From Candidatus Melainabacteria bacterium (GTDB lineage Bacteria; Cyanobacteriota; Vampirovibrionia; 2-02-FULL-35-15): DNA of 38,755 bases. The notes beneath the pieces were generated by a model that saw nothing but the letters and a program-made list of their open reading frames with translations, did no database searches and was not told the origin of the DNA. The DNA is taken from positions 1 through 38,755 of the forward strand of contig JACQBQ010000017.1 in assembly GCA_016201905.1 (NCBI GenBank), written 5' to 3'. Within the stretch, counting starts at the first letter, position 1, and every line of letters begins with the position of its first letter. Below, piece by piece: positions 1 through 38,755 of the stretch. The translations under genes were made by a program, and so were the position numbers.

Positions 1-2
1 AT

Positions 3-122
3 GTGATTGGTATGTTAAAGCGTTTCAAGGTGATTTCTGAACGATATCGTAATAGAAGAAAAAGATTTGCCTTAAGGTTTAATTTGATTGCAGGAGTTTA
101 CAACTATGAATTATTTAACTGA
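3..122 (+). CDS. DDE transposase, C-terminal end (5' end outside window)
   Basis: An open frame running in from the left edge encodes about 39 residues and stops with TGA at 120-122. The peptide contains GMLKRFKVISERYRNRRKR and then FNLIAGVYNYEL. This pattern matches the C-terminus of IS5-like DDE transposases, where the last acidic residue of the catalytic triad lies a little upstream, outside the window. The bases just after the stop (about 121-138) contain TTTCGAAA and AGAGCTCT and may be the right inverted repeat of the element, but the left end is not visible, so this is only inference. Whether the copy is intact cannot be judged. It lies tail-to-tail with murB, 28 bases away. Confidence 0.7.
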   Translation: MIGMLKRFKVISERYRNRRKRFALRFNLIAGVYNYELFN

Positions 123-150
123 GTTTCGAAAGAGCTCTAGTGTAATAATG

Positions 151-1101
151 CTACTTATTATTTGTAATAATAAATGAATTGTTTGCTGTTTGATCTGAAT
201 TAGTCCAGATTATTGCCTCAGATTTATTAAAAATACCAAGAGGTTTTATTTCTGGTTTTAGCAGAACATTATACTTTTCATATGTCGTCTCTTGCAATTT
301 ACTCATTAGCTTGCATACGTCATGCGATTTGGCATTTCCTAAGTTAATAATAAAGTTAGCATGTACTTGTGAAACCTGGGCAGAGCCTACATGCCAATTT
401 TTTGCACCTATTGAGTCTAGAATTTTGCCGGCCGGCATGTTTAGTTCTATTGGGTTTCTAAACGTACAACCTGCACTTGGATCTTTAATTGGCTGTGTCT
501 TTTGTCTGGCTGTATTATTTTCTTTCATCCTTGTTCTTATGGATGCTTCGGTATCAGAGAGCATTCTGAACTTTGTGCTTAAAACAATTTGTTTTGTCGG
601 GTTGATTGTTGAAATTCTATAACCGAACTGTATATCTTTTGGTGTAAGCACTTCAATTTTCCATTTTTCTATATTCAAGACAGTTACTGTTTCCAATATC
701 TGGCTTGTGTTGCTTCCATGTGCTCCTGCATTCATTACTACTGCGCCACCTACAGTGCCCGGAATCCCTTCATAAAATTCCATACCTGAAAGACTTAATT
801 TTGCTGCATATGCTGATAGCCTTGGCAGTTTTACCCCGGCACCTGCTAAAAGCAAATCAGGACCAAGTTGTTCAATCCAATTTAGTCCGGTTGTACAAAT
901 TACTGTTCCAGGAATATCATGTGAAGAAACCAGAATGTTAGAACCGCCGCCAAGCAAAGACCACGGCTCGTTTTTAGATATGACCTTATCCATAAGGTCA
1001 ACAAGTTCGTCAGTTGTTGTTGGAAAACAAATTCTATCTGCTGTCCCGCCAACTTTCATTGTGGTAAGGTTTGCAAGTTCTGTTTTTTCTAGTGTTTTCA
1101 T
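151..1101 (-). CDS. murB: UDP-N-acetylenolpyruvoylglucosamine reductase MurB
   Basis: MurB reduces UDP-GlcNAc-enolpyruvate to UDP-MurNAc with NADPH and FAD in cytoplasmic peptidoglycan synthesis. The 316-residue product has the FAD-binding GGGSN at 51-55, IPGTVGGAVVMNAGAHG near 113-129, the catalytic loop SAGCTFRNP with Cys212 in the position held by Ser or Cys in the family, and the C-terminal acidic residue Glu284 in LKPEIKP. The roughly 30 residues after LGIF are a polar tail beyond the usual end. No Shine-Dalgarno is visible before the ATG. It lies 66 bases downstream of murC on the same strand, so a murC-murB unit is likely. A weak TTATTA/TAATAA hairpin at the stop may terminate it. Confidence 0.95.
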   Translation of the reverse strand: MKTLEKTELANLTTMKVGGTADRICFPTTTDELVDLMDKVISKNEPWSLLGGGSNILVSSHDIPGTVICTTGLNWIEQLGPDLLLAGAGVKLPRLSAYAAKLSLSGMEFYEGIPGTVGGAVVMNAGAHGSNTSQILETVTVLNIEKWKIEVLTPKDIQFGYRISTINPTKQIVLSTKFRMLSDTEASIRTRMKENNTARQKTQPIKDPSAGCTFRNPIELNMPAGKILDSIGAKNWHVGSAQVSQVHANFIINLGNAKSHDVCKLMSKLQETTYEKYNVLLKPEIKPLGIFNKSEAIIWTNSDQTANNSFIITNNK

Positions 1102-1167
1102 TTTATTTTTTTTGTGAGACTGTTAGGGCAAGTTTCAAGCCCTTTTATTTATGGTACCTATTTTATA

Positions 1168-2604
1168 TTAATTGTTCCCAAAATTTGAAGCAAGTATCTG
1201 ATGTGGCTTTAAAAGTTTTGGACCAAGGTTTGTTATATCACCAGCTCCCATTATAAGTATTAAATCACCTGCTTTAATATAGCTTTGGAGATATTCTGCA
1301 ACTTTGTTTATACTGCCCGTTAGATAGGTAATATTAGGCTTGTTTATTTCCTTTACCAAACCTTCACTTGATATACCTTCTATCTCGTTACCCCTTGCTA
1401 TATAAGTATCTGTTACAAATATAGGGTTTTCTTCTTTTGTAAGTGTTTCTTTAAACTCTTTCCAGAGATCTTTTAGTCTTCTTGGCTGATGTGGCTGTAA
1501 AACTACAATTAGCCTTTTTGGTTTTAATTCTTTGGCAGCCTGAATTGTTGCAGAGATTTCAGTAGGGTGATGAGCATAGTCATCAATGACTGTAATTTCA
1601 TTTGTTTGGGCTAAAATATGAAATCTTCTTTTAACACCGGTATAATTTTCTAAGCCCACTTTTATTTTTTCAGTGCTAATGCCCAGAAGATTACTCACGC
1701 TAAACGCTGCAAGAGCATTTAGTACATTATGTTCCCCGGGATTTTTTAGTTTAATAGAAGTTTGAAATTGTCCTTTTAAGTAAATACCCCAGGAATTTTT
1801 TTCAGGTTCGTGTTTTGCATATATTGTTGTAGGTTCAGATTTTTGATAGATACCATAGGTAATTATTTTATGGTCATCCAGCTTAAAGTTTTTTGTAATA
1901 ATTTCTCTGGTAATTTTGTCCTGAAGGCAAACTACAAGATTTTTTTTTGAAATCGCTTTTTTTGCAAATTCAAGAAAAGTATTTTTTATTTCTTCAATTC
2001 CACCTGGGTAATTTTCAAGATGATCTGCTTCAATGTTAGTTATCACAGCTATTTTAGGGTTTCCTTTTAGAAGGCTTTTATCGCTTTCATCTGCTTCAAT
2101 AACAAAATACTCCCCATTTCCAATGATGGTATTTGAGTTTTTACTTAGCAGTATTCCACCTAAAATAGCCGAAGGGTCTAAGCCGCTGGTAAGTAAAATT
2201 TCAGTAATCATTGCACTTGTACTGGTTTTCCCATGTGTGCCAGACACTGCAATTGTTTTTTTTCCTCTTATTGCAAGTTCCAGAAGATCTGATCTGTGTA
2301 AAATATTTTTTTTATTTTCTTTTGCCCAGTTAAGTTCTTCGTTGTTATTTAAAGTAACAGCAGTAGAATAAATTACATAATCTGGATTGATTTTTTCTAT
2401 GTTTTGCTTGCTGTGAGGGGTCCAAATATTTTTTATCCCAGCTTTATTTAAATCAGTGATTGTATTTGTCAACTCTTTGTCAGAGCCAGAAATAAATGAG
2501 CCTTGTGCATGAAAATACCTTGCTAAGGCACTCATTCCTATGCCACCAATTCCTATAAAATGGATTTTTTTTGTTTTAAGACTTTGTGCTTGACTTGCTT
2601 TCAA
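1168..2604 (-). CDS. murC: UDP-N-acetylmuramate--L-alanine ligase MurC
   Basis: MurC adds L-alanine to UDP-MurNAc using ATP, the first Mur ligase step. The 478-residue product shows the N-terminal Rossmann motif IGIGGIGMSAL at 17-26, the ATP loop GTHGKTS at 122-128, IEADESDKS, NIEADHLENYPGG, the central YTGVKRRFH and the C-terminal domain motifs DDYAHHPTEI and LQPHQPRR. All domains are complete. The only start in frame is a TTG at 2602-2604, which lies inside the last 29 bases of rpsT; an in-frame TAA lies four codons upstream, and no ribosome binding site is evident. Translation is therefore probably coupled to rpsT, and murB follows. Confidence 0.94.
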   Translation of the reverse strand: MKASQAQSLKTKKIHFIGIGGIGMSALARYFHAQGSFISGSDKELTNTITDLNKAGIKNIWTPHSKQNIEKINPDYVIYSTAVTLNNNEELNWAKENKKNILHRSDLLELAIRGKKTIAVSGTHGKTSTSAMITEILLTSGLDPSAILGGILLSKNSNTIIGNGEYFVIEADESDKSLLKGNPKIAVITNIEADHLENYPGGIEEIKNTFLEFAKKAISKKNLVVCLQDKITREIITKNFKLDDHKIITYGIYQKSEPTTIYAKHEPEKNSWGIYLKGQFQTSIKLKNPGEHNVLNALAAFSVSNLLGISTEKIKVGLENYTGVKRRFHILAQTNEITVIDDYAHHPTEISATIQAAKELKPKRLIVVLQPHQPRRLKDLWKEFKETLTKEENPIFVTDTYIARGNEIEGISSEGLVKEINKPNITYLTGSINKVAEYLQSYIKAGDLILIMGAGDITNLGPKLLKPHQILASNFGNN

Positions 2605-2860
2605 GTGTTTTTAACCATTTGGATATTTTTGATTTTTTATGTGCAGCGTTGTTTAAGTGAAGAATGTTTTTTGCTGTAGATCTGTCAATTAATGCAAAAG
2701 CTTCATTAGCAGTGTCTATTGCTGATTTTGAATCTTTTTGTGAAACATAGTCAAAAACTTTTTTAAGTAAGGTCTTTATTTCTGTTTTGTAAACAAGATT
2801 ATGGACCCTGTTTCTCTCAGATGTTCTTACCCTTTTAATTGCAGATTTAAGTCTTGGCAT
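2576..2860 (-). CDS. rpsT: 30S ribosomal protein S20
   Basis: S20 is a primary 16S rRNA-binding protein of the small subunit. The 94-residue product begins MPRLKSAIKRVRTSERNR, the typical basic N-terminus, and is a Lys/Arg-rich three-helix protein of usual length with the AAHKKSK segment near the end. AAAGGA lies seven bases before the ATG. It starts 15 bases after the upstream pilin gene and overlaps the TTG start of murC by 29 bases. A pilin-rpsT-murC-murB transcription unit is suggested, which is an unusual neighbourhood for rpsT. Confidence 0.95.
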   Translation of the reverse strand: MPRLKSAIKRVRTSERNRVHNLVYKTEIKTLLKKVFDYVSQKDSKSAIDTANEAFALIDRSTAKNILHLNNAAHKKSKISKWLKTLESKSSTKS

Positions 2861-2875
2861 AGCTTTATCCTTTGA

Positions 2876-3361
2876 TTACTGTGCTCCTCCGTTATCCAGA
2901 GCTATGATAACATCTGGCATTCCCATTACAATACCGTAACCTGTAAGAACAAAGCCACCGGTTGTCTCTTGTGTCTGTACTTCCATACTCTTTCCTAATA
3001 TAAATGGCTCGCCAAGAGTTACATCTGCCTGGTAGCAAATATCTCCAGCCATGTCGGCTTCTACACCATCAACTACCATTATTTGTTCATTTGTAAATGG
3101 ATTTACAAGATTTTTTGTTAATCCACCCTCAACAATTTCATTTGCATCTTTAGGTACTACACCGCCCATGTCAACAGTTGCTATTGCTATGTTTGCTCTG
3201 AGAGCTTGTACACTGGCATTTATACTTGCATTTTTTGCCCTGTCTTGAGCACCAATTAAGTTTGGTACAGCAAGAGTAATTAGTATACCTATAATTACAA
3301 CAACTACAAGAAGTTCTATCAATGTAAAGCCTTGTGTATTTCTTTGGACTCTTAATTTCAT
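2876..3361 (-). CDS. type IV pilin-like / pseudopilin protein with class III signal
   Basis: The 161-residue product has a prepilin peptidase site (QG then FTLIELLVVVVIIGIL, cleavage after Gly11) followed by the hydrophobic N-terminal helix typical of type IV pilins and type II secretion pseudopilins. Glu at mature position 5 is present. The C-terminal globular part (about 60-161) has a single Cys (DICYQ) and no obvious disulphide pair, so a major pilin with a D-loop is unlikely, and a minor pilin or GspG/H-like pseudopilin is possible. AAGGAG lies before the ATG. No other pilus gene is nearby. It is divergent from ndk across 99 bases that should contain both promoters. Confidence 0.88.
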   Translation of the reverse strand: MKLRVQRNTQGFTLIELLVVVVIIGILITLAVPNLIGAQDRAKNASINASVQALRANIAIATVDMGGVVPKDANEIVEGGLTKNLVNPFTNEQIMVVDGVEADMAGDICYQADVTLGEPFILGKSMEVQTQETTGGFVLTGYGIVMGMPDVIIALDNGGAQ

Positions 3362-3460
3362 TTTTTTTCTCCTTTAGATTTCCAAATATAATAAACTATA
3401 TTCTACCTTATGCTTTGTAATTGTTATTAGATATTTAAGCATAAACTTGGAAAAAGAAAT

Positions 3461-3910
3461 ATGGAAAGAACTTTTTTAGCAATAAAACCTGATGGTGTTC
3501 AACGTGGATTAATCGGGAAAGTTATCTCAAGATTAGAAGAAAAGGGCTTTAAATTAATAGCCATGAAATTGATGTACCTTACAAATGAGCTTGCTGAAAA
3601 ACACTATGGTGAGCATAAGAGTAAACCATTTTTTAATGGATTGGTTGGTTTTATAACTTCTGGCCCAATTGTAGCAATGGTATGGCAAGGAAAAGATGCT
3701 GTAAGTGCCGTTAGAAAAATGATGGGTAAAACTAATCCTCTTGAAGCTGAAATAGGGACAATTAGAGGCGACTTTGCTATTGATATTGGCCGTAATGTTG
3801 TTCATGGGTCTGATAGTAGTGAAAGTGCAAAAAGAGAAATCAGCATTTTTTTTACTGAAAAAGAAATTATAGATTGGAAACCAGAAATACAGAAGTGGCT
3901 TTATGAATAA
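3461..3910 (+). CDS. ndk: nucleoside diphosphate kinase
   Basis: Ndk transfers the gamma phosphate from ATP to nucleoside diphosphates through a phosphohistidine. The 149-residue product begins [17 protein letters not shown] and carries the active-site histidine His115 in NVVHGSDS, followed by the [10 protein letters not shown] segment. Length and motifs are normal. A purine-rich GGAAAAAGAAAT precedes the ATG. The gene is monocistronic as far as can be seen. A palindromic repeat begins 36 bases after its stop and may act as a transcript end. Confidence 0.97.
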
Positions 3911-3945
3911 GCAACAAGTCGGTGTGTTAAATATTTCGCTTGGCT

Positions 3946-4040
3946 GTCATTGCGAGGAGGCTCTAAAAGAGCCGACGCGGCAATCTTCTAACGTTTTTGA
4001 GATTGCTTCGTCGCCCTTCTTATGGGCTCCTCGCAATGAC
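3946..4040. repeat. cloverleaf-like palindromic repeat, family A copy 1
   Basis: The element is bounded by a perfect 14-base inverted repeat, GTCATTGCGAGGAG at 3946-3959 and CTCCTCGCAATGAC at 4027-4040. Inside it are three further stems: GGCTC/GAGCC (3959-3973), CGACG plus GCAATCT pairing with AGATTGC plus CGTCG, and GCCC/GGGC. The whole can fold as a closing stem with three arms, like a cloverleaf. A related copy lies at 27857-28008. It sits between ndk and rpsP, is more GC-rich than its surroundings and encodes nothing. It resembles the MITE/REP-type GTCATTGCGAGG repeats found in many bacterial genomes. Confidence 0.85.
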
Positions 4041-4115
4041 GTACCCCATTTTAATTAACGCACTTAGAGCAAGTTAGGTTATAATAATTAGGTCAAATTT
4101 AAGGAGTATAGATTA

Positions 4116-4337
4116 ATGGTACGCATAAGACTTTCAAGAAAAGGCAAGAAAAAGGCCCCGTTTTATAGGATAGTAGTTACTGATATAAGAACAAAAAGAG
4201 ATGGTGCTCCAATTGAAGAAATTGGTACGTATAATCCTAAAACTAAAGAACTGAAATTAGATAAATCAAAAGCAGAAAATTGGATTAAAAAAGGTGCACT
4301 GCCAACAGAGACAGTTCGTACTTTATTAAAAAAGTAA
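4116..4337 (+). CDS. rpsP: 30S ribosomal protein S16
   Basis: S16 is an assembly protein of the 30S subunit. The 73-residue product starts [21 protein letters not shown] and has the typical [12 protein letters not shown] and [17 protein letters not shown] segments. It is slightly short of the common 80-90 residues because it lacks a C-terminal tail. AAGGAG lies nine bases before the ATG. The usual downstream partners (KH-domain protein, rimM, trmD, rplS) are absent: the next gene is on the other strand. Confidence 0.96.
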
Positions 4338-4368
4338 ATTTTTTAATAGTTAATTTAAACTTTATCTT

Positions 4369-4824
4369 TTAGTGAAGAGCCTGGCTGAAGTCACCTGTTT
4401 CTTCAGGACGCTCTGTTGCGAGTATATCTGCAATAGCAGCAGTGCCTGTAAACATTGAGCCAAAAGTCAAAATTATTTTTAAAGCCTTTGTCATTCTTCC
4501 AAAGAAATCTTCTTTAAGGTGAGTAAGTGTTGCTAATCCTGTTGAAGCAAGAAATGCTGTTAAGAGGATTGGCAGAAAAGTACTTTTCTTTACAGGGGAA
4601 GAAAGCGGAGACTTTAGTACTGTAGGTATTCTATTGTCAGGTGGTCCTCCTGTTGAACCATCTCCTTTTCTAATTGGTTTAGGCACTTCGTCGATTTTTT
4701 TAGAGCCTTTAGCTTTGTCAGGACGATCCAAATCACTTTTTACAGCAGAATCTAAAACTAAAAGCCTAAGATAGGGTGCTTGATTTGGTATTGGATTTAT
4801 TCTTGCTGTTGAACTGATTCCCAT
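4369..4824 (-). CDS. hypothetical membrane protein with disordered N-terminus
   Basis: The 151-residue product is not recognised. Residues 1-80 are polar and rich in Pro, Lys, Asp and Gly (DRPDKAKGSKKIDEVPK, KGDGSTGGPPDN) and look disordered. Two hydrophobic segments follow, FLPILLTAFLASTGLATL at about 83-100 and the IILTFGSMFTGTAAIADIL region at about 117-136, separated by a charged LKEDFFGRM loop. AAAAGG precedes the ATG. It is convergent with rpsP (31 bases) and divergent from tldD. A small inner-membrane protein with a long cytoplasmic arm is the simplest reading; no function can be assigned. Confidence 0.6.
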   Translation of the reverse strand: MGISSTARINPIPNQAPYLRLLVLDSAVKSDLDRPDKAKGSKKIDEVPKPIRKGDGSTGGPPDNRIPTVLKSPLSSPVKKSTFLPILLTAFLASTGLATLTHLKEDFFGRMTKALKIILTFGSMFTGTAAIADILATERPEETGDFSQALH

Positions 4825-5024
4825 TTTTTACCTTTTTACTTTTTTCTCTCCAGGTCTGTATATACCACAATAAGTCTTGTTTAAAACACACTTAACTGTG
4901 AAAATAGATTAGATCTTTTTATGGAAAAATTGAAAATTATAATAATCATTTAATATTTTCTTGGGTATAAATTTACTAAGTCAAAAATAAATACCTATTG
5001 ATAAATTTAAAAAAAAGGAAATAC

Positions 5025-6389
5025 ATGAGGGAACTATTATTTAATACAATAAATAAATTTAAATCACAAGTTGATTATCTTGAAATAAGGCTTGAAAGGA
5101 AAGATGGAATTTTAATTAGCTTTCAGGGTCCAATCCTCGACAGTATCACAAGCTCTGCAAATTTTACTGGCTGTGTTCGAGCAATGCATAAAAGTGGCTG
5201 GGGTTTTGTTAGCTTCAATAGTTTGGAGGATTTACATGGAAAAGTATTACTTGCTATGCGGCAGTCAAAACTTGTTGGCAAAATAAATATTTCATTTCCA
5301 AAATCAAATATTAAAGAAGCTGTAGTAAAGACAGAAATTAAAAAAGATCCAAGAAAAATTTTACTTAGTGAAAAAAAAGAATTATTTGAGCACTATAATT
5401 CGCTCCTTTTAAGCTACTCCAATAAAATACAATCAACTCAAGTCGCATATAAAGATGAAGTAAAAACAACCTATTTTACTAACTCTTTAGGTGTTTATAT
5501 TGAGCAGGAAAGATTAGATGTCGTTGGAAGATTTAATGTTATTGCCTGTGAAGGAAATGTTGTAAAACAAGCATTTGAAAGTATTACTAGTAGAGGTTCT
5601 TATGACGAGGTTTTAAATCTGGATAAGAAAGTTCTTGAGACAGCAGAGCGAGCCTTAAGACAGTTAAGTGCAAAACCTGCTAGTGGAGGTACATATACAG
5701 TTGTTTTAGATCCAAGATTAACAGGTGTCTTTATTCATGAAGCCTTTGGTCATCTATCTGAAGGTGACAATGTATATGAAAATGAGAGAATGAAAGAAAT
5801 ACTGGTCCTTGGAAAACAAATAGCTATGCCGCAACTGACAGTTGTGGATAGTGCGCTTATTCCAAATCTGCCGGGGACTTTTGTCTATGACGATGAAGGT
5901 GTTAGTGCAAATAAAACTGTTTTAATTGAAAATGGTATTTTAAAAAACAGGCTTCATTCAAGAGAAACAGCAGCAAAGATGTCAGAAGAAACCACAGGAA
6001 ATGGTAGAGCACTAACTGCCAATTTTTCACCTATACCTAGAATGACTAATACTTATATTGATAATGGCAATGTGAGTTTTAATGAGATGATTTCAGATAT
6101 TAAAGAAGGAATATATGCGCTTAGAATGCTTGGTGGACAAACAAATGGTGAGCTTTTTACTTTTAGTAGCGGGGAAGCATTTATGATTAGGAATGGAAAA
6201 ATTGCTGAGCCAGTATCAGATGTAACGCTTAGCGGTAATGTTTTTCAAACATTAAACGATATTGATGCAATTGGTGATGATTTAACTTTTACAAGTGGCA
6301 GCTGTGGAAAGTGTGGACAAAATGGTCTGCCCGTTGGTGTAGGTGGTCCTCATATTCGTATTAAAAATGTTTTAGTGGGCGGAAGATAA
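5025..6389 (+). CDS. tldD: TldD-type zinc metalloprotease
   Basis: TldD is the zinc-bearing half of the TldD/TldE (PmbA) protease, which trims peptides such as modified bacteriocin precursors and antitoxins in the cytoplasm. The product, 454 residues from this start, has the metal-binding HEAFGH at 238-243 in GVFIHEAFGHLSEGD, and the C-terminal SSGEAFMIRNGKIAEPV and GSCGKCGQNGLPVGVGGP, typical of TldD. I chose the ATG at 5025 because AAGGA lies six bases upstream; an in-frame TTG at 4998 would add nine residues and lacks a site. No TldE partner is in the window. Confidence 0.9.
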   Translation: MRELLFNTINKFKSQVDYLEIRLERKDGILISFQGPILDSITSSANFTGCVRAMHKSGWGFVSFNSLEDLHGKVLLAMRQSKLVGKINISFPKSNIKEAVVKTEIKKDPRKILLSEKKELFEHYNSLLLSYSNKIQSTQVAYKDEVKTTYFTNSLGVYIEQERLDVVGRFNVIACEGNVVKQAFESITSRGSYDEVLNLDKKVLETAERALRQLSAKPASGGTYTVVLDPRLTGVFIHEAFGHLSEGDNVYENERMKEILVLGKQIAMPQLTVVDSALIPNLPGTFVYDDEGVSANKTVLIENGILKNRLHSRETAAKMSEETTGNGRALTANFSPIPRMTNTYIDNGNVSFNEMISDIKEGIYALRMLGGQTNGELFTFSSGEAFMIRNGKIAEPVSDVTLSGNVFQTLNDIDAIGDDLTFTSGSCGKCGQNGLPVGVGGPHIRIKNVLVGGR

Positions 6390-6456
6390 AGACACTTTTA
6401 TAGTCATTACCATATTTTTATTCGTTATGCTTTAAAAAAAATCTTTTCTATACAGT

Positions 6457-6462
6457 TATAAT
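6457..6462 (+). promoter_or_regulatory. -10 box close to the nuoL start
   Basis: A perfect TATAAT lies 11 bases before the nuoL ATG, with no Shine-Dalgarno between them. Transcription would start about four to five bases before the ATG, giving an almost leaderless mRNA. No convincing -35 hexamer is visible 16-18 bases upstream. Confidence 0.4.
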
Positions 6463-6473
6463 CGTTTTTATAA

Positions 6474-8423
6474 ATGGCAGATAAAATTTTACAAGCATCT
6501 TGGCTAATTGCACTAGTTCCATTAGTAAGTTCATTACTAATAATGTTTTTTGCTCACAGATGTAAAATCACAAGTGCTTTTTTATCAATTGGTGCAGTTT
6601 TTTATGGTTTAATTCATTCACTTTTAATTTTATATATAAGTTATTTAAATCCTGAGAGAACTTTGGAAATAAATTTTCCATGGATAAGTGCTGGAGCATT
6701 TAAATTATTTGTAGGTTATTTAATTGATCCTTTATGTGCAATGATGCTTGTAGTAGTCTGTGTTGTCAGTTTTTTCGTACAGGTTTATACGCATGGCTAT
6801 ATGAAAGAAGACCCAAACTATAGTAAGTTTTATGCTTACCTTTCACTCTTTACTTTTTCAATGCTTGGACTAGTATTTTCAACGAACTTATTCCAAAGCT
6901 ATATTTTTTGGGAACTTGTTGGAGTATGCAGCTATTTACTCATTGGTTTTTGGTGGTATAAGCCAAGTGCTGCAAATGCCTGTACGAAAGCGTTTGTAGT
7001 AAATCGTATTGGTGATGCAGGACTGCTCATTGGCTTATTAATGCTTTATTCTTCTACACAAAATTTTTGGCTGAATAAAACCACATTAGCTTTTGGTCAG
7101 CTAAAAAATGCAATTGACTTTGCAATAGGTTCACATCTTTTGCCGGTGGTGGGCATAGTAAGTGTTACAACGATTGCTCTTTTTGTTTTAATGGGACCAA
7201 TGGCAAAATCAGCACAGTTCCCCCTTCATGTTTGGCTTCCCGATGCAATGGAAGGTCCTACACCAATTTCAGCTTTAATTCATGCAGCCACAATGGTTGC
7301 AGCAGGAGTTTATTTAATTGCACGTTGTTATCCACTTTATATTGCTGCACCGGTTGCTATGGCTACGGTTGCATGGATTGGTGGGATTACTGCAATTTTT
7401 GCTGCAACCATTGCCTTAAGTCAGTTTGATATAAAAAGAACGTTGGCTTATTCTACATGTTCTCAGCTTGGTTATATGGTGATGGCACTTGGACTTGGTG
7501 CATACTCAGCTGGACTTTTTCATTTAATGACCCATGCATTTTTTAAAGCAATGTTGTTTTTATGCTCTGGTTCTGTAATCGTTGGATGTCATCATGAACA
7601 GGACATTAGGCAGATGGGTGGACTAAGGAAACATATGCCTATAACTTCTCTTACATGCTTAGTAGGTGTTTTAGCAATCTCTGGTTTTCCATTAATGAGT
7701 GGCTTCTGGTCAAAGGATATGATTTTAGCTAGTGCATGGGAACATAATAAGCCACTTTTTATAATAGGTTCTGTAACTGCTTTGCTTACTGCCTTTTATA
7801 TGTTTCGTTTATACTTTATGACTTTTGAAGGGGAGTATCGTGGGCATGCACATCCGCATGAAACCACACCTTCAATAACTATTCCTTTAATATGCCTTGC
7901 TGTGCCTTCTATTTTTATTGGACTTATTGGTTCTCCTTTAATACCTGGCGGTGATAAGTTTTCTTCATTTATTCATTTTGGAGAATATCATGCACACCAT
8001 GAGTGGGGCATAAATGTTTTTGTAAAAGAACTTCTAACTACTCAGGGACTAATCCCTCTTTTTGCATTTATTGTAGGCACTATATTTGCATGGATGGTTT
8101 ATAGAAAGGGATTTGCATTAAATACTTTTGTTAAAAAGAACCTCAGCTTTATTTATAACTTGTCATTTAATAAGTGGTATGTGGATGAAGTTTACTTTTG
8201 GGTTTTGAACAGAATAATATTGCCTTGTTACAGGGTGCTATGGAGTGTTATTGATAAAACCATTGTAGATGGTGTTTTTGTAAATGGATCGGCAAGAGTA
8301 GCTGCAATAGTTGGTGGTGGTTTAAGGTTTATTGAAACAGGTCGTGGACAGCTTTATGCCCTTGTTATATTTGGCTCTGTGCTGTTTGCTGTTTTGTTTT
8401 TAATTACAAGGATAGCGAGATAA
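6474..8423 (+). CDS. nuoL: NADH-quinone oxidoreductase subunit L
   Basis: NuoL is the distal antiporter-like proton-pumping subunit of the NDH-1 membrane arm. The 649-residue product is full length, highly hydrophobic with about 16 membrane segments, and has the family motifs YIFWELVGVCSYLLIGFWW, FPLHVWLPDAMEGPTPISALIHAATMVAAGVYL (residues about 245-277) and FWSKD. A long C-terminal amphipathic helix region with HAHHEWG and DEVYFWVLNRI is present, as in NuoL. No Shine-Dalgarno is seen and a TATAAT lies 11 bases upstream of the ATG. nuoM follows; the other nuo/ndh genes must be elsewhere. Confidence 0.95.
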   Translation: MADKILQASWLIALVPLVSSLLIMFFAHRCKITSAFLSIGAVFYGLIHSLLILYISYLNPERTLEINFPWISAGAFKLFVGYLIDPLCAMMLVVVCVVSFFVQVYTHGYMKEDPNYSKFYAYLSLFTFSMLGLVFSTNLFQSYIFWELVGVCSYLLIGFWWYKPSAANACTKAFVVNRIGDAGLLIGLLMLYSSTQNFWLNKTTLAFGQLKNAIDFAIGSHLLPVVGIVSVTTIALFVLMGPMAKSAQFPLHVWLPDAMEGPTPISALIHAATMVAAGVYLIARCYPLYIAAPVAMATVAWIGGITAIFAATIALSQFDIKRTLAYSTCSQLGYMVMALGLGAYSAGLFHLMTHAFFKAMLFLCSGSVIVGCHHEQDIRQMGGLRKHMPITSLTCLVGVLAISGFPLMSGFWSKDMILASAWEHNKPLFIIGSVTALLTAFYMFRLYFMTFEGEYRGHAHPHETTPSITIPLICLAVPSIFIGLIGSPLIPGGDKFSSFIHFGEYHAHHEWGINVFVKELLTTQGLIPLFAFIVGTIFAWMVYRKGFALNTFVKKNLSFIYNLSFNKWYVDEVYFWVLNRIILPCYRVLWSVIDKTIVDGVFVNGSARVAAIVGGGLRFIETGRGQLYALVIFGSVLFAVLFLITRIAR

Positions 8424-8426
8424 AAA

Positions 8427-8492
8427 ATGGAAAAGTTACTTGACCTTTTTTTACAGCATGCGTGTAGGGGCACCATTTATGGTGCCCTTTAA
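8427..8492 (+). pseudogene. vestigial duplicate of the nuoM start
   Basis: A 21-codon frame begins ATGGAAAAGTTA, the same 12 bases that begin nuoM 75 bases downstream. Its first residues, MEKLLDLFLQHA, match the nuoM N-terminus MEKLIEFFLHHS. The similarity ends near 8462, where a palindromic repeat begins, and the frame closes at TAA 8490-8492 next to the nuoM ribosome binding site. It looks like the stub of a second nuoM-like gene or a partial tandem duplication interrupted by the repeat. It could be translated as a short leader, but no function is claimed. Confidence 0.6.
8463..8487. repeat. short hairpin repeat, family C copy 1
   Basis: TGTAGGGGCACC then GGTGCCC form a perfect 8-base stem (8468-8475 with 8480-8487) and a TTTA loop. 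The TGTAG(G/A)GGCA...TGCCC layout also occurs at 22035-22059 in reverse orientation with a different inner sequence. No U-run follows, so it is unlikely to be a simple terminator. It ends just before the nuoM AAGGAG and could affect nuoM translation or the nuoL/nuoM ratio. Confidence 0.7.
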
Positions 8493-8501
8493 GGAGTTAC
8501 A

Positions 8502-10049
8502 ATGGAAAAGTTAATTGAATTCTTTTTACATCACTCGCTAAGTACTATCCTTATTGTTCCGCTCTTTGCAGCAGTTATTATTGCTTTTTTGCCTAATAAA
8601 GAATCAGTGTGCGGAATCGTCTCTTTGATATTTTCTCTGGATATTTTGCTGGATGTATTAGTTGTTATCTTTTCAAAATTTGATCCAAATTTAACAGCCC
8701 TGCAGTACGTAGAAAATTATAGATGGTTTGGAGATACCATTAGGATAAAACTAGCTTGTGATGGATTAAGCATTTCAATGGTTTTGCTTATGGCAATTTC
8801 ATTACCGGTTACTATTATTGCCAGTCAGCCTATAGCAAAAAATAAACCAAAACTTTATTACTCCATGCTTATGATTCTTACTACAAGTGTGCTTGGTGTA
8901 TTTTTAGCTCAGGATTTGTTCTTATTCTTTTTATTTTGGGAATTAGAGCTTGCTCCAATGTACTTTTTAATTGCTATTTGGGGTGGTCCTAACAAAGACT
9001 ATGCAGCACTAAAGTTTTTGATTTATACATTTACTGCTGGTGTGTGTATGTTTGCGGCAGTACTGCTTCTGTTTTTTAGCTCGGGGGCAAATACATTTGA
9101 TATGGAAGTACTTACAAGGTATGGAAGTAACTTGCCTCATCATTTTCAGCTTATTTGTTTTCTTTTATTTTTTGTTTGTTTCATTATTAAGTTACCGTCG
9201 TTTCCATTTCATACCTGGCTTCCTGATGCACATGTAGAAGCACCTACACCAGTTTCAATGCTGCTTGCAGGAATACTTTTAAAGATGGGAGGATATGGTA
9301 TTTATCGCATATGTGTTGGATTTTTTCCACATGTTTTATCTGAGCTGGCTTTATGGATAGCAATCCTTGCTGCTGTAAATATTATTGGTGCAGCAGTAGC
9401 ATGTCTGGTTCAGGATGACATGAAGCGGATAATTGCTTATTCATCTGTTTCACATATGGGCTTTGTTTTGCTTGGAGTAGCATCTTTAACGCCTGCTGGA
9501 TTTAGTGGTGGAATATTTCAGATGTTTAGTCATGGGTTAATTAGCGCTGCACTCTTTATGCTAGTGGGCACTTTATATGAAAGAACTCACACAAGACAAA
9601 TCTCTGACTATGGTGGAATGACTAAATATATGCCTAAGTGTTTTTATTTATTTACTTTAGCGACCATGGCAAATCTTGCATTACCGGCACTTTCGGGTTT
9701 TGTGGGAGAGAGCTTAGTCTTTTATGGCGCATTTAGTTCAGAATTGTTTAAACAGTTCCCTACTAAGCTGTACTTTAACTTTGGACAAATTTGTGTTTTA
9801 TTCTCAGCACTGGGTGTAATTTTAACTGCAGGTTATATGCTCTGGCTTTTACAAAGAGTTTTTATGGGACCAGAAAATACAAAATGGTCAAAGCTAACTG
9901 ATTTGAGGACTTCAGAAATCGTTGTGCTTGGATCTCTGCTAGCACTTGTAGTTGTATGGGGTGTTTATCCTGTTTCACTTTCAAATCTTTATGAGCCAAG
10001 TTCAAGTGCGCTAGTTGAATTTGCAAAAAAAGCAACTAGTAGTTTATAA
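8502..10049 (+). CDS. nuoM: NADH-quinone oxidoreductase subunit M
   Basis: NuoM is the central antiporter-like subunit of the NDH-1 membrane arm. The 515-residue product is full length with about 14 membrane segments. It has FFLFWELELAPMYFLIAIWGG near residue 145 with the conserved Glu, FPFHTWLPDAHVEAPTPVSMLLAGILLKMGGYG near 233-265, DDMKRIIAYSSVSHMGFV and ALSGFVGE. AAGGAG lies five bases before the ATG. It follows nuoL after a vestigial copy of its own start. The usual nuoN neighbour is absent: the next genes are unrelated. Confidence 0.95.
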   Translation: MEKLIEFFLHHSLSTILIVPLFAAVIIAFLPNKESVCGIVSLIFSLDILLDVLVVIFSKFDPNLTALQYVENYRWFGDTIRIKLACDGLSISMVLLMAISLPVTIIASQPIAKNKPKLYYSMLMILTTSVLGVFLAQDLFLFFLFWELELAPMYFLIAIWGGPNKDYAALKFLIYTFTAGVCMFAAVLLLFFSSGANTFDMEVLTRYGSNLPHHFQLICFLLFFVCFIIKLPSFPFHTWLPDAHVEAPTPVSMLLAGILLKMGGYGIYRICVGFFPHVLSELALWIAILAAVNIIGAAVACLVQDDMKRIIAYSSVSHMGFVLLGVASLTPAGFSGGIFQMFSHGLISAALFMLVGTLYERTHTRQISDYGGMTKYMPKCFYLFTLATMANLALPALSGFVGESLVFYGAFSSELFKQFPTKLYFNFGQICVLFSALGVILTAGYMLWLLQRVFMGPENTKWSKLTDLRTSEIVVLGSLLALVVVWGVYPVSLSNLYEPSSSALVEFAKKATSSL

Positions 10050-10087
10050 TAAGTACAATACTTTCTACAATTTAAAACAAAGCAAGT

Positions 10088-10124
10088 CCGAGTGATTTTT
10101 ACACTTGTTGTAAAAAGCGCTCGG
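10088..10124 (+). promoter_or_regulatory. long hairpin before the 10149 gene
   Basis: The segment beginning CCGAGTGATTTTTACA pairs with TGTAAAAAGCGCTCGG across a 5-base loop, giving a 16-base stem with one mismatch and one G-T pair. It ends about 14 bases before the AGAGG of the next gene. A U-run does not follow, so it is more likely an mRNA processing or protective 5' structure, or a 3' end of the nuoM mRNA, than a classical terminator. Confidence 0.55.
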
Positions 10125-10148
10125 CTAATAAAAAATCAAGAGGTCTCT

Positions 10149-10736
10149 ATGTCATCAATGAGTTCAAAGCTTGTTTCAGTGGTGCAGTATACCAGTCAAT
10201 TACTTACTGGAACTAAAACTACAAAAGAAGTACTTGGATTAAACCCAACTGCAAGCTCACGTGAATTGAAAAGTGAATTGATTAATTTTTTCAGTGAAAG
10301 GCTTTTTAATGAAATCTATGGTTTAGATAAAAATGCAAATGAAAGCAATGCTTATCCTTCTATATTGTCTCAGGTAGCATATGTTATGAAAGAAAAATTT
10401 ATTCATCCACCTGCTGAGGCAATACAAAAATTAAAAATAGAAAAATATAGACTTGGGTTAAATCCGAATGCTAGTGATGCTGTTGTTTATGCTTTTGAAA
10501 TTAAAAGAGACTTAAAAGATATGTTAGAAACAATAATTGAAGATGTGCATGGAGTTAAAATACCACAAACTCTTTCTAATAAAGATGAGCTCTATGCATA
10601 TTTAAAAAAAGAGACAGCAATTGTTTTAAGAGAACGGCATAACAGGTTTAAATCCATGACTGATGATGAAATCTACAAAAGAAGAATTAATTCAGCTTTA
10701 AATATTACAATAAAATATATTCATGGAGCTGCATAG
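10149..10736 (+). CDS. hypothetical protein, first of two tandem paralogs
   Basis: The 195-residue soluble, charged, mostly helical product is not recognised. It has KEVLGLNPTASSRELKSEL near 28-46 and a second similar helix-start, YRLGLNPNASDAVVYAFEI, near 100-118, which suggests an internal duplication of a 'LGLNP(T/N)AS' unit somewhat like a J-domain-style start. It ends ALNITIKYIHG. The next gene shares the first unit (REVLNLPKDMNDAALKDF) and the end (LQHAITQIHG), so the two are divergent paralogs. I chose ATG 10149, preceded by AGAGG; a GTG at 10092 lies inside the upstream hairpin. No signal peptide or membrane segment is present. Confidence 0.7.
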   Translation: MSSMSSKLVSVVQYTSQLLTGTKTTKEVLGLNPTASSRELKSELINFFSERLFNEIYGLDKNANESNAYPSILSQVAYVMKEKFIHPPAEAIQKLKIEKYRLGLNPNASDAVVYAFEIKRDLKDMLETIIEDVHGVKIPQTLSNKDELYAYLKKETAIVLRERHNRFKSMTDDEIYKRRINSALNITIKYIHGAA

Positions 10737-10771
10737 TAACTTTAATTTAGTAAAGACCTCGATCAGTAGTC

Positions 10772-10777
10772 TATAAT
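10772..10777 (+). promoter_or_regulatory. -10 box upstream of the second paralog
   Basis: A TATAAT lies 23 bases before the ATG of the gene at 10801, with a good AAAGGAG between them. No clear -35 is seen. It suggests that the second paralog can be transcribed on its own. Confidence 0.35.
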
Positions 10778-10800
10778 AATTTGACTAAAGGAGAAAAATC

Positions 10801-11454
10801 ATGTCATCAATTAATGTAAATCCTACTGGTGGAGCCGACAATGCTTTACCCCAACCAGTACAAAAAGTTAAAAGACCAATTAGAGAAGTATTAAATCTTC
10901 CAAAAGATATGAATGATGCTGCTCTTAAAGATTTTGTGATTACCGTATTTCTTCAGGAGTCTGTAATAGATCTGTTTCACGATTTTGTTTTTGCAGAAAA
11001 TGGTGGAGTTGATGTACGACCAATGTTTGATGAAATTAATAGAAGAATCGAAGAGTTAATAAATAGTGATTATAAGTATGCATTAAAAACCATGGATAAA
11101 GATATTGAAAATGCAAAACAAAAATTAAAACTTCCATCTTATGTAAGTAAGGTAGAGGTTTACCTTGCTCAAGTAGCCATTGATATGAAAAGCGCCTTAA
11201 GTACTATTATTGGAGGAAGTTACAGAGGAGATTATAAAGTCCCAGAGGCAATTGAAAGTTATACCAGCTTTTGCGAGGAGATGAAAGAAGTGGTTTCTAC
11301 TGAATTAAGGAAAAGATTTTCAATAGGAGGTATTCATAAAGTACCTGAAAATGTTCTTGAATATTACTTCGATATTAAATTGCAGCATGCAATAACACAG
11401 ATTCATGGACATGACCCAGAATTTTTAAAAATAACTACCAAAACTATTTTGTAG
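10801..11454 (+). CDS. hypothetical protein, second of two tandem paralogs
   Basis: The 217-residue soluble, helical product is not recognised. After a polar N-terminus (1-25) it has REVLNLPKDMNDAALKDFVI, a central charged region, KQKLKLPSYVSKVEVYLAQV and the ending LQHAITQIHGHDPEFL. These segments align in order with KEVLGLNPTASSRELKSELI, the YRLGLNP unit and the NITIKYIHG end of the preceding protein, while the rest has diverged. AAAGGAG lies seven bases upstream of the ATG. It is convergent with gcvH. Membrane segments and secretion signals are absent, and no function is proposed. Confidence 0.72.
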   Translation: MSSINVNPTGGADNALPQPVQKVKRPIREVLNLPKDMNDAALKDFVITVFLQESVIDLFHDFVFAENGGVDVRPMFDEINRRIEELINSDYKYALKTMDKDIENAKQKLKLPSYVSKVEVYLAQVAIDMKSALSTIIGGSYRGDYKVPEAIESYTSFCEEMKEVVSTELRKRFSIGGIHKVPENVLEYYFDIKLQHAITQIHGHDPEFLKITTKTIL

Positions 11455-11480
11455 TGTTGAAGAATAGTCTAGTTATTGTT

Positions 11481-11876
11481 TTAATGTGCTTCAGCTAACA
11501 CAAATTTCGAATACTCATCTTTTGAAATTAAATCTTTGTTTTTATTTGGATCTTCTGTAAGTTCAATTTTTATCATCCAACCTTTTTCATAAGTATCTTT
11601 ATTAATGTATTCAGGGTGATCATTTAAGTCTTTATTTATTTCAATTATTTTTCCACTTACTGGAATGTATAGGTCTGATACAGATTTAACTGACTCTATA
11701 ACTCCAAACTTTTCACCAGATTTATAACTCTTTCCAACTTCAGGAAGTTCCACAAAAACGACGTCTCCAAGCTCTCCGCTTGCATAGGCAGTTATTCCAA
11801 TAACAGCTTGGTTACCAGATAAAATCTTTAAATATTCATGAGATTTGGAGTATTTTAATTCTTTTGGGAAATTCAT
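11481..11876 (-). CDS. gcvH: glycine cleavage system H protein
   Basis: GcvH carries the lipoyl group that shuttles the aminomethyl unit between the P, T and L proteins of glycine cleavage, and in some bacteria relays lipoate to other enzymes. The 131-residue product begins with the usual HEYLKI segment and has the lipoylation site ESVKSVSDLY with Lys64, then GWMIKIEL. The length is normal. P, T and L genes are not in the window, so it could serve lipoate relay or be encoded apart. No Shine-Dalgarno is seen; an AT-rich TTATAAAA directly precedes the ATG. Confidence 0.95.
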   Translation of the reverse strand: MNFPKELKYSKSHEYLKILSGNQAVIGITAYASGELGDVVFVELPEVGKSYKSGEKFGVIESVKSVSDLYIPVSGKIIEINKDLNDHPEYINKDTYEKGWMIKIELTEDPNKNKDLISKDEYSKFVLAEAH

Positions 11877-11885
11877 TTTTATAAT

Positions 11886-11904
11886 GCTTCAGACAAGCTG
11901 AAGC
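11886..11904 (-). promoter_or_regulatory. hairpin 10 bases before the gcvH start
   Basis: GCTTCAG and CTGAAGC form a perfect 7-base stem with a 5-base loop in the presumed 5' leader of gcvH. I looked for a glycine riboswitch and found a CCGAAGG nearby but not the rest of the consensus. Its role is unknown; it may simply be a small repeat. Confidence 0.35.
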
Positions 11905-12060
11905 TTCCTTCGGCGAATCCCTTTTACAGGATCGGATTTACCAAATAAATCGGATAAATCATTTAAATACTATAGCGTTTTGTTTTCCTTTTTAACTTAT
12001 TACCCTTTATATTTTAATCTAAAATCCGACTTTTTACTCATAAAAAACACAATCTTTATG

Positions 12061-12312
12061 TATAGTTTAGCTCTATGCTTTTAACCAAAGGATAATTATA
12101 ATTTGCCACTCTTTAATTAATGAAGTCGTGAAAGGTGAGTTTTTATAGGCTTTTGGGTAAGTATATAAAGACAGCTGATTTTTAAAATGTCTAAATCGGT
12201 TTGGAAATGTTGGATAGAGAACCAGAAAATAATTTTAATATCTTGTTTTTTAAAATTAAAATATCCTTGTAAAGCAGCTTAGTACTGCCTTATTAAGGAT
12301 ATTTATTTTTTT
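12061..12312 (+). ncRNA. candidate structured leader or small RNA
   Basis: The stretch has no frame, but contains ATTTTAAT pairing with ATTAAAAT (about 12231-12258) and then a longer hairpin that ends in a U-run. The two helices lie side by side and the second arm of the first abuts the start of the next, so alternative pairing is possible, as in attenuators. It could be an independent RNA of about 250 nt or the regulated leader of the 54-residue gene. I compared it by eye with 6S, SRP, tmRNA, RNase P and common riboswitch motifs and saw no match. Confidence 0.3.
12259..12312 (+). terminator. terminator or attenuator hairpin with U-run
   Basis: AAATATCCTT (12259-12268) pairs perfectly with AAGGATATTT (12295-12304). 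The loop holds an inner GCAG/CTGC stem, and ATTTTTTT follows. It lies 40 bases before the start of the 54-residue gene, so read-through would be needed to express that gene from an upstream promoter. Confidence 0.55.
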
Positions 12313-12351
12313 GGTGAGTATTCAATTTAATTAAAAAAATGGAGAAATGCT

Positions 12352-12516
12352 ATGGCTAAATATAACCAAGAAAACAGTTCAAAGAGAAGTAAAAATGAAA
12401 ACTGGGTGGATGATTTAATGGAAAGACAGGAACATGATTTGGAGGTAGAAGAAGAGATTTTGTCAACAGTACCAAAAAGGATAAAACATAAATATTTAGA
12501 TGAGGATGAAGGGTAG
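12352..12516 (+). CDS. small acidic hypothetical protein, 54 residues
   Basis: This short frame encodes 54 residues starting MAKYNQENSSKRSKNENW. It is very hydrophilic, with a run of acidic residues (LEVEEEIL) near the middle, a basic patch PKRIKHKY and an acidic end LDEDEG. GGAG lies eight bases upstream of the ATG. A strong terminator follows 43 bases after the stop and an attenuator-like hairpin precedes it, so it looks like an independent, tightly bounded gene. The family is not recognised. A small regulator or protein-binding adaptor is possible, but this is speculation. Confidence 0.65.
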   Translation: MAKYNQENSSKRSKNENWVDDLMERQEHDLEVEEEILSTVPKRIKHKYLDEDEG

Positions 12517-12558
12517 AAAAAAGTAAGAATATTAAGAAAAACAACATTTGCTTAGTAT

Positions 12559-12592
12559 AGAGACGCCTTTCATTGGCGTCTCTGTCTTTTTT
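12559..12592 (+). terminator. rho-independent terminator
   Basis: AGAGACGCC (12559-12567) pairs perfectly with GGCGTCTCT (12575-12583) over a 7-base loop, followed by GTC and six T. It closes the 54-residue gene. It also shows that the frame extending upstream of 12647 is not the coding start of the next gene. Confidence 0.9.
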
Positions 12593-12646
12593 AAGGAACT
12601 TCTTAGGTTTATAGCCTTCTTTTTTAACTGTATGTATTTATTAACA

Positions 12647-13558
12647 ATGAAAAAATTTAACTTAAATTTTCTTTTTATTTTTTTAATTTTGTTTATGATT
12701 TCTCTCTCAGGTGTAAATGCTAGTGCTAGGGATGTTTCTTCTGAAGAAGATTATTCTAATTCGGACTACAATGAAGTTTTTGATTATGAAAGTTCAAAGG
12801 CTAATGATGATTCTCAAAATGACAGGAGAAAACATTCTTATCACAGAAGGAGCCCTCTTGAGCTACAGGATTCTGCCTTTGCAAGTGATAAAGGTGTAAC
12901 ATTAAAAAATTTAGTGATGAGAGTATCTTTAATATTGCTTTTCTTGCTTGGAGTTTTAGCAGCTGTAAAAATGCTTTTATCAAGAGGCAGATTTGATCAA
13001 GTCGGCAGTATGTTTGATGAATTTGCTCAGAAGTTTACGGGTAATTTTTCTGGCTCTTTAAATCCTCAGGGGCTTAAACTAAAACAAACACTAATGTTAA
13101 CTCCAGGTCAGAGCATTTACCTTGTGGAAATTGAAGGGAAAAAGCTTTTATTGGGCGGTACTCATCAGGGCGGAGTACAGTTCCTAGCTGATTTAACTCA
13201 GAAAAATTTACAAATAGATAGCATGTCAATTAGAAAAAGTGAAGAAGTTCAAAAAGAGCTAATGCCTTTTCAGGCTATTAAAGATTCCAGGAATTTAAAT
13301 AGTCAGTTTAAGCATGCAGGCATGTTCTCTCAGGAGCAAGCAGCTTCTCCTTTTTTTGCTTCAACAATGCTCAGTCAAAGCGAGCTTGAAGAAAATAGCA
13401 ATGAAAGTAAAGAGTTACTTGAAAGTGTACAAAGTGAAAGTCTTAAGACAAATGGAAATGGAACTTTGCATCAAAAGCAACCTTTAAAGAGAAGAACAAG
13501 CTTCAGGCAGTCATTATTGAGTGAAGCTAAAAATGGAAGTCTTCTTCGTGCTAAATAG
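12647..13558 (+). CDS. FliO-like membrane protein
   Basis: From ATG 12647 the product has 303 residues. It has a signal peptide (MKKFNLNFLFIFLILFMISL, predicted cleavage near NASA), a Ser/Asp/Glu-rich periplasmic linker (27-80), one membrane segment (SLILLFLLGVLAAVKMLL, about 90-107) and then QTLMLTPGQSIYLVEIEG and KKLLLGGTHQGGVQFLADL (about 145-183), which match the cytoplasmic domain of FliO. FliO helps assemble the FliP/Q/R export gate of flagellar type III secretion. A long polar tail of 110 residues follows, longer than usual. No flagellar gene is nearby. It could be a genuine FliO or a relative with another role. It overlaps the end of holB by 8 bases. Confidence 0.7.
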   Translation: MKKFNLNFLFIFLILFMISLSGVNASARDVSSEEDYSNSDYNEVFDYESSKANDDSQNDRRKHSYHRRSPLELQDSAFASDKGVTLKNLVMRVSLILLFLLGVLAAVKMLLSRGRFDQVGSMFDEFAQKFTGNFSGSLNPQGLKLKQTLMLTPGQSIYLVEIEGKKLLLGGTHQGGVQFLADLTQKNLQIDSMSIRKSEEVQKELMPFQAIKDSRNLNSQFKHAGMFSQEQAASPFFASTMLSQSELEENSNESKELLESVQSESLKTNGNGTLHQKQPLKRRTSFRQSLLSEAKNGSLLRAK

Positions 13559-14393
13559 CATGACAAAGATTTAGAAACAAATCTTCTATAACAATTTTAG
13601 GTTGCATAAATGATTTATGTTTTAAATAAGCAGAAGTTAAATTTTTGTATAAAGTGCAGTATCTTTTATAGTCATTAGCTTTATTGAAGTTGTAGTTTGT
13701 TGTGGCTAAACCAATCAGATAATCTTTTAGATTTGTCTCACTTTCTTCTAACCATTCTTGAGTTTTTTTTGCTTTTTCCAATGCAGTTTTTATATCATTT
13801 GAAAAACAATTTGTCAGATTGCTGTCAATAGTTTGAGCAGTACTTTTATTTATTATTTCTAGGATTGAATCATATTTTTTGTTTATATAGATCGTTTGTG
13901 ATCTACTTAAGATTGTGGGTAAAATGTCATTTCTTGTAGTATTTGCAAAAACAAATGTAGTTCTTTCAGGAGTTTCTTCAACTGTTTTTAACAGGAGGTT
14001 ACAGCTTTCAGGTGGCAGTGAATAAAGATTTGAGTTTTGGAAAAATACAACTCTGAAATATTCAGATGTAATTTGTAGATTATTTAGAAGCTCTCTTACA
14101 GTGTCTATTTTGATTTGATCTTTTTTACTTTTTAAGTCTGGATTAATGGTTATAAGAGCCTGTGGATGTTCGTTTTTTTCTAGCCATTTGCAATTAATGC
14201 AAGTTTCACAAGGAGTACTATTCAGGTTGTTTTTACAATTTAGAATTTTAGCTAGATTTGTTGCAATTGATAAAATAGCATTACTTTCTTTTCCGATAAA
14301 GATATAAGAATTGGCCAGCTTGTCTTTAAGAACTGCATTTGTTAAGAATCTTATTGCTTCTGGATAACTTTCTGTGAGGTTTTTTGAGAACAT
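13551..14393 (-). CDS. holB: DNA polymerase III delta-prime subunit
   Basis: Delta-prime is the stator of the clamp loader that puts the beta clamp on DNA. From ATG 14391-14393 the product has 280 residues with a degenerate ATP loop (FIGKESNAILSIA), the zinc module C...CETCINC, a DEAD-box-like region, the helix SCNLLLKTVEETPERTTFVFA and the LSRSQ segment in place of the SRC motif. This is typical of delta-prime. The frame stays open 165 bases further upstream only because it runs through a repeat (14438-14551); the encoded IPAFAGMT is repeat sequence. A perfect TATAAT lies six bases before the chosen ATG, so the mRNA may be leaderless. Confidence 0.85.
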   Translation of the reverse strand: MFSKNLTESYPEAIRFLTNAVLKDKLANSYIFIGKESNAILSIATNLAKILNCKNNLNSTPCETCINCKWLEKNEHPQALITINPDLKSKKDQIKIDTVRELLNNLQITSEYFRVVFFQNSNLYSLPPESCNLLLKTVEETPERTTFVFANTTRNDILPTILSRSQTIYINKKYDSILEIINKSTAQTIDSNLTNCFSNDIKTALEKAKKTQEWLEESETNLKDYLIGLATTNYNFNKANDYKRYCTLYKNLTSAYLKHKSFMQPKIVIEDLFLNLCHAI

Positions 14394-14399
14394 ATGATT

Positions 14400-14405
14400 A
14401 TTATA
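14400..14405 (-). promoter_or_regulatory. -10 box six bases before the holB start
   Basis: A perfect TATAAT on the minus strand ends six bases before the ATG of holB, which would place the transcription start at or next to the A of the start codon. No Shine-Dalgarno is visible. This supports both the short start choice and leaderless translation. Confidence 0.5.
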
Positions 14406-14437
14406 AAGTGGTATGGCAAGGAACATGTTAACTTTTC

Positions 14438-14551
14438 TTGTCATTCCCGCGAAAGCGGGAATCCAGAAAATTGTCGCAAGCCTAACTATACTGGATTTCC
14501 TCGCCTCGTCTCCGACAAGGCGGAGCGGGCAGGTCAAGCCTGGAATGACAA
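14438..14551. repeat. palindromic repeat, family B
   Basis: The element is bounded by TTGTCATTCC and GGAATGACAA and contains the tight hairpin CCCGCGAAAGCGGG and an inner CTGGATTTCC/GGAATCCAG pairing. It is of the widespread GTCATTCCCGCGAAAGCGGGAATC type, GC-rich against an AT-rich background. It lies between the divergent holB and the SpoIIE-like gene, so it separates or carries their promoters, and it adds a false N-terminal extension to the holB frame. Confidence 0.85.
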
Positions 14552-14639
14552 TGGGCAAAAGACATTTACTTGTCTTTAGTTAACCTGTTCTATTTGGTGT
14601 AACATTTTTAATTGTTGGAAGTCTTTATGATTAAATCTT

Positions 14640-15899
14640 ATGCCTGTTGATCTGGAAAAATCTAATAATTCTAAAGTGCTAGTAGAAATAGTTTCTTTTA
14701 TACGTGAGTTAGATAAACTGTCTTTGAAAAAAGAAATAGGAAGTTTGTTACTTAATGAAATAAGTTTATTATTAAGCCCAAGATTTTCTTCTTTTGTTGA
14801 AAAGGAAAATGATGTTTTGAAGGTCATTTGCCAGACTGGTGAAAGTGATTCTGTTAAAAATGCATTTAGTAATAAAATGTGTCTTGAAATATTTGATTGG
14901 GTAATGAACCAAAAACAGCTAACATCTTTAAAACTTTCAGAAAAAGGGCAATTTGTTTTTATTCCAATTTTGGATCAAATTAAAAGCCAGAACATAGAAC
15001 ATGGAATATTAGTGATTTATATAGGAGACTCTGGATTTGAATTTAGTAAAGAGCTGAATACTACTGTCAATATCATGTGTAAGTTGGCAGTTTTGTCATT
15101 AACTAAGTCATTGAGGATTAGTGACTCGGAAAAGTATATTAGACTCCAAGAGCAAATCAAGTCAGAATTAACACTAACAGCAAAACTTCAAAAAGCAGTA
15201 TCTGGAAGTGAAATAAATAAAAAAATGTTGATTAGTGTTTTAGAAGATGAAGGTACTGGCTTTAATGGAAACGTTTGGTGGATAAATGAATTGAGCGCAG
15301 ACATAAGCCTGGTGTTAATGGCTGAAGTATTATGCAAAGGCTCTCCATCAGCCATGTTGAGTGGTTATCTTTTAGGTGAAATGAATAGCCTGAAATCAAG
15401 AGCAGAAATCTCATTAAAACCACAGGAAGTTTTAAAATATTTAAATCAGCAGTTAAACCCGATTTTTAAAAGTACAGGAATTACTGTTAATGCATGGTAT
15501 GGAGTATTTAATGCTGGAGCAAAAAAAATAAGATTTGCAAATGCAAATCATCCTGATCCATATATCGTTGGGCCTGAACAACAAGTATCAAATTTAATTT
15601 TAAGCATAAGTGAAAAAGGTAAACCGCTTGGAATAAATCTGGATTCAATATTTACTGAATCATGCTCTGATATTTCAAGTGGATCAAAACTAATTATCTG
15701 TACGAGGGAGCTTTTAGAGCAAGCAGCAAAAATTGGTGATAGGTACGATCCTACTTGGTTTCCTCAGGTTCTAGAAACTATTGGTACTTTATCATTGTCT
15801 GAAATGAGAAATAGTTTAGAAAGCATATTATCAGAAAATGCAGGTGGAACAGCAAAAGCCGCTCCTCGTCTAGCTTTGTTACTAGAGATTCCTTCTTAA
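14640..15899 (+). CDS. GAF plus degenerate SpoIIE-type (PP2C) phosphatase protein
   Basis: The 419-residue product has a GAF-like N-terminal half (about 15-165) and a C-terminal SpoIIE/RsbU-type PP2C fold (about 190-415), recognisable from PSAMLSGYLLGEM, PQEVLKYLNQQL, FNAGAKKIRFANANHPDPYIV, KGKPLGI and SSGSKLIICTRELLEQA. The metal-binding positions of active enzymes are changed: the first GD is GN (about residue 209), the 'DVSGKG' Asp is Glu (AEVLCKG), and 'YTDGL' is CTREL. It is therefore probably a pseudo-phosphatase that senses or binds rather than hydrolyses. The normal role of the family is partner-switching control of anti-sigma antagonists. A PAS histidine kinase follows after 204 bases. 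Confidence 0.75.
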   Translation: MPVDLEKSNNSKVLVEIVSFIRELDKLSLKKEIGSLLLNEISLLLSPRFSSFVEKENDVLKVICQTGESDSVKNAFSNKMCLEIFDWVMNQKQLTSLKLSEKGQFVFIPILDQIKSQNIEHGILVIYIGDSGFEFSKELNTTVNIMCKLAVLSLTKSLRISDSEKYIRLQEQIKSELTLTAKLQKAVSGSEINKKMLISVLEDEGTGFNGNVWWINELSADISLVLMAEVLCKGSPSAMLSGYLLGEMNSLKSRAEISLKPQEVLKYLNQQLNPIFKSTGITVNAWYGVFNAGAKKIRFANANHPDPYIVGPEQQVSNLILSISEKGKPLGINLDSIFTESCSDISSGSKLIICTRELLEQAAKIGDRYDPTWFPQVLETIGTLSLSEMRNSLESILSENAGGTAKAAPRLALLLEIPS

Positions 15900-16103
15900 T
15901 GAAATCTTAGTAGTGCCATTTCAAACTCAAGTAGAAGTACTACAGCAAAAGGATGATAAGGCTGTAAAGGTGAATTTTTCTTTAAACCAACTTATTCTTT
16001 TGAGTTGTTTAGTAGATTTTGAGGTACATAAAAGATAATCAGTGAGTGGTTTTAACGTAACTTAAAAGTATGGCTCTAGAATAGAAATAGTAAAAATAAA
16101 AAT

Positions 16104-17828
16104 ATGACGATTTCAAAATCAATCTTTAGCTATTTGGAAAAACTAAACTATCAATTTCAGGATTTAAGTTTTCGCTTCCCTATTGAAACATTGGATAGTC
16201 TTTTGAAAAACTTTTATAAAGATTATGATGAATCAGCTTTTTTACTTCAGGCTAGTAAAAGCATTCCAAATCTAACGCTAAAGAAAATATCAAAATCATA
16301 CTTGCTTAAAGTACCTGTTCAAAACGGCAGCAATGAGCATTTGTATATTGGAATGTCTGATCTCCTGACATTTTTAGTCTTGTTTGATGAACCTAATCCT
16401 GAAGAGCAAAACATTAGTAAACAGAGGTCGAGATTTTTTCTGACTTTTGATACAGCAGTAATAAACTTGGTTTTTAATTACTTCTACAGGCATTATTGTA
16501 AGTCCCTTACTATTAAAGAAAAGAAGCTGTTAATAAGACTTAAGAACGTTAGAACAAATGCTCTCGATCCAATGTATGTAAGCAAGTTTCAGGAAGCTTT
16601 ATTGATTAATGCTTTGAGTGATAACAATAAGATTAAACAAGCAAAAATTTTAGAAGCAATTTCTTTTACTGATGAATCAGTTCTTATTACCGATCTAGCA
16701 GGTACTGTAAAAGAAACAAATAAGAACTTTGAAAAATACTTTGGAAAGCGCTCAGATATAAATTCAATTAAGGACATATTGCCTCATGACATTGTTGAAT
16801 CTGCAATTTGTGAAACAGCTAAAAAATCTAAGTGGCAGTCTGAAGTTGAATTAGTATTAGATGGGAAAAAATCTGAACTTCTACTTGTCAGCTGCTATCT
16901 GTTTAAAGATGAGTTAGGCAGACCAAATGGTTTTGTTTTTACTTTTAAAAATATAACTGAGCTTAAAAAACTTGATAATTTAAATAAACAGCTCATAAAT
17001 AAGCTGCGTGAAAGGAATGTGCAGCTTACTGAAGTAAATAAGCGGCTTTTAGAAGCTGACAGAATTAAAACTGATTTATTGTCTGTAGTCAGCCATGAGT
17101 TAAAAACGCCAGTTTCAACAATACTGGGATTTAGTGAATTAATTGCAAATAGGCAGCATAATGAGAATACGATTACGCAATATGCAGAACAAATAAATGC
17201 CTCTGCAAAAAACCTGGACAGGCTTATAACTGATTACCTTGATGTTGCATGTAATCAGTTTGGTGCTTCATCTGACAAACTATATACAATGCCATTAAAT
17301 CTTATTGAGTTAATAAGAGTTTGCTTTAAGGAAGAACAGCTTAATTTTAGTGATAAGAGATTTCAGCTTGAACTAAATTGCCTTGGCTATGAACCCGTTG
17401 TTATTACTGAAGCACAAAACATGCAAAAACTATTTGGTAATTTAATAAACAATTCCCTAAAGTACAGCCCAAATGGTGGAAAAGTATCGGTGAAAATTTT
17501 AAATGATGGTGAAAATGTAACTGTTTCAATAAGTGATCAAGGTATAGGCTTGACGATTGAACAAGCAAAACAAGTTTTTGAACCATTCTACAGGGCAGAT
17601 AATTCAATTACAAGGGAGTCTTCAGGGATTGGGCTGGGATTAGCAGTCTGTAAAAAAATAGTTGAGTTATATAAAGGGTCTATTTGGTGTGAACCAGGTG
17701 TTGACCTAGGAACAGTGTTTTATATAACATTGCCTGTTAATCCTAATAAAGTCAAAGCTGAGCAAAAAATTAATGTTGAGAGTAAAGAAATCTCTAAAGT
17801 AGAAGCTGATATAAGGGATAAAAGATAA
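16104..17828 (+). CDS. PAS-domain sensor histidine kinase
   Basis: The 574-residue product has an unrecognised N-terminal domain (1-175), a PAS domain (about 180-290, AISFTDESVLITDLAGTVKETN), a coiled coil, a HisKA dimerisation domain with His331 in SHELKTPVSTILGFSEL, and a HATPase domain with the N box NLINNSLKYSPNGG, G1 SDQGIGL, FEPFYR and G2 GIGLGLAVCKKIVE. It is catalytically complete. No membrane segment is evident, so it should be cytosolic. A highly charged tail follows the kinase domain. No response regulator is adjacent, and the closest gene is the pseudo-phosphatase upstream, which suggests a shared signalling route. The gap of 204 bases (15900-16103) holds only a doubtful 41-codon GTG frame (15913-16038). 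Confidence 0.9.
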   Translation: MTISKSIFSYLEKLNYQFQDLSFRFPIETLDSLLKNFYKDYDESAFLLQASKSIPNLTLKKISKSYLLKVPVQNGSNEHLYIGMSDLLTFLVLFDEPNPEEQNISKQRSRFFLTFDTAVINLVFNYFYRHYCKSLTIKEKKLLIRLKNVRTNALDPMYVSKFQEALLINALSDNNKIKQAKILEAISFTDESVLITDLAGTVKETNKNFEKYFGKRSDINSIKDILPHDIVESAICETAKKSKWQSEVELVLDGKKSELLLVSCYLFKDELGRPNGFVFTFKNITELKKLDNLNKQLINKLRERNVQLTEVNKRLLEADRIKTDLLSVVSHELKTPVSTILGFSELIANRQHNENTITQYAEQINASAKNLDRLITDYLDVACNQFGASSDKLYTMPLNLIELIRVCFKEEQLNFSDKRFQLELNCLGYEPVVITEAQNMQKLFGNLINNSLKYSPNGGKVSVKILNDGENVTVSISDQGIGLTIEQAKQVFEPFYRADNSITRESSGIGLGLAVCKKIVELYKGSIWCEPGVDLGTVFYITLPVNPNKVKAEQKINVESKEISKVEADIRDKR

Positions 17829-17855
17829 ATAAATATTGCGATTGTGTAAAAAACA

Positions 17856-18614
17856 ATGTCAAATATAAATGCCCCTCTTCTTTCAGTTGCAATGATAACT
17901 TTTAATGAAGAACGTATCATTGAGAAAACACTTTCAGCCATTCATAACTGGATTGATCAAATTGTTGTTGTTGATTCTTTGAGCACAGATAAGACTGTCG
18001 ATATATTGGAGTGCTTTAATGTAAGTCTTTATAAAGAGAAGTGGAAGGGCTATTCAGCTCAAAAAAACTTTGCTGTTTCAAAGTGTTCTGGTGAGTGGAT
18101 TTTAGTACTGGATGCTGATGAGGTTGTAAGTAGTTCTCTAAAGGATGAAATTTTAGAGGTAATAAAAAAACCTACTAACTATAATGGGTTTAAAATTAAA
18201 AGAAAGTTTTATGTGGGGAAAAGATGGATACAATACGGAGGTTATTATCCTGATTACCAGCTTAGGCTTTTTAAAAACAATAAAAATGCATATTTTAAAC
18301 AAAGGGAAGTTCATGAAAGTATTGCCTTAGATGAACCAATAGGCTTTTTGAATAATTCAATTGAGCATTATGCTTACGATAATATGAAAAGCTACAAGAA
18401 AGCATTAAAAAAATATGCTCTGCTTGCCAGCAAAGAAATAAAAAATAAAAAGTTTTATGCACCTTCATTAAGAGCTCTTTGGGCATTTATTTTTAGATAT
18501 ATCTTTAGGCTAGGTTTTCTAGAAGGGAAGCTAGGCTTTCAATTATGTGCAGCATACAGTCAGTATGTTTATGAGAAATATAAAGTAGCTAGTGGGAATA
18601 AAAATAAGAAATAA
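17856..18614 (+). CDS. family 2 glycosyltransferase (WaaE/KdtX-like)
   Basis: The 252-residue product starts LSVAMITFNEERIIEKTLSA, has IDQIVVVDSLSTDKTVDI and the metal-binding LDADE near residue 84, then YYPDYQLRLF and REVHESI. This is the pattern of GT2 enzymes that add a sugar, often a heptose or glucose, to the lipopolysaccharide core (WaaE/KdtX type). No membrane segment is clear, and a basic Arg-rich C-terminal part may bind the membrane. It starts 27 bases after the kinase gene and could be in its transcription unit. It ends convergently 12 bases from coaX. LpxC elsewhere in the window fits an LPS-bearing cell. Confidence 0.85.
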   Translation: MSNINAPLLSVAMITFNEERIIEKTLSAIHNWIDQIVVVDSLSTDKTVDILECFNVSLYKEKWKGYSAQKNFAVSKCSGEWILVLDADEVVSSSLKDEILEVIKKPTNYNGFKIKRKFYVGKRWIQYGGYYPDYQLRLFKNNKNAYFKQREVHESIALDEPIGFLNNSIEHYAYDNMKSYKKALKKYALLASKEIKNKKFYAPSLRALWAFIFRYIFRLGFLEGKLGFQLCAAYSQYVYEKYKVASGNKNKK

Positions 18615-18626
18615 ACTTAGAGTTTC

Positions 18627-19403
18627 TTATGAACTATGGACTAAGCTGGATTGATAGCAATGATAAATTCCTTTTATTGTTAAGTGTGGATCGTATAAGT
18701 CACACTTTTTATCTAGAAATCTGGAAATTATTGGCGTATTGCCACCTGTAAAAATTACTTTTGGTTCTGGATGAATTTCTTTTTTAAATAGATTCAAATA
18801 GTAGTCAATTAAAGCTAATTGACCAATGATTACACCATGTAGGATGGCATCTTCAGTATTTTTTGAAATAGGATTAATTTTAGTAATTTTTTGTTCTTTT
18901 GCTAGCTGAACATGAGGCAAAGAAAGTGTTTTACTTGAGATTGCTTTTAATTCAAGCTCACAGCCTGTTTTTATCATACCGCCCAGAAAATTACCATTTT
19001 GATCGCATGCAGTAATAGTAGTGGCAGTACCAAAATCAAAAACGACAACAGGTGTTTTTAAGTTTGGAAAAGACTTTAGAGAAGCTATTAAATTACACAC
19101 ACGATCTATGCCAAGAGTTGAGTAAGTATTTTTAATTATGCTTTGTTTGTTCATATCAATTTCTACAAACCTAATGCTATAGTCTCTGGCAATTGTTTCG
19201 ATTGCTTCGTTTATATGTAATATAGCTCCAGCAATTACTACTGGACAGTTTTGCTTTTTTATATCACTCCATGGCAAAAGGCTAAGCTCAGTATGTCTAT
19301 TTCTCTTATACTCCCCAAGAATATTGCCGTCTTGCATGTAGCACCAATGCACATTAGTGTTACCAACGTCAATTGCTAAAATTTTATTTTGATTTTGAAT
19401 CAT
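18627..19403 (-). CDS. coaX: type III pantothenate kinase
   Basis: CoaX phosphorylates pantothenate, the first step of coenzyme A synthesis, and unlike CoaA is not feedback inhibited. The 258-residue product has the ATP-binding LAIDVGNTNVHW at 9-20, GIDRVCNL, FDFGTATTITACDQNGNFLGG, IKTGCELELKAI and IFTGGNTPII. AAAGGGG lies nine bases before the ATG. It starts 16 bases after the CNNM/CBS gene on the same strand and is probably co-transcribed with it. Confidence 0.95.
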   Translation of the reverse strand: MIQNQNKILAIDVGNTNVHWCYMQDGNILGEYKRNRHTELSLLPWSDIKKQNCPVVIAGAILHINEAIETIARDYSIRFVEIDMNKQSIIKNTYSTLGIDRVCNLIASLKSFPNLKTPVVVFDFGTATTITACDQNGNFLGGMIKTGCELELKAISSKTLSLPHVQLAKEQKITKINPISKNTEDAILHGVIIGQLALIDYYLNLFKKEIHPEPKVIFTGGNTPIISRFLDKKCDLYDPHLTIKGIYHCYQSSLVHSS

Positions 19404-19419
19404 ATATTTATCCCCTTTG

Positions 19420-20814
19420 CTAATTAATAATTGTTGCTATATCTGATTTGTTTTCTTTTTTTTGTTTATTATTATTGTTCTTGTCTTTTTTCTTATTGTT
19501 TTCTTGTTTTATAGCAGACTGAATTTTTTTTAACCTCACTTGTTTAACTCTCTGCTTATCTTTTACTTCTACTTTAAGTATATAACCATTATTTTCAACC
19601 TCGTCACCTACATTTGGTTCTTTCCCTATTAGACCAAAGGTAAATCCCCCAATTGTATCGTAGTGTTCCTTGGAAAACCTGGTCCCAAGCTTTTCGTTTA
19701 TTTCGTCGATTGGAAGTTTTCCGTCAAGCAAAATATCACTGTTTGGTAAAACCTGTATAGGCTCTAAATCCGTATCGAATTCATCCGGAATTTCACCTAC
19801 AATTTCTTCTACGATATCTTCTATGGTTACTAGCCCTGATGTTCCACCAAACTCATCGATTACAATTGCAAGCTGTAGTGATTTTCTTTTTAATTCAGTT
19901 AACAAATCATCAATTGGTTTGCTTTCAGGTACTTTAATTACTGCTTTAGCAATTTCTTTAACTGGTTTTTGATCATTGCCAAGCTGTATTTGTTCGAGTA
20001 AATCTCTTGTAGTAATGACACCGGTTATATTGTCGATTGAACCCTCGTAAATAGGAACCCTTGAATGTTTTGATTCAATTATAAATTTGATTGCATCCTC
20101 AAGATGTTCATTTGCCTCAATACAAGCTATATCAGTTCTGGGTGTCATTATTTCTCTGGCTACGGTATCTGGGAAATCAAAAATATTTGTAATCATTTCT
20201 TTTTCTGATTCTTCAAGCACTCCTTCTTCCTGACTGACATTTAGTAACATTTTTAATTCATCTTCAGTGTAAACAAATGTGGTTCTTAAATCGGTAATCC
20301 CAAAAAGCCTTAAAATGCTTGAAGCAGAAAGATTTAAAAACCATACAAGTGGACTGGTGAGAAACTTAAAAATCTCAAGAGGCCATATTAGAAAAAAGAC
20401 AGTCCTTTCAGGGTTTACAAATGCAACTGTTTTTGGAATAATCTCACCAATTACAACATGAAAATAAGTTACTATAAGCAGCGCTACGGGCAGGGCGACA
20501 GTATAGTCAGCGATAGTAATAAAAGAGGGTGAAACCAATAAGCTAATGTATGGAAGAATTAATTTTGCAATAGTAAGTTCTGCTATAGCACCTAAAGTTA
20601 AACTGCTTATTGTAATTCCAACCTGTGCTGCTGAAATATAACTGTCAATTTTATTCAATGCATTTAAAGTAAGTGCAGCAGCTTTATGACCTTCCTTAAC
20701 TCTTTGTTCTATTCTTGTTCGGTTAACCCTAGCCAGTGCAAATTCCACTGCTACAAAGAGACCATTTAGCAGGATTAAAAATAAGCCTACTGAGATACCA
20801 ATTATTGAATCCAT
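19420..20814 (-). CDS. CNNM/CBS-domain CorC-HlyC family membrane protein
   Basis: The 464-residue product has an N-terminal CNNM domain with about four membrane segments (1-160: SVGLFLILLNGLFVAVEFALARVNRTRIEQ, HVVIGEIIPKTVAF), two CBS motifs (about 205-325, including REIMTPRTDIACIE, SRVPIYEGSIDNITGVI and LAIVIDEFGGTSGLVTIEDIVEEIVGEI) and a CorC_HlyC domain (340-420). The family is linked to magnesium or cobalt export; 'hemolysin' is a historic name. The tail after 430 is low-complexity Lys/Asn (DKNNNNKQKKENK). coaX follows 16 bases later. Confidence 0.92.
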   Translation of the reverse strand: MDSIIGISVGLFLILLNGLFVAVEFALARVNRTRIEQRVKEGHKAAALTLNALNKIDSYISAAQVGITISSLTLGAIAELTIAKLILPYISLLVSPSFITIADYTVALPVALLIVTYFHVVIGEIIPKTVAFVNPERTVFFLIWPLEIFKFLTSPLVWFLNLSASSILRLFGITDLRTTFVYTEDELKMLLNVSQEEGVLEESEKEMITNIFDFPDTVAREIMTPRTDIACIEANEHLEDAIKFIIESKHSRVPIYEGSIDNITGVITTRDLLEQIQLGNDQKPVKEIAKAVIKVPESKPIDDLLTELKRKSLQLAIVIDEFGGTSGLVTIEDIVEEIVGEIPDEFDTDLEPIQVLPNSDILLDGKLPIDEINEKLGTRFSKEHYDTIGGFTFGLIGKEPNVGDEVENNGYILKVEVKDKQRVKQVRLKKIQSAIKQENNKKKDKNNNNKQKKENKSDIATIIN

Positions 20815-21129
20815 AGCCTATAAAGCCTTCCACCTGAAGGAGTTAAGTGTCTTCGGTTTTGTGTGTTTGAATTCCTGATTTTAGGGGTGCTACTCAATTG
20901 AGATTTAAGTAAATAAAGATATTAGCATATAGCAATATACCCAGCAGAAATTAAAGATAGGGCTATCACGTTAAGATTAGTATTATTTTAATAAAGCTAA
21001 ATTAACCTTAATCAAATACACTTCATTTTATATATTGTTAAGAAAGCATAATCTAATATGACAATTTTTTGAAAAAATAGCGACTGTAAATAATAGTTTT
21101 TAGCTCAGTGTATTTTCTTTTTGATTTAA
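20815..21129. other. 315-base gap without a gene
   Basis: This AT-rich stretch lies between sucD (ending) and the CNNM gene (starting), both on the minus strand. It must hold the promoter of the CNNM-coaX unit and the end of the sucCD transcript. I see a perfect 10-base palindrome, CTCAATTGAG at 20893-20902, but no frame and no clear terminator. Confidence 0.6.
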
Positions 21130-22014
21130 TTAAACTTTCGCTGGTACTTTCAGGGCTTTTTTGATCAAGTCCACAACTTGACTTGGAATATCTGCTACTT
21201 CTACATTTGCATCTTTAAATGCTTTTACTTTAGATTCTGCAGTTCCTTTTCCACCTGAAATAATAGCGCCGGCATGTCCCATTCTTTTTCCTGGTGGTGC
21301 TGTACGTCCAGCTATGTAAGCTACAACAGGTTTTTTAATTTCTCTTTTAATAAGTTCTGCTGCTTCTTCTTCTGCAGTGCCTCCTATTTCTCCAATTAGA
21401 ACTATTGCTTCTGTGTCTTTGTCGGCATTGAAAAGTTTTAAGCACTCTATAAACCCAAGTCCTATAACAGGATCCCCGCCTATGCCTATACAAGTGGACT
21501 GCCCGATTCCGGCATTTGTAAGTGCAAGTGCTATTTCATAAGTAAGTGTTCCGCTTCTGCTTATCATTCCTACTTTGCCCGGTTTATAAATAATTCCTGG
21601 ATGAATACCAATTAAACATTCACCGGGAGTAATTATTCCAGGACAATTTGGACCGATTACTTTTACCCCAAGCTCAGTTGCATGCCTTATAATTTTTACT
21701 TCATCGTGTGGTGGTATGCCTTCAGTAATAATTACCACAAGTTCCATTCCTGCATCAAATGCTTCATATGCTGCATCAAGGACATGGTATGCAGGTACAA
21801 AAATACAGCTTACTGTAGCACCTGTTTTTTCTTTGGCTTCTAGTACTGTATCGTAAACTTTTACTCCAGAAATTTCTTGTCCCTTTTTTCCTGGTGTTAC
21901 ACCAGCCACTATTTTTGTGCCGTATTTAATCATATGAGTAGAGTGAGTCTTACCCATGTTTCCAGTGATTCCTTGAACGATTATTTTTGTCTCTTTATTT
22001 ATAAGTACGGTCAT
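21130..22014 (-). CDS. sucD: succinate--CoA ligase, alpha subunit
   Basis: SucD, with SucC, interconverts succinyl-CoA and succinate with ATP or GTP formation in the TCA cycle. The 294-residue product begins with the CoA-binding [13 protein letters not shown] and carries [21 protein letters not shown] and the phosphorylated His247 in [21 protein letters not shown] lies ahead of the ATG. It follows sucC by 55 bases that hold a short hairpin repeat. Confidence 0.97.
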
Positions 22015-22034
22015 TTATCTTGTCTCCGTTATTT

Positions 22035-22059
22035 GGGCAGGTCTTGGCCTGCCTCTACA
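22035..22059. repeat. short hairpin repeat, family C copy 2
   Basis: GGCAGG (22036-22041) pairs with CCTGCC (22048-22053), with CTCTACA on one side. Read on the minus strand it is TGTAGAGGCAGG...CCTGCCC, the same layout as TGTAGGGGCACC...GGTGCCC at 8463-8487 with a changed inner stem. Both copies lie in the short gap between two genes of one operon (nuoL-nuoM and sucC-sucD). Confidence 0.65.
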
Positions 22060-22069
22060 GTCTTTATTC

Positions 22070-23182
22070 CTAGACTTTACTACCTAATGTAACTGCTTCC
22101 TTTACAGCCATATTTAAATCATCAATAGATTTAATCCCTGTTCCTTTCATGATTTCTGCAGCTTTGTCCTGGTTATTTCCAAGAAGCCTTACTACTAATT
22201 TTCTGTCTGGATTTTCTTGTGCAAAGTTTTTAAGTGCTTTTGCTACTTCATCACATGCTGTAATTCCACCTAAAATGTTTATAAGGATTACTTTTACGCT
22301 TGGATTATCAGCGACAAGCTTTAGGGCTCTTTTTACACGACCTTCATCAGCACCACCACCTACATCTAAAAAGTTTGCCGGTTCACCACCGTGTTTTTTA
22401 ACTAGGTCCATCGTTGCCATAGTAAGTCCAGCACCATTACAAATAATCCCAATCTTTCCACTGAGTTCTACTAAATTTAGCCCAGCAACTTTTGCTTTTA
22501 ATTCTCTTTCACTTATATCTGTCATGTGGTTTATTTCCCATCCTTGAAAAAATGGCTGCCGGTCTATGGCATCGTCATTTACTGTCATTTTTCCATCAAG
22601 TGCAAGTATTCTTCCATCCTTTGTAAAAACAAGAGGATTAATTTCAGCTAAATCCAAATCGTGGCTTTCATATAGAAAATAAAGTTTGTTAATCATGTCA
22701 GCAACCATTGCTAGTTTGTTTTGTTCAAATCCCATTTTTGCAGCAAGTTTTCTTCCAAGGTATGGTTTATATTCATCTTTGACCGGAATGATTTTTACTG
22801 ATGATGATGATTCAATTTCAATACCGCCTTCAGATGAACCAAGAAGTATATGGCATTTTTTTGTTCTGTCCAAAGTTATTGCTATATATAATTCTTTTTC
22901 GATTTCTGTTTTTGGTTCTATTAATAAACAACTTGTTTTAATCCCATTTATTTCCAGCTTTAAAAGTTTTTTTGCTATTTCATATGCTTCGTCAGAATTA
23001 TTTGCAAACTTTACACCACCTGCTTTTCCCCGGCCACCAGTCTGTACCTGACACTTAATTACAACTGGATAATTTACTTTCAGATTGAATACTTCTTCAG
23101 CAACTTTTACTATTTTGCCTTGGGGTACTGGTATATCTACAGAACCCATTATTGTTTTTGCTTCGTATTCAAATAACTTCAT
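22070..23182 (-). CDS. sucC: succinate--CoA ligase, beta subunit
   Basis: SucC supplies the nucleotide-binding ATP-grasp domain of succinyl-CoA synthetase. The 370-residue product starts MKLFEYEAKTIMGSVDIPVPQG and has VQTGGRGKAGGVKF, DLAEINPLVFTKDGRILALDGKM, and the C-terminal CoA-ligase part with GIICNGAGLTMATMDL, FLDVGGGADEGRV and INILGGITACDEVA. It is slightly shorter than the common 385-400 residues but no domain is missing. sucD follows. No strong ribosome binding site is seen. Confidence 0.96.
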   Translation of the reverse strand: MKLFEYEAKTIMGSVDIPVPQGKIVKVAEEVFNLKVNYPVVIKCQVQTGGRGKAGGVKFANNSDEAYEIAKKLLKLEINGIKTSCLLIEPKTEIEKELYIAITLDRTKKCHILLGSSEGGIEIESSSSVKIIPVKDEYKPYLGRKLAAKMGFEQNKLAMVADMINKLYFLYESHDLDLAEINPLVFTKDGRILALDGKMTVNDDAIDRQPFFQGWEINHMTDISERELKAKVAGLNLVELSGKIGIICNGAGLTMATMDLVKKHGGEPANFLDVGGGADEGRVKRALKLVADNPSVKVILINILGGITACDEVAKALKNFAQENPDRKLVVRLLGNNQDKAAEIMKGTGIKSIDDLNMAVKEAVTLGSKV

Positions 23183-23397
23183 GATTTGGTTTTTAGGTTA
23201 AGGACTTTCTTAGTTAGAAGAACTATTTTATCTTGGTTATTTTAAATTTTGAGGAATTTATACTAAAAAAGACAAGACTTTATAATTTTAGAAATTCTAA
23301 ATATGTAAATGACAGGGTTATCATGAAATTGATAAACTACAAAGGTTAAGAAGAAGCCATATCAAAGTTAAATTCCAGTTTAATTATTAAGGAAAGA

Positions 23398-23429
23398 TTG
23401 ACTTGTCATTAAGAAATCGTGAATAATCG
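23398..23429 (+). promoter_or_regulatory. sigma-70-like promoter
   Basis: TTGACT (23398-23403) and AATAAT (23422-23427) are separated by 18 bases, each one base from consensus. Transcription would begin near 23434, directly before the hairpin at 23440-23487 and about 100 bases before the 558-residue gene. Confidence 0.5.
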
Positions 23430-23439
23430 AATTAAATGT

Positions 23440-23487
23440 CTTGCTAGTTTTATTGAATTGTTTCAATAGCTAATTAGCAGGTCTTTT
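23440..23487 (+). terminator. possible attenuator hairpin with U-run
   Basis: CTTGCTA (23440-23446) pairs with TAGCAGG (23475-23481, one G-T pair). Inside it ATTGAA pairs with TTCAAT, and TCTTTTT follows. The predicted promoter lies only a few bases upstream, so transcripts could end after about 50 nt unless read-through occurs. It may regulate the downstream gene or release a short RNA. Confidence 0.45.
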
Positions 23488-23535
23488 TAATATAACAGGC
23501 CAATTTTTTAAGTAAAAATATAGTTCAAATAAAAA

Positions 23536-25212
23536 ATGAAAACTAATCCAGTAAACAATGGGCAGATAGCTGTGATTAATCCAGCTCTTCCTATAGAAAA
23601 GCCGCAGAGATCATTTACACACAGTGGTGATAAATGGGCAATTGCAAATGCAAGAACTGGAGAAAGAACATCAAATTATATATGGCTTTCAGCTGTAAGT
23701 GATTTATTTAAGAACTATATTGATGCTTTCATTAATGATGGATCAAGTATCTTTGTCACTGGCTTTAGAAATATGTTTGGAGCAGTTGCTGACTTTTTAG
23801 TAGGTAAGCGTGATCAGGAAATGTATGATGAAGTTTATTCTACAGGTGTAGATAAATATTCTGAAGGAAGGCTTACAGAAGACCTTTTGCAAGATCAAAA
23901 TAGCCTTAGAGCTGAAATTCCTGTAGCTGATGATTTTGAAGAAGATGTAACCAGGTTTAAAGATAATGGAGTGATTAAAAAACTTTGGCTCTGGGCGGCA
24001 CAAACATCTAAGCTAAAACCATTTGTTTACCCTTTAGCTGCAGCTCTGGGCGGACGTTTTATAAATCTTGGTATGCTTGCACTTGATTCAACAGCAATGG
24101 CTCTCTGGAGAGGAAGATTTATAGATAGTGGACTTTATACAAATGCCACAAAGGACTTATTAGAACTCGGAACTTCTATATTTAATAGTGAAGCAAGAAA
24201 AAATAAAATTAGTGAGCTTGATACTTTAGCAAGAAAATACTTTTCAAATTCAGATTTGGAAAATAAGGGTGAGATCCTGAAGAAATCAGGATTGAGATTA
24301 TATTTTTCAATGCTAAAGCATATGCAAACGCAACACTTAAAAGATGCCAGGGAGCCTGAAGGTGCTCTTAAAAGGAAAATCGATGCTAAGTATCTGAAGG
24401 AGACAAATGAAAAAGAAAGAGGAGAAGATCCCTCTAAGTCATTTGGACAAGGATTTGCAGACCCTAAATCAGACCAAGATAAAAAATACCAAAGGTTTTC
24501 ATCAATAGCTGATTTTATTGGACCATCTTTTGGTGCTCTTGGAATTGCTATTACTGGGGTTTTTACACCATTGAAAGCTATTGTAGATTTAGCAGGTATT
24601 CAGAGCAGATGGATTGATGCGGTTTCTGCCTCAAGGAAAGGTTTATCAATGGTATATTACTTTTTTAAAATAATGCTTCCTGAATTGATGCAAAGTAAAA
24701 CTGATAATCTAAATGAATTAATAAAAAATGGTACGGCAACCAAAGCTACAAAAATGTTGTATGAAGTTAGAAAAACCAGAAGTACTAATGCATGGATGAT
24801 GATAGTAAATGGTTTTGCTAATATTGTTGAACCATATTTCCATCTAAAACAATCTGATAGCAGAGCATTTAAATTTGTAAAAGGATGCCTTGTTGACTTT
24901 GCAAATTCATTCTTACTAAACGGCTTCTCAGCAAGAAGAGCATGTCTTGGAAAAATGCAGTATTTATATTCGACAGTTAGTGAAGCATTAGGTAAAAATG
25001 GTGTTTTAGATGTTAGAGAAGAAGATTTCCAAAACATCAATGATAAAACCTTTGAAGAAGCCCTCCAGAGAAAAGCTGGATTACAACCTGATACTAGTGA
25101 AAACACTGAGGCAACTATACTGGCTAAAGCAAATAAGGTTGTAAATGGTTTTAAGAGCAGCTTAGGTTTTGAGACAACTTTAAGTAATTTAAAATTAGAT
25201 ACTGGTACTTAG
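23536..25212 (+). CDS. large hypothetical protein, 558 residues
   Basis: The 558-residue product is not recognised. Predicted features are mostly helical and amphipathic: a hydrophobic stretch FVYPLAAALGGRFINLGMLAL (about 163-183), a charged middle (about 250-325: KRKIDAKYLKETNEKERGEDPSK), and a second hydrophobic stretch DFIGPSFGALGIAITGVFTP (about 332-351). There is no N-terminal signal peptide. It begins MKTNPVNNGQIAVINPALP, and the next gene also begins MKTN. No Shine-Dalgarno is seen before the ATG. The long hydrophobic but non-canonical segments suggest membrane association or a pore/lipid-binding fold, but nothing more can be said. Confidence 0.7.
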   Translation: MKTNPVNNGQIAVINPALPIEKPQRSFTHSGDKWAIANARTGERTSNYIWLSAVSDLFKNYIDAFINDGSSIFVTGFRNMFGAVADFLVGKRDQEMYDEVYSTGVDKYSEGRLTEDLLQDQNSLRAEIPVADDFEEDVTRFKDNGVIKKLWLWAAQTSKLKPFVYPLAAALGGRFINLGMLALDSTAMALWRGRFIDSGLYTNATKDLLELGTSIFNSEARKNKISELDTLARKYFSNSDLENKGEILKKSGLRLYFSMLKHMQTQHLKDAREPEGALKRKIDAKYLKETNEKERGEDPSKSFGQGFADPKSDQDKKYQRFSSIADFIGPSFGALGIAITGVFTPLKAIVDLAGIQSRWIDAVSASRKGLSMVYYFFKIMLPELMQSKTDNLNELIKNGTATKATKMLYEVRKTRSTNAWMMIVNGFANIVEPYFHLKQSDSRAFKFVKGCLVDFANSFLLNGFSARRACLGKMQYLYSTVSEALGKNGVLDVREEDFQNINDKTFEEALQRKAGLQPDTSENTEATILAKANKVVNGFKSSLGFETTLSNLKLDTGT

Positions 25213-25530
25213 TCTTAATGTAAAATGTAAGATGAAAGTTATATATTAAGCAATACATATACTAAGCTTAGTGTAATTTAATTTTCATACACTTTTATTT
25301 TAATCTAACGAAAAAATCTCTGTGAATATAAAATAGATTTAATGTTTTAACTTAACTATTAAAATATTTAATCTTCATGTTTATGTTTTAGATTTCAACA
25401 TGCTTACTTTGATAAATTAACCGTTGGTACACCAATGGTGGTGTACCTGAAAAATAAAGCCTCTATATATCTAACTGTAAATTCTGACTCATTGGTCATA
25501 AAGTTTGAAAAAACTAGGACTAAAACTTAG
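25213..25530. other. 318-base gap with one strong hairpin
   Basis: AT-rich non-coding sequence lies between the 558- and 235-residue genes. It has no frame of note. Its only marked structure is the 22-base palindrome at 25426-25447. Confidence 0.6.
25426..25447. repeat. perfect 9-base hairpin
   Basis: GGTACACCA (25426-25434) pairs perfectly with TGGTGTACC (25439-25447) over an ATGG loop. No U-run follows on either strand, so it is not a simple terminator. It may be another short palindromic repeat like family C, or an operator for a dimeric regulator acting on the 235-residue gene. Confidence 0.65.
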
Positions 25531-26238
25531 ATGAAAACAAATGCAGCTTTAGCCAGCCCAATTACTTCTAGGAAAGTAATAGCTTCTGATGATGAATGCT
25601 TGGAAATAGATCTAAAAAATCCTAAGTCTGCAAAGCCATTACCTGAGATTAAAAAATTAGTAGTAACTAACACTAAAGAGCAGACGATAAATATGAGTTC
25701 AATGAATTTATTTAACAAGTTTGTTGTTTGTATTTCTGATGCTGTATTAAGAGGACCTGTTCGGTTTGTTGAAAAATTTATTGATAATCAGTTTCTTAGA
25801 GTACTGTACAGATTAGCTACTGAATCAGTTAGGAAAACCTCAGAAGTTTTACTTGTTAATTTTCTTGAAAATAAAAAGACGACTAAAAAAGATGTTGTAC
25901 CAGCTTTAGTTCGGGCACTTGAGCATGTACCAGCTACTGCAATTGTTGAACCAAACTTGTTTGAAAGTGGCTTTCAAAGGCTTCTGGCTGGTTTTGGAAA
26001 TATGACACTTAGATTTATTACGAGATTTGGGTTTTGCCAAGCAGGTGTAATAAAGCGTGGGGAATTAGGTGAAAAAAATCTACCTGATGAGTTTCTTTCA
26101 CGATCACTTTTCAGAACAATTTTTGTAAACTCAGATAATCCAGCTCTTGGCATTGGGGTAAGAATTCTTGAGCAAGCTCTTATAAATTTAAATCTCCATG
26201 TTATGAAACCATTAAATCGGCTGATACAAAAGGTATAA
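25531..26238 (+). CDS. hypothetical protein, 235 residues
   Basis: The product is not recognised. An acidic, Pro/Lys-rich N-terminus (1-55) is followed by a helical region (60-235) with mixed hydrophobic and basic segments (FVVCISDAVLRGPVRFVEKFI, RLLAGFGNMTLRFITRFGFC, ALGIGVRILEQALINLNL). No signal peptide or clear membrane segment is present, though the amphipathic helices could lie on a membrane. It follows the 558-residue gene after 318 bases and shares its MKTN start; no wider similarity between them is visible by eye. Its 3' end is four bases from the end of mlaE. Confidence 0.65.
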   Translation: MKTNAALASPITSRKVIASDDECLEIDLKNPKSAKPLPEIKKLVVTNTKEQTINMSSMNLFNKFVVCISDAVLRGPVRFVEKFIDNQFLRVLYRLATESVRKTSEVLLVNFLENKKTTKKDVVPALVRALEHVPATAIVEPNLFESGFQRLLAGFGNMTLRFITRFGFCQAGVIKRGELGEKNLPDEFLSRSLFRTIFVNSDNPALGIGVRILEQALINLNLHVMKPLNRLIQKV

Positions 26239-26242
26239 GTTT

Positions 26243-27043
26243 TTAAATTACGTACATTAAATAATCTAACAGTGCATCAATGCATACAGTACCAACTGTA
26301 ACCCAGATAGTGCTTAGTGAAGTCATTGTTCCTAATTCTTTTGCTCCACCACGTGTTCCAAGTCCAAATGAAGTGTGTATTGAGATTAAATAATTTGCTA
26401 AAACAAAACCTTTAATCATTGAATACCAAATGTCTTTTAATTTAAGTACTCTCCAAACAGAGTCAAGATAAATACTGTACTCAATGTGAGCTTGTAGACT
26501 TGCAATGATCATGCCACCAAGTATTGAACAGAGAGTACCTATTATAATTGCAATTGGCAGTGAATAAATCATTGCACTTAACCTTGTTGCCACAAGGTAG
26601 TTAACAGGACTTACTTTAGCAAGTCTCATTGCAGAGACCTGTTCAGTGATTTGCATGTGGGCAAGTTCTGCTGTAATTGCTGTGCCTGCTTGTGCACCAA
26701 TTGCAAAGCTTACAAATACAGGTGCTATTTCAATTACTGAAGTCAGGCAAATTAAAGCGCCAATGGCGTCTCTTGCACCGTACTTTTGAAGCCAGTCAGC
26801 TGTTTCAAGAGAAATAACCATGCCTGAAAATCCAGTCATTAAAATTACCATTGGCAATGTATTAAAACCAATTGATACAATTTGTTCTATAATTTGTCTT
26901 TTTGGAACTTTAAGAGTAAAAATTGCCAAATAGCTTTTTAAAAGTAAAATTAAACTCAGCCCTATAACATTGAACTGATGTTTTACAGGTGGAATATTTT
27001 GTGGAAGTGTTGTTAAGCTAGTATCAGATAATTTTAAATTCAT
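26243..27043 (-). CDS. mlaE: MlaE-type lipid transport permease
   Basis: MlaE/TGD1 permeases move phospholipids between inner and outer membranes with an MlaF-type ATPase and an MCE protein. The 266-residue product has about five membrane segments, the GFSGMVISLETADWLQKYGA region, and the hallmark QAGTAITAELAHMQITEQVSAMR near 120-142. The ending GTRGGAKELGTMTSLSTIWV is typical too. No ATPase or MCE gene is adjacent, as is common for this family in Cyanobacteriota. Its ATG (27041-27043) shares the CATG tetramer with the start of the divergent lpxC, so its promoter must lie inside lpxC. Confidence 0.9.
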   Translation of the reverse strand: MNLKLSDTSLTTLPQNIPPVKHQFNVIGLSLILLLKSYLAIFTLKVPKRQIIEQIVSIGFNTLPMVILMTGFSGMVISLETADWLQKYGARDAIGALICLTSVIEIAPVFVSFAIGAQAGTAITAELAHMQITEQVSAMRLAKVSPVNYLVATRLSAMIYSLPIAIIIGTLCSILGGMIIASLQAHIEYSIYLDSVWRVLKLKDIWYSMIKGFVLANYLISIHTSFGLGTRGGAKELGTMTSLSTIWVTVGTVCIDALLDYLMYVI

Positions 27044-27842
27044 GAGTGAGAAAACCTATAAAGTAAAAGAAAAAATCCTACATTTACATGGTAAAGGATT
27101 ATTTTCAAAAGAGGAAGTCACTGTTTCAATTAATAAGATTGAAGGTGGTTCTGGAATTACATTTGTAATAAACAAAGAAAAAATTCCGGGAATTGTAAGT
27201 AATGTCTCAAATTCTAATAGAAACACTGTCTTGACCGAAGGGAATGAAAGTATTTGTTTGGTTGAGCATTTTTTGGCAGCATGTTCTTTGCTTGGTATAG
27301 ATGGCTTGGAAGTTATAACAGATAAAAATGAACTTATTTTTGATGATGGTAGTGCTTTACATTGGTATAAAGCTTTTTCTGAAGCAGGGCTTAGCACCAA
27401 AATTTTTGAAAAATATGATTTAAAGGAAACAATTTTTTGTAAAAATGGTGAAAAAGAAATTATAGCTATTCCTCATAATGGTTTTAAGGTTAGCTACTTT
27501 ATGGACTGGAATCATCCTGCTCTTGGCAGATTATGGGCTAGCTGGCAGCAAACTGATGGAGTAGAAAAATTATTGAGAGCCAGGTCTTTTGCTACAAAAG
27601 AAGAAAATGATTTTTTTGGAGTTAGTGATAGGTTGTTAACGCTTGAAAAAGATAACTTCAATAAAAAATTGCATGAGCTATTAGAACCTCTTTACCATAA
27701 GATTCTAGATATTATTGGAGATTTAAGATTGTGTGGGGTAAATCCACTGGAGATTAATATGCATGTAATTGGTTTTAAGAGTGGACATGCTTTAAATGTT
27801 GAGCTAGCAAGAGAGCTTAAGGATATATTGTCGAAAAAATAA
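27042..27842 (+). CDS. lpxC: UDP-3-O-acyl-N-acetylglucosamine deacetylase
   Basis: LpxC carries out the committed zinc-dependent deacetylation in lipid A synthesis. The 266-residue product is short for the family (about 300) but keeps all key residues: His76 in CLVEHFLAAC, His219 and Asp223 in YHKILDIIGDL, and His249 in KSGHALN, plus LIFDDGSA and MDWNHPALGRLW. It starts HLHGKGLFSKEEVTV after ten residues, in line with the usual N-terminus, so the ATG at 27042 is reasonable. That ATG overlaps the ATG of divergent mlaE. The palindromic repeat at 27857 follows the stop. Confidence 0.93.
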   Translation: MSEKTYKVKEKILHLHGKGLFSKEEVTVSINKIEGGSGITFVINKEKIPGIVSNVSNSNRNTVLTEGNESICLVEHFLAACSLLGIDGLEVITDKNELIFDDGSALHWYKAFSEAGLSTKIFEKYDLKETIFCKNGEKEIIAIPHNGFKVSYFMDWNHPALGRLWASWQQTDGVEKLLRARSFATKEENDFFGVSDRLLTLEKDNFNKKLHELLEPLYHKILDIIGDLRLCGVNPLEINMHVIGFKSGHALNVELARELKDILSKK

Positions 27843-27856
27843 TTGGCTTTTATTGT

Positions 27857-28008
27857 GTCATTGCGAGGAGTCCGCCTCTGGTGGACGACGAAGCAATCCC
27901 AATCGTATTAAAGAGCGAGATTGCCACGCCTCATTTTCCGCCCAGGCGGACCCGTCCTCTGGCGGGCATTCGGCTTGCAATGACGTGCTAAGATTGGCTT
28001 GCAATGAC
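27857..28008. repeat. cloverleaf-like palindromic repeat, family A copy 2
   Basis: It starts with the same GTCATTGCGAGGAG as the copy at 3946 and ends with TTGCAATGAC. Inner stems include GTCCGCC with GGTGGAC, GCAATC with GATTGC (shared with copy 1), TCCGCC/GGCGGA and CCCG/CGGG. The end is duplicated: GGCTTGCAATGAC occurs at 27972-27984 and again at 27996-28008, 24 bases apart. It fills the gap between the convergent lpxC and cinA, and its last bases lie just before the cinA stop. Confidence 0.85.
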
Positions 28009-28012
28009 AATA

Positions 28013-29257
28013 TCACAATTCTTTCCTCAGCCAGTTTAATGCAAATTGTGTTGCAAGCCATCTGATTTCTTCACGACTTGAGTTTGAACCAAATAAAACT
28101 TTTTGGGTTTTAACTTTCTCTCCAATAGCCAGACCAAAATATACAAGCCCTACTGGTTTTTCTTTTGAGCCGCCGTCTGGACCAGCAATCCCAGTAATTG
28201 ACATTCCTATATGAGTCTTAGATAATTTTTTAATTCCAAGCGCCATGCTGGATGCAGTTTCAGGACTTACAGCACCGTGTTTTTTTATTATTTTTAATGG
28301 TACCTGTAATATTTTATTTTTGGATTCATTTGAATAAGTTATGGCATTGAACTTAATGTATTTTGAACTGCCGGGAATATCAGTTAATCTCTTAGAAAGC
28401 AATCCACCAGTGCATGATTCAGCAGTTGAAATTGTTTTCTTTTTTGAAATGAGTTTGCTTGCTACTAATCCTTCAAGGGTATCTTCGTTACTGCCAAAAT
28501 AATATTTTTTTGTTTTCGTTAGGATTTTATTTGCTGTGTTATTAACCAGTTTTTTTGCAGTAGAAATTGATTTTGCCTTAGCTGTAATTCTTATTTTAAC
28601 CTCGCCAGTGGCTGCATAAGGTGCCACAGTTGGGTTTTTAAGATCAAAATATTTTTCTATTTTTTCAGCTAGTGCTGACTCTCCAATACCTGTATATTTT
28701 AATGTTCTTGAATAAATCACATTTTTTTCGCTTAGTCTTTTTAGATAAGGCTTTGCTGTTTCATTCCACATATGGATTAGTTCTTTAGGTACACCAGGGA
28801 AAGTCATAATGATTTTTGGTTTTTGGGATTTTATTTTCCGGATAATTCCATTTGCTGTGCCAAGTTTATTTGGTATCCACTTGGCATCTTTTGGTTTATA
28901 TGCCTGTTTAGTATTTATGCCAGGCATTTTTTTATACCCTCTAAGGTAAAATTTCTTTTCTATTTGTTTTAAAACTTTTTTGTCTTTGATAAGCTTTACA
29001 TTAAAAAAACTGCTAATTGCTTCATGAGTTAAATCATCAGATGTGGGTCCTAAGCCACCTGTGGTGAGTATTAAGTCAGCTCTTTTTAGTGCTTGAGCAA
29101 GTACTTCATGAATTCTTTCGGTATTATCACCAACTGTAGTTTGAAAGTAAGATTCAATTCCTAACTCTTGTAATTCACTTGCAAAAAAGCGTGCATTTGT
29201 ATTTAAAATCTGTCCTAAAAGGAGCTCTGTGCCAATTGATATTATTTCTGCTTTCAT
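28013..29257 (-). CDS. cinA: CinA family protein (NMN amidohydrolase domain)
   Basis: CinA joins an N-terminal MoCF/nucleotide-binding domain (1-170: AEIISIGTELLLGQILNTNARFFA, LILTTGGLGPTSDDLT, IIMTFPGVPKEL) and a C-terminal PncC domain (about 255-412: KKTISTAESCTGGLLSKRLTDIPGSS, ALGIKKLSKTHIGMSITGIAGPDGGS). PncC deamidates nicotinamide mononucleotide in pyridine nucleotide recycling; full CinA also has ADP-ribose pyrophosphatase activity in some bacteria. The 414-residue length is normal. Its ATG overlaps the TGA of the upstream small gene (ATGA), so translation is coupled. The stop lies five bases past a palindromic repeat. Confidence 0.94.
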   Translation of the reverse strand: MKAEIISIGTELLLGQILNTNARFFASELQELGIESYFQTTVGDNTERIHEVLAQALKRADLILTTGGLGPTSDDLTHEAISSFFNVKLIKDKKVLKQIEKKFYLRGYKKMPGINTKQAYKPKDAKWIPNKLGTANGIIRKIKSQKPKIIMTFPGVPKELIHMWNETAKPYLKRLSEKNVIYSRTLKYTGIGESALAEKIEKYFDLKNPTVAPYAATGEVKIRITAKAKSISTAKKLVNNTANKILTKTKKYYFGSNEDTLEGLVASKLISKKKTISTAESCTGGLLSKRLTDIPGSSKYIKFNAITYSNESKNKILQVPLKIIKKHGAVSPETASSMALGIKKLSKTHIGMSITGIAGPDGGSKEKPVGLVYFGLAIGEKVKTQKVLFGSNSSREEIRWLATQFALNWLRKEL

Positions 29258-29454
29258 TTTATAAACTCTATATTGATTACTTTTTCTTGAACTTTGTTAG
29301 GAAACATCATTACATGAATTTGACAACAAAGCCACAAAAAATTTAAGAATATTATATGTGCAACTATAGAAAGGCAAAAGGCTTCAACCCACGGATGGTC
29401 CTTAAAAATCAAATCCCAACGCTTTATAAAAGATTTTACAATTAGTTGTTTCAT
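29254..29454 (-). CDS. small TonB-N-terminus-like membrane protein
   Basis: From ATG 29452-29454 the product has 66 residues. It has a charged start, PWVEAFCLSIVAHIIFLNFLWLCC as one membrane segment (about 22-45) and then FPNKVQEKVINIEFIK, after which it stops. The layout of a short cytoplasmic arm, SIVAH in the membrane helix and a following 'VINIEFI' strand resembles the N-terminal anchor of TonB or TolA proteins, but the periplasmic part is missing. It overlaps cinA by four bases (ATGA). A promoter lies seven bases before the ATG and no Shine-Dalgarno is seen. A GTG three codons upstream is less likely because it lies within the predicted promoter. Confidence 0.55.
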   Translation of the reverse strand: MKQLIVKSFIKRWDLIFKDHPWVEAFCLSIVAHIIFLNFLWLCCQIHVMMFPNKVQEKVINIEFIK

Positions 29455-29461
29455 AGCTATC

Positions 29462-29489
29462 ACTATACTTTATACTAGACTTGTTACAA
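29462..29489 (-). promoter_or_regulatory. promoter for the small gene and cinA
   Basis: On the minus strand TTGTAA (29484-29489) and TATAGT (29462-29467) are spaced by 16 bases and lie seven bases before the ATG at 29454. The transcript would begin at or very near the start codon, i.e. leaderless. Confidence 0.5.
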
Positions 29490-29551
29490 TTTTGTTAGAT
29501 TTTTTTATAAAGAGGGATTAATTAAAAAACAGAGGAATAAGGTAAGAAACT

Positions 29552-29659
29552 ATGGATGTTGCAATATCAGTTTCACTTTCACTTTTAGTTGTTGGCAGTG
29601 TTTTTTTAACTGTTTATTTGATTGGTACATTGTCAAAGCATGATGAGCATGAAACATAA
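29552..29659 (+). CDS. 35-residue single-span membrane peptide
   Basis: A short frame encodes 35 residues, MDVAISVSLSLLVVGSVFL and onward to TLSKHDEHET. One membrane helix (about 4-27) is followed by a polar tail with two His and three Glu/Asp. AAGG lies 11 bases before the ATG. It sits between cinA's partner gene (divergent) and the CHASE2 cyclase (convergent, ending six bases away). The size and layout recall small subunits of respiratory or cytochrome complexes (CydX, CcoQ, PetN types), but no assignment is made. Confidence 0.5.
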   Translation: MDVAISVSLSLLVVGSVFLTVYLIGTLSKHDEHET

Positions 29660-29665
29660 AGCGTT

Positions 29666-31834
29666 TCACTTATTCTCAACTATCCAAATCGGTTTCCAGT
29701 CGTTTAATGGTTGTGTTTGATTTAGTTTTAGTGTTCTTTGAAGCATGACTTGTGAAGGATTATCTTTCGGATCTATTTTTACACATTCTTGCCATAATTT
29801 TACTGCTTCACTCCAATTTTTATTTCTATAGTTTTGTAGTCCATCTGAGTATTTGTTAAGTAATTCTTCTGAATAATCTTCGGGTGAAATTAATTCATAA
29901 ATATTTATTGGTATATCTTTTCCTGGTACTAAAACAGTGTCGATTTCTCTAAGATGTACGGTTTTTTCTAAAAGTTTTGTGGTTCTATCTGAGAGAAGCA
30001 CTTCTGTGCCGTAAACTTTATTTACAGCTTCTAGCCTGCTTGCAACATTTACTCCATCTCCAATCGCACTGAACTGTATTCTTTGTAGCGAGCCTACATT
30101 TCCTGTAATAGCTTCATCTGTATTTATTCCAATTCTTATACTTAAGTTTTCAACAAGACCAGTTCTGTGCCACCTGTTATTAAGTTCTTTGAGCTCTTGC
30201 TTCATGGCTAGTGCACACTGGATGGCCATATTAGCCTGTATATGTGTATCTAAAACTTTTGGAGAGCCCCATAGAACCATAATTGCATCTCCAATAAATT
30301 TATCTACTAGTCCATTATGTTTATGAATTGTTTTGACCATTTCTGTAAAAAACTCATTTAGAATATGTACAATTGTTTCAGGAGAATATTTTTCACACAT
30401 CCCTGTAAAGTTTTTTATGTCTGTGAATAATACAGTTATTTCTCTCCTTGTACCGCCAAGAGCTAACTGTTCTTGATCCATCTCTTCAATTTCATCTGCT
30501 ACTTGTGTTGGTACAAGCTGCCTAAAAACCTTGGCTTGTCTGCGCCTGGCACGATCGACGATGAAATATTGATCCAGGAAATTTACAAAATATACTGGGA
30601 TAATAGTGCCATAAATCGGAAATGTTGGTGGGATTGAGATCTTACATAAAATAAAAAGTGAAAATGCAATTAATAAATATACTCCAGAAAGTAAAAGGCA
30701 AGCATAAAAACATGCAACTAGCTTTGTTCTCAGCCTCCATACGATCAAGCATGAAAACAGCCCGGTTAATATCATTATGAAAGTTAATAAAATTTGATTC
30801 ATCCCAATAATATATGAGCTTTCTAACAGGTTGCCCAGAATAGATGCTTGAATTTCAACTCCTGAAAAATTTGGTGTAAGACTTGCATATGGAGTAGCAA
30901 ATGAATCAGGTGATCTGACACTTTTAAAAGGATCTATTGAAGCTTTCAGCTTTGTTCTTCCTATAAAAACAACTTTATCTTTAAATGTGGCACCAGCATC
31001 CTTATAAATCAATTCAAGTGCTTTCCAGTATGGAATTGTCTCAATGGTTTCAGCAGGGCCATAGTAATTTATTAAAAACTCTTTTGGAATTTTCTTTTTA
31101 CCAAGTTGAACAGAATTGTTTGGTAAGATGTTAGCTCTTTCTTTAAAATATTTTTGTGCTACACGAAATGTAATTGAACTGGCTACTGCCGGGTCATTGT
31201 AAAACTCAGGATAGATTACCTTAACTTTTCTTACAAAATTATCTCTGTCATATGTTACTCCACTGTTGCCAAGGTAGCTGGTATCATTATTTAAAGCACT
31301 TACAAAATTACTTATTGGAAGAACAGCTTGGTATTGAGTCTTTGACAGCGGCTCTGCTTCGCAAGCCAGAAATACGTTCATAGCTTTTTTTAATGAATTA
31401 GCAAAAATGTTATCGTCTTCTTTGCCTGCATCAAACGAGCTTTTTGCTATTGTTTCACTGCCTGCTATGTCCTGCGTTTGTAAACTTAATGGTGAAATAG
31501 TATCAAATATTATGTCGAAAACTATAAATTTTGAACCAGCTTTAGTAAGTGCATCTACTAGTGATGCATGAAACTGACGTGGCCATGGCCATGGAATACC
31601 TACTTTACTTATAGAAGCCGCATCAATTCCGACTATAAGGATATTTTTGGGAGGCTTAGGATCTAAATTTAATCTGTTTCTTGCTACAAAAAACAAATCA
31701 TAAGTTTTGCTTTCAGCATCAAGCAAAAAGTTGCTGATTAAAGGCGTATTTCCAAAGTACCATAGCAGGGAAATTAATATAATAAGTAATGAATAAACCA
31801 GTGTGCGAAAAAAAAGATTGTGTTGTTTTTTCAT
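29666..31834 (-). CDS. CHASE2-domain adenylate/guanylate cyclase
   Basis: The 722-residue product has an N-terminal membrane segment (9-27), a periplasmic CHASE2 sensor domain (about 40-335, with NILIVGIDAASISKVGIPWPWPR and VVFIGRT), three membrane segments (about 340-425), a class III cyclase domain (about 465-650) with metal Asp in FTDIKNFTG and KFIGDAIMVLWG, and IGDGVNVASRLEAV, and a TPR-like tail (660-722). It should make cAMP or cGMP on an extracellular cue; substrate specificity cannot be told. Its start lies eight bases from that of the divergent ABC permease. Confidence 0.92.
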   Translation of the reverse strand: MKKQHNLFFRTLVYSLLIILISLLWYFGNTPLISNFLLDAESKTYDLFFVARNRLNLDPKPPKNILIVGIDAASISKVGIPWPWPRQFHASLVDALTKAGSKFIVFDIIFDTISPLSLQTQDIAGSETIAKSSFDAGKEDDNIFANSLKKAMNVFLACEAEPLSKTQYQAVLPISNFVSALNNDTSYLGNSGVTYDRDNFVRKVKVIYPEFYNDPAVASSITFRVAQKYFKERANILPNNSVQLGKKKIPKEFLINYYGPAETIETIPYWKALELIYKDAGATFKDKVVFIGRTKLKASIDPFKSVRSPDSFATPYASLTPNFSGVEIQASILGNLLESSYIIGMNQILLTFIMILTGLFSCLIVWRLRTKLVACFYACLLLSGVYLLIAFSLFILCKISIPPTFPIYGTIIPVYFVNFLDQYFIVDRARRRQAKVFRQLVPTQVADEIEEMDQEQLALGGTRREITVLFTDIKNFTGMCEKYSPETIVHILNEFFTEMVKTIHKHNGLVDKFIGDAIMVLWGSPKVLDTHIQANMAIQCALAMKQELKELNNRWHRTGLVENLSIRIGINTDEAITGNVGSLQRIQFSAIGDGVNVASRLEAVNKVYGTEVLLSDRTTKLLEKTVHLREIDTVLVPGKDIPINIYELISPEDYSEELLNKYSDGLQNYRNKNWSEAVKLWQECVKIDPKDNPSQVMLQRTLKLNQTQPLNDWKPIWIVENK

Positions 31835-31842
31835 ATTGAGAG

Positions 31843-32712
31843 ATGTCTAAATTATTTTTATTACTTGCATTTTTATTTCCATGGTTAGTTGGTTTTTTTG
31901 TTTTTTTACTTGGTCCAATACTTGCCTCTTTTTATTTGAGTTTTACTGATTATGATATTCTTCAGAAACCAGTCTGGATTGGTTTTGATAATTATAAACA
32001 ACTTTTTAATGATCCTGTTTTTTGGAAATCGCTGCATGTAACTTTTGTTTATGCATTTTTTGCTTTGCCTTTGTCTGTGGTTTTTGGAATCAGCTTGGCA
32101 ATACTCTTGAACCAAAAAATTCCAGGAATATCAATTTACAGGACCTGTTATTATTTACCCAGTATTGTTCCTTTGGTTGCTAGTTCTATTGTATGGCTTT
32201 GGATATTTCGGGGTGATGAAGGGGGACTACTGAATAATTTTTTAAGCAAAATTAACATAAATGGTCCTTTATGGTTTAGTGATCCGAAATGGGCACTAGC
32301 TGCACTTATTATTATGAGTCTATGGTCTACAGGAAATTCTGTTTTAATTTATCTGGCTGGACTTCAGGATATTCCTGCAACTCTTTATGAAGCCAGTGAT
32401 ATTGATGGTGCTGGTTTCTGGCAAAAATTATTTTTTATTACACTGCCTATGTTAATGCCCACTATATTTTTTAATCTTATTATTGGAATAATATCTGTTT
32501 TTCAATATTTTATCCCTGCTTATGTGATGACTTCCGGAGGACCACAGTATGCAACAACTTTTTATTCGCTGTATGCTTACCAAAATGCTTTTGAGGATTT
32601 TAAGTTCGGGTATGCGTCGGCAATGTCGTGGATTTTGTTTTTAATTGTAGTTTTTTTTACGTGGTTAGCATTTAAAGGACTTTCAGGTAAGATTTTTTAT
32701 CAGGGGAAATAA
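31843..32712 (+). CDS. ABC sugar transporter permease (MalF/UgpA type)
   Basis: The 289-residue product has six membrane segments and the EAA loop YEASDIDGAGFWQKLFFITLPMLMP near 183-207 that contacts the ATPase, which places it with sugar or glycerol-3-phosphate inner-membrane permeases. No partner permease (MalG type), binding protein or ATPase gene is in the window. Its ATG is eight bases from that of the divergent cyclase. The only possible ribosome binding site is GAGAG directly before the ATG. The next gene (minus) ends 10 bases away. It is an orphan subunit or belongs with distant partners. Confidence 0.88.
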   Translation: MSKLFLLLAFLFPWLVGFFVFLLGPILASFYLSFTDYDILQKPVWIGFDNYKQLFNDPVFWKSLHVTFVYAFFALPLSVVFGISLAILLNQKIPGISIYRTCYYLPSIVPLVASSIVWLWIFRGDEGGLLNNFLSKININGPLWFSDPKWALAALIIMSLWSTGNSVLIYLAGLQDIPATLYEASDIDGAGFWQKLFFITLPMLMPTIFFNLIIGIISVFQYFIPAYVMTSGGPQYATTFYSLYAYQNAFEDFKFGYASAMSWILFLIVVFFTWLAFKGLSGKIFYQGK

Positions 32713-32722
32713 AAGTTGTAAT

Positions 32723-33100
32723 CTACTTAGCAATTACAAGAGTAACAGTGCCATCTTCTTTTACGGACTGTTCATTGATTTTATAACCACTCTTTTGAAT
32801 CTCCTGGATAGTTTTGTTTACAGCAAATCTTTGATTAATTGAGTTAATAAGTTCTTGCTGATTGTGCTGCTTTGAAATACCCCAAAGATCTGCAATTAAA
32901 TCATAAGTTCCATCCGGATTTTTAGACCATCCTATATCATAATGCCCTGGTAAAATTGCAACTATCTCGGCTTGAATTTTTAGCCCATTGTGTCCACGAA
33001 TTTCTGAGTTAAACTTGATTTCCATCCCAAGCTCATTTAAGCTTTGTGCCAAAATTTCTATGTCGGTAACTTGTGTTTTAATTATGCTAAAGTGAGACAT
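32723..33100 (-). CDS. DUF1257 (Ycf35-like) protein
   Basis: The 125-residue product begins MSHFSIIKTQVTDIEILAQSL and has the family's EIRGHNGLKIQAEIV, YDIGWSKNPDGTYDLIADLWG and QRFAVNKTIQEIQKSGYKI segments, ending VKEDGTVTLVI. DUF1257 is found in cyanobacteria and plastids as Ycf35; its biochemical role is not established. AGGAG lies seven bases before the ATG. No other photosynthesis-linked gene is near. It is one of the main reasons for placing the organism close to Cyanobacteriota. Confidence 0.85.
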   Translation of the reverse strand: MSHFSIIKTQVTDIEILAQSLNELGMEIKFNSEIRGHNGLKIQAEIVAILPGHYDIGWSKNPDGTYDLIADLWGISKQHNQQELINSINQRFAVNKTIQEIQKSGYKINEQSVKEDGTVTLVIAK

Positions 33101-33222
33101 TTTTTTACTCCTGTCCTGAATACCTGAATATATAGTATTTATGCCAACTTCACCTGATTTTTAAAACAAAGTAAAATCTGATACTCTTTGAAAGGCTTAT
33201 TTTATACAGGTTTTAAGGCTCA

Positions 33223-34191
33223 ATGTTAAGAATAGGTTATCATTTAAATGTAAAAACTGAACTCAAACAAATGAAAAATAAATTCTTATTTTCTGTTTTG
33301 GCATTAATTGTTTTCAATAGTTCATTTGTTGTTGCTATTAATGCTCAGGAAACAAATAAAGTCGAGTCAAATAATCCACAAAATTATTTTCCTACAGCAA
33401 ATCAGTTTTCATATAATCTTCAGAGATATACCGGGTTGAATTGCTTTGCAGATTTTTTAGCTGAAACATCTATAGAAGCTTTTATGAAGTTAAAAACTAA
33501 AGCAAAGAAAACCTCTGTAGATTTAAAGATTTACAGTGCCTGGGATCTTTTAAGGGGAAAAGCAAAGTATTTAAATATAAGTGCAGATAAACCTTTTATA
33601 AAGGATATACCCTTAGAAAAGTTTGAACTTGTAGTAAACAGCCCAATTTACTTTAAGAGAAAAAGAGTTGTTTTGCCTGTGAAAATCCAAACGGATATAA
33701 AGATCAGTTTGGATAGAATAAGTGAGGTATTGAATAATTTACCAAAGTGGAAAAAGGTTTTTAAAGAATTAGAACTACCTATTCCGCCTTTTGGAACTAC
33801 CAGAGTTGCATTAAACGATTTGGAAATCAAAATAAATGAAACTGGTCTTGTTCAAGCTTCTTCAAAACTTACAAGTTTAGTAGATCCTCAGTCGGAGAGC
33901 ATTAAAATGAAGTTTACAGGTAATTTGATTTTAAGGGATAAAAAATTAGTCGTTGATAATCTACAAAGTGAAGTAGAAGATATCTTTACGAAAGATTCTG
34001 ATATTGGCAGGTCATTCAGTGAATTTCTAGAAGATTTAATAAATCCAGTTTTAAATTTTCACAAATATGAAAAAAAAGGACTTACAATAGACAATATAAA
34101 TTTGGTTTTTGGAGCTGATAATCTAAACTTGAAAGTTGATGGCAGGCTTTTACCAAAAAATGATGAAGTAGAAATTAATAATGAAAAATGA
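33223..34191 (+). CDS. DUF2993 (LmeA-type) secreted protein
   Basis: The 322-residue product has an N-terminal signal (from M17, MKNKFLFSVLALIVFNSSFV, predicted cleavage near INA/QE) and a DUF2993/LmeA-like domain (about 70-300: TSIEAFMKLKTKAKKTSVDLK, LLRGKAKYLNISADKPFIKD, ELVVNSPIYF). The family is common in cyanobacteria and actinobacteria and includes proteins that bind phospholipid. Two starts are possible: ATG 33223 with AAGG nearby, or ATG 33271 which makes a more classical signal peptide. It overlaps the GerMN gene by 11 bases, so the two are likely coupled and share the envelope. Confidence 0.75.
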   Translation: MLRIGYHLNVKTELKQMKNKFLFSVLALIVFNSSFVVAINAQETNKVESNNPQNYFPTANQFSYNLQRYTGLNCFADFLAETSIEAFMKLKTKAKKTSVDLKIYSAWDLLRGKAKYLNISADKPFIKDIPLEKFELVVNSPIYFKRKRVVLPVKIQTDIKISLDRISEVLNNLPKWKKVFKELELPIPPFGTTRVALNDLEIKINETGLVQASSKLTSLVDPQSESIKMKFTGNLILRDKKLVVDNLQSEVEDIFTKDSDIGRSFSEFLEDLINPVLNFHKYEKKGLTIDNINLVFGADNLNLKVDGRLLPKNDEVEINNEK

Positions 34192-34792
34192 AATGAAGAA
34201 AATATTTGTAGAGATTAGAAAAGTAGTTTGTTTTTTGAGCTTTTCTTTTTGTGTTTTGTTTTTTGCCTCTTCCTGTACAATGGTTCAAAACATAGAAGAG
34301 AATGTAGCTAAAAGTGCTATTTCCTTTGAAAATAATTTAAGAGATATAAAAATATTTTTTACAAAATCAAAAGGACCTGAAGGCATTCTTTTAATACCTG
34401 TTAATAGAAAGGTTTCAAGAGATGACAGTATTGCAGCAGCAGCAGTTAGGGAGCTGTTTTTAGGGCCAAGCAAGATTGAAGAACGAAAAGGGATTATGAC
34501 TGAAATTCCTGTAGGGACCAGACTAATTAATATTGAAGAAAGTGAAGATGAAATTGTAGTTAATATATCTCCTCAATATTTGACTGGAGGTGGCTCTGCT
34601 ACAATGCAGCTTAGATATCTCCAGATATATAGAACGCTAAAAAAAATTGTCCCGTTTAAGGAGATTTATTTGCAAGTCGATGGAAAGGTACTTAAAACAA
34701 TTGGTGGAGAAGGGTTAGAAGTTACTCAGCCTCTAACTAAAATAAATGACTATACTCAAAAATATGAAAAAACCGACAAAGTACAACCATAG
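34181..34792 (+). CDS. GerMN-domain lipoprotein
   Basis: The 203-residue product has a lipoprotein signal (KVVCFLSFSFCVLFFASSC, cysteine near residue 32) and a GerMN domain (about 65-190: GILLIPVNRKVS, AAAVRELFLGPSK, GTRLINIEESEDEIVVNIS, LRYLQIYRTLKKI). GerMN is a protein-interaction fold first seen in spore germination GerM and widely found in cyanobacterial envelope lipoproteins; sporulation is not implied here. It overlaps the end of the DUF2993 gene by 11 bases, and tsaE starts 14 bases after it. Confidence 0.88.
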   Translation: MKNEMKKIFVEIRKVVCFLSFSFCVLFFASSCTMVQNIEENVAKSAISFENNLRDIKIFFTKSKGPEGILLIPVNRKVSRDDSIAAAAVRELFLGPSKIEERKGIMTEIPVGTRLINIEESEDEIVVNISPQYLTGGGSATMQLRYLQIYRTLKKIVPFKEIYLQVDGKVLKTIGGEGLEVTQPLTKINDYTQKYEKTDKVQP

Positions 34793-34806
34793 TTTTGAGT
34801 ATTTAA

Positions 34807-35283
34807 ATGAAGAGAATAGAAAAAGTATCAAATAATCCTGAAGAAACATTTCAGATGGGGAAAGAATTAGCATTAAAAATAAATTCTCCAGTTTTAATCG
34901 GTTTAAGTGGTGAGCTTGGCAGTGGAAAAACAGTTTTTGCTAAAGGGTTTGCAAGTGGTCTGGAAGTAAAAGAATTAATTACTAGCCCCACGTTTTTAGG
35001 AATTAGTGAATCATTTTCAGGCAGATTGCCTTTTATTCATATGGACTTTTATAAAAAAGTGGTAACTAAAGATATGATACAGTTTTACATGGATAAGAAG
35101 TCTGTTGTATTGATTGAATGGTTTGAGAATTTTGTTGATGTATTTAAAGAAGAACTTGACCTTGATATGAGAATGTATATTCAATATTTAAAAGACACAG
35201 GGGGAAATATTATAGACAATATGAGACAAATTCAGATTGAATTCCCTGCTAATGGCAAAGCTTTTAATCAGCAAATATTTTAA
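34807..35283 (+). CDS. tsaE: tRNA threonylcarbamoyladenosine biosynthesis ATPase TsaE
   Basis: TsaE is the ATPase that drives the TsaB-TsaD complex in t6A37 modification of ANN-decoding tRNAs. The 158-residue product has the Walker A GELGSGKT at 35-42, TSPTF, HMDFYK and VLIEWFENF. The length is normal. It sits between the GerMN lipoprotein gene and rpsF, in a housekeeping stretch; tsaB and tsaD are not in the window. Confidence 0.93.
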   Translation: MKRIEKVSNNPEETFQMGKELALKINSPVLIGLSGELGSGKTVFAKGFASGLEVKELITSPTFLGISESFSGRLPFIHMDFYKKVVTKDMIQFYMDKKSVVLIEWFENFVDVFKEELDLDMRMYIQYLKDTGGNIIDNMRQIQIEFPANGKAFNQQIF

Positions 35284-35315
35284 AGTAATCGGCTTATGGT
35301 GTTACATTTGGATGG

Positions 35316-35324
35316 TGTTATAAT
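35316..35324 (+). promoter_or_regulatory. extended -10 promoter of rpsF-ssb
   Basis: TGTTATAAT combines a TGn extension with a perfect TATAAT, ending nine bases before the rpsF ATG. There is no Shine-Dalgarno, so the transcript probably starts within two or three bases of the ATG. Confidence 0.55.
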
Positions 35325-35333
35325 ATAAACCTT

Positions 35334-35639
35334 ATGTTAAAAGCACCGGTAAAAAATTTATATGAAGTTGTAATCGTTTTAAAAGGAAATCTTTCTGATG
35401 AAGATTTGGACAAGAGTATTTCACAGACAGTGTCAGCAATTAAAAATTATGGTGGTAATGTCGTTAAAGTGGAGGAACCAGTACAAAGAAGATTTACCCA
35501 CAAAGTTAAAGGTGTTAAAGATGGTTTATATGTTTCAATTTTATTTAATTCACCACCTGAAGTACCTAATATGCTAAAAAGAACATTGTCCATTGCTGAT
35601 GATATCCTTCGTTATATGTTAATTAGAAGAGAGAATTAA
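35334..35639 (+). CDS. rpsF: 30S ribosomal protein S6
   Basis: S6 is a small-subunit protein that binds 16S rRNA with S18. The 101-residue product has the typical YEVVIVLKGNLSDEDLDKSI, NYGGNVVKVEEPVQRRFTHKVKG and the ending DDILRYMLIRREN. A perfect TATAAT with a TGn extension lies nine bases before the ATG and no Shine-Dalgarno is seen. ssb begins one base after its stop. The third gene of the common rpsF-ssb-rpsR unit, rpsR, is not next. Confidence 0.95.
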   Translation: MLKAPVKNLYEVVIVLKGNLSDEDLDKSISQTVSAIKNYGGNVVKVEEPVQRRFTHKVKGVKDGLYVSILFNSPPEVPNMLKRTLSIADDILRYMLIRREN

Positions 35640-35640
35640 A

Positions 35641-36105
35641 ATGAGTTTGAGTAATATAACTCTTTCAGGCACGCTTAAAAAAGATCCAGAAAAAAGGTTT
35701 ACTCCTACAAATATACCGGTTACTAATTTGCTTGTTGAAGTGTGTTATATACCGAGAGGCTCTCAAGCCCAGCAGGATGGTGTTGCTAGTCAAACTATCC
35801 GTGTAAATGCATGGCGTGATTTAGCAGAAGAATGTGAAAGAAAATTAAAAGCAGGCAATAAAATCTTTATTGTAGGCAGGGTTCAAGTTAATGCTTATAC
35901 TTCAAATGAAGGAAAAAAGAAAAGGGAAGTTGAAGTCGATGCTAATTCAATTACTTTGTTAAGCGATGTGCTTGCTCTTCAGCCACCGATTAAAAAAGAA
36001 GAAAAAGAGCAAGTTAGTAAACCTTCATTTAAAAAATCTACGCAGGATGCAGAACAAGTTTCAACTTTTGATGAAGTAACTAATACTGAAGAGATTCCGT
36101 TTTAA
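35641..36105 (+). CDS. ssb: single-stranded DNA-binding protein
   Basis: SSB covers single-stranded DNA and recruits repair and replication proteins by its C-terminal tip. The 154-residue product has an N-terminal OB fold (1-105: SNITLSGTLKKDPEKRFTPTNIPVTNLLVEV, RVNAWRDLAEECERKLKAGNKIFIVGRVQVN) and a flexible linker ending in the acidic tip EEIPF. The tip is intact. Its last 26 bases overlap the end of the convergent recombinase gene, so the tip codons may come from the attachment site of the mobile element. It follows rpsF by one base with AGAGAG ahead of the ATG. Confidence 0.95.
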   Translation: MSLSNITLSGTLKKDPEKRFTPTNIPVTNLLVEVCYIPRGSQAQQDGVASQTIRVNAWRDLAEECERKLKAGNKIFIVGRVQVNAYTSNEGKKKREVEVDANSITLLSDVLALQPPIKKEEKEQVSKPSFKKSTQDAEQVSTFDEVTNTEEIPF

Positions 36106-37864
36106 CGTTTTTATTTTGCTTGTGAATTATTATTGCTTTTGCAAGTTTTAATAATCTCCCTCCAATGTTTTCTGCTTCTTCATCTGAGAGTTTAATACCA
36201 AATTCCTGCTTATAGATAGCTTTAAACTCTTTATATAGAGTGGGCAGTTCCTCCTCGCCTCCACCAAGTTTAATAAGTTGGCATGATTCCTCATCTAACC
36301 CAGGCCTGGTGCGAGTTTCCAGAGTGGCGAACCTAGGATTTTGAGGAAATCCTATTTTATTAGCGTCCTGAACAGATTTTAGCGATTCAGGTAGCATTAC
36401 CGCAAGAATTCCGTTTAATAACGAAAGGTGCGAACCTAGTGCACGCAGGGCTAACTTTTTTTCTTCACTTGTACCATTTTCAAATACACTTTTAGTTTCT
36501 CTACAAAGTTCAAATACTTCTATCGTTTTTTCTGCACGATAATCTTGACAATCAGTATTCAGTGCCATTTCTTTTTCAATTATGCGTTTTTCTGAAATAA
36601 GAGCATCTTTTTTAGATTTAAAGGTTTCATTGTCCATGTCCTCACCAAGTTCAAGTTTCAGGTCTATAAGTCTGCTTATTTGTTTGTCTATTTTATCGAT
36701 TTGTTTTCTTTGTTGTTCTTTTATAGCTTCTTGTTTAGCTGTACTTTCTTCGTTTTCCTCTTGAAGATATCTGGCAGCCCACTGAACAAAACTATTAGGA
36801 ATAGTAATAGAACTAACTAATGCTGTTAATTGTCTTTCCAACTCTTCTTCCCTTATTGCTTTTTGTGTACAAGCAACACTAGTCTTTCTGTGAGTACATC
36901 TGTAATAGGTTCTGTAGTTTATTGAGCCGTCTTTTCGGACCTTATCCTTATGCTCAGCAATTATACTGGCTTTGCAACAACCGCATTTAACAAGATTAGT
37001 AAAAGCAAATATATGCTTATTCTTTTTCGTTCTTTCTCTTCGTGAAATAATTTCTTGTACACGTTCAAATTCTTTTTTTGTCACCATCAATTTTTGGGTA
37101 CCATTTTCATGCCAAGTGCCAGACCACTTAAATTCTTTACAGTAAAATCGATTACGAAACAATTTATAAAGTCCTGTCTTTGTTAGTGGCTTTGTGGGCT
37201 TATTTCTAGTTCCTGGAACTGTAAGTCCAATGCCTTTAGCTTTTTCTAATATTTGCAACACAGAATACTCATTGCTTAAAAGCAAATCCCACAGTTTACG
37301 AACCAAATCAAATCTTTCCAGGTCAGGAGTAATTTCTTTTTCACCTTTTTTCCGCTCAGTGGTGTTTAAATAACCCAGTGGTGCTTTACCAGGAGCAACA
37401 CCCTTACTTACTTTATATCCTTGTCCTCTTTTAACATTTTTACCTAAAGCTCGTGAATATTCTGTTGCCATGCCAAGTTCAAAGGACATCATAATAGAAT
37501 CGTCACCAGGATAGTAGATTCTTTCATACGTAACAATTGCTTTGATAACTTCATCAAATAATAATTGTTGAACTGTTCCCCCATCTGTGGGATTCCTTGA
37601 TAATCTGTCCAACTTCCAGCATATTATTCCATCTATTACACCATCTTGTAAATCAGCAATCATTTGATTAAACTTCTCTCTTCTATAAGGTTTTCTAGCT
37701 GATTTAGATTCGGTATAAACTTTGATAATCTTAAGACCTTCTTTGTCAGCTTTCTCATTGAGAACCTGCGATTGGTTTTGAATCGATACAATTTGTTTGG
37801 CTGAATCTTCACTACTTTTGCGACAATAAAGGCCATATCTAAGTTTTTGGTTATTTTCAGTCAT
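36080..37864 (-). CDS. large serine recombinase
   Basis: Large serine recombinases integrate and excise phages and conjugative or mobilisable elements. The 594-residue product has a resolvase domain (8-150) with catalytic Ser17 in YCRKSSED and the KLDRLSRNP helix, a recombinase domain (about 165-275), a zinc ribbon (CGCCKAS ... YRCTHRKTSVACTQK, about 302-342) and a coiled coil (about 365-435: QKRKQIDKIDKQISRL-type heptads). The domain order is complete, so the enzyme looks active. The last ~9 codons overlap ssb, placing the gene at an element end; it probably recognises a site in ssb. An irregular terminal 100 residues follow the coiled coil. Confidence 0.9.
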   Translation of the reverse strand: MTENNQKLRYGLYCRKSSEDSAKQIVSIQNQSQVLNEKADKEGLKIIKVYTESKSARKPYRREKFNQMIADLQDGVIDGIICWKLDRLSRNPTDGGTVQQLLFDEVIKAIVTYERIYYPGDDSIMMSFELGMATEYSRALGKNVKRGQGYKVSKGVAPGKAPLGYLNTTERKKGEKEITPDLERFDLVRKLWDLLLSNEYSVLQILEKAKGIGLTVPGTRNKPTKPLTKTGLYKLFRNRFYCKEFKWSGTWHENGTQKLMVTKKEFERVQEIISRRERTKKNKHIFAFTNLVKCGCCKASIIAEHKDKVRKDGSINYRTYYRCTHRKTSVACTQKAIREEELERQLTALVSSITIPNSFVQWAARYLQEENEESTAKQEAIKEQQRKQIDKIDKQISRLIDLKLELGEDMDNETFKSKKDALISEKRIIEKEMALNTDCQDYRAEKTIEVFELCRETKSVFENGTSEEKKLALRALGSHLSLLNGILAVMLPESLKSVQDANKIGFPQNPRFATLETRTRPGLDEESCQLIKLGGGEEELPTLYKEFKAIYKQEFGIKLSDEEAENIGGRLLKLAKAIIIHKQNKNVKTESLQY

Positions 37865-37943
37865 TTTATTTATCGGGGTAGATTATACTTGCCCCTCTTT
37901 GCTTTAATTAATTCTTTTCAAACTGGCTCTAGAAGCCAACCCC

Positions 37944-37969
37944 AGGGTAACAGCAACACCCTCTTTTTT
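37944..37969 (+). terminator. weak terminator-like hairpin
   Basis: AGGGT (37944-37948) pairs with ACCCT (37958-37962), with a C and six T after it on the plus strand. No plus-strand gene ends here, so it may stop antisense transcripts running through the recombinase, or it may have no role. Confidence 0.25.
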
Positions 37970-37997
37970 GTAGCTGTTTATAAGAAATATTATATTT

Positions 37998-38549
37998 TTA
38001 ATGGTTTGTAGCATTATGACCAGTTCCCCCTAATCCTATAAATCCTGAATCTAGTTTATATGGTGTAGCTTCAGCTTTCTCTATAATCATTCTGTACAAA
38101 GTACCTATATCAATGTTGGTTTCTAATTCTGTTTTATTCTTTTGTACTGTTTCACCAGTATAAGTACCCCTTACTTTTAGTAGCTCAGCAATTGCTCTTG
38201 CTAAGGATTCTTTACTTAAGGAACTAGCATTGTTTAGTTCGTTGGTTAATTGCTGTATGGTTTCATCAATTACATTTACAGCGTCTACAGCTTTCTTAAC
38301 TTTCTTTTTTGCAACTTTTGTAATTACTTCTTCTTGCATTTTTCCCTCTGTTTTCTTTCTTTGTTTAGACCAGTTTTCTCTAGCATGTCTGCTCTTTAAT
38401 GTTGAAAACGAAACAGAATATTTTTCTGCAAGCAACCTAAGTGATGTACCAGCTAGAAACTCTGCTTTAACTTGCTCCCAGCTTAAAGGGGTATCATTTT
38501 TCTTATCTTTTAGCTTTAGATTATTCATAGTAGTGGGTAAATCACTCAT
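37998..38549 (-). CDS. terminase small-subunit-like HTH protein
   Basis: The 183-residue product has a helix-turn-helix near residues 22-62 (SWEQVKAEFLAGTSLRLLAEKY and SVSFSTLKSRHARENWSKQR), the 'W...G.S...LA.KY.VS..TL..R...E.W' pattern of phage terminase small subunits, followed by a long coiled-coil-rich part and a glycine-rich tail. Terminase small subunits start DNA packaging by binding the pac or cos site. No large subunit or capsid gene is seen up to the window edge, so it may be a leftover, or a DNA-binding protein of the element instead. It is upstream of the recombinase on the same strand with 133 bases between them. Confidence 0.65.
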   Translation of the reverse strand: MSDLPTTMNNLKLKDKKNDTPLSWEQVKAEFLAGTSLRLLAEKYSVSFSTLKSRHARENWSKQRKKTEGKMQEEVITKVAKKKVKKAVDAVNVIDETIQQLTNELNNASSLSKESLARAIAELLKVRGTYTGETVQKNKTELETNIDIGTLYRMIIEKAEATPYKLDSGFIGLGGTGHNATNH

Positions 38550-38612
38550 TGTTTGTAACTTCAGAATTCACTTTTTCATTTTCTATTTTATTTAGTATCC
38601 AGTTCGGGGAAT

Positions 38613-38640
38613 GGGAGAAAACCCCCCATCTTTTAGATGG
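38613..38640 (+). repeat. probable left-end hairpin of an IS200/IS605 element
   Basis: CCATCT (38626-38631) pairs with AGATGG (38635-38640) over a TTT loop, and a run of G (38613-38615) before it can pair with the neighbouring C run. Such sub-terminal hairpins are the ends recognised by HUH Y1 transposases. It lies 38 bases upstream of the tnpA start. The exact element boundary and cleavage site cannot be set. Confidence 0.5.
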
Positions 38641-38678
38641 AGACTTAAGTTAGACTTTAAAGCTAGTAAAATAAAGGA

Positions 38679-38755
38679 ATGCAGCACTATCGAACAACAG
38701 CGCATTCTAAGTATGACTTAAAGGTACATCTGGTATTTATCCCGAAGTATAGGAA
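38679..38755 (+). CDS. tnpA: IS200/IS605 family transposase TnpA, N-terminal start (cut by window edge)
   Basis: From ATG 38679 the 25 codons present encode MQHYRTTAHSKYDLKVHLVF followed by IPKYR. This is the typical N-terminus of the HUH Y1 transposase of IS200/IS605 elements, which transposes as single-stranded DNA. The catalytic HUH and Tyr residues lie beyond the window. AAAGG is almost directly next to the ATG, which is tighter than a normal Shine-Dalgarno spacing. It lies 129 bases from the start of the terminase-like gene and inserted within or beside the recombinase element. Confidence 0.85.
   Translation, partial: MQHYRTTAHSKYDLKVHLVFIPKYR

Follow-up and report, generated by a model that had tools for sequence, protein, structure and literature searches.

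A lineage-specific pseudophosphatase encoded beside an orphan histidine kinase in non-photosynthetic relatives of cyanobacteria

The window analysed here is a 38,755-nucleotide stretch of contig JACQBQ010000017.1 from a Candidatus Melainabacteria bacterium. Within it lie two genes, one for a degenerate member of the SpoIIE/PP2C phosphatase family and, directly downstream, one for an orphan histidine kinase. Their features, all on the forward strand, are as follows.

14640..15899 (+): pseudophosphatase gene, 419 aa; GAF domain, helical linker, SpoIIE/PP2C domain
14667..15119 (+): GAF domain, about residues 10-160 (AlphaFold model and structure match)
15126..15203 (+): helical linker to the PP2C domain, residues 163-188 (helix in the model, pLDDT about 50-58)
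15222..15896 (+): degenerate SpoIIE/PP2C domain, about residues 195-419 (PF07228 match; alignment with active paralogs)
16017..16042 (+): TTTTGAGGTACATAAAAGATAATCAG, a conserved block in the gap ahead of the kinase gene
16104..17828 (+): orphan histidine kinase gene, 574 aa
16104..16628 (+): N-terminal domain of the kinase, residues 1-175, confined to the host family bar one marginal match
16674..16961 (+): PAS domain, residues 191-286 (PF13426, PAS_9; 27.3 bits, cut-off 27)
17067..17252 (+): HisKA domain (PF00512, 48.5 bits; H331 at 17094-17096)
17415..17741 (+): HATPase_c catalytic domain (PF02518, 93.2 bits)

The product of the first gene belongs to the SpoIIE family: it scores 54.5 bits against PF07228 (cut-off 25), and this profile is found in all nine orthologs (best E 1.3e-17). 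A Pfam scan of the protein detected no REC domain. In the AlphaFold model, the GAF part consists of blocks mostly at pLDDT 72-91, and its top structure match is 3cit_A, a GAF domain (Z 16.8, rmsd 2.7, 153 residues aligned). The PP2C part is modelled with low confidence, pLDDT being mostly below 50 from residue 288 onward. A profile search of solved structures gave no match; a sequence search of the same structures returned the repeat-like protein OT3 (E 2.5e-4), a hit that we judged spurious.

Alignment with active paralogs places the following residues at the four metal-ligand positions, numbered as in SpoIIE.

15270..15272 (+): N211, at the D610 position (GD to GN)
15324..15326 (+): E229, at the D628 position (DVSGKG to EVLCKG)
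15705..15707 (+): R356, at the D746 position (TDG to TRE)
15858..15869 (+): AAPR, residues 407-410, at the D795 position (DDDR or xDDR in active paralogs)

The first three substitutions had been noticed in a first-pass annotation of this DNA, and the alignment confirms each of them; the fourth, the replacement of the C-terminal DD motif, is new. No Asp occupies any of the four positions in any of the nine orthologs (the window protein included). The orthologs have N or K at the first position, E (three) or Q (six) at the second, and R, N, K, S or H at the third. The four Asp residues are intact in 17 of 17 active paralogs, nine from the same family (f1) and eight from f4. As judged from this alignment, the domain is without its catalytic metal site.

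Homologs from farther afield mostly retain the ligands. Across the phylum, the profile has matches in 122 of 386 genomes. Among the matches listed, 16 homologs of other classes were picked, and inspection by eye found all four ligands intact in each. In the class, 24 of 382 genomes match; ten are from the host family, and the other 14 homologs were all inspected. The four ligands are kept in eight of f4 and in G020 and G080; three are visible in G064, the fourth lying beyond a frame cut at the contig end; G025 has TEG in place of TDG. The last two, G015 and G039 (one genus, f6), have N or S and then E at the first two positions, with TD kept at the third, and so are short of two ligands or more. 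Their SpoIIE protein, of 507-511 aa, has another architecture and is not an ortholog of the window pseudophosphatase, and the 5 kb read beside its gene held no kinase gene. Because this partial loss arose in an unrelated setting, ligand loss need not accompany a kinase.

The pseudophosphatase gene is present in nine of the 11 genomes of the host order, and all nine holders, which span seven genera, keep its reading frame intact. In all six ortholog pairs tested, dN is below dS; dS is high in most and 0.71 in the closest pair (G002-G003), for which dN is 0.10. The gene thus appears to be under purifying selection. Nine conserved intact reading frames and dN below dS exclude a chance reading frame or a simple pseudogene. 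On this comparative evidence, we regard the protein as a real, lineage-specific pseudophosphatase of one family of non-photosynthetic relatives of cyanobacteria.

Its likely origin is also evident from the alignments. The same genome encodes an active protein with GAF twice, a SpoIIE domain (131 bits) and HATPase_c_2 (L061, 8003-10435), of which the pseudophosphatase is probably a diverged paralog, with PP2C ancestry common to both and the linker still in its original place. The active paralog differs in having intact ligands, a second GAF domain, a fused HATPase_c_2 domain and a STAS gene alongside. Identity between dead and active paralogs averages 27% in the PP2C domain, 23% in the linker and 13% in the GAF domain. 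Among the dead orthologs, identity reaches 60% in the PP2C domain but 38% in the GAF domain, as would be expected if the former contacts a fixed partner. One segment stands out in the comparison of dead with active paralogs:

15348..15395 (+): switch helix alpha1, about residues 237-252, the top-ranked window

It contains the most conserved 15-residue window (237-251, 50%), although it ranks only narrowly first (296-310 reaches 49%; mean 27%). The helix adjoins a lost ligand. The other half of the switch, alpha2, has 21% identity and no special conservation.

The neighbouring gene encodes a HisKA-type kinase, with a HisKA domain that carries the phospho-acceptor His and a HATPase_c domain. H331, in the motif HELKTP, is invariant in the nine full-length kinases aligned; a tenth, from G007, was excluded for its broken frame. 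With the PAS match, these features uphold the earlier view of an intact PAS kinase. That no response regulator lies near it also proved correct: the window has no recognisable reading frame of this kind, and none of the 18 REC matches found across the genome lies on contig C27. A nearby regulator gene is usual for HisKA kinases but not obligatory, and by eye the genome holds several response regulators without a recognisable adjacent kinase. The N-terminal domain of the kinase occurs in ten of 11 genomes of the order and in no other among 382 genomes of the class; outside the family there is one marginal, partial match (G465, E 2.6e-4). Pfam searches with nine members gave nothing credible; the top hit, DUF3791, came from a single member at E 0.004. 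The structure model of the kinase has a mean pLDDT of 42 and was left unused.

In all nine genomes that hold the pseudophosphatase gene, the kinase gene lies directly downstream on the same strand. Nevertheless, the pair sits inside a wider conserved gene block, so that adjacency alone is weak evidence for a functional link, and the kinase can evidently persist alone, since G008 has it without the pseudophosphatase. Mirror-tree analysis covered seven of the nine pair-holding genomes (G005, with a short contig and missing neighbours, and G007, with its broken kinase frame, were left out). The background was four of eight genes, holB among them, the contig of G006 being without the other four. 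At this low power, the residuals gave no clear excess for the pseudophosphatase and kinase (r 0.2, vs 0.12 for pseudophosphatase and holB); for the PP2C part the values were 0.1 with the kinase and 0.38 with holB.

What, then, does the protein do? The pseudophosphatase probably exerts its effect through a bound partner, not through dephosphorylation, because its metal ligands are lost, its sensor and switch helix are kept, and an orphan kinase is encoded next to it. We propose that it is a non-enzymatic, GAF-sensing protein whose partner binding is driven by the switch and whose partner is the neighbouring kinase, a proposal that we consider evenly balanced between right and wrong. It draws on the loss of four ligands, the retention of the domain and alpha1, purifying selection and the conserved pairing with the kinase gene; ligand sensing, the movement of the switch and the choice of the kinase as partner are what we infer from these. 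A signal bound by the GAF domain would change the linker and the dimer, and this change would move the switch helices. The shifted pseudo-active face would then bind or release the partner, the kinase probably being engaged through its family-specific N-terminal domain. Phosphoryl output of the kinase may pass to an unlinked response regulator.

These considerations make control of the kinase the leading candidate mechanism. In its most explicit form, the GAF-gated pseudophosphatase would control the kinase directly by docking its switch helices on the N-terminal domain, such that the regulatory module of a phosphatase has been captured by a two-component system; we advance this version tentatively, as somewhat less probable than not. 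The first-pass annotation had suggested a binding-only controller of the kinase. Loss of the metal site and adjacency in nine of nine genomes speak for that idea, but the part of it that has the kinase bound or controlled fared less well, given the lone kinase of G008, the wider block and the lack of residual excess.

Among the alternatives, the one that survives best is that the protein acts in partner switching: its linker and switch helix would join it to the active paralog in mixed dimers, or it would retain phosphorylated STAS protein. The pathway would thereby be damped, and the kinase would be a mere neighbour. Alpha1, which excerpts of one paper place in the SpoIIE dimer interface (PMC5468089), is indeed the part most common to the active paralog. 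Further, that paralog is found in eight of eight genomes of the order with completeness of at least 90%, and in G000 a STAS gene adjoins it. Against this, the pseudophosphatase gene in G000 lies on a different contig from the STAS/active-paralog locus, the kinase adjoins it in nine of nine genomes, and its GAF domain and linker have diverged strongly from those of the paralog. We think this alternative unlikely. Phosphatase action on an anti-sigma antagonist is also unlikely, as had been suspected earlier, because the sole strong STAS gene of the genome (of two matches) adjoins the active paralog; the genome-wide STAS search found none on contig C27.

Slightly less likely again is an adaptor role like that of RssB, in which a response regulator, sigma factor or protease client is bound independently of kinase and STAS. 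RssB is a pseudo-PP2C adaptor according to excerpts of PMC12143880, and a Foldseek search with the pseudophosphatase model ranked P. aeruginosa RssB sixth. The genome's response regulators without recognisable neighbouring kinases would offer such clients. However, that match (TM 0.21-0.25) leans partly on the low-confidence region of the model, the window protein lacks a receiver domain, and among linked genes we recognised none for a sigma factor or a regulator.

That the domain is still catalytic, with shifted ligands or different chemistry, is very improbable. The domain has been retained, and the nine orthologs share five acidic residues without exception (E202, D203, E313, E340 and D370); because E202 and D203 lie close to the lost GD, a different metal site keeps a low probability. 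Yet the canonical ligands are all gone, none of the four positions has an acid in every ortholog (the D628 position comes closest, with E in three of nine and Q in six), and no second or shifted PP2C-like metal motif was seen in the alignment with active paralogs. Least probable of all is a relaxed gene of little or no function: the stem branch is long (2.57 changes per column) and the gene is missing in G008, where a C-terminal remnant may survive (tblastn E 0.003 at best, equalled by two of 200 shuffles), but its intact frames, strongly conserved blocks and dN below dS all oppose decay.

Non-catalytic PP2C proteins are known elsewhere. Excerpts of two papers (PMC12143880, PMC5468089) describe RssB, inactive in E. 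coli, as using its PP2C domain for binding under the governance of a helical linker and switch helices. The window protein resembles such an adaptor in its lost ligands, with a predicted loss of catalysis, and its kept switch helix. RssB, however, has an N-terminal receiver domain and sigma S as its client, and the E. coli protein is inactive by C-terminal truncation, whereas the window protein has an N-terminal GAF domain, a full-length PP2C domain with ligand substitutions and a kinase neighbour. Its sensor-linker-PP2C architecture and alpha1 switch helix are shared with phosphatases of the RsbU/RsbP/RsbZ type (RsbZ has tandem GAF domains, per the excerpt of PMC12143880), but these have the four ligands that it is missing, and its contig is without a STAS gene. 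The eukaryotic proteins TAB1, named as a PP2C pseudophosphatase in the excerpt of PMC5468089, and PHLPP2 likewise appear to keep the PP2C fold as a non-catalytic regulator, with different sensors and partners.

The authors of PMC5468089 also proposed, citing RssB, that PP2C enzymes can change function via a pseudoenzyme stage in which the allosteric switch is retained. With its GAF sensor and its kinase neighbour, the family described herein seems to add a second bacterial case, and it makes the idea directly testable because the active paralog is still in the same genomes. Among the papers listed by our literature searches, mostly outside subscription journals, we found no bacterial SpoIIE-type pseudophosphatase linked to a histidine kinase. 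If the kinase is the partner, this protein joins two signalling worlds that are usually treated apart.

The gap between the two genes has a feature of its own. An Rfam search of it came back empty at E up to 1, no covarying RNA pairs were found, and promoter and terminator scans compared with shuffles gave no telling excess (18 vs 16.7 and 3 vs 1.9, respectively). The 19-base core of the TTTTGAGGTACATAAAAGATAATCAG block occurs once in the genome at up to two mismatches. The conservation of this element, which is found in a looser form in G008 as well, suggests that expression of the kinase may be signalled separately, which counts against our proposal.

Judged by its sequence, the SpoIIE-domain protein encoded in the window is very probably a pseudoenzyme, and we regard this claim as a strong one. 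The window is contig C27 of a genome of 2.28 Mb (completeness 98.9%), and the relatives known by name to carry the gene comprise three assemblies of Candidatus Melainabacteria and one of Candidatus Caenarcanales. The features concerned are as follows.

Window 14640-15899, + strand: pseudophosphatase gene, an ORF of 419 aa with a Pfam match to SpoIIE
Window about 15905-15960: conserved intergenic block, the nearer of two to the pseudophosphatase stop
Window 16017-16042, + strand: conserved intergenic block TTTTGAGGTACATARAAGATAATCAG, upstream of the kinase
Window 16104-17828, + strand: kinase gene, an ORF of 574 aa with Pfam matches to PAS, HisKA and HATPase_c
L061 (a stretch from elsewhere in the same genome) 8003-11896: active-paralog locus, with a GAF-GAF-SpoIIE-HATPase_c_2 gene, an adjoining STAS gene and a divergent sigma-70-family gene

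Aligned with active paralogs, the window protein has N211, E229, R356 and AAPR at the four metal-ligand positions. The first-pass annotation had reported the first three losses, which the alignment bears out; the fourth, AAPR at the D795 position, was missing from its account. All nine orthologs of the family have N or K at the first position, E or Q at the second, R, N, K, S or H at the third and no Asp at the fourth. The active paralogs have Asp at all four positions, both in the same family (9/9) and in family f4 of the class (8/8), and all 16 homologs taken from other classes of the phylum, which we infer to be cyanobacterial, were judged by eye to have the four acids. The alignment covers orthologs and active paralogs, and the GD, DVSGKG, TDG and DD motifs are taken, by motif order, to correspond to the SpoIIE numbers used here. 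In the solved SpoIIE protein the ligands are Asp628, Asp746 and Asp795, and Asp610 would be a ligand of a second metal (PMC3517971, PMC5468089).

The N-terminal part of the pseudophosphatase gave no significant match in a Pfam scan. It is a GAF domain; its model is closest to that of a putative sensor kinase's GAF domain (Z 16.8, with an rmsd of 2.7 over 153 aligned residues). The structure model is mostly confident in this part and poor in the PP2C part, and claims about the latter therefore rest on the alignment.

In the class, sampled evenly at 382 genomes out of a larger group, orthologs scoring at least 600 bits against the pseudophosphatase profile occur solely in this family; other matches reach at most 137 bits, and in a phylum sample of 386 genomes the others among the matches listed are weaker still. 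Six more class genomes matched the profile. The homologs in G020 and G080 are intact at all four positions; that in G064 shows three before a contig end cuts the frame; and that in G025 reads TEG at the TDG position. In two genomes of one f6 genus, G015 and G039, the first position is N or S and the second E, and TD is intact at the third. Their proteins (L147 1900-3423, 507 aa; L148 1686-3221, 511 aa) have an N-terminus unlike that of the window protein, receiver-like by eye, and no kinase was recognised by eye within 5 kb. This is a separate, partial ligand loss in a differently built SpoIIE protein; thus, SpoIIE domains have decayed more than once in the class.

The nine pseudophosphatases group together in a tree of 28 linker-plus-PP2C sequences, as a clade with 100/100 support whose stem measures 2.57 changes per column. 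The tree does not fix the place of this clade among the active paralogs, and the program warns of long branches meeting. In all six pairs tested dN is below dS; for G002-G003 the values are 0.10 and 0.71, and dS in the other pairs is high or near saturation. Mean identity among the pseudophosphatases of eight genomes is 60% in the PP2C domain and 38% in the GAF domain.

The SpoIIE switch consists of alpha1 and alpha2 (residues 630-678), right after the D628-G629 junction; it touches its mate across the dimer and shifts upon activation (PMC5468089); in RsbU and its relatives, helical linkers carry sensor signals to the switch (PMC12143880). When dead and active paralogs of eight genomes were compared in 15-residue windows, the best was 237-251, in alpha1, at 50% identity against a mean of 27%. 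Thus, the helix beside a lost ligand is among the least altered parts. Nearly level with it is 296-310 (NANHPDP, 49%), probably a core strand and loop. Alpha2, at 21%, is nothing special, which limits the argument from switch retention.

We propose that the window protein is a GAF-controlled pseudo-PP2C whose linker and switch would serve to bind another protein, with the neighboring kinase as the likeliest candidate. The principle would be that of RssB, a pseudo-PP2C adaptor, but the window protein is not RssB: it lacks a receiver domain, and its PP2C domain is of full length.

A standard role in controlling an anti-sigma antagonist, which the first-pass annotation had already doubted, fares poorly. 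The genome has two STAS matches. The strong one scores 62 bits and directly adjoins the active paralog on contig C23; the other, at 23.8 bits, is weak and lies elsewhere. The active paralog combines two GAF stretches with SpoIIE and HATPase_c_2, and these domains and the strong STAS gene beside them argue against such a role at the pseudophosphatase locus. L061 8003-11896 is likely a complete partner-switching system of the genome; the sigma-70-family gene, ECF-like, lies at 11258-11896.

That the kinase is the partner seems to us about an even chance. All nine genomes bearing the pseudophosphatase share one gene order, namely holB (opposite strand), pseudophosphatase and kinase, with gaps of 16 to 204 bases between the last two. 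The N-terminal domain of the kinase (window 16104-16628; conserved motifs NFRFPIETL, YIGLSDLL and FFLTFD; no credible Pfam match) was found in ten of the 382 class genomes, every one in this family, and in nine of the 386 phylum genomes, eight of this family and a ninth with a marginal, partial match (E 2.6e-4). The common distribution is in itself no proof of interaction because it is confounded by shared ancestry, and a mirror-tree test on seven genomes, of low power, was negative for covariation. Residual correlations with the kinase were 0.2 (whole protein), 0.1 (PP2C part) and -0.18 (GAF part); the first is just above the corresponding value for holB (0.12, whole) and the second below it (0.38, PP2C part). 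As first noted, no response regulator lies nearby: the genome has 18 REC matches and contig C27 has none. For several regulators of the genome no adjacent kinase was recognised, and one of these, L096 (Response_reg and Trans_reg_C), may resemble cyanobacterial RpaB; such a regulator could receive the orphan kinase's output.

The pseudophosphatase was found in nine of the 11 genomes of the order searched, and neither in G008, which has only the active paralog, nor in G009 (79% complete), which has neither. The kinase is full length in ten; its match in G009 is partial, at a contig end. The kinase frame of G007 (L058 10613-12331) is interrupted by a single TAA following codon 99; this stop lies in an A/T run within the N-terminal domain and may stem from an assembly error, a real break being the alternative. 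In G008 the kinase keeps its place, and 330 bases stand where the pseudophosphatase gene would be. Within them, 22 codons that include one stop resemble the family's C-terminus (best E 0.003; equaled by 2 of 200 shuffles) and are likely, if not certainly, a remnant.

The 19-base core of the TTTTGAGGTACATARAAGATAATCAG block is exact in seven of the 11 genomes, has two mismatches before the kinase in G001 and is looser in G008. The intergenic blocks gave no Rfam match and no covarying structure; they may act as an operator or leader for the kinase. Beyond holB lies fliO in eight of nine genomes (the G006 stretch ends there). Downstream of the kinase, eight of nine genomes have a GT2 glycosyltransferase, in G004 with one extra ORF in between; none was found within the G007 stretch.

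The holB ORF as listed starts by eye within an apparent intergenic repeat (CATTCCCGCGAAAGCGGGAATCC, window 14440-14558), and the gene probably begins instead at the ATG near 14393. Two adjoining ORFs at 10092-11454 have no credible Pfam match, and the first has a G008 relative at the same place. At the contig end, 36080-38549 is possibly a mobile element: it encodes a serine recombinase, which has Resolvase, Recombinase and zinc-ribbon matches, together with a small HTH_psq protein.
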